This document shows, piece after piece, positions 1-64,000 of a stretch of 64,000 nucleotides of DNA (positions within the stretch are counted from its first letter, which is position 1; the number at the start of each line of letters is the position of its first letter). Under the pieces are notes generated by a model that was not told the DNA's origin, ran no database searches, and saw nothing but the letters and a program-made list of their open reading frames with translations. Source of the stretch: Actinobacteria bacterium IMCC19121 (GTDB taxonomy: Bacteria > Actinomycetota > Actinomycetes > Nanopelagicales > Nanopelagicaceae). The DNA lies in the NCBI GenBank assembly GCA_002284895.1, contig CP015605.1:1302001-1366000 (forward strand). The letters are read 5' to 3'. The translations under genes were made by a program, and so were the position numbers.

Positions 1-432
1 TGCAACATCGCGCAAAGTCATAGGAGTTTCATCTTCTGCTGCCCGCGTAGCCATTGAATCCATTGCAGTTTTAGCATCATCAATGCCTAAAACTTCAGGC
101 AATGTGCGATGTCCCTTGGGTGTTGCAAGGGAGGCACCCACATCACTGGATATGTATTTGTTCTTTAGCGCCCACTTGGTAAACAAGCGCACGGAGACGG
201 CTCTGCGCGAAATAGTTGTGCGCGATGCACCTTTAACTTGTTGATTAGCTAACCATGAGCGCAGATGGACAAGCTGCAACTGTGAAATTTCACTAAGGCC
301 ACTATTTTCTAGATGCTCTAATAAAGAGGTCAAGTCCCCCATATATGCACGAATTGTGTGAACTGAAAGATTGCGTTCAACTTCTAAATGGCGTTGAAAA
401 GTAGTCAGTAACTTTTCAAAATCTTCGCTCAC
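1..432 (-). CDS. Tyrosine recombinase XerC/XerD, N-terminal part (runs off window)
   Basis: This is the first 144 codons of a site-specific tyrosine recombinase. The visible part begins VSEDFEKLLTTFQRHLEVER and carries the SAM-like core-binding domain of the Xer family (motifs LSVHTIRAYMGDL and SRRAVSVRLFTKWA). The catalytic domain with its Arg/His/Tyr residues lies beyond the left edge. Xer recombinases resolve chromosome dimers at dif. I chose the GTG at 432 because it opens the conserved domain and lies 6 nt after a TAAAGT hexamer that overlaps the cimA stop codon. XerC cannot be separated from XerD on this fragment. Confidence 0.82.
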   Translation of the reverse strand, partial: MSEDFEKLLTTFQRHLEVERNLSVHTIRAYMGDLTSLLEHLENSGLSEISQLQLVHLRSWLANQQVKGASRTTISRRAVSVRLFTKWALKNKYISSDVGASLATPKGHRTLPEVLGIDDAKTAMDSMATRAAEDETPMTLRDVA

Positions 433-438
433 GCGCTA

Positions 439-444
439 ACTTTA
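439..444 (-). promoter_or_regulatory. -10 hexamer of leaderless xer promoter
   Basis: TAAAGT on the minus strand, formed partly by the cimA stop codon, ends 6 nt before the GTG of the recombinase gene. The spacing implies a transcript that starts at or beside the start codon. The -35 box is not obvious. Confidence 0.5.
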
Positions 445-2031
445 CTCGGGTTTGCGTCCCTGACGCAGAAGGCCAAAGGTAACTGCGTCCTCAAGTGCCA
501 TCGCAGAGGCTGCAATAACGTTTTCGTGCACACCAACGGTGTTCCATTCACCCTTGCCATCACTGGTTTCAACTAATACGCGTGTAACAGCGCCTGTGCC
601 CAGACGACCCTCAAGGATGCGCACCTTGTAATCAGTGAGCTCTAGAACTTCTAGCTCTGGATACAGAGTCTTTAATCCAGTGCGCAAAGCATTATCAAAT
701 GCGTTAACCGGACCATTACCAACACCAGAGCACGAAATCTGTTTGCCCATAGCAGTTACTTTCACTTCAGCTTTTGTGAGAATGCTTTGATCTTCAGAGC
801 GCTCAACGGTTGTTAACCAATGGTCGATGGTGAAGAAGGATGGGCGTTTGCCGCTCATTTCTTCGTGTACAAGAAGTTCAAAAGATGCATCTGCTGCTTC
901 GAATGTAAATCCGCGAGATTCCATCTCTTTAACTCGATCAACGATACGGCCAATAAGTTCTTTATCTCCCCCAAGATCAACACCAAGTTCCTGGGACTTT
1001 AATTCGATGGATGCACGCCCAGCCATGTCAGAGACCAACATCCGCATATCGTTTCCAACAGATGCTGGATCTTCATGTTGGTAAAGGGATGGATCAACCT
1101 TGATAGCGCTGGCATGCAGACCAGCCTTATGAGCAAATGCTGAAACTCCCACATACGGCTGACGCGCACTAGAAGAGACGTTTGTAACTTCTGCAACAGC
1201 ATGCGAAATTCTAAATGCTTCGCGAAGAGCATTTTTAGGCAAAACTAATTGCTGCTTCTTGAGCTCTAAGTTGGCAATGATTGTTACAAGATCAGCATTT
1301 CCCGTGCGCTCACCATAACCATTGAGTGTTCCTTGAACATGTGTTGCACCTGCTGCAACTGCAGCCATTGAGTTAGCAACTGCGCAACCTGTGTCGTTGT
1401 GGCAGTGAATTCCAAGACGGGCAGAACTTGCTGTTAAAACATCATGGACAACTTGTGAAAGCTCATCTGGCAACATTCCGCCGTTTGTATCGCACAAAGC
1501 AATCACATCAGCGCCAGCTTCAGCAGCGGTGCGCACTACTTCTAGCGCATATGCACGATTACTTCGATAGCCATCAAAGAAGTGCTCAGCATCTAGAAAT
1601 ACGCGTTGTCCCTCTGAAATTAAGTGACTCACTGAGTCACGAATCATCTCTAGATTTTCATCAAGGGTTGTCTTGAGTGCTAAATCAACGTGGCGATCAA
1701 AAGCCTTTGCGACCAGAGTTACCGCAGGTGCGCCTGAATCACGTAGTGCCCCAAGTAGAACATCATCAGCAGCTTTAACGTTAGGACGTCGTGTGGCACC
1801 AAATGCAACAAAGGTTGCATTCTTTAGTACTAATTCCTTTTTAGCACGTGCAAAAAACTCGGTGTCCTTTGGGTTTGCACCAGGCCATCCGCCTTCGATA
1901 AATCCAACACCAAGTTCATCAAGATGACGTGCGATAGCCAACTTGTCATGAACTGAAAGGTTTAAACCTTCCTGCTGTGCACCATCTCGCAGAGTGGTGT
2001 CATAGATATGAAAGGCATCAGAGACTGGCAT
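442..2031 (-). CDS. cimA: (R)-citramalate synthase
   Basis: It condenses pyruvate with acetyl-CoA to (R)-citramalate, the first step of the threonine-independent route to isoleucine. The 529-aa protein has the HMGL-like TIM barrel (IYDTTLRDGAQQEG at about 9-22, metal-binding HCHND at about 209-213, GERTGNAD) and a C-terminal LeuA-type regulatory domain. Its length and the DTTLRDGAQQEG signature fit the citramalate synthase branch better than actinobacterial 2-isopropylmalate synthase, which is longer and begins differently. Its ATG overlaps the ilvE stop by one base (TAATG), so the two are probably translationally coupled. Position beside ilvE and leuB supports a role in branched-chain synthesis. 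Confidence 0.9.
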   Translation of the reverse strand: MPVSDAFHIYDTTLRDGAQQEGLNLSVHDKLAIARHLDELGVGFIEGGWPGANPKDTEFFARAKKELVLKNATFVAFGATRRPNVKAADDVLLGALRDSGAPAVTLVAKAFDRHVDLALKTTLDENLEMIRDSVSHLISEGQRVFLDAEHFFDGYRSNRAYALEVVRTAAEAGADVIALCDTNGGMLPDELSQVVHDVLTASSARLGIHCHNDTGCAVANSMAAVAAGATHVQGTLNGYGERTGNADLVTIIANLELKKQQLVLPKNALREAFRISHAVAEVTNVSSSARQPYVGVSAFAHKAGLHASAIKVDPSLYQHEDPASVGNDMRMLVSDMAGRASIELKSQELGVDLGGDKELIGRIVDRVKEMESRGFTFEAADASFELLVHEEMSGKRPSFFTIDHWLTTVERSEDQSILTKAEVKVTAMGKQISCSGVGNGPVNAFDNALRTGLKTLYPELEVLELTDYKVRILEGRLGTGAVTRVLVETSDGKGEWNTVGVHENVIAASAMALEDAVTFGLLRQGRKPE

Positions 2032-3110
2032 TAGCAGACCTTACGTACCCAACCGTGTGTGTCAGGGGTTGTGCCATGTTGAATTGCGAGCAAATGATTG
2101 CGAATTTGCATAGTGATCACACCAGGTTGTCCGTCGCCAGTCACCCACGTGCCCATGTTGGATTTAGCAGTACCAACTGGAGAAACAACTGCAGCCGTTC
2201 CGCATGCAAAGATCTCAGAGATTTCACCGGATGAAACGCCGTCGCGCCAGTCATCAATACTCAGCATTACTTCTTCGGTTTTATAGCCAAGATCTTTAGC
2301 GACAGAAAGAATTGAATCACGCGTAATTCCTGGCAGTAATGTTCCAGTTAACTTTGGAGTGATGACAGTTGCATCTGCCCCTTTTCCCTTAACAAAGTAA
2401 AGGTTCATGCCGCCCATCTCTTCAACCCACTTGCGCTCTTTTGCATCAATCCACACAACCTGATCGCAACCCTCTTTAGCTGCAGCTTTTTGTGCAACCA
2501 GTGATGCTGCATAGTTTCCACCACATTTGGCTTCACCTGTTCCACCTTGTGCGGCTCGAACATATTCAGTTGAAATCCACACAGAAACAGCCTTTGAAGG
2601 ATCAAAGTAAGCGCCGGCCGGTGTTGCTATAAGAATGTATGTGGCCTTGTTAGTTGGGCGAACGCCTAAACCGACTTCGGTTGCAATCATAAATGGGCGA
2701 ATATATAAAGACTCCCCAATTTTGTTTGGTACCCAACCTGCATCTTGCTTAACTAAAGTTTCAACTGTTTCTAGAAAGAGCGCTTCTGGCATCTCTGGCA
2801 AAGCTAAACGCTTAGCCGAGTTGGCAAAACGCTTTGCATTTGCATCAGGGCGAAAGAGTGAGATTGATCCATCAGGTTGGCGATAAGCCTTCATGCCTTC
2901 AAAGATTTCCTGACCGTAGTGAAAAACCGCTGTCGCTGGATCCAATGAGAGTGGACCATAAGGCTTTAACTCTGGTTCTGCCCAGCCATCTTTTTCAGTC
3001 CACTCACACACAACCATGTGGTCGGTGTAGTACTTACCGAATCCACCTTCAGCAACAAGTGCATCACGAGTTGCTGCATCTTTCGCATGTGGATTGAGTG
3101 TGATTTTCAT
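2031..3110 (-). CDS. ilvE: Branched-chain amino acid aminotransferase
   Basis: This PLP enzyme transfers the amino group of glutamate to the 2-keto acids of valine, leucine and isoleucine, the last step of all three pathways. At 359 aa it is the usual length for the actinobacterial class IV aminotransferase. Visible landmarks are FHYGQEIFEGMKAYR near residue 65, the region around EAKCGGNYAASLVAQKAA, which carries the PLP lysine, and GTAAVVSPVG near the C terminus. It lies between leuB (3 nt upstream) and cimA (1-nt overlap) in a continuous minus-strand operon. Confidence 0.95.
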   Translation of the reverse strand: MKITLNPHAKDAATRDALVAEGGFGKYYTDHMVVCEWTEKDGWAEPELKPYGPLSLDPATAVFHYGQEIFEGMKAYRQPDGSISLFRPDANAKRFANSAKRLALPEMPEALFLETVETLVKQDAGWVPNKIGESLYIRPFMIATEVGLGVRPTNKATYILIATPAGAYFDPSKAVSVWISTEYVRAAQGGTGEAKCGGNYAASLVAQKAAAKEGCDQVVWIDAKERKWVEEMGGMNLYFVKGKGADATVITPKLTGTLLPGITRDSILSVAKDLGYKTEEVMLSIDDWRDGVSSGEISEIFACGTAAVVSPVGTAKSNMGTWVTGDGQPGVITMQIRNHLLAIQHGTTPDTHGWVRKVC

Positions 3111-3113
3111 GTT

Positions 3114-4147
3114 TTATAGCGCTGCGACTAGCGCATCTCCCACTTCACTTGTGCTTCGCTTCTTGTCGCCTCGCGCTAATAAATCAGCCGCAACCGCGCG
3201 CTCAACATCACGTGCAGCATCGCTATAACCCAAGTGATCGAGCATCATCGCAACAGACATAACTGTGGCAGTTGGATCTGCAATATTTTTTCCAGCAATA
3301 TCTGGAGCTGAGCCATGTACAGGCTCAAACATTGATGGGAATTTTCCGGTTGGATTAATATTTCCTGAAGCCGCTAAACCAATTCCGCCACAGATGGCAG
3401 CTGCAATATCGGTCAAGATATCGCCGAATAGGTTATCCGTTACGACAACATCAAAGCGCTCTGGGTTAGTTACAAAGAACATTGACGCTGCATCAACATG
3501 TAAATAGTCAGTGGTAACAGTTGGGTATTCCTTGGCAACTTCATTGAATGTGCGAGTCCACAGACCACCTGCACGGGTCAACACGTTGTTTTTGTGTACC
3601 AAAGTTAGCTTCTTGCGCTCACGCTTTGAGGCGCGCTCGAAAGCATCGCGAATCACTCGCTCTGCTCCACGGCGGGTGTTCAAACTTTCCTCCGTTGCAA
3701 TCTCTGCATCAGTACCTTCAGCAAGGACTCCCCCAGCACCAACATAGGGACCTTCGGTTCCTTCGCGCACAACCACAAAATCAATTGGAGCCTTAGTTGC
3801 TAACGGTCCAGTCACACCAGGCATTAAACGTGCAGGGCGCAAATTAATGTAGTGATCAAAAGCAAAACGCAGCTTCAATAAAAGTCCACGCTCTAATACG
3901 CCAGATGGAACTGTTGGATCTCCAACTGCACCCAGCAAAATTACATCCTTGGTTGCAATCTCATCCAAAATAGATTGTGGAAGAACTTCACCTGTACGGT
4001 GCCAAAAACCAGCACCTAAGTCATATGAAGTGCGCTTGAAACTGACGTCATACTTCTTTGCCACAACATCAAGAACTTTCAGGCCCTCATTAACTACCTC
4101 TGGGCCGATTCCATCACCGGCGATAACAGCTAAGTTAATAGTTTTCA

Positions 4148-4148
<1 letters not shown>
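3114..4148 (-). CDS. leuB: 3-isopropylmalate dehydrogenase
   Basis: It oxidises and decarboxylates 3-isopropylmalate to 2-ketoisocaproate with NAD. In organisms with CimA the same enzyme usually also converts 3-methylmalate to 2-ketobutyrate. The 344-aa protein starts [19 protein letters not shown] and has the family signatures [20 protein letters not shown] and [20 protein letters not shown]. No leuA, leuC or leuD is present in the window. The start codon overlaps the serA stop (TAATG), indicating coupled translation. Direct linkage to cimA suggests that it serves both leucine and isoleucine synthesis. Confidence 0.95.
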
Positions 4149-6782
<2,634 letters not shown>

Positions 6783-7070
6783 TTAGTTCTGGTAATCGGG
6801 TTGAGTGTCGTGAACTGTTGGTGCTGCCTTATTTGGAACTATTTCCTTGATAGAAATTACATTGATCAACTTATCGAGCTGAGCAATAACTTGCTCGAGA
6901 GCATGGCCTTCCAAATTAACCACAATGTCCATCTGCGAGATGGTTGGGTCAGCTGTTGGACCAACTGATAAGCGTTCAATGTTGTAAGCACGGCGAGAAA
7001 ATAGACCTGCAACGCGGGCCAATACGCCTGGTGAGTTCTCTACTAAAACCTCGAGTGTGTGTTGGGCCAT
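6783..7070 (-). CDS. ilvN: Acetolactate synthase small (regulatory) subunit, short single-ACT form
   Basis: The regulatory subunit activates IlvB and confers valine feedback inhibition. The protein is only 95 aa: one ACT domain (HTLEVLVENSPGVLARVAGL, then RRAYNIERLSVG) and a short tail. Actinobacterial IlvN is normally about 165-175 aa with a second C-terminal domain. That domain is missing, and the 12-nt gap to ilvC leaves no room for a frameshifted remnant. Short IlvN/IlvM of similar length exist in enterobacteria, so it may still work. AGGAG before the ATG and a 2-nt gap to ilvB mark operon translation. Confidence 0.9.
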   Translation of the reverse strand: MAQHTLEVLVENSPGVLARVAGLFSRRAYNIERLSVGPTADPTISQMDIVVNLEGHALEQVIAQLDKLINVISIKEIVPNKAAPTVHDTQPDYQN

Positions 7071-7072
7071 TT

Positions 7073-8809
7073 TTATAGCTCCTGTGAATCCCAGTCAGGC
7101 GCGGTTTCACGCGCAATCTTAATATCATCATTTGATGCACCAGCTGCAACCATTGGCCACACCATTGCATCACGATGCACACGGAAATCAATCACAACAG
7201 GTTGATCATTGATTCCCATTGCCTTTTCAATTGTTGCATCAACATCTTCTTCACGCTCGCAACTCAAACCAACGCAACCCATAGCTTCTGCAAGCATTGG
7301 GAAGTTAGGAACGCGCTTAGAATCAAGGCTTGTATTTGAATATCGGCCTTCATAGAACAGGGTCTGCCACTGGCGAACCATTCCAAGAGATTCGTTATTA
7401 ATGATTGCAACCTTGATTGGAATGTTATTGAGTGCGCACGTCACAAGCTCTTGATTAGTCATCTGGAAACAACCATCACCATCAATTGCCCACACAGTTG
7501 TGTCAGGTGCTCCAACTTTTGCACCCATCGCCGCAGGAACTGCATATCCCATAGTTCCTAAACCACCTGAGTTAAGCCAGGTGCGCGGGTTTTCATAAGA
7601 AACAAATTGGGAAGCCCACATTTGATGTTGACCAACACCTGCAGCAAAAATTGCTTCAGGGCCAGAGATTTTTCCAAGTCTTTCAATTACATACTGAGGA
7701 GATAGTGCACCATCACTTGGTTTGTCATAGCCAAGTGGGTATGCCGCTTTTAGTGAATTCATCTGACGCAACCAAGGAGTTAAATCTGGTTGGTTCTTTC
7801 CAAGTGCTGCTTTAAGGGCTGGAATCAGCGCAGAGATAGTGTTTTTGAGATCACCCAAAACTGCAACATCTGCGAAGCGGTTCTTACCAATTTCAGCGGG
7901 GTCAACGTCTGCGTGGATAACCTTGGCATTTACAGCAAAAGTTGAAAGTTTTCCTGTCACACGATCGTCAAAGCGTGCACCTAAAGTTATAAGCAAATCT
8001 GCCTTTTGCAGCGCCGTCACTGCTGCAACAGTTCCGTGCATTCCTGGCATTCCAAGGTTGAGTGGATGACTATCAGGGAAAGCACCACGTGCCATCAGAG
8101 TTGTTACAACTGGTGCACCAAGTAATTGCGCAAGTTCTAGCAATTCACGGGAAGCATTTGCCTTAATTACTCCGCCGCCAACATAAAAGACTGGCTTGCT
8201 CGATTGTGTAATTAGAGCGGCAGCATCAAGGATTGCTTGGTTATCTGGAACAAGCTTTGGTTTGTAGCCAGCCAAATTGACCGAAGTTGGATACTTAAAA
8301 TCTGTCATGGCTTGCAAAGCATCTTTTGCAATATCTACTAGCACTGGACCAGGGCGACCTGTGCTTGCAATATGGAAAGCTTCTGCGATTGCTCGCGGGA
8401 TGTCGGCAGGGTTGGTGATTAAATAATTGTGTTTTGCAAATGGCATGGTGATGCCGCGAATATCTGCTTCTTGAAATGCATCGGTTCCAATTGCAACAGA
8501 TGGAACCTGGCCAGTAATGGCAACAACTGGAACTGAATCCATCGCAGCATCGGCCAGAGGTGTCACAAGATTTGTTGCACCTGGACCTGATGTTGCAATA
8601 CACACACCAACTCGACCAGTTACTTGGGCATAACCAGTTGCTGCATGTCCTGCGCCTTGTTCATGGCGAACGAGAATATGGCGGATGGAGCTAGAGAAAA
8701 TTGGATCGTAGGCTGGCAAAATCGCACCGCCTGGGATTCCAAACATGACATCAACGCCGGCAGCTTCAAGTGATGCCACAAGTGAACTGGCCCCAGTCAT
8801 TTGACTCAT
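7073..8809 (-). CDS. ilvB: Acetolactate synthase large (catalytic) subunit
   Basis: This TPP- and FAD-dependent enzyme joins two pyruvates to acetolactate, or pyruvate and 2-ketobutyrate to acetohydroxybutyrate. The three domains of the POX family are visible: N-terminal PYR domain with the catalytic Glu in [16 protein letters not shown], a central domain, and the TPP/Mg motif from [14 protein letters not shown] to IINN. I place the start at the ATG at 8809 ([11 protein letters not shown], 578 aa), because GGGAGAAG stands just upstream; an ATG 27 nt further up has no such site. It is the first structural gene after the attenuated leader. Confidence 0.95.
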
Positions 8810-8852
8810 TGTTCTTCTCCCTTCGTTGCGGTGCATTTAAAGTGGTAAAACG

Positions 8853-8876
8853 AAAAAACCCTCAGATAACTGAGGG
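8853..8876 (-). terminator. Intrinsic terminator of the ilvB leader (attenuator)
   Basis: On the minus strand a perfect 7-bp stem CCCTCAG/CTGAGGG with a TTAT loop is followed by six T residues. It stands between the leader peptide stop and the ilvB ribosome-binding site, so it would end transcription before ilvB when it forms. Confidence 0.85.
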
Positions 8877-8878
8877 CG

Positions 8879-8905
8879 GCGCATGATCATCGTTAGATCA
8901 CGCGC
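8879..8905 (-). promoter_or_regulatory. Second leader hairpin between the leader peptide and terminator
   Basis: GCGCGTGATC pairs with GATCATGCGC around a 7-nt loop (one G-U pair in RNA). It begins 2 nt after the leader peptide stop and ends 2 nt before the terminator stem. It may be a pause hairpin or part of an alternative fold. I could not identify the antiterminator pairing by eye. Confidence 0.6.
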
Positions 8906-8907
8906 TG

Positions 8908-8937
8908 CTAAATCACCACCACAAATGTTGTGCTCAT
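8908..8937 (-). CDS. ilvB leader peptide (Val/Ile-rich, 9 aa)
   Basis: The 9-codon ORF reads MSTTFVVVI followed by TAG. GGAG lies 9 nt before its ATG. Three consecutive valine codons and one isoleucine codon sit directly upstream of a hairpin and an intrinsic terminator in front of ilvB. This is the classical arrangement for ribosome-mediated attenuation by the supply of Val-tRNA and Ile-tRNA. Leader peptides before ilvB are known in other Actinobacteria such as Corynebacterium. Translation has not been shown; the assignment rests on codon content, ribosome-binding site and context. Confidence 0.78.
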   Translation of the reverse strand: MSTTFVVVI

Positions 8938-8967
8938 GGGGATATTCTCCAATGAATTACGCATAAG

Positions 8968-8973
8968 AGTCAA
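8968..8973 (-). promoter_or_regulatory. Candidate -35 box of the ilvB leader promoter
   Basis: TTGACT on the minus strand lies immediately downstream of an 18-bp palindrome. No convincing -10 hexamer is found at standard spacing, so the promoter is tentative. Confidence 0.3.
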
Positions 8974-8976
8974 GAC

Positions 8977-8994
8977 ATGAGATGCACATCTCAT
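8977..8994. promoter_or_regulatory. 18-bp palindrome upstream of the ilvB leader (possible operator)
   Basis: ATGAGATG and CATCTCAT are perfect 8-bp arms around a 2-nt centre. The element lies in the ilvD-ilvB gap, 3 nt upstream of a TTGACT. A repressor or activator site is inferred; there is no T run, so it is not an intrinsic terminator of ilvD. Confidence 0.45.
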
Positions 8995-9008
8995 AATTTG
9001 AGCCAGCT

Positions 9009-10682
9009 TTACTCGCAGACCGCACCTTTGGAAGCAGATCCCACCAGCTTTGAATACTTAGCCAAGACACCTCGGCTGTATTTGTGACCCAAAGGCTTCC
9101 AGCCAACTTTTCTGGCCTCAAGCTCTTTAGGCTCTACAAGTAAATCCAACGTGCGCTTGTTGATGTCAATGCGTACTAAATCGCCATCTTTAATAAATGC
9201 AATCGGTCCCCCATCAACGGCCTCTGGTGCAACGTGACCAACGCACAAACCAGTTGATCCACCAGAAAAACGCCCATCGGTTAAAAGCAGAGTTGATTTA
9301 CCAAGACCTGCACCTTTGATTGCACCCGTGATCATTAACATTTCGCGCATACCTGGTCCACCTTTTGGACCCTCATAGCGAATCACAACAACATCACCGG
9401 CTTGAATAGTTCCATTTTCAAGTGCATCCATTGCAGCTTGTTCGCGCTCGAACACTCGTGCAGGTCCTTCAAAAGTTTCAATACCAATTCCCGCTGTCTT
9501 GCAGACTGCTCCATCAGTGGCAAGAGTTCCACCTAAAATAGTAATTCCGATGTCTGTAGATATTGGAGATGAAACTGCACGCAAAATCTGTCCATCTGGA
9601 TCTGGTGGCGCAATATCTTTCAGGTTCTCGGCCATTGTCTTACCTGTGACAGTGAGAACATCGCCGTGAAGAAGGCCTGCATCAAGTAATCCCTTTAACA
9701 CAACTGGAATTCCACCGACTTTATCAACATCACTCATAACAAATTTACCGAATGGCTTGAGATCTCCAAGTAGTGGAACCTTTGAGCCAATACGGTGGAA
9801 GTCATTAAGTTCAAGATCTACTTCGGCTTCATATGCAATGGCAAGTAAGTGAAGAACAGCATTTGTTGAGCCACCTAAGGCCATCAAAATTGTGATTGCA
9901 TTTTCAAAGGCTTGCTTTGTCAAAATATCGCGAGTGGTGATTCCTTGGCGAATGAGTTCAACTACGGCAGCACCTGACGCAATTGCATAAGTGTCGCGGC
10001 GACGATCAACTGCAGGAGGCGCAGCAGATCCAGGAAGTGAAAGCCCAATAGCTTCACCAATACTTGCCATGGTGTTTGCTGTGTACATTCCACCGCAAGC
10101 ACCTTCACCAGGACAGATTGCACGTTCAATTTGGTCCACGCGCTCTTGTGTAATTAATCCACGTGCACAAGCACCAACGGCCTCAAATGCATCGATGATT
10201 GTTACATCTTTGCCATCAACTTGGCCTGGCAATGTAGATCCTGCATAAACAAAAACGCTTGCAACATCAATACGCGCTGCAGCCATCATCATGCCTGGAA
10301 GGGATTTATCGCAACCAGCAAAAGTAACCATTCCATCTAAACGCTCTGCCTGCATAACTGCTTCAACAGAGTCTGCAATAACTTCACGAGAAACTAATGA
10401 AAAGTGCATTCCTTCATGGCCCATTGAAATTCCATCAGAGACAGAAATGGTTCCAAATTGCATTGGGAAGCCACCTGCATCTAGAACTCCTTGCTTTGAT
10501 GCTTTTGCTAGGCGATCTAAAGATAAGTTACATGGAGTAATTTCATTCCACGATGAAGCAATACCAATTTGTGGTTTAACCCAGTCTTCATCGCCCATTC
10601 CAACTGCACGCAACATTCCACGCGCTGGGGCACGCTCTAATCCATCAGTAACAACACCTGAGCGCGGTTTCATGTTTGGCAT
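9009..10682 (-). CDS. ilvD: Dihydroxy-acid dehydratase
   Basis: It dehydrates the dihydroxy acids to the keto acid precursors of valine and isoleucine, using an iron-sulfur cluster. The 557-aa protein has the cluster-binding cysteines in [12 protein letters not shown] and [17 protein letters not shown], and the conserved [11 protein letters not shown] and [14 protein letters not shown] motifs. It is separated from ilvB by 199 nt that hold the attenuator. The ATG at 10682 follows a TAGACT hexamer by 6 nt, with the hexamer overlapping the gatB stop, so a leaderless start is likely. A second ATG three codons in is possible. Confidence 0.95.
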
Positions 10683-10688
10683 GTGCTC

Positions 10689-10694
10689 AGTCTA
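10689..10694 (-). promoter_or_regulatory. -10 hexamer of leaderless ilvD promoter
   Basis: TAGACT on the minus strand, overlapping the gatB stop TAG, stands 6 nt before the ilvD ATG. ilvD can thus be transcribed separately from the gat operon. Confidence 0.5.
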
Positions 10695-12200
10695 GCCTTC
10701 TGATTGTCCAAGATGAGCTAATAAAAGCGCACGAACTTTAGCTGCATCGGCTTGACCCTTAGTATCTTTCATAACCATTCCAATTAATGCACCAGCTGCT
10801 GGTAAATGACCATCACGAACTTTTTGTGCAGTCTCAGGTTGGCCAGCACATGCACGCTCGATTGCAGCCATCAACGCTGAATCATCATTTACAACTTTAA
10901 TTCCACGAGCTGCAATAACTGCTGAAGGCTTTCCTTCTCCGGCGATAACACCTTCAACAACTTGGCGAGCTAATTTATCCGTTAATTCTCCAGCATTAAC
11001 AAGGGCCACAATCTCAGCCACATCTGTTGCTGAGATTGGTAGATTCTTGATTGCAACATCTTTTTCGTTAGCAATTCGAGAAATCTCACCCAACCACCAG
11101 CTACGTGCTTTAGCAGGATCAGCGCCCAGTGCCACAGTTGCTTCAACAACATCTAATACGTCAGCGTTAATCATTGCTGACATTTCCTTATCCGGAACTG
11201 CCCACTGTTCTTGCAAACGTTTGCGATGGATGGATGGTCGCTCAGGCAAAGCTGCACGAAGTTGTTCAATCCATGCAGCATCTGGTGCCACTGGAACTAA
11301 ATCTGGTTCTGGGAAATAACGGTAATCCTCTGCCTGTTCTTTCGAGCGGCCAGAGCGAGTTAAACCGGTGTCCTCTTGGAAGTGACGAGTCTCTTGTACA
11401 ACGCGCTCTCCATTATTGAGACGCTCAGCATGGCGAATCATTTCGCCTCGAATAGCACGCTCAACAGAGCGAAGTGAGTTAACGTTTTTAGTCTCAGAGC
11501 GTGTTCCAAGAACATCTGAACCAATTAGGCGCAATGAAACGTTTGCATCGCAGCGAAGTGATCCTTGCTCCATCTTCACATCACTAACACCGAGTGAGCG
11601 CAAGATGTCACGGAGTTCTGCAACGTAAGCCTTTGCAACCTCAGGGGCATATTTTCCTGTGCCAGGAACAATCTTGGTAACAATTTCAACTAAAGGAATT
11701 CCTGCACGGTTGTAATCAAGAAGTGAATACTCTGCGCCATGAATGCGACCAGTAGCACCGCCGACGTGTAAAGACTTTCCGGTGTCTTCTTCCATATGAA
11801 CACGCTCAACTTCAATGCGGAACACCTTTGGACCTTCATCGGTTTCAATCTCAACATCAACGTATCCGTTGACACAGATTGGTTCGTCATACTGTGAAAT
11901 CTGGAAGTTCTTTGGCATATCAGGATAGAAATAGTTCTTACGTGCAAAGCGACTAAAAGGTGCAATTGAGCAGTTCAATGCAAGACCAATTTTGATCGTT
12001 GATTCAATCGCCTTCTCGTTAACAGTTGGCAACGCTCCTGGCAGTGCTAAACAGACTGGGCAGGTTTGTGTATTTGGTTCAGCTCCGAAAATAGTAGAAC
12101 AACCACAAAACATCTTTGAGTTTGTATTGAGTTCAACGTGTACTTCAAGGCCCAGTACTGGTTCGTACTTAGCTACAACTTCCTCGTATGTCAGGCTCAT
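10692..12200 (-). CDS. gatB: Asp-tRNA(Asn)/Glu-tRNA(Gln) amidotransferase subunit B
   Basis: GatB binds mischarged Glu-tRNA(Gln) or Asp-tRNA(Asn) and activates the acyl group with ATP before ammonia transfer from GatA. The 502-aa protein has the family signature region ([45 protein letters not shown]) and a C-terminal YqeY-like tail domain. GCC-type cysteines CGC and CPVC near the N terminus suggest a zinc site. It overlaps gatA by 4 nt in the order gatC-gatA-gatB. Confidence 0.96.
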
Positions 12201-13693
12201 TTGCTACCTGCTAACGCTGGAATTGTTGAGAGCAATGGTGCGCCCCACTTTGAATGCAGAGCTGCTTCAAGGGCTGCGCCTACTGAATACATGCGCTCAT
12301 CTTTCATCACTGGTGACATGATTTGGAAACCAACTGGTAAACCATCTTCTTCTGCAATACCTGATGGCAATGACATTCCGCCAATACCAGCCATGTTTAC
12401 AGGAATCGTTGCAATGTCATTGAGATACATAGCTAGTGGGTCATTAGCCTTTTCACCGATTTTAAATGCAGTTGTTGGACATGTTGGTGAAACCAAGACA
12501 TCGGCCTTCTCAAATGCTTTATTAAAGTCTTGAGTAATAAGCGTGCGAACTTTCTGCGCACTGCCGTAATAAGCATCGTAGTAACCGGAAGAAAGTGCGT
12601 ATGTTCCAAGAATAATGCGGCGCTTTACTTCACGACCAAAACCAACTTCACGAGTTAAATTCATAACTGATTCTGCAGATGCTCCATCGTTATCACCCAC
12701 ACGAAGGCCATAACGCATGGCATCAAAGCGGGCAAGGTTAGATGAGCATTCAGATGGAGCAATTAAATAGTACGCAGCAAGGGCATATTCAAAGTTTGGT
12801 GCTGATACTTCAACAATTTCAGCCCCAGCTGCAGCAAGTAATTCAAGAGATTCCTCAAAGCGCGCACGCACACCCTTTTGGTAGCCATCGCCATTGAGTT
12901 CCTTAACTACACCAATTTTCATTCCCTTAACATTTCCTGACTTAGCAGCGGCAACAACTGCAGGAACAGGAGCATTAATAGATGTTGAATCTTTTGGATC
13001 ATGTCCGGCAATAGCTTCATGCAAAAGTGCAGCATCTAGAACCGTACGAGCACATGGACCTGCTTGATCAAGGGAAGAAGAGAAGGCCACAAGGCCGTAT
13101 CGAGAAACGCCGCCATACGTTGGTTTTACTCCAACAGTTCCAGTAACTGCAGCAGGTTGGCGAATAGATCCACCGGTATCAGTTCCAATTGCAAGTGGTG
13201 CTTCAAATGCGGCCAATGCTGCAGCTGATCCGCCACCTGAACCACCAGGGATACGAGTTAAATCCCAAGGATTGTGGGTTGGACCGTAAGCTGAGTTTTC
13301 TGTGGATGAGCCCATTGCGAATTCATCCATATTTGTTTTGCCCAAAATAATAATGTCATTTTTCTTCAAATTTGTAACAACTGTTGAGTCATACGGTGGG
13401 CGCCAGCCTTCAAGAATCTTGGAGCCGCACGTTGTTGGAATTCCTTTTTGTGTCATCACATCTTTAAGAGCAAGTGGAACTCCAGCTAAAGGTGAGAGTT
13501 TCTCTCCACTTTTGCGCTTAGCATCAACGGCTGCAGCTTGAGCAAGCGCGCCTTGCGTATCGACGTGTAAAAAAGCATGAACATCTTTATCAACTGCAGA
13601 GATCTGATCTAGGTGGGCTTGAGTTAGTCCAACTGAAGTAATTTCTCCACTAGCTAACTTGCTAGCCATTTCTGAGGCTGAGTTGCGAATCAT
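12197..13693 (-). CDS. gatA: Asp-tRNA(Asn)/Glu-tRNA(Gln) amidotransferase subunit A
   Basis: GatA is the glutaminase of the complex and releases ammonia for the tRNA-bound substrate. The amidase signature is clear: catalytic lysine in GVPLALKDV, then the glycine/serine-rich [13 protein letters not shown] and the nucleophile region [13 protein letters not shown] with its Ser-cisSer-Lys triad partners. At 498 aa the length is normal. Both ends overlap neighbours by 4 nt, indicating coupled translation with gatC and gatB. Confidence 0.96.
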
Positions 13694-13986
13694 TCTTCAC
13701 CCAAAATCTGTGGAACGCGAAAGCGCTGTTCCTCTTGAGCAGGTGCACCAGATAATGCATCAGCGGGTGAAAGTGATGGAATCACTACGTCGGGACGAAA
13801 AACGTTACGAAGTGGCAAAGGGTGCGAGGTTGCAGCGACATCAGCACCTGCAACTTCTTGAACACGGGCAACTGCATCCAAGATGACAGTAAATTCATTA
13901 GAAAGAGAAACTAACTCTTCATCGCTCATTTCAATTCGAGCAAGACCGGCAAGCTTTGCTACATCATCGCGGGAAAGGCTGGTCAT
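13690..13986 (-). CDS. gatC: Asp-tRNA(Asn)/Glu-tRNA(Gln) amidotransferase subunit C
   Basis: GatC is the small scaffold that holds GatA and GatB together. The 98-aa protein starts with the typical [20 protein letters not shown] and ends with the proline-containing RVPQILGEE that wraps GatA. It is the first gene of gatCAB. A TAGACT hexamer lies 6 nt before the ATG, so the operon probably has a leaderless mRNA. Confidence 0.94.
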
Positions 13987-13992
13987 GGGGTG

Positions 13993-13998
13993 AGTCTA
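13993..13998 (-). promoter_or_regulatory. -10 hexamer of leaderless gatCAB promoter
   Basis: TAGACT on the minus strand is followed after 6 nt by the gatC ATG. The same hexamer and spacing occur before ilvD. Confidence 0.5.
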
Positions 13999-14011
13999 AT
14001 TAATTTCGCGC

Positions 14012-15271
14012 TTAACTGCGAATCTGCCCATCTCCAGTAACAATCCACGTAGTTGTGGTCATTGCTTCAAGACCCATAGGCCCACGGGCATGGAGTTTTT
14101 GATTTGAAATTCCAATTTCTGCACCAAATCCCATTTGGCCACCATCTGTAAATCGGGTGGATGTATTGACCATGACGGCGGCGCAATCACTGAGTGCAAT
14201 AAATCTCTGAGCATTAGCTTTATTTTCAGTCAAAATCGCTTCGGTGTGCTTGGTTCCGTACTTAGCAATGTGAGCGCTGGCTTCATCAACAGAATCAACG
14301 ATAGCTACGTTCATTTCTAGAGTTCCATACTCCGTGCAGAAATTTTCTTCATTAGCCAAAGTAATTGGAATAGATCCAGCCAATTCAAGTGTGCGTGCAT
14401 CTCCATGAAGAACTACACCTGCATCATGAAGTGCTTTTAAAGCAATTGGCGCAAAATCTTTGGCAATAGATTCATGTAATAACAATGTCTCTGCAGCATT
14501 ACACACACTTGGACGTTGCGTCTTTGAGTTAATAATAATTGGCACTGCTTTAGAAAGATCGGCAAATTCATCGACATAAACGTGACAAACGCCAGCACCT
14601 GTTTCAATTGTTGGCACCCTCGACTCATCAACAACGGCACGAATAAGTGATGCACTTCCACGTGGAATGACTAGGTCAACCTTGCCACGGGCGTTGAGTA
14701 AAGCTGTAACAGTCTCACGATCTCCAGAAGGAACTAGTTGCACAACTTCTGGTGAAATCTTCGTCGTCTTAAGTGCATCTCGAATGACAGTCACTAAAAT
14801 CTGATTACTAGAAGCCGCGCTGGAAGAACCGCGCAATAGTGCTGCGTTACCAGACATCAACAAGATTGCAGCCGCATCAATAGTGACATTTGGTCGAGCT
14901 TCATACACCATTCCAATAACTCCGAATGGAACAGTGATTTGTTGTAGATCGATTCCATTAGGCAAAGTTGAGTGGCGCAGGGTGATTCCAAGTGGATCAG
15001 GCAACTTGCTTACTTCTCGCGCGCTTTTTGCGATTCCTTCTATTCTGGCAGGTGTTAACAAAAGCCGATCCAGTAATGAATCATTAATTTTTGCTGCTCT
15101 GGCGCGCACCATATCTTCTTCGTTGGCTGCAAGAATTTCAGCAGTTCGAGCAAGGACAGCGTCAGCAATTGCATTAAGGGCTGCACTTCGCTCGGCTCCA
15201 GTTGCAGCGCTCAACGTACGCGCAGCAAGGCGTGCGGTATCTGCCATCTCATTGATCATTTGTTGACTCAT
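14012..15271 (-). CDS. proA: Gamma-glutamyl phosphate reductase
   Basis: It reduces glutamyl 5-phosphate to glutamate semialdehyde with NADPH in proline synthesis. The 419-aa protein belongs to the aldehyde dehydrogenase superfamily. The catalytic cysteine is in QRPSVCNAAETLLLH, and the family motif GTLEMNVAIVDSVDEAS is visible. The start directly follows the proB stop, and both enzymes are commonly encoded together because the intermediate is unstable. Confidence 0.96.
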   Translation of the reverse strand: MSQQMINEMADTARLAARTLSAATGAERSAALNAIADAVLARTAEILAANEEDMVRARAAKINDSLLDRLLLTPARIEGIAKSAREVSKLPDPLGITLRHSTLPNGIDLQQITVPFGVIGMVYEARPNVTIDAAAILLMSGNAALLRGSSSAASSNQILVTVIRDALKTTKISPEVVQLVPSGDRETVTALLNARGKVDLVIPRGSASLIRAVVDESRVPTIETGAGVCHVYVDEFADLSKAVPIIINSKTQRPSVCNAAETLLLHESIAKDFAPIALKALHDAGVVLHGDARTLELAGSIPITLANEENFCTEYGTLEMNVAIVDSVDEASAHIAKYGTKHTEAILTENKANAQRFIALSDCAAVMVNTSTRFTDGGQMGFGAEIGISNQKLHARGPMGLEAMTTTTWIVTGDGQIRS

Positions 15272-16387
15272 TTAAATTAACACCAAATCATCTCTATGGA
15301 CCAGCTCCCGCTCATACTCAGCACCCATTTCTGCAGCTAGTTCTTTTGTAGAACGACCCAGCATCTTTGGTAGATCCTCTGAATCAAAGGCAACTAAACC
15401 ACGAGCAATTATGACACCGTCAGGTCCCACTAATTCAATGGCATCTCCAGCAATAAACTCACCCTCTACCGCAGTGACTCCTGCTGGAAGTAATGAAACC
15501 CCACGTTCCAAAATTGCTTTTACTGCCCCAGCATCCAGAATTAACTTACCGTGAGGCTTAGTTGCATGAGCCAACCATAAAAGTCGTGAAGTGGTCTTGC
15601 TTGCATGTGCATGAAAGTGAGTGCCGAATTCTTCTCCAGCTAAAGTTTTATCAGCATCTTCTAAAGAGGTTAGAAGCATTGGAATTCCAGCTGAGGTTGC
15701 GATTCGTGCAGCTTCAACTTTAGTAACCATTCCCCCGCTACCAACTCCTGAAGATCCAGCCCCACCAAGAGTTTGATTCTCAATATCTGCAACGTTTGCA
15801 ACTTCGTGAATGCGCTTAGCACCTGCTTGCGTTGGTGGAGCGTCATATAACGCATCAATATCAGAGACCAGAACTAATAAATCTGCACCAATCAAAAGGG
15901 CAACAAGTGCGGCTAATCGGTCATTATCACCAAATCGGATTTCGCCAGTTCCAACTGTGTCATTTTCATTAATGATTGGAACAACACCCAGCTGGAGTAG
16001 GCGGTAAAGAGTGCGTTGTGCATTTTGATAATGTGAACGGCGCACAACATCTTCAGTTGTGAGCAAAACCTGTGAGGCGGTAATTGAATGGCGATTAAAA
16101 CTTTGTGTGTATTGAGCAATGAGAAGACCTTGACCCACAGATGCTGCCGCTTGTTGGGTTGCTAAGTCCTTTGGACGTGTTGATAATCCCAATGGTGCAA
16201 GGCCAGCGGCAATAGCTCCTGAGGAAACAACGACTACTTCAGAGCCTCGCTCTTTACAGGCAGCAACAAGGTCAACAAGTTTATTAACTGCATGTGCATC
16301 TAGCGCAGAACCGGCTTTACCGGTGAGAGAGGACGAGCCAATCTTGATGACGATGCGCTTTGCAGAAGTAATCTGCGCTCGGCTCAC
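15272..16387 (-). CDS. proB: Glutamate 5-kinase
   Basis: It phosphorylates glutamate to glutamyl 5-phosphate, the proline-regulated first step. The kinase domain shows [29 protein letters not shown] and [20 protein letters not shown]. The C-terminal 100 residues form a PUA domain ([21 protein letters not shown]), so it is the full two-domain type at 371 aa. It overlaps obgE by 4 nt. Linkage obgE-proB-proA after the L21/L27 genes is common in Actinobacteria. Confidence 0.96.
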
Positions 16388-17892
16388 TTGTCATCTCCAT
16401 CCTCTGATTCACTCACTTCAACTGCTGAAATCTTAGGCGTATGTGGGTCTTCAACGTTGTATTCCCACTGCTTTGCAATCTCGTCATCGCTAAGAACATC
16501 ATCAACACGCTCGGTCTGCTGCCATGTTGATTCAAGGCGTGAATCTTCGCCACGACGATGTAAGTGACCAGCTAACTGCTCTGCTCCAGCTTCAATTGTT
16601 GGCTCCCAATCAAATACAACTTGAGTCAGGCCATCACCAATACGAACTTCACTTCCAGCAACAGCACCCTTTTTAAAGAGATCTTTTTCAACACCTAATT
16701 GCGCTAAACGATCGGCCAAATAACCAATTGCTTCAGCATTTTTAAAGTTGGTTTGACGAACCCAGCGCTCAACCTTCTTGCCGCGAACATTAAATGAACC
16801 GTCAGCATTAGCTTTAACTTCAAAGCCAGAATCATCAACTGCAACTGGGCGCAAGATAATTCGTGTGCGAACTTCCGCCGCTGCGGCTGCAGCACGATCC
16901 TTTTGAATCTGGCGAGCCATCGCATAAGTCAGGTCTTGTAATCCTGCACGAGATGCAGCAGAGACTTGGTAAACCTCATAGCCTCGCTCGCGCAATTCAC
17001 CTTCAACCATATCTGCCATAGCTTTGCCATCAGGAATATCAGTTTTGTTCAACGCAATGATTCTTACTCGATCTTCTAAACCACCATAAATAGCTAACTC
17101 ATTTTCAATGATTTCAAGATCTTGCACTGGATTGCGATCTGTTTCTAAAGTTCCACAGTCCAATACGTGCACGAGTGCAACACAGCGCTCAACATGGCGC
17201 AAGAACTCAAGGCCCAAGCCCTTTCCTTGGCTAGCACCTGGAATCAATCCTGGAACATCAGCAACGGTGAAACGAGTTTCCCCTGCTTGGACAACACCTA
17301 GATTTGGCGCAAGAGTTGTGAATGGATAGTCAGCAATCTTTGGGCGTGCTGCAGAAATAGCTGCAATAAGAGATGACTTTCCAGCACTTGGATAACCAAC
17401 AAGTGCGATGTCTGCCACTGATTTAAGTTCAAGGAAAAGTGTGCGCTCTTCACCTGGTTCGCCCAGTAATGCAAAACCTGGTGCACGACGCTTTGATGAT
17501 GCCAAAGCCATATTTCCAAGGCCACCAAAACCACCTTGGGCTGCAACAAAAGTTGTGCCAGTTCCAACAAGGTCAGCAATTTGTTCTCCGGCAGCATCAA
17601 AAATAACTGTTCCGTTTGGAACTCCCAGGATTAAATCTTCACCCTGATGTCCATCTTTGCGATCGCCATAACCTTGATGACCTGATGTTGCTTTGCGGTG
17701 TGGTGAATGATGGAAATCAAGCAAGGTTGTAACACTTGGATCAACAACGAGAATTACATCGCCGCCGCGTCCACCGTTACCACCATCTGGTCCACCCAGT
17801 GGCTTAAATTTTTCGCGCTTAACTGAAACACAACCATCTCCACCTTTTCCGGCAGAGGCATAGAGAGTCACACGATCAACGAATGTTGTCAT
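16384..17892 (-). CDS. obgE: GTPase Obg/CgtA
   Basis: Obg is an essential GTPase that acts in late 50S assembly and stress control. The glycine-rich Obg fold is at residues 1-158 ([28 protein letters not shown]), followed by the G domain ([19 protein letters not shown]) and the C-terminal OCT domain, plus an acidic tail. At 502 aa it is the longer actinobacterial version. GGGAG lies 8 nt before the ATG. A strong terminator separates it from rpmA, so it must use its own promoter or read-through. Confidence 0.96.
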
Positions 17893-17920
17893 GTCATGAA
17901 CTCCCTTCAGTACAGAAAAT

Positions 17921-17950
17921 AAAAAAGCGAGCCGTGTGATTACGGCTCGC
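17921..17950 (-). terminator. Intrinsic terminator after rplU-rpmA
   Basis: On the minus strand a perfect 9-bp GC-rich stem (GCGAGCCGT/ACGGCTCGC) with a 6-nt loop is followed by TTTTTTATTTT. It lies between rpmA and obgE and would end the ribosomal protein transcript. Confidence 0.93.
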
Positions 17951-17968
17951 CCTTTATAGAGAAACCTT

Positions 17969-18229
17969 TTATAGAGCTACCGGAACCACAACATTCACTA
18001 CACGGCGTCCGCGAGCGCGACCGTACTCGACTGCACCAGCTGCTAATGCAAACAGTGTGTCGTCTTTACCGCGTCCAACGTTCTTACCTGGGTGAAAATG
18101 TGTTCCGCGCTGGCGAACTAGAATTTCGCCTGCATTAACTTCTTGTCCGCCAAAGCGCTTGATACCGAGGTACTGCGCATTTGAATCGCGGCCATTTCGT
18201 GTCGAGGAGACACCCTTCTTACTTGCCAT
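17969..18229 (-). CDS. rpmA: 50S ribosomal protein L27
   Basis: L27 reaches into the peptidyl transferase centre. The 86-aa protein starts [20 protein letters not shown] and contains [20 protein letters not shown], the standard L27 core. The N terminus lacks the cleaved extension known from Firmicutes. It is 11 nt after rplU and is followed by a terminator. Confidence 0.98.
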
Positions 18230-18240
18230 TTATTTATCCC

Positions 18241-18555
18241 TTACTTCGCGCCGTTGATGGCGGTAATTTTTACGAGAGTCTGCTTAGCGCGAAATCCCTG
18301 ACGACGACGGTGACCTGTCTTGTTCTTGTAACGCAAAATATCGATCTTTGGACCCTTAGTCTCTTCAAGAACTTCGCCTGTGACCTTAACGCCAGAGAGA
18401 AGCTTTGGATCTGAAGTAACAGATGCACCATCTACTAGGAGCACTGCAGGAAATGAAACAGTTGCGCCAACAGCAGCGTCGATACGATCGACAGTGACTG
18501 TGTCTCCAACTGCCACTTTCTCCTGATGGCCGCCAGCTTTAACGATTGCGTACAC
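18241..18555 (-). CDS. rplU: 50S ribosomal protein L21
   Basis: L21 binds 23S rRNA in the large subunit. I take the GTG at 18555 ([18 protein letters not shown]) as the start: it matches the family N terminus and has GGAG 6 nt upstream, whereas the longer frame adds eleven non-conserved residues. The protein is 104 aa, the usual size, with the C-terminal [15 protein letters not shown] motif. A consensus promoter lies 65 nt upstream. Confidence 0.95.
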
Positions 18556-18619
18556 GTGTAACTCCAGTTCATTTTTAGCCCATGGCAAGAACCAAAGGTT
18601 CCTTCGGGCAGAGGCTAAG

Positions 18620-18648
18620 GTTACGCAGCCTCTAGGCCAGGGTCAAAT
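18620..18648 (-). promoter_or_regulatory. Promoter of rplU-rpmA
   Basis: On the minus strand TTGACC (18643-18648) and TAACCT (18620-18625) are separated by 17 nt, a good housekeeping promoter. The predicted 5' UTR of about 55 nt contains a small hairpin (AGGAACC/GGTTCTT, 3-nt loop) before the ribosome-binding site, which could allow regulation of L21 synthesis; that role is speculative. Confidence 0.75.
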
Positions 18649-18656
18649 TGCGATTT

Positions 18657-19598
18657 CTAGCCCTTTTGAGCGATTCGGGTCAATGCCTTTTCTAGGGCGT
18701 AAATGGGATCACTGGCTGCCCCTTTGACTTGGGCATCGGCCAGGGCGATAGCCCCAACGGCATCAGCTATTTGAGCAGGTGTCCAACGATTTAACTGTCT
18801 GCGGGCCTTATCTATTTGCCATGGAGCCATTCCTAATTGTCCAGCAAGTTCAAAAGATTTTACAGCGCGATTGGCACCTGAAACTTTGGCAAGTGAGCGA
18901 AGGGAAGAAGCAATAGCACTTGTAATCATGACTGGATCAGTACCAGTTTCTAGCGCGCTTCGAAGAGCAATTAGTGCTGCTGGCAAATTACCATCCAAGG
19001 TTGCATCGGCCACATCAAATCCTGTTGTTTCAACTCTGCCTTGATGGAAATTATCAATCATCACTTCATCAATAGTTCCAGAGGGTGCATCTGCTGCAAT
19101 CTGCCCTACTGCTGATTGAAGTTCACGCAGGTCATTTCCTAGCGCCCCAACTAAGGCAGTGATTGCACCTGGAGTTGCTTTGCGTTGTAAATCAAGAAAT
19201 AAATTGCGAACAAACTCTTCCTTCTCGGCTTCTTTTTTAATCGGCTCGCACGCAATTATCTCCGGCTTTAACTTCTTAATCGCATCTAAGAGAGCTTTGC
19301 CCTTAACGCCGCCTTTATGAACAAAAACGACTGTCATTGTTGGATCTGGAGAATCCAAATATCTTGTCACTTCATCTTTGGAATCTTCAGGCAAATCTTG
19401 TAAGTCCCGGATGATTAATCCGCGTCGCTCTGAAAAAAGTGATGGAGCAAGTGCATCGGCGATATCGCCAACTAACGCATCTGATGCAAAGAGAGTAGAA
19501 ATTTCGCATTTCTCATCTTTAAGTTGAGCGGTGAGTTTAGTAAGAGCTCTATCGGCAAGAGCAGCCTCTGATCCCAGAATGAGGTAGAAGGAATTCAC
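18657..19598 (-). CDS. holA: DNA polymerase III delta subunit
   Basis: HolA is the clamp-loader subunit that opens the beta clamp. The protein (about 313 aa) has the N-terminal fold with FYLILGSEAALADRAL, the region ERRGLIIRDLQDLPED, and the C-terminal helical DNA polymerase III delta domain. I prefer the GTG at 19598 (VNSFYLILGS), 7 nt after the comEC stop, to the ORF start 93 nt upstream inside comEC, because the conserved domain starts there. comEC-holA linkage is standard in Actinobacteria. Confidence 0.9.
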   Translation of the reverse strand: MNSFYLILGSEAALADRALTKLTAQLKDEKCEISTLFASDALVGDIADALAPSLFSERRGLIIRDLQDLPEDSKDEVTRYLDSPDPTMTVVFVHKGGVKGKALLDAIKKLKPEIIACEPIKKEAEKEEFVRNLFLDLQRKATPGAITALVGALGNDLRELQSAVGQIAADAPSGTIDEVMIDNFHQGRVETTGFDVADATLDGNLPAALIALRSALETGTDPVMITSAIASSLRSLAKVSGANRAVKSFELAGQLGMAPWQIDKARRQLNRWTPAQIADAVGAIALADAQVKGAASDPIYALEKALTRIAQKG

Positions 19599-19605
19599 TG
19601 TGTTT

Positions 19606-21798
19606 CTACCCCCATCTAATGAGATTAAATCGCCCTTTGGCTTTTCGTATCGTGAATTGATGATTTCGCACTTGAACTGCAATCGCACCATCTATATCTG
19701 TACGTAAAACCTCTGAACCGAGTCTAGCCAGCGCATCCAGGGTTTGCACCGCTGGATGTCCATAAGTATTGCCTACCCCCACCGAGATTATTGAAATTCG
19801 TGGATGTAATGCGGCCATGAAAGCTAGATCCTGGTATCTGGAACCGTGATGGCAGACCTTATATATGTCAACGGGCGCAACATCCTTAATCAGGATTTGC
19901 TGGACTGGTGGCTCTAGATCCCCACCAGCAAAGATTGACAATGAATCACTAGTAATCAATGTGGCAATACTGGAGTTGTTTATCTGTGAACCTTCTCCAG
20001 GCATTTCTTCAAAACTAGTCGCACTTAAAGTGGGCCAAAGAACTTTTATTGTTAACTTCCCAACTCTTGAACTCATTCCGCGTACTGCCTTAATTATCTC
20101 AACACCTTCTAAGGCGCTATGAGCCATTGCACTTTCAACAAGTGGTGCTGAGTTAACGCTGACCCAGACTTGTCCAACTACACGATTCTCTATTGCCCCT
20201 GGTAATCCTGCAACGTGATCTGCATGAAAGTGCGAAAGAATGAGAAGTGGAATCTGCTGTATTCCTAAAGCTTTCAAACAGCGATCCTCAGCAACTGCAT
20301 CGGGTCCAACATCTATAACTATCCCCTGATGGTTACCCAAATTAATCACCATCGAATCTCCCTGGCCAATATCGCAGTTGGCAATCTCCCAATCTCCCCC
20401 TGGCCATCGCTGCAACCACGTAATTGAGATAAGAACAATCAAAGTGAAGATTGTGATGTATTTAAACCATTTCTTAAACAACCAAGCCAGCAGAGTGAAG
20501 GTGGCAACAATAAGAAAGCCAATTTTGCCTGTGCGCAAAGTTAACACTGGAAAGTTCGATGCCCAATGCGCAATAAGTGCAATTGCACCCGCAGGAATCC
20601 TAATAAACCAAATCAATACTGAGGATATGAAAGGAAGGAATGGCGAAAATAGGGCGGCGATAAAGCCCACAATCGTGATGGGAGCAACAAAAGGGGCGGC
20701 AAACAAATTAGCAATCACACTCATTGGAGCTAAATAGCCTGAGAGCGCGACGATTATGGGTGAACAGAAAACTATTGCTGCAATCGGAGGCGCTAAAGCT
20801 TGAGCCAATTTTTCTGGCACATGAGACGAGAGTTTTTCAACAAGTACAGGTGCAAAGAGAAGAAGTCCACCAGTAGCAAGGACAGAGAGTGCAAAGCCAG
20901 CATCACGGGCTTGCCATGGATCAACTATGACAACTGCAGCCATTGCAAACCCTAGGGCGGGTAGTGAATCTCGGCCGCGGTGAGTGCCTTGGGCAATGAG
21001 TAAAACTGCAGCCATTGCAGCAGCGCGTAGTACAGATGGCGATGGTCGCACCAGTGCAATAAATGCAATGAGGGAAATAGCTGTTGCCGTAAGACGAAAT
21101 TTCATTCTTGTGAAAAGAAACTGCATCATCCATAAGACGAAAGCTGAAACAAGTGCAAAATTGGCACCACTGACTGCGACTAAGTGCGTTAAGCCAGATC
21201 GTTTCATAGAATTTTTAAATTCTGCACTCTGTTTAGACGTATCCCCCAAAACCATCCCAGGTATAAGTGCTCCAGCATTTCCATCACCAGATAGTGAACG
21301 AAGGCCTAGCCGGATGGCACCTAACGCACTTGCCCAATGTGAAGCTTTGGTTTGGATTTCAATCCCATCCTTAATTACGACCAGCGCAGCAACTCGAGCT
21401 TCCTTGCTGGCAACTATCCGTCCTTGGGCGCTAAATCTTTGTCCGGGCAAGAGTTTGGTCACGTCTTGATTCGAAGTCATCACGCGTATTGGTACTCGTA
21501 GTTTGTAATGTATTGAACTGTTATTGACCAAGATTGCACGTGCAATAAATGAATAATTCCCAGTACTTGTTTTGCTTGCATCCGTCACAACTTCGGCAGT
21601 AACCGTTGCACTCTGCATAAAGAATCTAGTTATCTGGCTATGCGCCAAAGAAGCTTGTCGAATAGACATCACAGTTGATCCCAGAAGTAATGCAAAAATG
21701 ATTACGCTAAATCGCGCTTTACGACTGATAAGAGAAACTGCTCCCACAGCAAGGGCAGCAATTGAGATTCGCCAAGGCGCAGTTGCACTTTGAAACAA
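19606..21798 (-). CDS. comEC: ComEC/Rec2 DNA uptake channel
   Basis: ComEC carries single-stranded DNA across the cytoplasmic membrane during transformation. The order is two N-terminal membrane segments and an OB-like DUF4131 region, a central competence domain with many membrane helices (GDTSKQSAEFKNSMKRSGL; LVAVSGANFALVSAFV), and a C-terminal metallo-beta-lactamase domain with LSHFHADHVAG and KVCHHGSRYQD. The first available start is TTG at 21798. The frame stays open upstream into comEA but I see no ATG, GTG or TTG there, so the N terminus is uncertain. It follows comEA by 47 nt. Confidence 0.9.
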   Translation of the reverse strand: MFQSATAPWRISIAALAVGAVSLISRKARFSVIIFALLLGSTVMSIRQASLAHSQITRFFMQSATVTAEVVTDASKTSTGNYSFIARAILVNNSSIHYKLRVPIRVMTSNQDVTKLLPGQRFSAQGRIVASKEARVAALVVIKDGIEIQTKASHWASALGAIRLGLRSLSGDGNAGALIPGMVLGDTSKQSAEFKNSMKRSGLTHLVAVSGANFALVSAFVLWMMQFLFTRMKFRLTATAISLIAFIALVRPSPSVLRAAAMAAVLLIAQGTHRGRDSLPALGFAMAAVVIVDPWQARDAGFALSVLATGGLLLFAPVLVEKLSSHVPEKLAQALAPPIAAIVFCSPIIVALSGYLAPMSVIANLFAAPFVAPITIVGFIAALFSPFLPFISSVLIWFIRIPAGAIALIAHWASNFPVLTLRTGKIGFLIVATFTLLAWLFKKWFKYITIFTLIVLISITWLQRWPGGDWEIANCDIGQGDSMVINLGNHQGIVIDVGPDAVAEDRCLKALGIQQIPLLILSHFHADHVAGLPGAIENRVVGQVWVSVNSAPLVESAMAHSALEGVEIIKAVRGMSSRVGKLTIKVLWPTLSATSFEEMPGEGSQINNSSIATLITSDSLSIFAGGDLEPPVQQILIKDVAPVDIYKVCHHGSRYQDLAFMAALHPRISIISVGVGNTYGHPAVQTLDALARLGSEVLRTDIDGAIAVQVRNHQFTIRKAKGRFNLIRWG

Positions 21799-21845
21799 TG
21801 CTCCAGACCAGATTGCAGCGCCTAAAGCAACAGCCCTGTAATCGG

Positions 21846-22454
21846 TTAGACGCGGATTTTGCTTTTGATTTGTGCGAATTTTGCCACACCTATTCCACTT
21901 ACCTTTTGTAAATCTTCAATTGTTATAAAGGGACCATGAGTTTTTCGGTATTCAACTATTCGCCGTGCAATCACTGGGCCTATCCCATCAAGTGAATCAA
22001 AATCACTCACTGTCGCGCGGTTAATACTTATTGGTCCACTTCTCTTTGGCGTGCTGACTCGCACGCCTTTGCTATTTGTGATGGCAGCATCCACATATAT
22101 TTGTTCACCATCTGCCAACACCCTCGCCAAATTTATTGTGCTCAGGTCGGCTCCAGCCGCTGATCCACCGGCAGCCTTAATTGCATCAATAACGCGTGAA
22201 CTTGCGGTGAGTGTGTAAACACCAGGGGTATTAACTGCGCCAGTTACATCTACAAATATCTGAGGTGCTTGCACTTGCTCCACAATTACTGGAGGCGCTA
22301 CTATTTCATCAGTATTTCCTCTAACGACAATAAATAGCGAGAGAACGATAATGACTGCTGAAATAGCTAACAGTGTTCGTTTTTGAATCGGTGTGAAATC
22401 AAGGTCAAACCACCATGTGGCCAACTTTTCAAATATCTGTGAGAAATATTCCAT
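21846..22454 (-). CDS. comEA: ComEA-family DNA-binding competence protein
   Basis: ComEA binds double-stranded DNA outside the membrane and hands it to ComEC. Visible parts are a membrane segment at about residues 27-44 (TLLAISAVIIVLSLFIVVRG), an SLBB domain (IFVDVTGAVNTPGVYTL, VIDAIKAAGG) and a C-terminal helix-hairpin-helix pair (SINRATVSDFDSLDGIGPV; LQKVSGIGVAKFAQI). The length of 202 aa is typical of Actinobacteria. No other competence or type IV pilus genes are in the window. Confidence 0.92.
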   Translation of the reverse strand: MEYFSQIFEKLATWWFDLDFTPIQKRTLLAISAVIIVLSLFIVVRGNTDEIVAPPVIVEQVQAPQIFVDVTGAVNTPGVYTLTASSRVIDAIKAAGGSAAGADLSTINLARVLADGEQIYVDAAITNSKGVRVSTPKRSGPISINRATVSDFDSLDGIGPVIARRIVEYRKTHGPFITIEDLQKVSGIGVAKFAQIKSKIRV

Positions 22455-22514
22455 GCCCCAATAGTTCAGGGCGATGACAAGTCTTGCTTACCTCAGGTTT
22501 AAGGGTGTGGATAT

Positions 22515-23399
22515 TTACTTCTTGATCCAGTAATCGTTGATGTACTTCTCGCCCTCATCGCAGAAGAAAGTCACAACGTTTTCAACACCGTATTGCTCCT
22601 TCAATCTCTTGGCAGCGATGAGGTGGGCTCCAGATGATGGGCCCACGAATATGCCATGCACACGTGCGATACGGCGCATTTCCTCAATTGATTCCTCTGA
22701 ACCCACATCAATAACACCATCTAGTTCATGATGATATCGAGTGACAATTCCTGGAATAAAGCCATCTGCAATACCCTCAATTAAGTGCTTTGACACTTCT
22801 CCACACAAAATTGTGCAGGACTCAGATGGTTCCAAAGCAATAACTTTGCAATTAGGGTTTGCAGCTTTTAGAGCTTGCCCCACACCAATGATTGTTCCTC
22901 CGGTGCCTACTCCCCCAATTACTAGATCCGGCACAACTGGCATCTGTTGCAAAATCTCTTGGCCTAACCATTCGCGGTTTTCATCCACGTTCCAGTCATT
23001 ATCAAATTGTTGTGGGGCAAAAAATCCTGGCATTGCTCCGCGTCGACGTGCTTCTTCTAACGCATCGTTGACATGGAAATCACCCATCGTGTGGACCTCT
23101 GCGCCAAATGCTTCAGATATTGCTGTGCGCTCTGGACTCATTCCATCAGGCATGATCACTAACATCTTGTAGCCCTTAACTGCTGCAACCATACTCATTG
23201 CATTTCCAGTATTACCGCTACTTGCTTCGACAATTGTGTCACCAGGCTTTAACAAGCCTTCGGCTTCAGCGCGTTCAATCATGTATTTAGCAATTCGCGC
23301 TTTGATAGAGCCAGATGGATTCATATATTCCATCTTGACCCAGATTCCTTCAATGTTAATTAAAGGCGTATTACCGATGGCATCTAGAATTGTCTTCAT
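22515..23399 (-). CDS. Cysteine synthase-family PLP enzyme
   Basis: This fold type II PLP enzyme resembles O-acetylserine sulfhydrylase (CysK/CysM), which makes cysteine from O-acetylserine and sulfide. Landmarks are the PLP lysine in NPSGSIKARIAKYMIE, the substrate loop EASSGNTGNAMSM, the phosphate loop GGVGTGGTIIGVGQAL and FVGPSSGAHL. The PLP motif reads SGSIKAR where CysK usually has GGSVKDR, so an alternative substrate is possible. The second in-frame ATG (23399, MKTILDAIGNTPL) is chosen because AAAGG lies 8 nt upstream, giving 294 aa. Confidence 0.82.
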   Translation of the reverse strand: MKTILDAIGNTPLINIEGIWVKMEYMNPSGSIKARIAKYMIERAEAEGLLKPGDTIVEASSGNTGNAMSMVAAVKGYKMLVIMPDGMSPERTAISEAFGAEVHTMGDFHVNDALEEARRRGAMPGFFAPQQFDNDWNVDENREWLGQEILQQMPVVPDLVIGGVGTGGTIIGVGQALKAANPNCKVIALEPSESCTILCGEVSKHLIEGIADGFIPGIVTRYHHELDGVIDVGSEESIEEMRRIARVHGIFVGPSSGAHLIAAKRLKEQYGVENVVTFFCDEGEKYINDYWIKK

Positions 23400-23439
23400 T
23401 GACATGGCCTTTCACATTGTGGAACTACCTGCGCGAGTA

Positions 23440-25923
23440 TTAAGCGACGATATTAACTAGTTTTGGCGCGCGCGCAATGACCTTTTTCGGTGCGTTTGCG
23501 CCAAGTTCAGCAACAATTGTTGGGTGCGCAAGAGCAAGCGCCTCAAGTTCTGCATCCGTAATCGAAGGTGATACTTCGATGCGCTCTTTAATCTTGCCGT
23601 TAATTTGAATAACTGCTTCTACGGCATCTGCCACAAGAAGTTTTTCATCTACTGCTGGCCAGCCTGCAAGTGCCACGGCAGGCTTATGTCCTAAACGCTC
23701 CCACATTTCTTCTGCTGTGAAAGGTGCGACAAGTGAGAGCATGATTGCAACAGCTTCAACTGCCTCACGCACTGCAGGATCTCCGGCACCACAACCGGAA
23801 TCAATTGCCTTGCGAGTTGCATTCACGAGCTCCATTACGCGTGCAACTGCGACATTGAAACGGAAGGATTCCACTGCAAAAGAAGCATCATGTAAAGCTT
23901 TATGTGTCACTTTGCGCAGAGAGACATCCCCTTGAGAAAAATCTGCCCCTGGAGCACTTGTGACATCTCCAGATAAGCGCCAAGCACGTGTTAAGAATTT
24001 AACTGAACCTGATGGTGAAACATCTGACCAATCAACATCATCTTCAGGTGGACCAGCAAAAACCATTGATAGTCGGATTGCATCAACGCCGTGATGTTCA
24101 AGTTCATCTGAAAGGCGAACTAGGTTTCCACGACTCTTTGACATGGCAGATCCATCCATGACAACCATTCCTTGGTTGAGCAATCGTGTGAACGGTTCAT
24201 TGAAATCAACCATACCCATGTCATTTAAAACTTTTGTAAAGAAACGACTATAGAGAAGGTGCAAAATTGCATGCGTTACACCACCAACATATTGATCAAC
24301 CGGTAACCAGGTATCAATGTCTTTCTTCAAAAATGGTTGGTCGTGCACGGTAGATGATGGGTAACGCAAGTAGTACCACGATGAATCTACGAAAGTATCC
24401 ATAGTGTCGGTATCACGCTTAGATGCAGCACCACACTTAGGGCAAGAAACATTGACCCAATCAGTTGCAGCACCTAGTGGTGATGTTCCCTTTGGCTTTA
24501 AATCTAAACCTTTTGCATCAGGCAAAGTAAGCGGAAGTTGATCTGCTGGAACCGGCACTTCACCACATGATGGGCAATGAATAATTGGAATTGGTGTTCC
24601 CCAGTAGCGCTGGCGTGAAACTAACCAATCTCGTAAACGGTAGTTACGAGCTGACTTTCCAAGGCCATCTTTTTCAAGTTGAGAATTTATAGCAGCAATT
24701 GCTTCAGCCTTATTAAGGCCATTGAGCGCGCCAGAGTTAACTAATTTTCCATCCCCTGTAGTTGCAACACCACTTGCGTTGGGATCTTCTTCGCCAGTTT
24801 CAACCACTACAACCACGGGTAAATTAAAAGCTTTTGCAAAATCTAGATCGCGCTGATCATGAGCTGGAACAGCCATGATTGCACCTGTTCCATAATCGGC
24901 TAGAACATAATCACTGGCCCAGATTGGAAGCTTCGCCCCATTTACTGGGTTAATTGCATATCGATTGAGGAAAACCCCACTCTTAGGACGATCAGTCGCT
25001 AGTCGATCAATGTCGCTATCGGCCTTAATCTTTTCAAGATAAGTGTTGAACTCTGTTTCGATTCCTGTACCAACGACAAGTTCTGCAGCCAATTCACTAT
25101 CTGCAGCAACAACCATAAATGTTGCTCCATACAAAGTATCTGGGCGGGTTGTATAGATTGTTACTGGCTCTTTTCGGTCTTCAATAACAAATGAAACATT
25201 GGCACCAGTTGAGCGGCCAATCCAATTGCGCTGCATCATTAAGACTTTTTCAGGCCACTTACCTTCTAGTTGCGCCATGTCATCAAGTAAACGATCTGCA
25301 TAATCTGTGATCTTGAAATACCACTGGTTTAGCTTCTTCTTTGTTACCGCTGAATCACAACGCTCACAAAGTCCAGCAACAACTTGTTCGTTAGCTAAAA
25401 CTGTTTGGCACCCAGGACACCAGTTCACTGCTGAATCTTTGCGATAAGCAAGGCCACGCTCGTGCAGCTTTATGAATAACCATTGGTTCCATTTGTAGTA
25501 TTCAGGATCGCACGTATTAAAGACTCGATCCCAATCAAAAGAACATGCATAGCGACGCATTGAAGCCTTTTGCACAGCAATGTTTTCATACGTCCAGATG
25601 CGTGGATCTGAATTGCGTTTGATTGCCGCATTTTCAGCTGGTAAACCAAAAGCATCCCAAGCAATTGGGTGCATAACGTTAAAACCTTTTTGAACCCAAT
25701 AACGGGCAATCACGTCACCTAATGCATATGCCTCAGCATGGCCCATGTGAAGATCACCAGATGGATAAGGAAACATATCCAAGACATATTTCTTTTCACG
25801 TTTGTCATCCGGGCGACCAGATTTAAATGGCTGTACTTCATCCCAAATAGGCAGCCATTTTTCCTGCACGTAGGCAAAGTCGTATGCCGCGTGCTCGCGC
25901 TCGTCATTCACGTTGTTATTCAT
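23440..25923 (-). CDS. leuS: Leucyl-tRNA synthetase
   Basis: It charges tRNA(Leu). The class I motifs are [15 protein letters not shown] (HIGH-type) near residue 60 and [10 protein letters not shown] (KMSKS-type), with the editing domain between them and zinc-type cysteines in WCPGC and CERCD. The start is the ATG at 25923 (827 aa), because any longer frame would run through a tRNA gene. That ATG is only 3 nt beyond the end of tRNA-Ala, with no ribosome-binding site. Translation probably begins on a 5' end made by tRNA 3' processing. Confidence 0.95.
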
Positions 25924-25926
25924 ACG

Positions 25927-25999
25927 TGGAGCTAAGGGGATTTGAACCCCTGACCCCCTGCATGCCATGCAGGTGCGCTACCAGCTGCGCTATAGCCCC
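25927..25999 (-). tRNA. tRNA-Ala (GGC)
   Basis: A 73-nt cloverleaf. The acceptor GGGGCTA pairs with TAGCTCC, the anticodon stem CCTGC/GCAGG carries the loop ATGGCAT with anticodon GGC, and the T arm contains GGTTCAAATCC. Discriminator A; the CCA end is not encoded (CGT follows). The leuS ATG lies 3 nt downstream. Confidence 0.96.
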
Positions 26000-26016
26000 A
26001 TTTACTTCAAGTGCAG

Positions 26017-26022
26017 ACCTTA
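26017..26022 (-). promoter_or_regulatory. Candidate -10 hexamer for tRNA-Ala/leuS
   Basis: TAAGGT on the minus strand lies 17 nt upstream of the mature tRNA 5' end, giving a predicted leader of about 10 nt. The -35 element is not clear. Confidence 0.45.
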
Positions 26023-26043
26023 CCGCATACATGTGCGGTGGCT

Positions 26044-26694
26044 TTAAACGAAAGTTGCTCCACTTTCTTCGCCATAGACAGGTTCTGGAATAGATCCAGC
26101 GTTGTGTTCAACTAAATTCCACTGACGGGGATTTCTTTGAAGGACTGACCATGATGCATTTGAAAGTCCACCTAAAACTCCCCAATGTGAAAGTGGTAGT
26201 TGAAGCAGTTCCCCGAGAACGCATCTAGCTGTTCCACCATGGGTTGCAACAACTAGCAGTTGCTCAGTTTTTCCCTCTAGCGCTTTTAAGATTTCACCAA
26301 CTGCGCGAGATGCAACTTCACTTCGACGCTCTCCTGTTGTTCCAGCTGGGTTGTCTTCGCCATCAATCCAGCGAATAAAGTTATGGAAATCTTCTGCACG
26401 ATTTTGAGAACCAGTTTTGCCTTCCCATAACCCACCGTTTGTTTCACGTAATGACTCATGTTGAGAAAAACTCAATCCAGTTAAATCTGCAAGAGCTTGG
26501 GCAGTTTCAACGGCGCGGCCTAAATCACTTGAAATAATCTGCGTTGGATTCATTCCTGCTAAAACTTGCGCTGCGCGAGTTACTTGAACTTTGCCAACCT
26601 CATTAAGCGGAATATCTGAATGGCCTTGAAAACGGTTAATTTTGTTCCAGTCAGTTTGTCCATGACGCCAAACAACAATGCGATTACCTGCCAT
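26044..26694 (-). CDS. Histidine phosphatase family protein (phosphoglycerate mutase-like)
   Basis: A 216-aa phosphohistidine-mechanism phosphatase. The RHG motif VVWRHGQTDWNKINRFQGHS near the N terminus supplies the catalytic histidine and phosphate-binding arginines. The second histidine is in VVATHGGTARCVLGELL. The family includes phosphoglycerate mutases, alpha-ribazole phosphatases and broad phosphatases; sequence alone does not settle the substrate. It overlaps rsfS by 11 nt, as in many Actinobacteria where this gene follows nadD-rsfS. Confidence 0.85.
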   Translation of the reverse strand: MAGNRIVVWRHGQTDWNKINRFQGHSDIPLNEVGKVQVTRAAQVLAGMNPTQIISSDLGRAVETAQALADLTGLSFSQHESLRETNGGLWEGKTGSQNRAEDFHNFIRWIDGEDNPAGTTGERRSEVASRAVGEILKALEGKTEQLLVVATHGGTARCVLGELLQLPLSHWGVLGGLSNASWSVLQRNPRQWNLVEHNAGSIPEPVYGEESGATFV

Positions 26695-27061
26695 TTATTG
26701 CAGCTTCTTTCACAGCATCTAGTTCAATTGTTGGGCAATCATTCCAAAGGCGATCGAGCATGTAGTACTTGCGAAGCTCAACGCTTTGAATGTGAACAAC
26801 TAAATCTGAGTAATCAAGCAAAATCCATTCAGCACCTTTTTCACGACGTGCTGGCTTTTCTCCAATTTCCTGAAGTTTGCGTTCAACTTCATCGGCAATT
26901 GAATCAACTTGTGCAGAATTCTGGCCTGTTGCAATCAAAAATACTTCACTGAGAACTAGTTGATCTGATAAATCAATAGCAATTAAATCCGTGCCAATCT
27001 TTTCAATGATGGCATGGGCAGCTACTTGGGTTATCTCGCGGGTTTTGCTACTGATTGTCAT
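26684..27061 (-). CDS. rsfS: Ribosomal silencing factor RsfS
   Basis: RsfS binds L14 on the 50S subunit and blocks subunit joining when nutrients are low. The protein (125 aa) has the typical core VLSEVFLIATGQNSAQVDSI and the motif GAEWILLDYSDLVVHIQS. I favour the ATG at 27061 (MTISSKTREITQ); an ATG 9 nt upstream is also possible. The start lies within the nadD 3' end, so translation is coupled. Confidence 0.93.
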   Translation of the reverse strand: MTISSKTREITQVAAHAIIEKIGTDLIAIDLSDQLVLSEVFLIATGQNSAQVDSIADEVERKLQEIGEKPARREKGAEWILLDYSDLVVHIQSVELRKYYMLDRLWNDCPTIELDAVKEAAINGR

Positions 27062-27599
27062 AGAGCCCATTCTCTCTTATAAATGCCGCCACAATTTCCG
27101 GCACATCAGCGCTCAATCCTTGGCGAATTGATGTTGCAGCTGCATCAAGGGCGCCAATCTCGATTCCAGTTGCTGGATAACCAGGTCGATTAATGCAGAT
27201 AATTTTCACTATTTTCTGCAACTCATTAGCTCGATGCCATTGATCAATCTTTGAGAAAGCATCTGCTCCAAGGATTAAATAAATCTGATCATCAGGGAAT
27301 GTAGATATCACTGCTTCAACGGTGTCAATGGCATAGCTTGGACCTTGGCGCAATATCTCTATGGGATTAACCTGCACTTTGTTCCTGATGCCTTCTGGTA
27401 ACTCTGAAACAGCTAGCTCACACATTTTGCGACGTTGTTCGGCAGAAGCAGTTGGTTCCATAACGCGAAGCAAAGGTTGACCCGCAGGAACTAGAAGTAA
27501 CTGGTCAATGAGGTCTTTTTCAAAAAGTTGCGTGATTACGTGCAGATGACCGCGATGTATGGGGTCAAATGTTCCGCCATAGATTCCAACGCGGGACAA
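27048..27599 (-). CDS. nadD: Nicotinate-nucleotide adenylyltransferase
   Basis: It adenylates nicotinate mononucleotide to deamido-NAD. The 183-aa protein has the nucleotidyltransferase signature GIYGGTFDPIHRGHLHVI at the N terminus and the second motif around SAYATDTVEAV-like sequence (here SYAIDTVEAVISTFP), with LILGADAFSKIDQW. It overlaps rsfS at the 3' end by 14 nt and starts 1 nt after the upstream small membrane protein gene. Confidence 0.95.
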   Translation of the reverse strand: MSRVGIYGGTFDPIHRGHLHVITQLFEKDLIDQLLLVPAGQPLLRVMEPTASAEQRRKMCELAVSELPEGIRNKVQVNPIEILRQGPSYAIDTVEAVISTFPDDQIYLILGADAFSKIDQWHRANELQKIVKIICINRPGYPATGIEIGALDAAATSIRQGLSADVPEIVAAFIRENGLYDNQ

Positions 27600-27600
27600 A

Positions 27601-27723
27601 TTAGTCCCGGTCTAGGCGAAGAGTTAAATACAGAAGTAGTGAAAGAACTGCAAAACCAATAATGCCAAATGCATAAGCAGGCATTGGAAGTTCACGCACG
27701 GTCTCAGTGGCTAAGTTCATCAT
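27601..27723 (-). CDS. Small single-pass membrane protein between ligA and nadD
   Basis: A 40-aa protein, MMNLATETVRELPMPAYAFG onward, with one membrane helix (IIGFAVLSLLLYLTLRL) and a charged C terminus (DRD). The start at 27723 (or the next ATG) is preceded by AGGA at 9-10 nt; the longer open frame runs into ligA and is not conserved-looking. Similar short membrane proteins stand just upstream of nadD in other Actinobacteria, to my recollection. Function unknown. Confidence 0.7.
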   Translation of the reverse strand: MMNLATETVRELPMPAYAFGIIGFAVLSLLLYLTLRLDRD

Positions 27724-27736
27724 GGTTGAAATCCTA

Positions 27737-30830
<3,094 letters not shown>

Positions 30831-30834
<4 letters not shown>

Positions 30835-31976
30835 GAAAGATTTGCCGCCCTTCCACGAGTAATTACATCAGGCAGTACTGACACTGCGAAATCCACGTCT
30901 GCGCTTGTACTTGTTGCTCCAAATGAAAAGCGCAACGAAGACTGTGCGCTCACTTCATTATGTCCCATAGCAAGGAGCACATGGCTCGCTTCATGAACTC
31001 CGGCGCTACATGCTGATCCTGTTGAACAGGAGATGTTTTGTGCATCCATGAGCAGTAGCAAAGTGTCACTTTGCGTTCCAGGAAAAGTTATATTGACGAT
31101 TCCAGGCAAACGTTCAGCCCTTAATCCGTTGACGATAACTTCAGGCAGAGCAGCGCTAATACCTGCAATGAAAGAGTCTCTTAACGCACTTACTTTCGCA
31201 GAATCGTAATACTTACTTTTAGCAGCTGCAGCAAAAGCAACAATTGCTGGTGCATTTAAAGTTCCACTTCTAATTTCTCGCTCTTGTCCCCCGCCATGGA
31301 GTAGGGCTGGAATTTCAACTGCTCGGCGCAAAATGAGCGCGCCAATTCCAAGAGGTCCGCCCGTTTTATGGGCGCTCAATGACATTGCATAAACACCAAG
31401 CTCTGCAAATGAAAGAGGAACTTTTTTGAAACTTTGTGCTGCATCTGTATGAACAGGAATCTCTCCAGCAATTTCAACAACAGTGCGAATCGGTTGAATG
31501 ACTCCAGTTTCATTGTTTGCATGCATCACACTGATTACTGCAATTTCGTTTCCTCGTGTGGCAACTAAGTGAGTAAGAAATTCGAGATCAACAACTCCAT
31601 CTGCATTCACTGGTATTTGAATTACTTCGGCTCCTTCATGAACTTCTAACCAATGTGCTGGATCTAAAATTGCATGGTGCTCGATGGAACTAATAGCCAC
31701 AACGTGCTTACCTTTATCCCGGCCCTGCCAATACAAACCTTTAAGCGCCGTGTTATTTGCTTCCGTACCTGATGCAGTGAAAATAACTTCGCTAGGCAAG
31801 CAACCCACTTCTTTTGCAATTACCTCGCGGGCATCTTCTAGAGTTTTTCTAGTTGCACGTCCATGTGTGTGCAGACTTGAAGGATTACCCAAGCGTGCTA
31901 ATTGCGCAGTCATCGCAATTAAAGCTTCTTCAACCATCGGCGTTGTTGCCGCATGGTCTAGGTAGATAGAGGACAT
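30831..31976 (-). CDS. iscS: Cysteine desulfurase
   Basis: This PLP enzyme takes sulfur from cysteine for thio-tRNA and Fe-S cluster synthesis. The PLP lysine is in [15 protein letters not shown] and the persulfide cysteine in [18 protein letters not shown] start at the ATG at 31976 ([13 protein letters not shown], 381 aa), since the extra 27 residues upstream overlap etfA and are not family-like. No iscU/sufU scaffold gene is nearby, so its clear partner here is mnmA. Confidence 0.95.
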
Positions 31977-31986
31977 AGGTCCAATC

Positions 31987-32940
31987 TTAGGCTTTGCGGG
32001 CTTTAACGCCTTCAGTGGCAGGAGGCAGCACGGCAAAGAGATCGCCCACAACACCAAAATCAGCTAATTCAAACAGTGGCGCTTCTGGATCCTTATTAAC
32101 CACCACGATGTTCTTGCTTGTTTGCATACCTGCACGGTGCTGAATTGCCCCTGAGATACCGCAAGCAACATAGAGCTGCGGGCTCACAGTTTTTCCAGTC
32201 TGACCAACTTGGTGAGAATGTGGATACCAACCAGCATCTGTTGCTGCGCGTGATGCACCAACTGCTGCGCCTAATGAATCTGCGAATGCTTCAACAGTTG
32301 CAAAATCTCCATTTGTTCCACGTCCACCTGAAACAACAATGTTGGCTTCAGTTAACTCTGGACGACCGCCCTTAACTGGAGGTTGTGAGGAAGTAATTGT
32401 TGCCTTTTTAGAGCAATCAGAGATTGGCGCAGTGATGTTTTCAATTGTAGGTGAAGCTGGCGCAAAGTTTGCAGTGATGGTGTTTGGGCGCACAGTGATA
32501 ATCCCAGTTCCTTCGGCAACCTTTGAGTGCACTGTTGTAGATCCACCAAAAACTAATTGGGTTGCGGAGCAATCTGGCGCAATATCTACAGCATCAGTAA
32601 TAATGCCAATCTTTAGCTTCATTGCCACCCGTCCAGCAACTTCTTTGCCAAATGCATTTGAAACAACAAGAACTGCCGATGGCGTGGTTTGCCCGATGAC
32701 ATGTGCGAGTGCATCTGCGCAAGCTGCAACGCCATGCTTTGTAAAATCATCTGATTCAATCACTAATACTTTTGTAACAGGTCCCTGATTAATGGAGGCT
32801 GCATACGCTGCGCCTTTTCCAACAGGTGCTAAAACAAGGGCAGTTACTTCACCAATAACTGCGCCGGCAGTTGCTATTTCAACAGTAGCTTTCGTGGCCT
32901 TTTCTCCAGCGAAATCAGCCAGAATTAACACAGTGCTCAT
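31987..32940 (-). CDS. etfA: Electron transfer flavoprotein alpha subunit
   Basis: EtfA binds the FAD that takes electrons from acyl-CoA dehydrogenases and similar enzymes. The 317-aa protein has the C-terminal FAD domain with VGQTGKTVSPQLYVACGISG and IQHRAGMQTSKNIVVVNKDP. It overlaps etfB by 4 nt. No acyl-CoA dehydrogenase or ETF-quinone oxidoreductase gene is in the window. Confidence 0.96.
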   Translation of the reverse strand: MSTVLILADFAGEKATKATVEIATAGAVIGEVTALVLAPVGKGAAYAASINQGPVTKVLVIESDDFTKHGVAACADALAHVIGQTTPSAVLVVSNAFGKEVAGRVAMKLKIGIITDAVDIAPDCSATQLVFGGSTTVHSKVAEGTGIITVRPNTITANFAPASPTIENITAPISDCSKKATITSSQPPVKGGRPELTEANIVVSGGRGTNGDFATVEAFADSLGAAVGASRAATDAGWYPHSHQVGQTGKTVSPQLYVACGISGAIQHRAGMQTSKNIVVVNKDPEAPLFELADFGVVGDLFAVLPPATEGVKARKA

Positions 32941-33722
32941 ATCAACTTCTTCTCACTCAAGAAATCAACAAGTTTTTGACCAGCTGATCCATCATCGGTG
33001 ACAACGACACCAGCAGCACGCGGCGGACGAGGGGCTGCATCAATTACTGCAGACCATGACTTTGTGAACTCAGCACCTGTGCTTGCAAAGTCACGAATAT
33101 CAATTGTTTTTTTCTTCGCAGCCATAATGCCCTTAAAGGATGGGTAGCGAGGTTCATTAATCTTTTCAACAACGCTGATTACGCAAGGAAATTCTCCATG
33201 GACTTCATCAACGCCAGCTTCAGTAACTCGTGTAATCGATACCTTCTTAGCACCTGGATCTACTGTGACTTTGGAAGCAAAAGTTAATTGAGCACATCCC
33301 AGCTTCTCACTCATCATCGCTGGCACCACGCTCATACGAGCATCCGTTGACTCAGTTCCGCAGATAACAAGGTCATACTCACCTTTGAAGATGACATTGG
33401 CTAAAACTTCAGCTGTAACAACGGCATCTGCTCCAACTAGAACAGCATCACTAATCAAAATCGCATCATTTGCACCCATCGATAGGGCCTTTCGCACAGC
33501 TTCAGTTGCGCGCTCTGGTCCCATTGAAATAACTGTGACTGTGTTAGCGCCACCTTCTTCATTGCCGCCATGTGCCTCTGCAATTCGAAGCGCTTCTTCA
33601 ACAGCGTATTCATCTAAGTCATTGAGAACTGCATCTACGTTGGCGCGATCGAGTAATCCACCAACCATCTTCTTCTCAGCCCATGAATCTGGGACCTGTT
33701 TGATGCAGACAGCGATCTTCAT
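32937..33722 (-). CDS. etfB: Electron transfer flavoprotein beta subunit
   Basis: EtfB binds AMP and forms the heterodimer with EtfA. The 261-aa protein starts MKIAVCIKQVPDSWAEKKMV and contains VICGTESTDARMSVVPAMMSEKLG, typical of the family. It is the first gene of the etfB-etfA-iscS-mnmA-ligA run. An 18-bp perfect palindrome overlaps its -10 hexamer, which ends 7 nt before the ATG, so repression at a leaderless promoter is likely. Confidence 0.96.
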   Translation of the reverse strand: MKIAVCIKQVPDSWAEKKMVGGLLDRANVDAVLNDLDEYAVEEALRIAEAHGGNEEGGANTVTVISMGPERATEAVRKALSMGANDAILISDAVLVGADAVVTAEVLANVIFKGEYDLVICGTESTDARMSVVPAMMSEKLGCAQLTFASKVTVDPGAKKVSITRVTEAGVDEVHGEFPCVISVVEKINEPRYPSFKGIMAAKKKTIDIRDFASTGAEFTKSWSAVIDAAPRPPRAAGVVVTDDGSAGQKLVDFLSEKKLI

Positions 33723-33729
33723 GTGGCCA

Positions 33730-33735
33730 AGGTTA
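33730..33735 (-). promoter_or_regulatory. -10 hexamer of leaderless etfB promoter
   Basis: TAACCT on the minus strand ends 7 nt before the etfB ATG. A TTGGCC 18 nt upstream could be the -35 box. The hexamer is covered by the palindrome at 33731-33748. Confidence 0.55.
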
Positions 33736-33748
33736 CTGGCCAGTAACC
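33731..33748. promoter_or_regulatory. 18-bp perfect palindrome over the etfB promoter (operator)
   Basis: GGTTACTGGCCAGTAACC is identical on both strands. It starts 8 nt upstream of the etfB start codon and covers the -10 region. Size and symmetry resemble TetR-family operators that control fatty acid and acyl-CoA genes; the regulator itself is not in the window. It could also affect glgX, whose start is 56 nt away on the other strand. Confidence 0.6.
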
Positions 33749-33804
33749 CGAAAGGCCAATTAAATGTGCGAGTAAATACCTTCTATTAAGGGCAGTATTG
33801 CGCC

Positions 33805-35913
33805 GTGCTTCCTGCTGATCCCCGAACCCTTGGTGCCACCGTTACTGAGGGCGGAACTAACTTTGCCATCTGGTCCAATGCCGCCGATGCAGTGGAGCTT
33901 TGCCTATTCAACGAGGTCAATGGCAAGTTAGTTGAAACTCGTTTTGCAATGTCACATCGCAACGGACCAATCTGGCACGGGTACTTAGCAGGCGTACGCC
34001 CGGGCCAACGCTATGGCTACCGTGTCTATGGCCCATGGCAACCAGAACATGGTGTTCGCTTTAACGCAGCCAAACTTCTCATTGATCCCTATACGCATTG
34101 CCTTGATGGGCAACTTCACTACGTCCCTGAAATCTATGGCCATGTTGCAACCGATGGTGTGGGAGCTGGTGATCTAACTATTCGCGATGATCGCGATAGC
34201 GCAGGAAAGGTTCCTTATAGCGTTGTTACTGATCACCGCGCTCGCGAGATCAATCGCCCACTAGTGCCATGGGCAAAGACAATAATTTATGAAGCACACG
34301 TGCAAGGCCTCACGGCTAAGAATTTAGAAATCCCAGAAAATGAGCGGGGCACTTATAAAGCTCTTGGTCATCCTTCAACGATTGCGCATTTAAAATCAAT
34401 TGGAACAACTGCACTAGAGCTATTGCCAATAGCAGCATCGGTTACTGAGCCTGGCATCTATGCACGAGGTCGAAAGAATTATTGGGGTTATAACTCTTTA
34501 GCATTTAGTGCTCCTAATGCTAACTACGCATCAACTAGTGATCCCATCTCAGAACTGCAAGTTGCAGTTGATCAACTCCATAACGCAGGCATTGAAGTGA
34601 TTTTAGATGTTGTTTATAACCACACCGCTGAAGGTGGAGTGGGCGGACCAACACTTTCTTACAAAGGAATAGATAACAAGGCTTACTATCGCCAAGATGC
34701 CCATGGAAATTACATTGATGTCACTGGTTGTGGAAATACTTTTGCGGCAAGTAATCCCCACTCTGTTCGACAAATCATTGATTCACTGCGTTGGTGGGTA
34801 GAAGTAATTGGTGTTGATGGGTTCCGCTTTGATTTAGCTACAGCCCTCTACACAAGCAATAGCGCCTTTAATTCATCCCTTATGTCTGCCATTGAATCCG
34901 ACTCAGTTCTGAGAAATCTCAAGATGATTGCAGAGCCTTGGGATATCTCCCGCTATTCACTCGGTGACTTCCCGCATCCGTGGCGCGAATGGAATGATGC
35001 TTATCGCGATTCAGTGCGCCAGTTCTGGCTTGGCGATCTAGAGCGTGGCTATGGTGAAGGCGTATCTGATATTGCAAACAGTATTAGCGGTTCTAGCTCA
35101 ATTTTTTATTACCGAGGACCCACTTCATCCATTAACTTCATTGCAGCCCATGATGGCTTCACCCTGCATGACATGGTCACCTATAACGCTAAACACAATG
35201 AAGCTAACTTAGAAAACAATGCCGATGGAAGTGATTCCAATAGATCGTGGAACGTTGGTATTGAAGGTGAAACAGATGATCTAGGTGTGAACACCATTAG
35301 GCATTGGCTCAAGAAATCGATGCTTGCAACTCTGATGCTCTCATCTGGTGTTCCGATGCTCAATATGGGCGATGAAGTAAGTCGCACGCAAAACGGTTCA
35401 AACAACGGCTACTCATTACCAATTGATTTTAAAGATGAAAGTGAGGCAACTCTGGGTGGTGGTTGGGCGTTGCCATGGGATTTGAGTGAACAAGGTAAAG
35501 ATATTTTGGCTGCGGTCCAAGAGTTGGCAAAGATTCGTGCAACCTATCTAGCCGATGTGACTTCAGAGTTCTTTACTGGAATCGTTGATGAAGGAACAAA
35601 GCGTAAAGATATTGCTTGGTTTTCTTTAGGTGGTCATGAAATGGGTGATGACCATTGGCAGGATGAAGAAAAACGCAGCATCACTGTTTTTGTTGAAGCA
35701 GATCCAAACCGAGGTCTGTTGCTTCTCATGAATTCATCTAATGCCGAAACCATTTTCACATTACCTGATCAAACGTGGGGCGAAGCTTTCCGCTGCATCT
35801 TTGATGCCGCCAAAGATGTTGCAACCTATGAGCCTGCAATTGCAGCTCCGCAAGCAAAAATCACTGTTGCTCAACACAGTGCTCAAGTCTGGTTAGTCAC
35901 TCGTACTAGGTAG
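33805..35913 (+). CDS. glgX: Glycogen debranching enzyme (isoamylase-type GlgX)
   Basis: It hydrolyses alpha-1,6 branch links in glycogen or phosphorylase limit dextrin. The 702-aa protein has an N-terminal CBM48 domain (TEGGTNFAIWSNAADAVELC) and a GH13 barrel with VILDVVYNHTAEG, the nucleophile in VDGFRFDLATAL, the acid/base glutamate in KMIAEPWDIS, and INFIAAHDGFTLHDM. The start is GTG. No clear ribosome-binding site or promoter is seen in the 82-nt divergent gap with etfB. Other glycogen genes are not in the window. Confidence 0.94.
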   Translation: MLPADPRTLGATVTEGGTNFAIWSNAADAVELCLFNEVNGKLVETRFAMSHRNGPIWHGYLAGVRPGQRYGYRVYGPWQPEHGVRFNAAKLLIDPYTHCLDGQLHYVPEIYGHVATDGVGAGDLTIRDDRDSAGKVPYSVVTDHRAREINRPLVPWAKTIIYEAHVQGLTAKNLEIPENERGTYKALGHPSTIAHLKSIGTTALELLPIAASVTEPGIYARGRKNYWGYNSLAFSAPNANYASTSDPISELQVAVDQLHNAGIEVILDVVYNHTAEGGVGGPTLSYKGIDNKAYYRQDAHGNYIDVTGCGNTFAASNPHSVRQIIDSLRWWVEVIGVDGFRFDLATALYTSNSAFNSSLMSAIESDSVLRNLKMIAEPWDISRYSLGDFPHPWREWNDAYRDSVRQFWLGDLERGYGEGVSDIANSISGSSSIFYYRGPTSSINFIAAHDGFTLHDMVTYNAKHNEANLENNADGSDSNRSWNVGIEGETDDLGVNTIRHWLKKSMLATLMLSSGVPMLNMGDEVSRTQNGSNNGYSLPIDFKDESEATLGGGWALPWDLSEQGKDILAAVQELAKIRATYLADVTSEFFTGIVDEGTKRKDIAWFSLGGHEMGDDHWQDEEKRSITVFVEADPNRGLLLLMNSSNAETIFTLPDQTWGEAFRCIFDAAKDVATYEPAIAAPQAKITVAQHSAQVWLVTRTR

Positions 35914-35930
35914 TAAGCAACCCATTCGAG

Positions 35931-35936
35931 TAAAGT
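35931..35936 (+). promoter_or_regulatory. -10 hexamer of leaderless fab operon promoter
   Basis: TAAAGT ends 7 nt before the fabD GTG in the short gap after glgX. This gives the fatty acid operon its own promoter. Confidence 0.5.
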
Positions 35937-35943
35937 AACAAAC

Positions 35944-36852
35944 GTGTTAGCAATTATTGCTCCGGGACAGGGTTCCCAAACTCCAGGAATGCTTAACTCT
36001 TGGGTGACAAATCCGGTATTTCATGAACTTCTCTCTCAATGGTCAATGCGAATAGATTTAGATTTAATTGGACTTGGTACAAAAGCAGATACTGATGAAA
36101 TCAAAGACACAGCCAATGCCCAGCCACTCATCGTGGCTGCATCACTATTAGGCGCTCACGCACTTGGAATCAAGAATTTTGCATACACATCAGGTCACTC
36201 AGTTGGTGAACTTGCAGCAGCGGCTATCAGCGGTGCAATCTGTGATGAAGATGCGTTGCGTTTAGTGCGAGCACGTGGAATAGAGATGGCAAAAGCTGCA
36301 GCGCTCTCCCCCGCAGGAATGTCTGCAGTATTGGGCGGAGATCGCGAGGTTGTTTTGAAAAAATTAGAAGAACTTAAACTTGTAGCTGCAAACGATAATG
36401 GTGGCGGACAAATAGTTGCAGCTGGCGACTTAGCAGCACTTACCGCACTATCTGAAAATCCTCCCGAAGGGGCACGAGTTCGCGCGTTAGCAGTTGCTGG
36501 TGCATTTCACACAAGTTTTATGGAACCTGCCGTTGAGCCTTTGCGCACACTTGCAGCAACCATTCACACTGCCCCAACGACAATCTCAGTCATTTCTAAT
36601 AAGGATGGTGAAGTGGTGAGCGATGGAGCACAGGTGCTCACACGTATCGTTAATCAGATTGCTAATCCAGTGCGCTGGGACTTATGTATGCAAACACTTA
36701 AAAACTTAGGAGTTACGGGTGTCATTGAATTGCCACCGGCCGGAACTCTGGTTGGCTTACTCAAGCGCGGTGCTCCGGAGATCGAAACATTCGCCATTAA
36801 GAGTGCAGATGACCTATCTGCTGCTAAGGAATTCGCAGGAAGGCACGCATGA
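35944..36852 (+). CDS. fabD: Malonyl-CoA:ACP transacylase
   Basis: It moves malonyl from CoA to ACP for fatty acid elongation. The 302-aa protein has IIAPGQGSQTPGML near the start and the catalytic serine in YTSGHSVGELAAAA (GHSxG). The downstream histidine is in VAGAFHTSFMEPA. It is the first gene of fabD-fabH-acpP-fabF-accD6 and overlaps fabH by 4 nt. Confidence 0.96.
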   Translation: MLAIIAPGQGSQTPGMLNSWVTNPVFHELLSQWSMRIDLDLIGLGTKADTDEIKDTANAQPLIVAASLLGAHALGIKNFAYTSGHSVGELAAAAISGAICDEDALRLVRARGIEMAKAAALSPAGMSAVLGGDREVVLKKLEELKLVAANDNGGGQIVAAGDLAALTALSENPPEGARVRALAVAGAFHTSFMEPAVEPLRTLAATIHTAPTTISVISNKDGEVVSDGAQVLTRIVNQIANPVRWDLCMQTLKNLGVTGVIELPPAGTLVGLLKRGAPEIETFAIKSADDLSAAKEFAGRHA

Positions 36853-37868
36853 AGATCAAGACTTCACCAACGACTAACAGTGCCATTCTCTCTGTTGGTT
36901 CCTATCGCCCTAAGCGTTTAGTTCCTAACTCTGAAATTGTTGATCGTATTGAATCAAGTGATGAATGGATTCAGCAGCGCACAGGAATCGAATCACGGCG
37001 CTTTGCTGGCCCTGATGAAACTGTCATCACCATGGCCAAGGCTGCATGTGAAAGTGCACTCAAGCGAGCCAACCTCACTATGGCCGATATCGACACTTTG
37101 ATTCTTTCTACTATTTCTTATCCCTATCAGGCACCTAGTGCTGCAACTGAGCTGATTAATGAACTTGGAAATCCAAAAGCTGCAGCTTTTGATATCAGTG
37201 CAGCGTGTGCTGGCTTTTGTTACGGCGTTGGCATGGCCAGTGATTTGGTGCGCGGTGGAACTTCGAAAAATGTCTTAGTTGTTGGCGTTGAAAAGCTTTC
37301 TGACTTTACTGACCCAGATGATCGCGCAACTGCATTTATTTTTGCTGATGGTGCAGGAGCAGTTGTTATAGGACAAAGTACAGAAGCAAAAATTGGGCCA
37401 ACAATCTGGGGTTCAGATTCAGACTCACGTGATGCAATTACATTGAACCCTGCCTACACAGAGTTTAGAAATGCTCCTGATAAAGGCGTTGCCCAATTAG
37501 GCTGGCCAAATATTTCACAGCAAGGTCAAACTGTTTTTCGTTGGGCTGTGTACTCCATGAGCAAGGTTGGACTAAAGGCATTGGAGTCTGCAGGGTTGGG
37601 CGTTAATGATCTTGATGTATTTATCCCCCACCAAGCAAATATTCGCATCATTGAAACAATGGTGAAGGAAATGAAGTTGCCAGACACAGTTTTGGTTGCA
37701 GATGACATTCGTGTGAATGGAAATACTTCTGCAGCATCAATTCCACTAGCAATGGATGTCCTGCTTGAAAAACATCCCGAGATGCACGGCAAATTAGCGT
37801 TGCTCATTGGCTATGGGGCTGGCCTGGTTTATGCGGGGCAAGTCGTGCAGCTACCGCCTGCACCCTGA
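36849..37868 (+). CDS. fabH: Beta-ketoacyl-ACP synthase III
   Basis: It starts fatty acid synthesis by condensing an acyl-CoA primer with malonyl-ACP. The Cys-His-Asn triad is visible in DISAACAGFCYGVG, FIPHQANIRI and RVNGNTSAASIPL. At 339 aa the length is normal. In Actinobacteria this enzyme often prefers branched primers derived from the valine/leucine/isoleucine pathway, which is also encoded in the window. Confidence 0.95.
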   Translation: MKIKTSPTTNSAILSVGSYRPKRLVPNSEIVDRIESSDEWIQQRTGIESRRFAGPDETVITMAKAACESALKRANLTMADIDTLILSTISYPYQAPSAATELINELGNPKAAAFDISAACAGFCYGVGMASDLVRGGTSKNVLVVGVEKLSDFTDPDDRATAFIFADGAGAVVIGQSTEAKIGPTIWGSDSDSRDAITLNPAYTEFRNAPDKGVAQLGWPNISQQGQTVFRWAVYSMSKVGLKALESAGLGVNDLDVFIPHQANIRIIETMVKEMKLPDTVLVADDIRVNGNTSAASIPLAMDVLLEKHPEMHGKLALLIGYGAGLVYAGQVVQLPPAP

Positions 37869-37878
37869 GATTTATGAC

Positions 37879-37904
37879 ACTTACGCCTGTCAATACTCGT
37901 AAGT
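37879..37904. promoter_or_regulatory. Inverted repeat in the fabH-acpP gap
   Basis: ACTTACG and CGTAAGT form perfect 7-bp arms with a 12-nt spacer. Related half-sites (GTAAG/CTTAC) recur before fabF. It may be an operator or an RNA hairpin; there is no T run. Confidence 0.35.
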
Positions 37905-37977
37905 AAGCACTCCTTTCATAGAGAATTACCACCTGTTGATCTATTGAACTAATCGCTTGAGAAAAGGAACACATCAC

Positions 37978-38226
37978 ATGGCACTTGCACCAGCAGATGT
38001 ACTAGCAGGACTTAAAGAGATCGTTGAAGAAGTAGCCGGTATTCCAGCTGCATCAATTGAGCTTGATAAGAACTTCACTGAGGATCTAGAAGTAGATTCA
38101 CTAAGCATGGTTGAAGTTGTAGTTGCTGCAGAAGAGCGCTTTGGCGTGAAAATTCCTGATGAGGCTGTAACTGATCTCGTCACAGTTGGCGATGCAGTTA
38201 ATTTCATCGTCAACGCAGCTAAGTAA
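37978..38226 (+). CDS. acpP: Acyl carrier protein
   Basis: ACP carries growing acyl chains on phosphopantetheine. I place the start at ATG 37978 (MALAPADVLAGLKEI), with AAGGAA 9 nt upstream, giving 82 aa. The attachment serine is in FTEDLEVDSLSMVEVV. The longer open frame adds seven residues without support. The 109-nt gap before it contains an inverted repeat and probably a separate promoter for high expression. Confidence 0.96.
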   Translation: MALAPADVLAGLKEIVEEVAGIPAASIELDKNFTEDLEVDSLSMVEVVVAAEERFGVKIPDEAVTDLVTVGDAVNFIVNAAK

Positions 38227-38229
38227 GTA

Positions 38230-38241
38230 GTAAGAACTTAC
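38230..38241. promoter_or_regulatory. Short palindrome in the acpP-fabF gap
   Basis: GTAAG-AA-CTTAC forms a 5-bp dyad 5 nt before the fabF ATG, where a ribosome-binding site would be expected. Its half-sites match those of the inverted repeat at 37879-37904. The role is unknown. Confidence 0.25.
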
Positions 38242-38246
38242 CTTTC

Positions 38247-39482
38247 ATGTCTCGTCGCCGCGTTGTCGTCACCGGACTTGGTGCCACAACTCCTATTGGT
38301 GGGGATGTAACAACATCTTGGTCAGCCCTACTTGCTGGCACTAGCGGTGTTCGAAACCTGACTGAGGAATGGGCGCAAACTCTTCCCGTTCACTTTGCAG
38401 CTCGAGTTGCAGTTGAACCATCTGAGCAGATGGAGCGCGTTGAACTTCGGCGTCTAGATAGATCTGAACAATTTGCAATGATTGCATCGCGTGAGGCGTG
38501 GAAAGATGCTGGTTCACCTGATGTAGATAAAGAGCGCCTTGGTGTTGTAATCGCTTCAGGTATTGGCGGTGTAACAACGCTGCTTGATCAATATGACATT
38601 TTGCGTGAAAAGGGTGCGCGTCTAGTTAGCCCACACACGGTTCCAATGTTGATGCCAAATGGTCCTGCAGCAAATGTTGGTCTTGAACTGCAAGCTCGCG
38701 CGGGCGTTCACACACCAGTAAGTGCCTGTGCATCAGGTGCTGAAGCAATTGGTTATGCACTAGAGATGATTAGAAATGATCGCGCAGACATAGTTGTCAG
38801 CGGCGGTGTTGAGGCTGCGATCCACGCAATGCCAATGTCAGGTTTTGCTGCGATGAAAGCCCTATCAACTAGAAATGATGAACCACAGCGAGCATCTCGT
38901 CCTTATGATTTAAATCGAGATGGCTTTGTTTTGGGCGAAGGTGGCGGAATTTTAGTTCTAGAAGAGTATGAGCATGCAGTGGCACGTGGTGCCAAGATTT
39001 ACTGCGAAATCGCAGGACAAGGCTTAACCTCTGATGGTTATCACATCGCAGCCCCAGATCCAGATGGTGCTGGCGTGCAGAGAGCAGTGAAGTTTGCACT
39101 TCGTGATTCAGGTTTAACTACTAAAGACATCGTTCACTTAAATGCCCACGCCACTTCCACACCAGCCGGCGATGTTGCCGAAGCAAATGCTTTGCGCGCA
39201 GCACTTGGAGCAGATGCAGATCATGTTGCAGTTTCTGCAACTAAATCTATGACTGGGCACTTACTCGGTGGCGCAGGTGCCATTGAATCAGTCTTTATTG
39301 TTAAGACTTTGCAAGATCGCCTTGCTCCCCCAACAATTAATATCGATGATTTAGATCCAGCCGTCACTGTTGACGTGGTTCGCGATAAGCCCCGAGCACT
39401 TCCTGCCGGTGACATCGCAGCTCTTAATGACTCTTTTGGTTTCGGCGGCCACAACGTCGTATTGGTATTTAAGAGCATATAA
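38247..39482 (+). CDS. fabF: Beta-ketoacyl-ACP synthase II
   Basis: It elongates acyl-ACP with malonyl-ACP. The 411-aa protein has the catalytic cysteine in PVSACASGAEAIGYA and the two histidines in NAHATSTPAGD and KSMTGHLLGGAGAIE. The C terminus NDSFGFGGHNVVLVF is typical. It corresponds to KasA in the mycobacterial order fabD-acpM-kasA-kasB-accD6. Its stop is directly followed by the accD6 ATG. Confidence 0.96.
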   Translation: MSRRRVVVTGLGATTPIGGDVTTSWSALLAGTSGVRNLTEEWAQTLPVHFAARVAVEPSEQMERVELRRLDRSEQFAMIASREAWKDAGSPDVDKERLGVVIASGIGGVTTLLDQYDILREKGARLVSPHTVPMLMPNGPAANVGLELQARAGVHTPVSACASGAEAIGYALEMIRNDRADIVVSGGVEAAIHAMPMSGFAAMKALSTRNDEPQRASRPYDLNRDGFVLGEGGGILVLEEYEHAVARGAKIYCEIAGQGLTSDGYHIAAPDPDGAGVQRAVKFALRDSGLTTKDIVHLNAHATSTPAGDVAEANALRAALGADADHVAVSATKSMTGHLLGGAGAIESVFIVKTLQDRLAPPTINIDDLDPAVTVDVVRDKPRALPAGDIAALNDSFGFGGHNVVLVFKSI

Positions 39483-40874
39483 ATGCTAACTGCGCAGTTA
39501 GACCCACGCGATCCAGAAAGCCGTATCGCTCGCTTACTCGATGGCGGAAAGTTTGAATTCCTGATCCCCCGCACCGATTGCGGAATGGTTGCCGTTACAG
39601 GTGATATCAAAGGAAATAAAGTTGTTGTCTTCGCATCCGATGCCACAATTAAAAGTGGAGCTTTAGGCGTTGAAGGCTCAAAAGTAATCGTTACGGCTTA
39701 TAAAGCTGCGATGGGTGCTCAAGTTCCCATCATTGGTATCTGGCACTCAGGTGGTGCGCGATTAAGTGATGGTGTTGCATCCCTTGATGCCTTTGGAGAA
39801 GTTTTCCAATCAATGATCTCTGCAAGTGGACGTATCCCTCAGCTATCACTTGTTCTTGGACCCACAGCCGGTGGCGGTGCATACGGACCAGCACTTACTG
39901 ACATTGTTGTTCTATCTCCTGAAGGAAGAATCTTTGTTACTGGCCCTGATGTTGTTAAGAGCGTTACGGGTGAAGATACAGATATGGCCCTATTGGGTGG
40001 ACCAGAGGCGCATCGTAAAAACAGCGGCCTTGCACACATCATTGCTGCAGATGAAGATGAAGCAATAAATGACATCCGCACATTGACTGATCTTTTTTCT
40101 AATCAAGGTTTCATGAACGCAGAAGTTAAAGATATTGATCTTGCTGCCTTTGTTCCGCAATCAAAAGTGCGCACCTATGAAGTACATCCCTTAGTTGAGG
40201 CGATTCTAGATACCGATGCAGAACACATCGAGCTTCTATCCATGTGGGCACCCAACATGACAACAGTTCTTGGTCGTTTAGGTGGTGCAACTGTTGGTGT
40301 GTTGGCAAGCAACCCAGCACATATCGCTGGCGCACTTGATGCTGCAGCTGGTGAAAAGGCTGCGCGCTTTGTTCGCACTTGTGATGCATTTGGTATTCCA
40401 CTTATTGTTATTGCAGATGTCCAAGGATTCTTACCGGGTGCTGGACAAGAGTGGGAAGGTGCGGTTCGACGCGGTGCAAAGCTCTTGCATGCATTTGGTG
40501 AAGCAGTTGTCCCTCGAGTCACATTAATTACACGCCGTGCTTATGGCGGTGCCTATGTTGCAATGAATTCAAAAGCTCTAGGTGCCACACGTGTGTTTGC
40601 TTGGCCCAACGCTGAAGTATCAGTGATGGGAGCTGTTGCAGCCGTGCGAGTATTACATCGCCGTATTTTGGCAGATTTGCCAGTAGAACAACGTGAAGCA
40701 ATGGAGTTAGAGCTGGCGGCAGAACACGAGAAGATTTCTGGCGGAGTCACGCGCGCCGTTGAAATTGGCGCAGTGGATGAGATTATTGAGCCGGCAAAAA
40801 CACGAAGTGCATTAGCCAAAGTCATTGCCGAGGCACCTCATCGCCGTGGTGCTCACGGCAATATCCCGCTTTAG
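39483..40874 (+). CDS. accD6: Acyl-CoA carboxylase beta (carboxyltransferase) subunit, AccD6-like
   Basis: This subunit transfers the carboxyl group from biotin to acetyl-CoA or propionyl-CoA to make malonyl- or methylmalonyl-CoA. The 463-aa protein has two crotonase-fold halves with GGARLSDGVASLDAFGEVF, GPTAGGGAYGPALTD and ITRRAYGGAYVAMNSK. Its place at the end of the fab operon matches mycobacterial accD6, which supplies malonyl-CoA to FAS-II. The biotin-carrying alpha subunit is not in the window. It overlaps the convergent SIMPL gene by 4 nt. Confidence 0.9.
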   Translation: MLTAQLDPRDPESRIARLLDGGKFEFLIPRTDCGMVAVTGDIKGNKVVVFASDATIKSGALGVEGSKVIVTAYKAAMGAQVPIIGIWHSGGARLSDGVASLDAFGEVFQSMISASGRIPQLSLVLGPTAGGGAYGPALTDIVVLSPEGRIFVTGPDVVKSVTGEDTDMALLGGPEAHRKNSGLAHIIAADEDEAINDIRTLTDLFSNQGFMNAEVKDIDLAAFVPQSKVRTYEVHPLVEAILDTDAEHIELLSMWAPNMTTVLGRLGGATVGVLASNPAHIAGALDAAAGEKAARFVRTCDAFGIPLIVIADVQGFLPGAGQEWEGAVRRGAKLLHAFGEAVVPRVTLITRRAYGGAYVAMNSKALGATRVFAWPNAEVSVMGAVAAVRVLHRRILADLPVEQREAMELELAAEHEKISGGVTRAVEIGAVDEIIEPAKTRSALAKVIAEAPHRRGAHGNIPL

Positions 40875-41632
40875 TTTGTATTAAAAGTTACCGAAACTGT
40901 TGCGCTAACGGTCTTGTTGATTGTGCTTGTGTCATAAGCACCAAAATCTGCAGTCATTGTTGAATCAGGGGTTGTAATTTGGATTGGGCCTGCTTTGACG
41001 TTTACCAACGAACCAAGAGATCCACCCACAGCTTTAGTTAAAGATTCGGCACGAAGTTTTGCGTCTTTCATCGCTTCACTCATTAACTCTGGACGAAGCT
41101 CAGGCAAGTTTGAGATGTAGTACTGAGGTCCATAGTTATTTACGTTAATTCCAGTTCCTAGCAATGTGCCAATTCCTTGACTCAATTTTGAAACTAGTTG
41201 CACATCCTTTGTGCGAACTGTTACATCGCGAGAAGCACGGTAGGAAAGAATGCGTCCAGTTGAATTCCCATTGACATACTCTTCATTGGCATAAGTAGAA
41301 ACTGCACCTAGTGTAAGTGCATCAGCTGCAATACCGCCTTGAGTTAAATAGGAGGAAAGAGCTGCAACATCTGAATCTACTTTCTTCACAGCCGCACCAA
41401 CCGTTGGTGATGAAAGACTGACAGAGAGTGTCCAGACTGCATTATCTGCAACAGCACTAGTTTTGGCAGATCCTGTAACAGTAATTCCATTACCAGCGCG
41501 TGTTGCAAAGCCAGTTCCAACTTTAGTTAATCCAACACCAAGTGCGAGCGCAATGATTACTGCTGACACAATGATTGTTATTGCCTTACGGCGCTCTACA
41601 GTGATAATTGGGGATTCATTTAATTGGCTCAT
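40871..41632 (-). CDS. SIMPL-domain (DUF541) membrane-anchored protein
   Basis: A 253-aa protein with an N-terminal membrane anchor (TIIVSAVIIALALGVGL at about 19-35) and an extracytoplasmic SIMPL domain (GITVTGSAKTSAVADNAVWT; LMSEAMKDAKLRAESLTKAV). The domain occurs in oligomeric periplasmic or surface proteins linked to oxidative stress and signalling, but no biochemical role can be read from sequence. TAGAAT ends 6 nt before the ATG, so it has its own leaderless promoter. Confidence 0.85.
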   Translation of the reverse strand: MSQLNESPIITVERRKAITIIVSAVIIALALGVGLTKVGTGFATRAGNGITVTGSAKTSAVADNAVWTLSVSLSSPTVGAAVKKVDSDVAALSSYLTQGGIAADALTLGAVSTYANEEYVNGNSTGRILSYRASRDVTVRTKDVQLVSKLSQGIGTLLGTGINVNNYGPQYYISNLPELRPELMSEAMKDAKLRAESLTKAVGGSLGSLVNVKAGPIQITTPDSTMTADFGAYDTSTINKTVSATVSVTFNTN

Positions 41633-41638
41633 AGTTTT

Positions 41639-41644
41639 ATTCTA
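41639..41644 (-). promoter_or_regulatory. -10 hexamer of leaderless SIMPL gene promoter
   Basis: TAGAAT on the minus strand, near-consensus, ends 6 nt before the ATG. Confidence 0.55.
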
Positions 41645-41649
41645 TCGGA

Positions 41650-42159
41650 CTAAATTGCATGCAAACGCGCAGGTTCACCCATGCCAGCACTCCTAAATCT
41701 TTCTAGCTCTATATCCCAGGCACTTCCCATCGCCTGCAAAAGACCTTGTCGTATTGAATCTTCATCGAAAGCCTTTTGCATCACATTGTTAATTGCAAAT
41801 TCATTGAGGAGTACAGCCCCACTTAAATCTGTGATTGCTCTATGAAGTCCAAGTTCTGGTGTGAAGCGAAAGAGTTCGCCGCCGTTCTCATTTTCCTCAA
41901 GAACTTCGAAGTTTAAGTAATGCCAACTTCGCAATGTGCTGGCAATCTCTGCCCCAGATCCGCCGCGAGCTCTCCATTGGCATTTCGTCTTAAATGTGCC
42001 AACCATCAAGCTTTGCGGTTGCCAGTTCACTTGTGCATCTGCGCCCACGATATTTTGTATCGCCCAATCAATATGACGGCGCAGCGCAGAGGGTGCTGAG
42101 TGAATAGTAAGTAAGCCCCGCACCGATAATTGGGCAGAAGGCGTGACAAGACGTTGCAT
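41650..42159 (-). CDS. DUF3145 family protein
   Basis: A 169-aa protein matching the actinobacterial DUF3145 family: RGLLTIHSAPSALRRHIDWA, NWQPQSLMVGTFKTKCQWRA, GSAWDIELERFRSAGMGEPA. No catalytic motif or membrane segment is visible. The family is usually found next to the fatty acid operon, as here, so a link with lipid synthesis is possible but unproven. TAGGAG stands 6 nt before the ATG. Confidence 0.88.
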   Translation of the reverse strand: MQRLVTPSAQLSVRGLLTIHSAPSALRRHIDWAIQNIVGADAQVNWQPQSLMVGTFKTKCQWRARGGSGAEIASTLRSWHYLNFEVLEENENGGELFRFTPELGLHRAITDLSGAVLLNEFAINNVMQKAFDEDSIRQGLLQAMGSAWDIELERFRSAGMGEPARLHAI

Positions 42160-42421
42160 ACGAATCTCCTAGCAAGGGCGCCAAATGCGACCTTCCCCAG
42201 CTGCATTTGCTCTTACTAGTGCCTCAATTGAACACCGTGCACGCTCAAACTGTCCACCCCCACTTTAGGCATACGGCTCAGTAGGCGGTAGAGTTGACCT
42301 CAGTCGGACGCTTAATCAGTACCCGTTTCATGTAACACATATTCGGTATCGCTGGCGCAAGAGGAAGACCGTGAGCCGAGGATTTCTCGGAACACCCACA
42401 TATCGAAGGAAAAGTAAAAAC
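42160..42421. other. 262-nt divergent intergenic region before the cold shock gene
   Basis: No gene was found. The right half probably encodes the long structured 5' UTR that is usual for cold shock mRNAs, ending in AAGGAAAA before the cspA start. A TTGACC occurs near 42293, but no good -10 pairs with it at standard spacing. The left half holds the DUF3145 ribosome-binding site. Confidence 0.5.
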
Positions 42422-42625
42422 ATGGCAACAGGCACAGTTAAGTGGTTCAACTCTGAAAAGGGTTTCGGTTTCATTGCAGTTGATGGTGGCGGACAAGATG
42501 TATTCGTTCACTACTCAGCAATCCAAGGAAACGGTTACAAGTCCCTTGAAGAGGGTCAGGCAGTTTCATTTGAGGTCGTACAGGGTCCAAAGGGTCCTCA
42601 GGCTGATGCAGTTAATCCTGCCTAA
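42422..42625 (+). CDS. cspA: Cold shock protein (CspA family)
   Basis: A 67-aa single-stranded nucleic acid-binding protein and RNA chaperone. The two RNP motifs are [11 protein letters not shown] and DVFVHYSAI, after [12 protein letters not shown]. The ATG at 42422 gives the exact family length; the longer open frame upstream is the 5' UTR. A strong terminator follows 16 nt after the stop. Confidence 0.98.
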
Positions 42626-42641
42626 TTAAAACCGCTTTACA

Positions 42642-42678
42642 AATAACCCTCACTGGTAACAGTGGGGGTTATTTTTTT
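42642..42678. terminator. Intrinsic terminator between cspA and the M23 peptidase gene
   Basis: A 14-bp stem (AATAACCCTCACTG with CAGTGGGGGTTATT, one mismatch) and a GTAA loop are followed by seven T residues on the plus strand. The complementary strand also has an A-rich flank, so it may serve the convergent peptidase gene too. The peptidase stop codon lies inside the right arm. Confidence 0.93.
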
Positions 42679-43262
42679 GGTACAGGTGGAATTTCTCCAA
42701 CTTTTAACTTACGTGCATTAACTTCCTTAACTGGAGATAAATCTTTTCCAGCCTTCCACGCATCTAAATATTTCCACGGCAACACTTCACCGCGGCGAAC
42801 CCACCAAGTATCTGGAGGAGTTGGCCAAGAAATACCAAAATGTAAATGTGGCGCAGTTCCACGTGCACTGCCCGTTGCTCCAATTGCACCTAACAAACGT
42901 CCAGCTTTGACAACAACACCGGGTTGAATACTTGCTGGAATTGATCGCAAGTGAGATCCGTAATAGCGCACACCATCTTCACCAATGATTGAAACGTAGA
43001 GTCCCCCACGATCAATACCTAAATTAGTTTTTCCACTCCAAAGATCAGTTCGATTAACTTCATCTACCACGCCATTGATAGGTGCCACAAACTTGCAACC
43101 AGCTTTGGCCAAAATATCTGTGGCTGCATAATCATGATGAGCTCTGGCGTAGTTGACTTCACAGCCTGCCACTGGAAAAACGTAAATAGATGCAGCGTTT
43201 GCGCTACTGAGTGGAAGCAACATCACAAGGGCAAGGAGCGTGGAAATACGGCGCAGATTCAT
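42669..43262 (-). CDS. Secreted M23-family metallopeptidase
   Basis: A 197-aa exported protein of the lysostaphin/LytM fold. A signal peptide (MNLRRISTLLALVMLLPLSS) with likely cleavage after SANA is followed by the M23 domain: HHDYAATD supplies the first zinc ligands and APHLHFGISWP the later histidines. Such proteins cut peptidoglycan cross-links or act as inactive activators; the ligands look intact. TAAGGT ends 7 nt before the ATG, indicating a leaderless mRNA. Confidence 0.9.
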   Translation of the reverse strand: MNLRRISTLLALVMLLPLSSANAASIYVFPVAGCEVNYARAHHDYAATDILAKAGCKFVAPINGVVDEVNRTDLWSGKTNLGIDRGGLYVSIIGEDGVRYYGSHLRSIPASIQPGVVVKAGRLLGAIGATGSARGTAPHLHFGISWPTPPDTWWVRRGEVLPWKYLDAWKAGKDLSPVKEVNARKLKVGEIPPVPKK

Positions 43263-43269
43263 ATGTCTG

Positions 43270-43275
43270 ACCTTA
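43270..43275 (-). promoter_or_regulatory. -10 hexamer of leaderless M23 peptidase promoter
   Basis: TAAGGT on the minus strand ends 7 nt before the peptidase ATG; it lies next to the divergent tRNA-Met promoter. Confidence 0.45.
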
Positions 43276-43278
43276 TCT

Positions 43279-43307
43279 TTGCCACTATAGATTTAGCCCC
43301 GTAACAT
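43279..43307 (+). promoter_or_regulatory. Promoter of tRNA-Met (and nnrD)
   Basis: TTGCCA (43279-43284) and TAACAT (43302-43307) are 17 nt apart. The mature tRNA starts 24 nt after the -10 box. Confidence 0.65.
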
Positions 43308-43331
43308 AGGCTTGCACTCAAAGAAGTTTTA

Positions 43332-43405
43332 GGGGCGGTAGCTCAGTTGGTTAGAGCCCAGAACTCATAATTCTGTCGTCGTCGGTTCGAGCCCGACCCG
43401 CCCCA
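43332..43405 (+). tRNA. tRNA-Met (CAT)
   Basis: A 74-nt cloverleaf. The acceptor GGGGCGG pairs with CCGCCCC, the anticodon stem CAGAA/TTCTG holds the loop CTCATAA with anticodon CAT, and the T arm contains GGTTCGAGCCC. The G-C first pair and the D arm argue against the initiator. Elongator Met is most likely; tRNA-Ile with a modified CAT anticodon cannot be fully excluded. CCA is not encoded. Confidence 0.92.
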
Positions 43406-43429
43406 CTCTACTTATTAAGGAGAAATGAA

Positions 43430-44275
43430 ATGGCTGTTGCAGTGAAAAAATGGTCATCTCGAGATGCAAGCAAATGCATCATTACCCCTTCTGATCTTGA
43501 CCACAAATACAGTCGCGGGGTTCTAGGTGTAATCACTGGTTCTGCCCAGTATCCAGGTGCAGCAGTTCTAACAACTTCTGCAGCAGCTGCCACTGGAATC
43601 GGGATGATTCGCTTTCATAGTTCTTCAGGTTTGGCACATTTAGTTTTGCACTCAACACCCTCGACTGTGGTGCAACCTGGAAAAGTAACGGCTTGGCTTA
43701 TCGGTTCTGGAATCCCAGCAAAGAAATATTCTGACATCACAACTTGGCTTCGCCACCGATGGTTTGTTTTAGCGCACAAACAAAACGTTCCAACTGTTCT
43801 AGATGCTGGCGCTCTTTATTTAGCCGGTTCGTTAGAACAACCAACACTTATTACTCCCCATAGCGGAGAACTCTCAGCCCTACTTACTTCGCGAGGTGTT
43901 CCAGTTACGGCAGAGGCGATAGAAGGAGATCCTAAAAAGTGGGTATGTGGCGCTGCACAAACTTTAGGTGTGACAGTTCTACTTAAAGGCTCAGTTACCT
44001 ACGTTGCAAATGATGAATTGCTCATAGAGCTTCCGGTTGCAACACCTTGGCTGGCAACAGCTGGAAGCGGTGATGTCCTTGCAGGAATTATTGGTGCTTT
44101 GGTTGCCACTAACACGGTTGAAATACTTAACGACATCAATCGTCTAGCCCATGTTGCAGCAACTGGTGCTTACATCCATGCTCAAGCAGCAAAAAATGCT
44201 TCTAGGGGTGGCCCTATTTCTGCAGAAATGATTACAGCGCAAATCCCTGGAGCCATCTCTCAATTGATTAAGTAG
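43430..44275 (+). CDS. nnrD: ADP-dependent NAD(P)H-hydrate dehydratase
   Basis: It repairs hydrated NADH and NADPH, using ADP as phosphate donor product. The 281-aa protein is the YjeF C-terminal kinase-like domain alone: GVITGSAQYPGAAVLTT, TLITPHSGELSAL, TVLLKGSVTYV and TPWLATAGSGDVLAGIIGAL. The epimerase domain (NnrE), often fused at the N terminus, is absent here. AAGGAGA lies just before the ATG, 24 nt after tRNA-Met, so it may be transcribed with the tRNA. Confidence 0.92.
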   Translation: MAVAVKKWSSRDASKCIITPSDLDHKYSRGVLGVITGSAQYPGAAVLTTSAAAATGIGMIRFHSSSGLAHLVLHSTPSTVVQPGKVTAWLIGSGIPAKKYSDITTWLRHRWFVLAHKQNVPTVLDAGALYLAGSLEQPTLITPHSGELSALLTSRGVPVTAEAIEGDPKKWVCGAAQTLGVTVLLKGSVTYVANDELLIELPVATPWLATAGSGDVLAGIIGALVATNTVEILNDINRLAHVAATGAYIHAQAAKNASRGGPISAEMITAQIPGAISQLIK

Positions 44276-44310
44276 TTTCTTTTTAACCGAGTAATTGTTT
44301 AGTTCAGGGT

Positions 44311-44316
44311 TAACCT
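44311..44316 (+). promoter_or_regulatory. -10 hexamer of leaderless response regulator promoter
   Basis: TAACCT ends 7 nt before the ATG of the response regulator. Confidence 0.5.
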
Positions 44317-44323
44317 TTAAGAC

Positions 44324-44992
44324 ATGAACGAACGCGTGCTTGTAATAGTTGATGATGCATTTGAAATGTCCACATTAGTTGCAGCCTTACGACTGCATGA
44401 CATAGATGTGATCGCAGAAGCTAAAAGTGAGAGCGTCGGAATGAATTTACTTCGCCGGTTGCAACCGGATGTAGTTTTGCTGGATATGAATGTTTTCGGT
44501 ATTTCTGCTGTGAAAATTGCCGTTAAAATGCGCAAAGAGAACCAAGGTATTGGAATCGTAATTCTGACTAGTTGTTCAGACCTTCGCCTGATGGGTGAAT
44601 CTAATGATGAAGTCCCTGCCGGAGCTAAAATACTTGTTAAGAAATCAATCGTAGATTTCACAGTGTTATGTGATGCAATTAGAGAATCAAAGATGGCAGC
44701 AATTGAACAGCACAAAGTGACATGGATTAATGGCAACACTTCTTTTCAGGACCATGGAGTTGCAACGCTGATGGCACATCTGACTAACACTCAAGCCGAA
44801 GTACTGCGATTAGTTGCCAACGGTATGACAAATGCCCAGATAGGGCGTACACGTTATGTCAGTGAAAAGTCTGTGGAACAAGTAATTTCACGAGTCGCAC
44901 AAGAACTGCATGTGCAACCAGACCACAATAAGAATATGAGAGTGCAACTTGTTGGTGAGTATTACCGTTGGTTAGGCGCGCCACACCACTAA
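44324..44992 (+). CDS. Orphan NarL/FixJ-type response regulator
   Basis: A 222-aa two-domain regulator. The receiver has the acidic pair in VLVIVDDAFEMS, the likely phospho-Asp in PDVVLLDMNVFG (about residue 54), the Thr/Ser in IVILTSCSD and the lysine in AKILVKKS. The C-terminal LuxR-type helix-turn-helix is LTNTQAEVLRLVANGMTNAQ onward, but its recognition part (YVSEKSVEQVISRVAQEL) departs from the usual LS..TVK..... pattern. No histidine kinase gene is adjacent, so the input signal is unknown. Confidence 0.87.
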   Translation: MNERVLVIVDDAFEMSTLVAALRLHDIDVIAEAKSESVGMNLLRRLQPDVVLLDMNVFGISAVKIAVKMRKENQGIGIVILTSCSDLRLMGESNDEVPAGAKILVKKSIVDFTVLCDAIRESKMAAIEQHKVTWINGNTSFQDHGVATLMAHLTNTQAEVLRLVANGMTNAQIGRTRYVSEKSVEQVISRVAQELHVQPDHNKNMRVQLVGEYYRWLGAPHH

Positions 44993-45010
44993 TAAAACAG
45001 TGTTACTAGG

Positions 45011-45016
45011 TAAAGT
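45011..45016 (+). promoter_or_regulatory. -10 hexamer before the DnaX-tail-like gene
   Basis: TAAAGT ends 8 nt before the ATG at 45025, consistent with a leaderless or near-leaderless mRNA. Confidence 0.45.
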
Positions 45017-45024
45017 TTGCGCCT

Positions 45025-45282
45025 ATGGAACTGCAAGAAATACGCAATCGATGGAATGAAGTCCTCGATGCCGTATTGGAAGTAGACAGAGTCTCATGGC
45101 TTGCTTTCTTTGATGCTCGCTTGGCAGATTTTGACGGCAAGGTTCTTACTTTGGACTTTTCTGATGCACGTAAGCTTTCTAGTTCCCATGAATTCTCACA
45201 GACTCGGCTGAAGCAACAGCAGATACTGACTCAAACAATAAAATCTGTGTTGGCTATTGATGTTGAAATCAGTGAGCGATGA
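45025..45282 (+). CDS. Small protein resembling the C-terminal domain of DnaX (gamma/tau)
   Basis: An 85-aa soluble protein, MELQEIRNRWNEVLDAVLEV to VLAIDVEISER. The pattern of RNRWNEVLDAV, a helix, then KVLTLDFSDARKL and a closing LAIDVEIS strand resembles the tail domain of DNA polymerase III gamma/tau, which contacts the polymerase or delta subunits. Here it stands alone without an ATPase. The resemblance is by eye and could be wrong. It overlaps the lysozyme gene by 4 nt (ATGA), an odd functional pairing. Confidence 0.6.
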   Translation: MELQEIRNRWNEVLDAVLEVDRVSWLAFFDARLADFDGKVLTLDFSDARKLSSSHEFSQTRLKQQQILTQTIKSVLAIDVEISER

Positions 45283-46898
45283 AGATTCGTGCAGCAATTG
45301 CCGCAATTGCGCTCACACTTTTAGCAATTGATGTTCCACATGTTCAAGCTGCAACCAGCTCACTCACTCTGGCCTTACGACAAACTCCATCAGCAACAGA
45401 TTCAGTTGTTACCTTCTACGGGACCATAAAACCTGCGCGATCAGGATTGAGCGTGAAGATTCAAGGTAATACTTCTGGGGCATGGAAGACCACGCGATTT
45501 GCAACTAAAACCACTAAGGCAGGAACATGGAAGATAGTCGCAGTTGCCACTTCCTTCGATATTCCCATTAAGTATCGCGCTCAAGTTAATGTTGCAGGCA
45601 AGATTACTAACTCACCTATTCGCACGATCACTATAAAAAAACTCCCACAGATTTCAACTGCCGATCCGGCATTAGTTGTTGAATCTTTCGGACCAGGCGG
45701 TCGCATCCATGGTGCCGATGTGAGCAGATGGCAACACCCAAATGACAAACCAATAGATTTTTCTGTGGCTTATGCATCTGGACTTCGCTTTGTGATGATT
45801 AAAGCGTCAGATACTAGAGATGAGGCAGATGCTCTTTCCCTTAAGTATCTCGTCATGGACCATGCAGCAGCCCAAGCTGCCGGTCTTTATACAGGTTTTT
45901 ATCACTATGCGATTTTGCCTGATGTCAGTGATCCGGCAGGAATTATTCGTGATGCAACAGCGCAAGCACAAAAAGCAATTTGGAGATTAGCTTCCATAGG
46001 CGGTTACACTGAAAAAGATCTCCCCTATGCCTTAGATCTTGAGAATAAATGTGTTCGAGTCTCCTCTTCAGGTGCCTGCCAGAAATATGCCAGCCGAGCT
46101 GCGGTAACTTTGTGGGCAGAAACTTTCTTAGGTTTACTTAAAGAAAAAACAGGAAGAACGCCGATCCTTTACTCCTATTCAAACTTTCTAGAGAGTTCAA
46201 TGAATAAGAGTGAAAAGTTGGCTCAATACCCATTATGGCTAGCCCAATATGCAATTGATCCGTTCAACCCGATAAACCAGCCTGGGATTAAAGCAGGTGG
46301 ATGCTATGTGCACTCATGGACTGGCGCTAACTGCGATTCACAGTGGACTATCTGGCAATACACATCGTGTGGAATAGCACCTAAATATGGTGTGCCAGGA
46401 ACGCGCCTAGATTTAAACATTTTTAGAGGAAGCGCCTCAGATTTCCTGAACCTTTCTAAAGGTAGCTGGGCACCAACATTAGTTGACTTGATGCCAAATA
46501 ATGAGCCAACCCAAATGGTTATCAATGCTCAATCTGCAAGTACAACAAACAAGTTAGTCACATTTAAAGCAACTGTTACGCGACCTGACACAACGCCAGT
46601 TGTGACTGGTGCTATAAAACTAGTCTTTGATGCTACAACTACGCCAAAAACTAGACCAGTGCAAACTGTTTTACGCGCCACTAGTGGTGAATGGACTTTG
46701 GCAATTAAAGGTGTTCCTGCTGGGACATATAGTGGACAAGTAGTTTACACAGATGTCTCACAAACACATGCGCAAAGTTCTCAATCAGTAACTTTCACCG
46801 TGGTCCAAGGTCCAACACCATCACCCACGCCACAGCCAACTGTGAAGCCAACCAAAAAACCTTCAGTTGATGGCTGTGCGAATCAGATTAAGAATTAA
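45279..46898 (+). CDS. Secreted GH25 lysozyme-like protein with flanking beta domains
   Basis: A 539-aa exported protein. Signal peptide at 1-25 (cleavage near VQA-A), an N-terminal beta-sandwich-like domain (about 26-120), then the GH25 muramidase domain: IHGADVSRWQHPNDK, FVMIKASDT, GFYHYAI, the catalytic-type acidic run in YALDLENKC, and WTIWQYTSCG. GH25 usually shows DxE at this site and here it reads DLE, which fits. A second Ig-like domain and a Pro/Thr-rich linker end the protein. It likely cuts or binds cell wall. The 3' end overlaps convergent glpD by 11 nt. Confidence 0.88.
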   Translation: MKIRAAIAAIALTLLAIDVPHVQAATSSLTLALRQTPSATDSVVTFYGTIKPARSGLSVKIQGNTSGAWKTTRFATKTTKAGTWKIVAVATSFDIPIKYRAQVNVAGKITNSPIRTITIKKLPQISTADPALVVESFGPGGRIHGADVSRWQHPNDKPIDFSVAYASGLRFVMIKASDTRDEADALSLKYLVMDHAAAQAAGLYTGFYHYAILPDVSDPAGIIRDATAQAQKAIWRLASIGGYTEKDLPYALDLENKCVRVSSSGACQKYASRAAVTLWAETFLGLLKEKTGRTPILYSYSNFLESSMNKSEKLAQYPLWLAQYAIDPFNPINQPGIKAGGCYVHSWTGANCDSQWTIWQYTSCGIAPKYGVPGTRLDLNIFRGSASDFLNLSKGSWAPTLVDLMPNNEPTQMVINAQSASTTNKLVTFKATVTRPDTTPVVTGAIKLVFDATTTPKTRPVQTVLRATSGEWTLAIKGVPAGTYSGQVVYTDVSQTHAQSSQSVTFTVVQGPTPSPTPQPTVKPTKKPSVDGCANQIKN

Positions 46899-48561
46899 CT
46901 CTTTCATGCTCTTCTAACAGTTCATCGAGAGCTTCAAGTTCACGATCTACTAAATCCTCATATGCAGCCACAGATGCTTTTCGCTCTTTTGCACTCCACC
47001 CAAGTACGGGCGCAATAATTGCTGCAATTTCATCTGCTAAATGCACGCCATGATCACTTGCCTCAAAGGCAATGCGAGTTCGGCGTGAAATAACATCATC
47101 GACCGTTCTTGCACCTTCATGACTTGCCGCATATTCAATTTCTGCCTTTATGTAGAGCAAATCCTTATCAACTTTTGCAGCAAGTTTTGGATTTGCCTCA
47201 ATAAGTGAAAGGACTTCACTAATCATGGATCCGTAGCGATTGAGCAAATGAGTAATTGTCTCCACATCAAGGCCGCTAGTCTCACTCAAGCGCTCAACTT
47301 GTTGGACTAATGCAAAGTAACCATCTGCCCCAACTAGTGGAAGCTTTTCTGTCACTGATTCAGGCTTAATCGCGCGAAGTTCAATGACAGCACGATCAAT
47401 GGCATCTTTAGCCATCACTCGGTAAGTGGTGTATTTACCACCAGCAGTACTTACAAATCCTGCAGCTGGTCGATCAACTGTGTGCTCGCGCGAGAGTTTG
47501 GTTGTTGCAGAGTCTTTATTATTTGCAACCAAAGGTCGCAAACCTGCATAAACACCAATGATTTGAGAAACATCTAGCTTGGGAGATAGCACGCGATTGG
47601 CTTGATCCAGTATGTATTGAACATCTTCACGACTTGCAAAAGGTTCTGCCCGATCGCCTGTATATGGAGTATCAGTTGTTCCAACAATCCACTTATCTCC
47701 CCATGGAATCAAGAACAAAACAGAAACTGGGGTCTTGAGAATAATTCCAGCGTTAGATTTAATCGCTGAGCCTGGCAAAACGATATGCACACCTTTACTC
47801 ATGGCCACGTTATAACCTGGCTTCAAATCAAACTTTGCATGCAACTCGTCACTCCACACACCAGCACACATGACTGTTGCTGTTGCAGAGATGTTAATAG
47901 TTTTACCAGATTCTAAATCTTTCGCTTTAACTCCAACAACGCGCTTGCCTTCACGCAAGAGTGAGAGCGCACTAACGCGAGTTGCAATCACTGCACCATG
48001 GCGTGCAGCTGTGCGGGCGATTGTCATTGTGTGTCGCGCATCATCTACCTGTGCATCAAAGTATTTAATCGCTCCCGTAATCAAATCTGGGCGCAAAGAT
48101 GGTGCAATCTCATTAATCTGCTTTTGACCAATATGTTTGTGCCAAGGAAGGGCACGTTGGAAACCACGAAGTGCGTCATAGAGTGCAAGACCCGCGCCAA
48201 CATAAGTACGTTCTTTGAATTTTTCAGTTAAAGGAAAAAGAAAACCGACGGGCTTAACTAAATGTGGCGATAAAGAGGAAACCATGAGTTCGCGCTCATG
48301 GAGAGCTTCTCGAACTAATTTAAAGTCATATTGTTCTAGGTATCGCAATCCACCATGAATGAGTTTGCTAGAGCGACTAGATGTTCCAGAAGCCAAATCT
48401 TGAGATTCAATCAAAGCAACTTTAAGACCACGCGATGCTGCATCTAGAGCGGCCCCAACGCCAGTGACTCCCCCGCCAATAACTAAAATGTCAAAGGATT
48501 CACTCGATAATTGTGCAATGGCACTATCACGCTGCTCGGGGCTTAGCTGTGACAGGAACAT
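46888..48561 (-). CDS. glpD: Glycerol-3-phosphate dehydrogenase (FAD, membrane-associated)
   Basis: It oxidises glycerol 3-phosphate to dihydroxyacetone phosphate and passes electrons to quinone. The 557-aa protein has the FAD dinucleotide fold DILVIGGGVTGVGAALDAAS, the signature SSRSSKLIHGGLRYLEQYDF, and the C-terminal GlpD tail domain. Divergent from glpK across about 66 nt. GGAG is 11 nt before the ATG. Confidence 0.95.
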   Translation of the reverse strand: MFLSQLSPEQRDSAIAQLSSESFDILVIGGGVTGVGAALDAASRGLKVALIESQDLASGTSSRSSKLIHGGLRYLEQYDFKLVREALHERELMVSSLSPHLVKPVGFLFPLTEKFKERTYVGAGLALYDALRGFQRALPWHKHIGQKQINEIAPSLRPDLITGAIKYFDAQVDDARHTMTIARTAARHGAVIATRVSALSLLREGKRVVGVKAKDLESGKTINISATATVMCAGVWSDELHAKFDLKPGYNVAMSKGVHIVLPGSAIKSNAGIILKTPVSVLFLIPWGDKWIVGTTDTPYTGDRAEPFASREDVQYILDQANRVLSPKLDVSQIIGVYAGLRPLVANNKDSATTKLSREHTVDRPAAGFVSTAGGKYTTYRVMAKDAIDRAVIELRAIKPESVTEKLPLVGADGYFALVQQVERLSETSGLDVETITHLLNRYGSMISEVLSLIEANPKLAAKVDKDLLYIKAEIEYAASHEGARTVDDVISRRTRIAFEASDHGVHLADEIAAIIAPVLGWSAKERKASVAAYEDLVDRELEALDELLEEHERVNS

Positions 48562-48566
48562 AAGCG

Positions 48567-48594
48567 TTGATTCTCCATTGCATCTGAGTAGAGT
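48567..48594 (+). promoter_or_regulatory. Promoter of glpK in the glpD-glpK gap
   Basis: TTGATT (48567-48572) and TAGAGT (48589-48594) are 16 nt apart. The same bases read TACTCT on the other strand, so a back-to-back promoter for glpD is possible. No clear operator palindrome is visible. Confidence 0.5.
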
Positions 48595-48627
48595 AAGCCT
48601 AACTTAATTGTGAAAGGTTTTCACTTC

Positions 48628-50115
48628 GTGACTTATATCGGCAGCTTGGATCAAGGAACCTCAAGCACTCGTTTCATGATCTTTGACCACTCAGGCAAAG
48701 TGATTGGCCAACATCAACTTGAACATCGCCAAATAATGCCTAACCCTGGCTGGGTTGAGCATGATGCAGCCGAGATTTGGCAACGCGTACAGGAAGTAAT
48801 CGCTGGAGCCCTCAAGCAGGCCGACATATTAGGTTCAGATTTAGCTGCAATCGGAATCACAAATCAACGTGAAACAACCGTTGTTTGGGATGTGAGCACA
48901 GGCCAACCTTTATCTAATGCCATTGTTTGGCAAGACACTCGTACCACCAATTTTCTATCCTCCTTGACCGATTCTCAGAAAGAGAAGATTCGCTTTAAGA
49001 CTGGCTTAACGATTGCTCCATATTTTGCTGGTAGCAAGATGAACTGGTTTCTAAAAAACGTTCCTGCGGCAAAAAATGAAAATGCACGTATGGGAACTAT
49101 TGATTCATGGTTGTTATGGAATCTTTCAGGAGGTGTTCGTGGTGGTGTACATCAAACCGATGTGACTAACGCCAGCCGCACATTGCTCATGAACCTTGAA
49201 ACCCTTGATTGGGATCAAGAGCTTCTAGATATCTTTGGAGTTTCACGAAACTCTCTTCCTGAGATTAAATCTTCATCCGAGGTTTACGCACATACTGACC
49301 CGCACGGTCCCTTTGGAACCGCAATTCCAATCGCTGGAATCTTAGGAGATCAACAGGCTGCAATGGTTGGACAGGTTTGCTTTGAACGCGGAGAATCTAA
49401 GACTACGTATGGAACTGGAAACTTCGCTCTGCTTAACACAGGCACGGAAATTGTTAGATCTAAAAATGGTTTATTAACAACGGTCTGCTTTAAATTCGGA
49501 GACCAACCTGCTCATTACGCATTGGAAGGCTCTGTCGCCGTTACTGGTTCTGCAATTCAATGGTTGCGTGATCAATTAGGAATCATTACTAACGCTGCTG
49601 AAACTGAAAATCTTGCATCCTCGGTAACAGATACTGCCGGTGTTTATTTCGTTCCAGCATTCTCAGGCCTTTTTGCCCCTTATTGGCGAAGTGATGCACG
49701 CGGTGCAATCGTTGGATTAACTCGCGCTGCAACTAAAGCCCATCTTGCTCGGGCAGCCCTTGAAGCTATTTGTTATCAAACCCGTGATGTTATGGATGCC
49801 ATGGTTGCTGATAGTGGCGTTCCCATGAGTGAGATGCGAGTTGATGGTGGTATCACCGCTAACTCACTGTGCATGCAGATGCAGGCTGACATTATGGGAA
49901 TTGATATCACTCGCCCACTTATTGGTGAGACAACTGCCTTAGGTGCTGCATATGCTGCCGGTTTAGCTGTTGGCTTCTGGAGTTCACAAGATGAAGTGAA
50001 GAAGCAATGGCAACAATCACGCCGCTGGTCACCCACTTCAACTTTAGATGTGCGCGAAGCTGGTTATAAGCAGTGGAAGAAAGCAGTTGAGCGTACGTTG
50101 AACTGGGTTGATTAA
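48628..50115 (+). CDS. glpK: Glycerol kinase
   Basis: It phosphorylates glycerol to glycerol 3-phosphate, the substrate of the divergent glpD. The FGGY kinase motifs are [19 protein letters not shown] at the N terminus, [32 protein letters not shown] and [17 protein letters not shown] start at the GTG at 48628 ([10 protein letters not shown], 495 aa), with AAAGG 10 nt upstream. An in-frame GTG 18 nt earlier is possible. No glycerol facilitator gene is in the window. The 3' end overlaps convergent galA. Confidence 0.94.
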
Positions 50116-52214
50116 AGCTTAGTAATTTCGATCAGCACTGCATTCGCCGGTGCAAGAATCGGAGCAGCAACACCAATTGTTTCAAGAGCTGATCCAGACA
50201 TTGTGGTGCCATCCATCCACTGCGGTGGAGTGATTAACATGAAACGTGGTTTACCTGCTGGATAAACAGCCTTGATTGAATATGAAGCAGTTGCATCTAA
50301 TCCAACAAATTTAAGCGCTGCTGGATGGACTGTGACAGTTGGTGTTAATTGAACGTATGCAAATATAGATTTCTTAGTATCTGCAGAAACGACACCGTAG
50401 AGATATCCATGATTATCTGGATAGTCAATGCGAACTGATTTACCACTGTGTAACAAGGCGCGATTGTCTTTGTAGTACTTGGCCCAAGTAGCAAGATTTG
50501 CACGCTCCTCGGCAGTTGCTTCAGTGATGTTCCATTCAATTCCAGCATGCCCAAAGAGGGCAGTTGTTGCGCGCATAGATAGTTCTAATGTGCGCCCCGT
50601 CTGATGTCCATGAGTTGGCCCAATGTGTGTGCCAAGCAATTCAGGTGGAATAACTTGCGAGGTCCAGCGCTGAATAGTTTGGCGCTCTAGCGCATCATTG
50701 TTATCACTTGTCCAGAAACGATCCACATAATCAATTACACCTAAATCAATACGGGCTCCGCCTGATGCGCACGATTCAATTTCAAGTCCTGGATGGCGTT
50801 TTTTTAACTCTGCAAACAAACGATAAATAGCTTGTGTTTGGCGGCGAACTCCCGCAACCCCTAAATGCCCGGCATCAACTAAGACTCTGTTGTGATCCCA
50901 CTTGATGTAAACAATATTGTGAGTAGCTAATATTGAAGAAGTTTGTTCCAGCACATGCTTGTATGCCTCTTCATGTCCAAGATCTAGAACAAGTTGGTAG
51001 CGCCATAGGGGTGGAGTTCGATCACCTTCATGCAAGATCCAATCAGGATGAGCACGATACAAATCAGAGTCCGGGTTAACCATTTCGCCCTCAAACCAAA
51101 GACCAAACTCAATACCTTTGCTATTGATGTATTCAATTACTGGTGTCAATCCATTAGGCCAGACTGCTGGATCGATAACCCAATCCCCTAAGCCTGAGCG
51201 ATCATTGCGGCGAGAGTGAAACCAACCATCATCTAAAACAACGCGCTCGACACCAATTTCGGCAGCAACATCAACGAGTGCTCTTATCTTTGCTTCATCA
51301 TGATCAAAGTAGAGCGCTTCCCACATGTTTAAAGTCAGTGGACGTGGGCGCTTTGGGTGAATTTCACGTCCACGAAGATGTGAATGGAAAGCCGCACTTA
51401 CACCATCTAATCCTTTGTTTGAATAAACAGCAAACAAAGCTGGGGCTTCATAAGATTCATTACCCTTAAGAATTACTTCACCTGCAAGCAAGAGTTCACC
51501 AGCTCCAATTGATTGCTGTCCTTCAAAACCACGTTCGACCAAATAATGAGAATTACCACTCCAGGCAATCGATGTTGCCCAAGCAGAGCCAGATTGGAAA
51601 GAAGTTTGTGCAGTTAAGGCAATATCTGCAATAGAGAAGTTGTGTCCGCTTCGTCCCTCACGAGATTCACGCACCCACGTTCCAATTTGAATATCGCGAC
51701 GTTGTGGTTGACGCTCATTCGACCAACGACCTGCAAAATCTAAAGTTTGCGTTGCCTCTCGTGGCAAAGGCAACCAGTGAATAAACTCATTAAGAACATA
51801 GTCAGAGTTTCCAATGTTTTTAACTGTTGCTTTCTGAATAAGAACACCAAAAGCATCTAAATCAAAAGTGACGCATACTTCTAGCTCGGCATGAAAGTCT
51901 CGAAGAGTTACTGCGCAGTGATTACCTTGATGGTGAAAATCTGTAACTTCAAACTTAGTTGACCAAGCTTTTCCATTTCGGTGACCAGAAAGCGAAGGAC
52001 GTCCTAAGCAACCACGTGCACTCTCGCGCATCAAACCTGGCAGCTGTGGTTCATCCCAAGAACTATTTGCAATCGATACTCGACTAGCTTCTGCGATGTC
52101 ATGGTTTTGCCCAAGAATCGGGGCTCCCCAATGGCGTATTACCAAGGCTCCATTAACAACCTCAATAAGCAACGAGGAAGTTGGAGCGCTCAGAAGTGCA
52201 GTTTGCTTAGTCAC
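50112..52214 (-). CDS. Alpha-galactosidase (GH36)
   Basis: It releases galactose from alpha-galactosides such as melibiose or raffinose. The 700-aa protein has the GH36 barrel with [20 protein letters not shown], the nucleophile in [13 protein letters not shown] and the acid/base aspartate in [14 protein letters not shown], plus [13 protein letters not shown]. There is no signal peptide, so it acts inside the cell on imported sugars. The start is a GTG 6 nt after a TACTCT hexamer. Divergent to galT-galE-galK, which process the product. Confidence 0.93.
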
Positions 52215-52219
52215 AAAGG

Positions 52220-52226
52220 TAGAGTA
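52220..52226. promoter_or_regulatory. Overlapping divergent -10 hexamers between galA and galT
   Basis: The start codons of galA and galT are separated by 20 nt. The minus strand reads TACTCT (52221-52226), 6 nt before the galA GTG, and the plus strand reads TAGAGT (52220-52225), 9 nt before the galT ATG. The two promoters must compete for the same bases. Both transcripts would be leaderless or nearly so. Confidence 0.5.
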
Positions 52227-52234
52227 ACGACACT

Positions 52235-53347
52235 ATGGAGCAGAGTAAAAAACTAAGCGCTGGCATCCTTCGAAATGATCGCCAGATGGCCGATGGCCGC
52301 ACCATCCGCTATTACGACACTTCCGCTCAAATCCGAAGTGCTAAAGATGCGCGCCCCGTAGAAGAACAACCAGCAATAGGCGAACTTCGACTCGATCCCT
52401 TGGTTAATGAGTGGATTGCCATGGCATCACATCGTCAAGGTCGAATCTTTTTACCTCCCAAAGAGCTCTGCCCCCTGTGTCCAACAACTGGTGAACTATT
52501 AACTGAGATTCCTGAATCTGATTTTGAAGTAGTTGTATTCGATAACCGCTCTCCTTCACTTCGCCCTCCAACTGGTGATTGGGCCTTACCTGATCAAGTT
52601 GGTCCAGATACTGATTTGGGAAGTGCTGCTGGTAAATGTGAAGTCATTTGTTTTACAGCAGAACATGGAAATGCATTTAAAGATCTAACTCCTGCGCGGG
52701 TGCGCGTTCTACTTGAGGCATGGATTGATCGCACCTCTGAACTCTCGCAAGAGAGCTTTATCGAGCACATTGCACCATTCGAAAACCGCGGAGAAGAGAT
52801 TGGTGTAACGCTGACTCACCCGCATGGTCAGATTTATGCCTATTCATTTATTCCACCTCGTGTTGAAAAGATGTTAGCTGCGGCCAATAAATACAAAGCT
52901 TCCACTGGAAAAGTTTTATTTGATGAAGTGGTTGCCCGTGAAAATCGTGATGAAGAGCGCATCATTGCCCGCAATGATCGTTGGATTGCATTTGTTCCTT
53001 ATGCTGCGCGTTACCCATTTGAAATTCACGTTGCACCACTAAACCCGGTTTCAGATCTAACTGGACTCACAGATCAAGATCGAGATGCTTTTGCTCCGAT
53101 TGCACTTGAAGTAATGAAGCGCCTCGATGGTGTCTTTGGAATTGATATGGCATATATCGCCGCTTGGCACCAAGCACCTGTTCGCGTTGGGCGCGATGTT
53201 TTGCGCTTGCACTGGCAAATTACAAGTGTGCGTCGTGCTCCTGGAAAATTGAAGTATCTAGCTGGCTCTGAATCTGCCATGGGTGCATTCATCATGGATA
53301 TGCGACCAGAACAATCAGCAGCACAGTTGCGCGAAGTAGTTTTGTAA
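52235..53347 (+). CDS. galT: Galactose-1-phosphate uridylyltransferase
   Basis: It exchanges UMP between UDP-glucose and galactose 1-phosphate in the Leloir pathway. The 370-aa protein has the HIT-like active site in TLTHPHGQIYAYSF (nucleophilic His of HPHGQ), zinc-type cysteines in LCPLCP and the matching second half with AWHQAPVRVGRDVLRLHWQI. It shares one base with the galE start (TAATG). Confidence 0.95.
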   Translation: MEQSKKLSAGILRNDRQMADGRTIRYYDTSAQIRSAKDARPVEEQPAIGELRLDPLVNEWIAMASHRQGRIFLPPKELCPLCPTTGELLTEIPESDFEVVVFDNRSPSLRPPTGDWALPDQVGPDTDLGSAAGKCEVICFTAEHGNAFKDLTPARVRVLLEAWIDRTSELSQESFIEHIAPFENRGEEIGVTLTHPHGQIYAYSFIPPRVEKMLAAANKYKASTGKVLFDEVVARENRDEERIIARNDRWIAFVPYAARYPFEIHVAPLNPVSDLTGLTDQDRDAFAPIALEVMKRLDGVFGIDMAYIAAWHQAPVRVGRDVLRLHWQITSVRRAPGKLKYLAGSESAMGAFIMDMRPEQSAAQLREVVL

Positions 53348-54300
53348 TGCGGGTTTTAGTAACAGGCGGCACGGGCTACATCGGCTCCACGGCAGTAGAT
53401 ATATTGCTTGCGCAAGGTTATGAAATTTCAATTCTGGATGATTGCAGCACTGGCCATGCCGACACAGCTCCAGCGGGTGTGAGTTTTATTCAAGGCACAC
53501 TTCTGAGCTCTGGAGATTTAGCACAAGCACTTGTTGGCGTTGATGCGGTCATGCACTTTGCTGGTAAATCACTTGTTGGTGAATCAGTGGAAAAACCTGA
53601 TCTTTATCATCAAGTAAATGTTGATGGAACGCGTAATCTACTAGATGAAATGCACAAGAGCGGTGTTGCCAAGTTGGTCTTTTCTTCATCTGCTGCCACT
53701 TACGGAGAACCAGAACAAGTACCTATCTTGGAAAGCGCACCTACTAAACCCACAAATCCTTATGGTGCTACAAAGTTAGCAATAGATCAGATGATTACGG
53801 CAGAATCGGCTGCAAGAGGAATTGCTGCAGCATCACTTCGCTATTTCAATGTTGCAGGTGCCCTTAAATCAAAGCGCGGCTGGTTAGCTGAGCGCCACAA
53901 CCCAGAAACACATTTGATTCCAAATGTTCTAAGAAGTACTAAGGAAAATCCAGTAAAGATCTTTGGCACCGATTGGCCAACAGCTGATGGAACGTGTGTC
54001 CGCGACTATGTGCACGTAGTTGATTTAATCGATGCCCACATTAAAGCTTTAGAAACCCTCACTGCTGGTGTGCATGAGATCTATAACTTAGGTAGTGGTG
54101 ATGGGTATTCAGTGCGAGAAGTTGTTGCTGCTGCTTCAAAGGCCGCAGGTCACCAGATTCCAACTCTTGATTCACCACGTCGCGCCGGAGATCCTGCAGT
54201 TTTAATTGCAGATATCAATAAAGCAAAATCAAAGCTTGGATGGGTTCCAACTAGAAGAATAGAAGACATGGTTGCCGATACTTTGGCAGCTTTTAGTTAG
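53347..54300 (+). CDS. galE: UDP-glucose 4-epimerase
   Basis: It interconverts UDP-galactose and UDP-glucose. The 317-aa short-chain dehydrogenase has the NAD motif VLVTGGTGYIGSTAVDIL and the catalytic YxxxK in PTNPYGATKLAIDQM, with RDYVHVVDLIDAHI. It sits between galT and galK in one operon. Confidence 0.95.
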   Translation: MRVLVTGGTGYIGSTAVDILLAQGYEISILDDCSTGHADTAPAGVSFIQGTLLSSGDLAQALVGVDAVMHFAGKSLVGESVEKPDLYHQVNVDGTRNLLDEMHKSGVAKLVFSSSAATYGEPEQVPILESAPTKPTNPYGATKLAIDQMITAESAARGIAAASLRYFNVAGALKSKRGWLAERHNPETHLIPNVLRSTKENPVKIFGTDWPTADGTCVRDYVHVVDLIDAHIKALETLTAGVHEIYNLGSGDGYSVREVVAAASKAAGHQIPTLDSPRRAGDPAVLIADINKAKSKLGWVPTRRIEDMVADTLAAFS

Positions 54301-54307
54301 GCCTTTG

Positions 54308-55444
54308 ATGTCAGATATTGATAAGAGATTTGTGCAGGCATTTGGTGCTGCCCCAGACATCATCGCTGCAGCTCCAGGCCGTGTTAACTTAATCGGAGAA
54401 CACATCGACTACAGCGATGGTTTTGTCCTCCCATTTGCCATTAAAGATAGGACGTTTGCAGCTATTCGTGTGCGCAATGATCGCAAAGTGCGCATCACCT
54501 CCATGCAGCGCAGAAACAAAGTAGTAGAACAGAATTTAGATGCAATTAAGCCTGGATTAAAAGGTGAATGGGAGCGCTATCCATTCGGTGTTATTTGGTC
54601 TCTTGGAATTACGAGCGGCATAGACATCATGATTGATGGCCATGTTCCACTCGGAGCTGGTCTTTCATCATCTGCTGCCCTTGAATGCAGCGTTGCAACT
54701 GCGCTCAATCATCTTTTTTCTCTAGGAAATTCTCTGGAAGATTTAGCACGCCTAACTCAAAGAGCCGAAAATGAATATGTTGGTGTGCCATGCGGAATCA
54801 TGGATCAATCTGTCTCACTCATGGCTCACTCAGGATCTGCTCTGCTCTTAGATTGCAGAGACTTATCAACTAGACACATTGCATTTGATGTCGCTTCAAG
54901 TGGCCTCGAACTTCTCATTATTGACACACAAGCCCACCACTCCCTCACCGATGGTGGTTATGCCGAGCGCCGTGCATCCTGTGAATCTGTTGTTGCAAAG
55001 TTGGGCATTACCTCTTTGCGTGAACTCTCTCTCAATCAACTTGAGTCTTCACGTGAAAAACTCACTGAGATTGAGTTTATGAGAGCTAGACATGCAGTTA
55101 CTGAGATGGCGCGGGTGATGGATGCCGTAGTAGTGCTTGAGAAGAAGGACTTTGCCTCTCTTGGATTATTACTCAATCAATCTCATGCATCACTTCGTGA
55201 TGATTACAACGTTTCATGCCCAGAACTTAACTGCGCAGTGGATGCATCAATTTCTGCAGGAGCGCTCGGAGCGCGCATGGTAGGCGGTGGCTTTGGTGGA
55301 AGTGCAATCGCACTTATTAAGGCTTCACACACAACAGAAACAATTGCAGCTGTTGAAAAGGCTTTTGCTGATAATCGATTTAAAGCACCGCGCTTTTTTA
55401 CTTCACTTCCAAGCCAAGGGGCTGAGGTTATTCAACGGGGGTAA
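54308..55444 (+). CDS. galK: Galactokinase
   Basis: It phosphorylates galactose to galactose 1-phosphate. The GHMP kinase motifs are APGRVNLIGEHIDYSDG near the N terminus, VPLGAGLSSSAALECSVA and GARMVGGGFGGSAIAL. I start at the ATG at 54308 (MSDIDKRFVQAFG, 378 aa), 7 nt after galE; the longer frame lies inside galE. Its 3' end overlaps the convergent ACT gene by 17 nt. Confidence 0.95.
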   Translation: MSDIDKRFVQAFGAAPDIIAAAPGRVNLIGEHIDYSDGFVLPFAIKDRTFAAIRVRNDRKVRITSMQRRNKVVEQNLDAIKPGLKGEWERYPFGVIWSLGITSGIDIMIDGHVPLGAGLSSSAALECSVATALNHLFSLGNSLEDLARLTQRAENEYVGVPCGIMDQSVSLMAHSGSALLLDCRDLSTRHIAFDVASSGLELLIIDTQAHHSLTDGGYAERRASCESVVAKLGITSLRELSLNQLESSREKLTEIEFMRARHAVTEMARVMDAVVVLEKKDFASLGLLLNQSHASLRDDYNVSCPELNCAVDASISAGALGARMVGGGFGGSAIALIKASHTTETIAAVEKAFADNRFKAPRFFTSLPSQGAEVIQRG

Positions 55445-55667
55445 TTGAAACTACTTCTACTCCACCAATTGCACCTAAAACATTGAGTAAATCTGTGGGA
55501 TCACTTCCTGGCACAGCAACAGTAATGTCGTCATAACCTCGTCCATCTTCAGATTTAAGGACGACTAATCCGCGAATATCTCCGCCTGCAGCACCGATGG
55601 CAGATGCCAGCAATCCAAGTGCACCAGGGCGATCTGGTAGCGAGATGTTAAGTCTGAAAAGTGCCAT
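55428..55667 (-). CDS. ACT domain-containing protein
   Basis: A 79-aa single ACT domain: LFRLNISLPDRPGALGLLAS at the start, then GGDIRGLVVLK and VEVVSITPVE. The DRPGALG motif is typical of amino-acid-binding ACT domains. It lacks any enzyme domain, so it is probably a small regulatory or ligand-sensing protein. TATCCT ends 6 nt before the ATG. Confidence 0.85.
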   Translation of the reverse strand: MALFRLNISLPDRPGALGLLASAIGAAGGDIRGLVVLKSEDGRGYDDITVAVPGSDPTDLLNVLGAIGGVEVVSITPVE

Positions 55668-55673
55668 GGGTTA

Positions 55674-55679
55674 AGGATA
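55674..55679 (-). promoter_or_regulatory. -10 hexamer of leaderless ACT gene promoter
   Basis: TATCCT on the minus strand ends 6 nt before the ATG. Confidence 0.5.
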
Positions 55680-55701
55680 GCCCCAAAAACTTTCTCCCAA
55701 G

Positions 55702-56598
55702 TTACGCCTCAATAATCCAAGCACCACTGACTGCAACTTTGACCTTACCCAGCGGGGTTTGGGCTGGACCAGTAACAACCTTTGCAGATTTATTGGGATC
55801 AAATTCTGCTCCATGACATGGGCACTTCAATGTCTTGCTGGAAGATGAGTAAGAAACCGTGCAGCCCTGGTGTGTACAAATTGCTGAGTAAGCAAAGACG
55901 CCTGTCTTGGTTCTAAAAAGAATAGCTGGAGCGCCGTTGCTGGCAACAAAGTTATGGTTGCCTCCAACCTTAAGTGATGCCAGTTTTATAATCTTGGCAC
56001 CCTTGCCCGCTGCTGAATTAGTTGTTGTAGGTGCAGCTTTAGCAAAGAATTTACCTGCTCCAGCAAATGCAACAGCAAGTGCACCAGTGATTCCAACTCG
56101 TAACACACTACGACGTTCTAATGACATGTTAAAGCCCTTTCGTTTGCCATTTGAATTTAAGAGTAATAAATAAGATAACCATAAAACTGCATATGCCGTA
56201 TCACTTGCCAGAAAGTATGGGGAGACATGAAAACTACTGGCTAACCACAAACCTAGCGACATGGAAAAACCACCAAAAGCTGCCAAACGAGGTGCCACCC
56301 AGAAAAGTGTGGCTAGACCGATTGCAAACTCAGAGATCATTACAAACCCACCTACTAAGGTGGCATGTTCAATTAATTTGTTAAAGGCAAATCCCATGGG
56401 CGATTGAGTTGAATACCCCGACAACTGTGTTCCAATGTATGTAGAAGAGCCTGGAGTGAGAAAACCTGAATCTGTGGCTTTATCCCAACCAGCATAAATC
56501 CAAGTAATTCCAAGCCAGAGGCGCATGATTCGAAAAGCTGGTGCTTGGTTGCGCCAAGAAGACGTGGCCGTGCGCACATAGCTTTGAATCATGCTCAT
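55702..56598 (-). CDS. DoxX/DoxD-like membrane domain fused to a Tat signal and Rieske [2Fe-2S] domain
   Basis: A protein of about 298 aa. The N-terminal half is a four-helix DoxX/DoxD-type membrane domain (IMRLWLGITWIYAGWDKATD; FVMISEFAIGLATLFWVAPR). In the middle, SLERRSVLRVGITGALAVAF looks like an internal Tat-type signal anchor. The C-terminal half is a Rieske domain with CTHQGC and CPCHGAEFD, so all four cluster ligands are present. It probably moves electrons at the outer face of the membrane; the partner is unknown. I prefer the ATG at 56598, 7 nt after TACTAT. Confidence 0.85.
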   Translation of the reverse strand: MSMIQSYVRTATSSWRNQAPAFRIMRLWLGITWIYAGWDKATDSGFLTPGSSTYIGTQLSGYSTQSPMGFAFNKLIEHATLVGGFVMISEFAIGLATLFWVAPRLAAFGGFSMSLGLWLASSFHVSPYFLASDTAYAVLWLSYLLLLNSNGKRKGFNMSLERRSVLRVGITGALAVAFAGAGKFFAKAAPTTTNSAAGKGAKIIKLASLKVGGNHNFVASNGAPAILFRTKTGVFAYSAICTHQGCTVSYSSSSKTLKCPCHGAEFDPNKSAKVVTGPAQTPLGKVKVAVSGAWIIEA

Positions 56599-56605
56599 GA
56601 GATGC

Positions 56606-56611
56606 ATAGTA
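56606..56611 (-). promoter_or_regulatory. -10 hexamer of leaderless DoxX-Rieske promoter
   Basis: TACTAT on the minus strand ends 7 nt before the ATG at 56598. It overlaps the alternative upstream ATG at 56607, which makes that start unlikely. Confidence 0.5.
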
Positions 56612-56644
56612 AAGGTTGAGCCTGAGAAAAGGCCGAGTGAAAAG

Positions 56645-56716
56645 CTCCCTGACTTGGATTCGAACCAAGAACCTGTCGATTAACAGTCGACTGCTCTGCC
56701 GTTGAGCTATCAGGGA
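56645..56716 (-). tRNA. tRNA-Asn (GTT)
   Basis: A 72-nt cloverleaf. The acceptor TCCCTGA pairs with TCAGGGA, the anticodon stem GTCGA/TCGAC holds the loop CTGTTAA with anticodon GTT, and the T arm contains GGTTCGAATCC. Discriminator G; CCA not encoded. The gatCAB genes in the window could amidate Asp on this tRNA if no AsnRS is present. Confidence 0.96.
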
Positions 56717-56730
56717 TCAATAGAGCGCAA

Positions 56731-56736
56731 ACTCTA
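56731..56736 (-). promoter_or_regulatory. Candidate -10 hexamer of tRNA-Asn
   Basis: TAGAGT on the minus strand lies 14 nt upstream of the mature tRNA 5' end. The -35 box is weak. Confidence 0.45.
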
Positions 56737-56771
56737 GCGCACGCACAGGCCTTGTCTGAAATTGAGGGTTT

Positions 56772-58616
56772 TTAAAGGCCTCCGAGCGCCAAATCATGCA
56801 GATTTCGGCGGGCGTTTTCAAGGGCCACTAATTGCGCAAAAGCGGCGTTGTATTCAATTTCATTTTCAACGGGATTGAGTCGCTGGAGAGATGATTTAAG
56901 TTCTGCGATAGAGCGAGAGATTGCAACCTCGCGCAAGCGAGCAACAATGCTCTCGACGTATGCAGCGCTGGGTTTACCATCAGCGCGAATTGGTTCAACT
57001 GTTAACTCAGTAAACAAGGTCTTAATGCGCTCATCACTTATTGTCTCAGTTGAAATTTCTGCAACTTCATCTATGGTCTTTCGTAGTTCTTTGTATGCAG
57101 GGTGCGTAAATGCACCTGGCTCGATATCACTCCATAGAGTTCCTGTGAAAAGTGATGCCTCTTGTAATCTCGCTTTTAGAACTTCACGCTCTAATATCAA
57201 ACGTGCTTCATTTGGATCTGGTCGCCAATTACTATCATCTTGCGTTGTTGGCTCAATACTTTCACTCGCCTTAGGTTGGCTCTTCACGCCTTGGGCAACA
57301 GCTTTTGAAACTATTTCAACTTCCGTGCCAAGCCAGCCCGCAAGCAGGCGGGTGTATTCAGGGCGAAGTGATTTATCACGAATCTGTGCAACTAGTGGTG
57401 CTGCAGCATTAAGTGCGTTCACACGACCCTCAGCACTATCTAATTTGTGATGAGCAAGTTCTGCGCGAATCGCAAACTCAAAGAGTGGAACTCTGCGAGC
57501 AATTAAATCACGCAGCGCTAAATCACCTTTTTGTTGGCGCAGCTCACATGGATCTAAACCATCTGGCTCAACTGCCACAAATGTTTGCGTGACAAACTTT
57601 TGATCTTCACTAAATGCACGAAGAGCAGCCTTTTGACCTGCAGCATCGCCATCGAATGTAAAGATAACTTCGCCTCTAAATGAATCGTCATCCATCAGCA
57701 ATCTGCGCAAGATGCGGATGTGGTCTGCGCCAAAGGCTGTGCCACAAGTAGCAACTGCAGTTGTGATTCCAGCTAATTGAGCAGCCATCACATCGGTATA
57801 TCCCTCAACTATGACGGCCTGGCGCTTCTTTGCGATCTCTTTTTTAGCTGCATCCAACCCATAGAGAACTTGGCTCTTTTTATAGACCGGCGTCTCTGGA
57901 GTATTGAGGTATTTCGGACCTTGATCTTCTTCATCACTTGCAAGTTTTCGACAACCAAAACCAACTACATCTCCAGAAATATCTCGAATTGGCCAGGTTA
58001 AGCGATTGCGGAATCTATCGATTGGACCTCGCTGTCCCATTTTTGAAAGTCCAGCAGTTTCAAGTTCATCAATGCTGTAACCCTGTGCGCGTAAATGTTT
58101 AGTTAGTGCGTCCCACTCATCGGGTGCAAATCCCACACCAAATTTCATACATGCATCTTTATCAAAACCGCGCTTGGTAAGTAAATCCCTACCGTGGGCA
58201 GCATCAGGAGAAGTATTGAGTTGCTCTTGATAAAAGCGTGCTGCCTCTGTGTTTGCTGCAATAAGACGTGAGCGGGCACCGGCAGAAAATGCTGGTGTGG
58301 ATGGTCCGCCTTCGTCATAGCGCAATGTGTAACCCATGCGATCAGCAAGGCGTTCTATAGTTTCAGTAAATGTTAGATGATCTATCTTCATCAAAAATGC
58401 GATGACATCTCCGCCAGTCTGGCAACCAAAGCAGTGAAAATAACCTTTGCTCGGTGTTACGTGAAATGATGGAGATTTCTCATCGTGAAAAGGACACAAT
58501 CCCTTTTTCTGTCCGCCGCCAGCACTCTTTAACTGAACGTACTCCCCTACGATTTCATCAATAGGTGCACGATCACGGATGTATGCAACATCTTCATCAC
58601 GAATACGACCGCTCAT
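56772..58616 (-). CDS. dnaG: DNA primase
   Basis: It makes RNA primers for replication. The 614-aa protein has the CHC2 zinc ribbon (CPFHDEKSPSFHVTPSKGY with HCFGC) at residues 40-64, the catalytic core, the TOPRIM domain (AVIVEGYTDVMAAQLAG; FTFDGDAAGQKAAL) and a C-terminal DnaB-binding region. It follows dgt by 9 nt in the glyS-dusB-DUF218-dgt-dnaG operon, an order widespread in Actinobacteria. Confidence 0.97.
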   Translation of the reverse strand: MSGRIRDEDVAYIRDRAPIDEIVGEYVQLKSAGGGQKKGLCPFHDEKSPSFHVTPSKGYFHCFGCQTGGDVIAFLMKIDHLTFTETIERLADRMGYTLRYDEGGPSTPAFSAGARSRLIAANTEAARFYQEQLNTSPDAAHGRDLLTKRGFDKDACMKFGVGFAPDEWDALTKHLRAQGYSIDELETAGLSKMGQRGPIDRFRNRLTWPIRDISGDVVGFGCRKLASDEEDQGPKYLNTPETPVYKKSQVLYGLDAAKKEIAKKRQAVIVEGYTDVMAAQLAGITTAVATCGTAFGADHIRILRRLLMDDDSFRGEVIFTFDGDAAGQKAALRAFSEDQKFVTQTFVAVEPDGLDPCELRQQKGDLALRDLIARRVPLFEFAIRAELAHHKLDSAEGRVNALNAAAPLVAQIRDKSLRPEYTRLLAGWLGTEVEIVSKAVAQGVKSQPKASESIEPTTQDDSNWRPDPNEARLILEREVLKARLQEASLFTGTLWSDIEPGAFTHPAYKELRKTIDEVAEISTETISDERIKTLFTELTVEPIRADGKPSAAYVESIVARLREVAISRSIAELKSSLQRLNPVENEIEYNAAFAQLVALENARRNLHDLALGGL

Positions 58617-58625
58617 AGGTTCATC

Positions 58626-59843
58626 TTAACGAGAAGCTAACAAACGGGCATGGAGGGCATAAGCGCCAGGGTCAGTTAAAGCCGCTACTTGATCAATAAT
58701 CACGCGCATGCGAGCGATTTCATCGCCGGCCTCATTCCAACTCTTGAGGAAAAAGGAATCTAACTCCTGTGGTGCGCTATCACGTAGCATTTCAACGAGT
58801 TCGCTAACAATGAGTTGCTGCTTGGCATAGCGATCTTGTGAGTGAGCAGCATTGATTAAGTAGTGCCCTGCAATGGCCTTTAAGAAGTCCACTTCAATGA
58901 TTTGTTCACGAGGGATTTCAAGATCTGCGCTATAGCGCGAGAGTGGACCATCACCATGAATCTTACGAGTCTCTAACTCTGCAGCTAGAACAAAGCGACC
59001 AATGAGCTGGCTTGTTGAATCTTTTAAGCGGGCAAGTGAGCGATGTGTTCCATCATAATAATGTGGCCAGGCAGATAGGGCAGATAAACGCTTGTGGGCA
59101 TCAATGGCTTCTTGTTGTGTTGCATCACTGCCATAGTCACGGACCATTACGGTGTAGAGATCTTCAAAGTCTGTATCAAAATTCTTTACTGAAATCTGAT
59201 TAGCAAAAATTGCATCTTCTAAGTCATGAACTGAATAGGCACAATCATCTGACCAATCCATGATTTGGGCTTCAATACATTTTTTATCTACTGGAGCACC
59301 AGTTCGCATCCAGTTAAAAACTTCAACATCATCATCATAAACACCGAACTTGCGAGGATTCTGCGAACGCGGCCATGGATATTTAGTTGCTCCATCAAGT
59401 GATGCTCTTGTTAAATTCAGACCAACACTTTTTCCATCACTATCAACAGTCTTTGCTTCAAGGCGCACTAGCAAACGAAAGCTCTGGGCATTTCCTTCAA
59501 AGCCACCAAAGTCAGCGGCAATGGATGCCAACGCTTCTTCACCATTGTGACCAAAAGGCGGATGTCCTAAATCATGAGCAAGACATGCGGTGTCTTGTAA
59601 ATCTGGATCTGCACCTAGAGATTCACCCAGTTCTCGGCCAATTTGTGCGCACTCTAAAGAGTGAGACAAACGTGTGCGTTGAAAATCATTTTCCCAAGGA
59701 ACTGCAACTTGAGTTTTTGCTGCTAATCGGCGAAGTGCAGCTGAATGAATAACACGTGCGCGATCCCGCATGAACTCTGTTCGCCCAGCACGTTTTGCTG
59801 GTTCATCAAGAAATCTCTCTTGATCATGCTGGCTATAGCTCAC
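58626..59843 (-). CDS. dgt: Deoxyguanosinetriphosphate triphosphohydrolase-like HD protein
   Basis: It splits dNTPs into nucleoside and triphosphate. The HD-domain metal ligands are visible in RLSHSLECAQIGRELG, CLAHDLGHPPFGHNGEEAL and MDWSDDCAYSVHDLEDAI. At 405 aa it is the short actinobacterial type. It overlaps DUF218 by 4 nt. Cotranscription with dnaG suggests a role in balancing precursors for replication. Confidence 0.93.
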   Translation of the reverse strand: MSYSQHDQERFLDEPAKRAGRTEFMRDRARVIHSAALRRLAAKTQVAVPWENDFQRTRLSHSLECAQIGRELGESLGADPDLQDTACLAHDLGHPPFGHNGEEALASIAADFGGFEGNAQSFRLLVRLEAKTVDSDGKSVGLNLTRASLDGATKYPWPRSQNPRKFGVYDDDVEVFNWMRTGAPVDKKCIEAQIMDWSDDCAYSVHDLEDAIFANQISVKNFDTDFEDLYTVMVRDYGSDATQQEAIDAHKRLSALSAWPHYYDGTHRSLARLKDSTSQLIGRFVLAAELETRKIHGDGPLSRYSADLEIPREQIIEVDFLKAIAGHYLINAAHSQDRYAKQQLIVSELVEMLRDSAPQELDSFFLKSWNEAGDEIARMRVIIDQVAALTDPGAYALHARLLASR

Positions 59844-60493
59844 GGCATAACCTTAGTGACGATGTCCGCGCCGGGTAAATGATCGCTGACTTGAATGCCT
59901 CGCCGGCCCACAGTTATATAGACCAAATAGGCGCCAGCTTCACGCAGTAAATACTTATAGCTTGAGGCAGAAATCGTATTAGGTCCACTTTGAACCGGTG
60001 AACAAGTACTGACAACCCCTTGATCATTAGCCATCGTCATCGCGCGTTTACAGTGATAGGGATCAGTAACAATGATGACATCGCTGACGTATCGCTTCTT
60101 CATTAGCGATGCATACGCTTTAGTACTACTTAAAGTATCTCTGCCTTCTTCAACTGCAGTTATCTTCTTAGAAGCTATGCCATGCGTGCGAAGCCAGTAT
60201 TTACCTGATGCAGCCTCTGTCGTTCGATCTCCTGGAGCACCTGCCCCCACAGTAATAATTGTTGGTGCAAACCCTAAATCATAAATTCTCTTTGCTTCTT
60301 TTAATCTAGCTTCTAGTGCTTCTCCTGGTCGCCCATTTAATTGCGCAGTTCCTAAAACAACAATGACATCAGCATTTCGCACAATTGGATTCTTAGCAGC
60401 GCGCCATACTTGTGAAACGGCATAGCCGGGTGCAATTAAAGCTATAACAACAATAATTGTGATTGTGCGACGAATCCATCTAAAGAGAAACAT
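59840..60493 (-). CDS. YdcF/SanA-like DUF218 membrane protein
   Basis: A 217-aa protein with an N-terminal membrane anchor (TITIIVVIALIAPGYAV at about 10-26) and an extracytoplasmic DUF218 domain: VIVVLGTAQLNGRPGEALEA, RLKEAKRIYDLG, TEAASGKYWLR, VIIVTDPYHCKRAM. Family members ElyC and SanA affect envelope integrity; the reaction is not known. It starts next to the dusB stop. Confidence 0.88.
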   Translation of the reverse strand: MFLFRWIRRTITIIVVIALIAPGYAVSQVWRAAKNPIVRNADVIVVLGTAQLNGRPGEALEARLKEAKRIYDLGFAPTIITVGAGAPGDRTTEAASGKYWLRTHGIASKKITAVEEGRDTLSSTKAYASLMKKRYVSDVIIVTDPYHCKRAMTMANDQGVVSTCSPVQSGPNTISASSYKYLLREAGAYLVYITVGRRGIQVSDHLPGADIVTKVMP

Positions 60494-61660
60494 TTAACCG
60501 CCCGAGAATGCATCCTCTAGTTCGACATGAACTAGTTCATCGGGATCATCTAGCCAACCATCGGGCAAAGTCGGTGGACGGCCATGACTTGTGCGACCAC
60601 GTGGTTTATCGCCCACTTCAATTGGATATGGCTGATCTTCTAATTGATCCAACAGTGTGCGCATCTCTTCTAATGAAGAAACCATTCCTAAATCATGGCG
60701 AATTTCGCGGGCAACTCTAAAGCCCTTTAAATACCAGGCCATGTGCTTTCGCATATCGCGCATTCCACGATCTTCAGACTCTAAATACTCAACAATCAAA
60801 TTCGCATGTCTAAACATCACTTCGCGCACTTGGTGCAGATTAGGAAGGCTTTCTTTTTCTCCACCTTCAAGAGCACTTACTAAATCTGCAAACAACCACG
60901 GTCTGCCAAGGCATCCGCGACCAACTACAACTCCTGCGCACCCTGTTTGCTTCACCATCTCGACGGCATCATTTCCAGACCAAATATCGCCATTGCCTAA
61001 AACGGGTACTCCACTTGGCTTTAAGTGCTCGACTAACTGTGCAATTGCCGACCAATCGGCTTTGCCTTCATACATCTGCGCCGCCGTTCGCGCATGCAGT
61101 GCAACCCAAGCAACACCTAAATCTGCAGCAGATTGTGCCGCTTCTAAATATGTATGGTGATCTGTATCAATACCAATGCGCATCTTTACTGTTACTGGAA
61201 TCCCAAAAGGTTTTGCTGCTTCAACAGCTGCTTGGACAATATTAGAAAATAGTTTGCGCTTATAAGGAAGTGCTGCTCCCCCGCCTTTTCGTGTCACTTT
61301 TGGAACCGGGCAACCAAAGTTCATATCAATGTGATCAGCTAAATTCTCTTTACCCATCATTGTCACAGCAGCGCGCATAGTTGTTGGGTCAACGCTATAG
61401 AGCTGCACAGATCGCGGCCATTCATCTTTTCCAGGAACAATCATGCGCATCGTTTCTGGGCGGTGCTCAATGAGAGCGCGAGCAGTAACCATTTCGGAAA
61501 CGAAAAGACCAGCACCTTGTTCACGACAGAGCGTGCGAAAAGGTGCGTTGGTGATTCCTGCCATTGGTGCAAGCACGACGGGTGGATCAATTAAATGATC
61601 ACCACTTGCCAGTGGCAGGAGAAGAGGTTTTAGCAGCCTAGTAATCGCGGTGCCAACCAA
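60494..61660 (-). CDS. dusB: tRNA-dihydrouridine synthase
   Basis: This FMN enzyme reduces uridine in the D loop of tRNA. Motifs are [40 protein letters not shown] with the catalytic cysteine, [11 protein letters not shown] and [14 protein letters not shown]. The 388-aa length is typical. The only start codon upstream of the conserved core is the TTG at 61660, 31 nt inside glyS and without a clear ribosome-binding site, so the N terminus is uncertain. Confidence 0.93.
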
Positions 61661-63009
61661 GCTTCAACCTGATCAAGGGCGATACGTTCTTGCGCCATTG
61701 TGTCGCGATCGCGAATTGTGACTGCATGATCCTCTAAAGTTTCAAAGTCAATAGTGATGCAGTAAGGCGTACCGATTTCATCTTGTCGACGATAACGACG
61801 ACCAATAGCACCTGAGTCATCGAAATCAATTGCCCAGTTCTTACGAAGCTGCGCAGCTAAATCTCTAGCCTTTGGAGATAAATCAGCGTTACGTGAAAGA
61901 GGAAGAACAGCAACCTTAATTGGCGCTAAGCGATGATCAAGTTTTAGAACTGCACGCTTTTCCATTTCACCCTTGCTATTAGGTGCTTCATCTTCAGTGA
62001 ATGCATCCATTAAAAATGTAAGCGTGCAGCGATCAACACCTGCTGCAGGCTCAATGACGTAAGGCGTCCAGCGTTCTCCCTTTTCTTGATCAAAGTAAGA
62101 CAAGTCTTTTCCAGATGCAGCAGAGTGGGCTTTAAGATCAAAATCTGTGCGGTTAGCAATACCTTCTAGCTCGCCCCACTCAGTTCCAGCAAACTCAAAC
62201 TTGTATTCAATATCTGCTGTGCGCTTTGAATAGTGCGACAACTTCTCTTTTGGATGATCATAAATACGCAAGCGATCAGGATTAATACCAAGACCGGTAT
62301 ACCAAGCCACACGAGTATCAATCCAGTATTGGTGCCATTCTTCATCAGTTCCTGGGACTACAAAGAACTCCATCTCCATCTGCTCAAATTCACGTGTGCG
62401 GAAAATAAAGTTTCCTGGAGTGATTTCATTACGGAAAGACTTACCAATCTGGCCAATACCAAATGGCGGCTTCTTTCGTGAAGTAGTCATTACTTGATCA
62501 AAGTTAATAAAGATTCCTTGAGCAGTTTCAGGACGCAAAAACGCTAGCCCTGATTCATCTTCAACTGGTCCCAAATAAGTCTTGAGCATTCCGCTAAATT
62601 GTTTTGGTTCAGTGAACTGACCTTTGTTGCCACATGCTGGGCAGTTAATATCGGCTAGTGATGCCGGCGCTTTTTTGTGCTTAGCTTCATATGCCTCTTC
62701 TAGGTGATCGGCGCGGTAGCGCTTGTGGCATGCGGTGCACTCTGTCAGTGGATCACTAAATGTTGCAACGTGTCCTGATGCTTCCCAGACTTCTTTTGCC
62801 AAAATTACACATGAGTCAAGACCGACTACATCTTCGCGGCCTGTAACCATAGATTTCCACCACTGGCGCTTGACGTTGTTTTTTAGCTCAACACCTAATG
62901 GGCCGTAGTCCCACGATGCACGAAGCCCGCCATAAATTTCAGAGGATGGAAAAACAAATCCTCGACGCTTTGATAATCCAACGATATTTTCTAAACGATC
63001 CGTTGCCAC
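61630..63009 (-). CDS. glyS: Glycyl-tRNA synthetase (homodimeric type)
   Basis: It charges tRNA(Gly). The 459-aa class II enzyme has [20 protein letters not shown] at the N terminus, motif 2 around [20 protein letters not shown], motif 3 in [14 protein letters not shown] and a C-terminal anticodon domain. Cysteines CTACHKR and CPACGNKG form a zinc insert. The start is a GTG preceded by GGAG at 7 nt, unlike the leaderless genes nearby. Confidence 0.97.
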
Positions 63010-63071
63010 AATAATCTCCGTCCGGCTGGCTGTCGGCGAAAAGCAACTGGTGTTACTTCCGTGGATGAATT

Positions 63072-63356
63072 TTACTCTGAGTAAGGCTTTTCATATGCAC
63101 CGGGCTCGTCAATTGCCTGTGCAAGAAGTGGGATCGCATTCATCTTCACGTTGTTATTGCTCAGAGCTCTGCGATAAGAACCCACATTTTCCCAATGGGT
63201 CACCAGTGTCCAAAGTGAGCTCTCATCTAGATTTTGGCCAATTTCACCTTTTACAAAGCCTGCACATTGCGACAGCGCCTCCAGCGCAACGCAGAGCTCT
63301 GCCTCAAAGTGGGCGGCATTGCCTAGGGCAACGTTAAATCTGGCGATTGCGAGCAT
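63072..63356 (-). CDS. Antibiotic biosynthesis monooxygenase (ABM)-like small protein
   Basis: A 94-aa dimeric alpha-beta barrel type protein: [55 protein letters not shown]. The pattern (N-terminal strand, helix, GF strand, W in the third strand) fits the ABM fold, which includes heme- and quinol-handling monooxygenases as well as inactive members. No substrate can be assigned. TAGGCT ends 6 nt before the ATG. Confidence 0.75.
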
Positions 63357-63362
63357 GAGCTG

Positions 63363-63368
63363 AGCCTA
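63363..63368 (-). promoter_or_regulatory. -10 hexamer of leaderless ABM gene promoter
   Basis: TAGGCT on the minus strand ends 6 nt before the ATG. The Zur-type palindrome lies 26-46 nt upstream of it. Confidence 0.45.
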
Positions 63369-63393
63369 TAGCTCGGGGCGAGCCTGGATATGG

Positions 63394-63414
63394 AAATGAA
63401 AATCATTTTCATTT
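63394..63414. promoter_or_regulatory. Zur-type palindromic operator before the ZIP transporter
   Basis: AAATGAAAAT and ATTTTCATTT are perfect 10-bp arms around a central C. The core TGAAAATnATTTTCA matches Zur boxes described in Mycobacterium and Streptomyces. It covers the -35 region of the downstream ZIP gene, so zinc-bound Zur would repress transport. Fur and Zur boxes are similar; the ZIP target supports Zur. Confidence 0.82.
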
Positions 63415-63418
63415 GTGC

Positions 63419-63424
63419 TACTTT
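63419..63424 (+). promoter_or_regulatory. -10 hexamer of leaderless ZIP promoter
   Basis: TACTTT, preceded by TGC (extended -10), ends 6 nt before the ATG of the ZIP gene and 5 nt after the Zur box. Confidence 0.6.
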
Positions 63425-63430
63425 TCACCC

Positions 63431-64000
63431 ATGAATATTGCAATCGTTTTAGCCGCAGTCACTGCCATCGCTACATCTGCCGGTGGATTCCTGGCCATTC
63501 GCTCACGCGATCGCCTTCACTTAGTTCTGGGTTTATCAGCAGGTCTACTGCTGGGACTTGTGGCCTTTGATCTTTTGCCTGAGGTCTTTGAACTTAACAA
63601 CCAAAGCTTTGGCAATGTTCCTGTTGTCTCAATCGCATTTGTTGCAGGTTTTCTTGCCCTACATTTTGCTGAACAAATCTTCGGCTCCCATGAACCAGCT
63701 GAATCTGATTACGGCCATGAGCATGACCACTCTGTAAACATTGCTGGAACTCTTGGAGCCCTTGCAATGGGTGGTCACGTTTTCCTCGATGGCGTGGCTC
63801 TTGGTCTTTCATTCAAGATCAGTAACGCACTTGGATTAGCAGTCTTTATTGCAATTCTCTCCCACGCTTTTTCTGATGGCTTGAATACAGTCTCATTACT
63901 TATCAAAAGTGGTCATTGGACCAAACGTGCAATTGCTCTCCTTGGGCTTGATGCAATTATGCGAATTGGTGGAGCAGCCCTTGGCACATATGTTGTGATC
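63431..64000 (+). CDS. ZIP-family metal transporter (runs off window)
   Basis: The first 190 codons of a ZIP permease, which brings Zn2+ or a related metal into the cytoplasm. It starts MNIAIVLAAVTAIATSAGGF and has several membrane helices, a His-rich cytoplasmic loop (GHEHDHS near residue 97), and the metal-site motifs GGHVFLDGVALGLS and LSHAFSDGLNTV. The C terminus lies beyond the right edge. The upstream Zur box supports zinc as substrate. Confidence 0.92.
   Translation, partial: MNIAIVLAAVTAIATSAGGFLAIRSRDRLHLVLGLSAGLLLGLVAFDLLPEVFELNNQSFGNVPVVSIAFVAGFLALHFAEQIFGSHEPAESDYGHEHDHSVNIAGTLGALAMGGHVFLDGVALGLSFKISNALGLAVFIAILSHAFSDGLNTVSLLIKSGHWTKRAIALLGLDAIMRIGGAALGTYVVI

Follow-up and report, generated by a model that had tools for sequence, protein, structure and literature searches.

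Organization of the locus

Reading the window, by which we mean the whole stretch of 64,000 nucleotides that was analyzed, we found on its minus strand a single frame in which a DoxD membrane domain, a twin-arginine (Tat) segment and a Rieske domain follow one another (Table 1). The frame opens with an ATG at 56607 (MHLMSM...), from which its 301 amino acids are counted, and closes with a stop codon at 55702-55704. A preliminary description of this DNA had given the gene as 55702-56598; the single frame it reported stands, while the strand had gone unstated and its 5' end, 56598, falls on residue 4, where a second in-frame ATG stands in a frame that runs from 56607. The host genome is a complete one of 1.5 Mb (99.95% complete); by its size, its gene content and its named relatives, the host would be a freshwater member of the acI Actinomycetota. 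Within the window the fusion gene is flanked by dnaG and a group of galactose genes and starts 36 bases downstream of a tRNA-Asn gene. An antisense frame of 88 amino acids (plus strand, 55907-56173) overlies the DoxD/Rieske joint.

Table 1. Features of the fusion gene and its upstream landmark, in window coordinates.
Feature	Position	Strand	Basis
DoxD-Tat-Rieske fusion gene, 301 aa	55702..56607	minus	single frame, Pfam, full-length single-frame relatives
DoxD half, residues 23-153, four membrane helices (Pfam DoxD 27-126)	56149..56541	minus	Pfam and structure models
AAAGG, Shine-Dalgarno-like site, 8 nt before internal ATG	56136..56140	minus	sequence, pairing, codon constraint, relatives
Internal in-frame ATG (residue 161), putative start of MSLERRSVLRVG	56125..56127	minus	sequence, pairing, relatives
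Twin arginine, residues 165-166	56110..56115	minus	RR in 107/107 aligned fusions, one shifted a residue
Fifth helix, residues 165-188 (Tat signal anchor)	56044..56115	minus	AlphaFold2 model
Rieske domain, residues 212-286	55750..55974	minus	Pfam and structure comparison
CTHQGC cluster motif, residues 244-249	55861..55878	minus	sequence, alignment
CPCHG cluster motif, residues 262-266	55810..55824	minus	sequence, alignment
tRNA-Asn(GTT), directly upstream of fusion gene, syntenic landmark	56644..56716	minus	

Domain composition and predicted fold

Searches against Pfam recovered DoxD (PF04173) at 48.8 bits (cut-off 22.7) followed in the same frame by Rieske at 49.2 bits (cut-off 20.3), with the DoxX model falling under its cut-off (20.9 bits, cut-off 23.6); a PHROGs search of the fusion protein gave no match. 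The AlphaFold2 model of the whole protein (mean pLDDT 89.9; 93.8 for the DoxD half) places helices at residues 23-44, 82-101, 106-124 and 135-153, then the fifth helix, then the Rieske beta fold. These results bear out three parts of the preliminary description: a DoxX/DoxD-type four-helix N-terminal half, with DoxD being the model that clears its Pfam cut-off; an internal twin-arginine segment, SLERRSVLRVG, at residues 162-172; and a Rieske domain with intact cluster motifs.

Comparing structures, we found AioB and PetC3 to be the nearest solved structures to the Rieske half (AioB 1g8j: Z 14.8, rmsd 2.1, 101 residues). For the DoxD half we quote matches from the VIA ranking, in which a missing family proves nothing: NACHO/TMEM35A (9h9e; Z 12.3, rmsd 3.3, 125 residues), which we take to be a DoxX relative, stood well over the next rows, the first of these being vitamin K carboxylase (Z 8.5, rmsd 4.0, 118 residues), a hydroquinone enzyme. 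When the DoxD half was the query, sequence comparison with solved structures brought up no relevant entry (E up to 10; E up to 1 with its profile), Foldseek listed nothing at or below E 0.001, and the literature searches yielded nothing useful on MauE/DoxX structure and nothing on DoxX together with NACHO. Taken together, the Pfam DoxD match, the model and the NACHO/TMEM35A match identify a DoxX-type four-helix bundle. We treat the carboxylase match as a lead toward quinol binding and no more; a Z of 8.5 may reflect nothing beyond a common bundle arrangement.

Distribution of the fusion among relatives

The DoxD-Tat-Rieske fusion is real and old, and it is not a joining error. Within the family, 162 of 296 genomes, spread over 12 of 17 genera, match at the fusion level (E 1e-70 or better; a few of the 162 are contig-edge pieces), as do 79 of the 112 family genomes at 90% completeness or above, with five genera (60 genomes) giving no fusion-level match. 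The fusion looks dispensable because 134 of the 296 family genomes, many of them incomplete, have no match at this level. Relatives down to about 46% identity carry it at full length in a single frame. Middling matches were seen in 28 genomes, in which the Tat-Rieske part stands alone with the usual motif (9) or with an altered motif (14), the other 5 being contig-edge or unread-base cases.

Outside the family, a Streptomyces-type family has the fusion in 50 of 150 genomes, among them 38/38 of genus g275, which we take to be Kitasatospora; for genus g19 of that family, DoxD alone is covered among the best matches listed. A Rieske-pattern scan placed the fusion in 78 of the best 80 named loci (Actinomycetota of several classes, Chloroflexota and Candidatus Aeolococcus, with Planktophila and Nanopelagicales among the named relatives), a figure that is not a frequency because the scan was queried with fusions and the best were kept.

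A sequencing or assembly error joining two genes, the outcome that the preliminary description had set against its own reading should close relatives carry the halves separately, has a practically negligible probability. Nothing in the window favors it, and the relatives refute it with an identical joint in more than 150 genomes; the single apparent split, G092, is the reverse case, a fusion split by an unread base at the frame switch.

Internal stops in some relatives had been considered as signs of split genes, an idea that was dropped: the stop in L022 precedes the start, and G004 and G014 each read as one frame (L126, L112), with the stop-flagged relatives G022 and G274 left out of that reading. 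Domain trees built on short alignments gave mixed placements on whether the fusion had one origin. In four fusions of family f55 (L035, L056, L097, L102), the DoxD part and the twin arginine are separated by an additional segment in which four cysteines are conserved.

A dual Sec/Tat layout

As described by Tooke et al. 2017 (PMC5449189), dual Sec/Tat proteins have an even number of transmembrane domains (TMDs) before the twin arginine, one directly after it and a C-terminal cofactor domain, and their last TMD is weakly hydrophobic and followed by positive charges tied to release from Sec. The window protein has this order of helices, twin arginine and cofactor domain, as the preliminary description had proposed for a DoxD membrane domain fused to a Tat-type Rieske protein: the structure model, used here in place of TMHMM, gives four helices, the twin arginine and a fifth helix, and the Rieske domain forms the C-terminal cofactor domain. 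Lysine or arginine follows helix 5 in 102 of 107 aligned fusions. The hydrophobicity of helix 5 is not the lowest of the five, and the expectation that it would be the least hydrophobic failed, with helix 1 scoring worse. The host genome has a TatC gene, and from the modeled topology we infer that Sec and Tat would together export the one polypeptide. An AKA motif after helix 5 is a candidate signal cleavage site.

The fusion's kind was already known, because Tooke et al. 2017 list a five-TMD Rieske protein, KSE_30950 of Kitasatospora setae, which was not assayed there (PMC5449189); in the accessible text of that paper its first four TMDs are not named DoxX or DoxD ('doxx' is absent). Set beside the window protein by its description, KSE_30950 would share the same architecture. 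The DoxD identity of the partner domain and the breadth of the fusion we did not find in print: in listings of the open-access literature, neither a DoxD-Rieske architecture nor Rieske proteins of Nanopelagicales came up. Dual Sec/Tat Rieske proteins known so far are bc-complex subunits plus the one listed five-TMD case, to which the fusion adds a second family; it occurs in hundreds of genomes, from bacteria of lakes and soils and from Streptomyces kin, and some of these organisms can be cultured.

Residue conservation in the fusions

Across the 107 aligned fusions, the first arginine of the pair never varies; the second is found in 106, and L223 departs from this through an alignment offset of a single residue. 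The six Rieske Cys/His (four cluster ligands plus the two disulfide cysteines) are likewise invariant. The DoxD half has its own conserved positions, with P130 in all 107 and K43, E93 and R29 in 106 each. By our reading of the helix directions in the model, with the N-terminus inside, K43, Q61, S69-P70, P130-Y131 and D136 would lie at outer helix ends; E93 is within helix 2. H127 occurs in 55 of 107 and the DoxD half has no invariant histidine pair for haem, so a quinol role is left without direct support.

Two positions vary, 267 being Ala in 63 and Ser in 28 fusions and 269 being Phe in 83 but Tyr in 24; in the window protein they are Ala267 and Phe269. At these positions bc1 Rieske proteins have the hydrogen-bond donors Ser and Tyr, and with Ala and Phe in their place our guess is a redox potential below bc1 values. 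An F-to-Y change had no effect in AioB (PMC3758308), which counsels caution on such a prediction.

Comparison with known DoxD and Rieske systems

Pfam DoxD is named for the DoxDA thiosulfate:quinone oxidoreductase (TQO), and the preliminary description had hinted at thiosulfate:quinone or cytochrome bc components as company for the fusion; the link to the thiosulfate enzyme was not supported. A place as a subunit of a DoxDA-type TQO is very improbable: the protein does clear the Pfam DoxD cut-off that carries the enzyme's name, but it reaches only 16.1 bits on the NCBIfam TQO_large_DoxD model (cut-off 300), and no DoxA (PF07680) was found in the 99.95% complete host genome. The DoxDA of Acidianus shares the DoxD domain, whereas the window protein carries a Rieske domain in a genome without DoxA.

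That the fusion is the Rieske subunit of a bc complex (QcrA) is improbable too, if a little less so. Among NCBIfam models, that for actinobacterial QcrA (NF050121) scores best, yet its 60.2 bits lie far below the cut-off of 275, no cytochrome b gene sits beside the fusion gene, and the genome encodes its own QcrA at another locus next to cytochrome b and a dihaem cytochrome. Actinobacterial QcrA (Sco2149 type) has in common with the fusion the Sec-inserted helices, the twin arginine, the last helix and the Rieske domain, but QcrA has three TMDs and belongs to the bc complex, whereas the window protein has five helices, a DoxD domain and a different locus. AioB is the closest to the Rieske half in solved fold and in sequence but lacks a DoxD half, and the window protein stays under the cut-off of the arsenite oxidase small subunit model (TIGR02694, 54.1 bits, cut-off 95.65). 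Judged by profile scores and gene content, the fusion is neither TQO nor QcrA.

A putative internal start at the joint

At the joint between the halves, AAAGG stands 8 bases before an in-frame ATG, and a product begun there would open with the Tat signal itself (MSLERRSVLR). Mapping synonymous changes in 29 related genes onto the gene tree, we found 143 columns with a conserved residue, among which only R156, K157, F159 and F238 showed no synonymous change (means: 4.5 for two-fold and 8.5 for six-fold codons). The first three are the conserved codons at 156-159, covering the site and its spacer, and at residue 158 nearly all genes have Gly or Val, either of which preserves the following G. The site had been named before the codons were counted, with the clade already in view by then.

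Pairing with the 16S tail, for which a sequence was assumed, pointed the same way. The internal ATG has a median of -8.7 kcal/mol, with 29/29 genes at -6.3 or better, compared with a background median of -2.7 kcal/mol for 324 internal ATGs of window frames, and the upstream start has a median of -0.7 kcal/mol and is strong in 0/19 readable genes. A fresh test on 20 further relatives, 19 of them readable, found the site in 3/3 with the Met and in none of the 16 without it. Outside the clade, L111 has an ATG preceded by a site of moderate strength (-6.9), so starts of this kind may have more than one origin.

The joint constraint might instead serve another purpose, such as mRNA structure or the antisense frame. 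This is unlikely; in its favor, the constraint seen is one on nucleotides, but site, spacing and ATG occur together, L029, inside the internal-start clade, lost ATG and site jointly, and the site is missing from all 16 relatives that lack the Met. A second, internal start seems present in the window's clade, from which the fusion gene would yield two products; this start and the series of DoxD losses described below, neither noted in the preliminary description, are the surprising part of our analysis, and both are well supported at the level of sequence. The idea that the start is a relic of once separate genes was dropped, with relatives outside the clade lacking both Met and site.

Repeated loss of the DoxD half

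Using a DnaG tree of 75 loci as the framework for history, we found fusions throughout, with the internal-start genes together (support 0.953; one loss, L029). Genes without DoxD fall in four places in the tree, as groups of six, two, one and eleven, the eleven being sister to the internal-start clade (support 0.972). Loss of the DoxD half at this same locus at least three times among relatives is well supported by these sequences, three being the safer count because the exact place of L064 is weakly supported.

Several DoxD-less genes begin at the tRNA: the Rieske ATG comes directly after the tRNA-Asn end in L065, L066, L074, L076 and L079, and it abuts or overlaps the tRNA-Asn 3' end in L085-L087. 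The acceptor stem sequence GGGAG could act as a ribosome-binding site for such an ATG. The tRNA-Asn lies at 1908-1980 in L065 and at 1414-1486 in L076.

Among the Rieske-only genes L074-L087 (relatives from genus g1), both disulfide cysteines are replaced together in 14/14, by Gly and by Val or Ile (CxHxGG and CxVH/CxIH), with all four ligands kept; by these motifs, one DoxD-less lineage lost the disulfide cysteines of the cluster after losing DoxD. A natural Rieske protein without the disulfide bridge is known in NT-26 AioB (PMC3758308).

One reading of this history is a single gene that would make two differently targeted redox proteins, from the upstream start a Sec/Tat DoxD-Rieske protein with five helices and from the internal one a Tat-anchored Rieske protein by itself. 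The ribosome-binding site would have arisen inside the fused frame exactly at the Tat signal, and the internal start may have let sister lineages delete DoxD, leaving the Rieske ATG at the tRNA end, and then drop the disulfide, so that disassembly of a fusion would be visible at several stages; we rate this scenario an even bet. The internal start would offer a natural system in which an identical cofactor domain is exported either by itself or joined to a Sec-inserted partner, and the series of losses offers comparisons for what DoxD contributes.

Proposed function and neighboring genes

We favor, at somewhat better than even confidence, an accessory membrane-held Rieske electron carrier that is tethered to DoxD through Sec and Tat and has a second product in the window's clade. 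Sec would insert the four DoxD helices, and the twin arginine before helix 5 would hand the folded [2Fe-2S] domain to Tat, so that the cluster would end outside, tethered to DoxD, with the invariant polar DoxD residues on the side expected to receive the docking Rieske domain. Its likeliest job would be one-electron transfer at the outer face, from a quinol-type donor at DoxD to a c-type cytochrome or cupredoxin, and the internal ribosome-binding site and ATG would add a free Tat-anchored Rieske protein.

DoxD might also be a membrane anchor alone, with the Rieske half doing all redox work and needing no DoxD site. The repeated losses that kept Tat-Rieske, and the internal start as the best start in the window's clade, lend this some weight, but we find it doubtful: invariant polar DoxD residues across 107 fusions exceed what an anchor needs, and in 10 of 16 regions from other lineages, separate DoxX-type and Tat-lipoprotein Rieske genes stay adjacent in head-to-head orientation. 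In such pairs (family f21 and similar) the two parts adjoin as in the fusion, but as separate divergent genes with a different DoxX subfamily, whereas the window has one fused gene. The fusion ties the poorly understood DoxX/DoxD domain to a Rieske cluster in a way that is open to testing.

As to the redox partner, for which the preliminary description had made no proposal, the window has no functional partner gene beside the fusion (galactose genes, tRNA, dnaG). Evaluating 61 loci outside the window's order, with neighbors clustered under a codon-position filter against shadow frames and the loci not independent, we found DUF2231 genes adjoining three fusions (Ktedonobacteria-type or Chloroflexota loci), DUF4405-like membrane genes adjoining two (neither reaching the Pfam cut-off), a third such gene at L185 that is similar by BLAST but has no Pfam match, and a cupredoxin gene adjoining one (L139); these neighbors resemble possible partners. 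Near the fusion, 18/61 loci have an OmpR-type regulator and 14/61 a kinase, Pfam-confirmed for L134 only. OmpR-type two-component genes recur beside the fusion across phyla (L128, L134, L165, L171, L196, L200, L203 and others).
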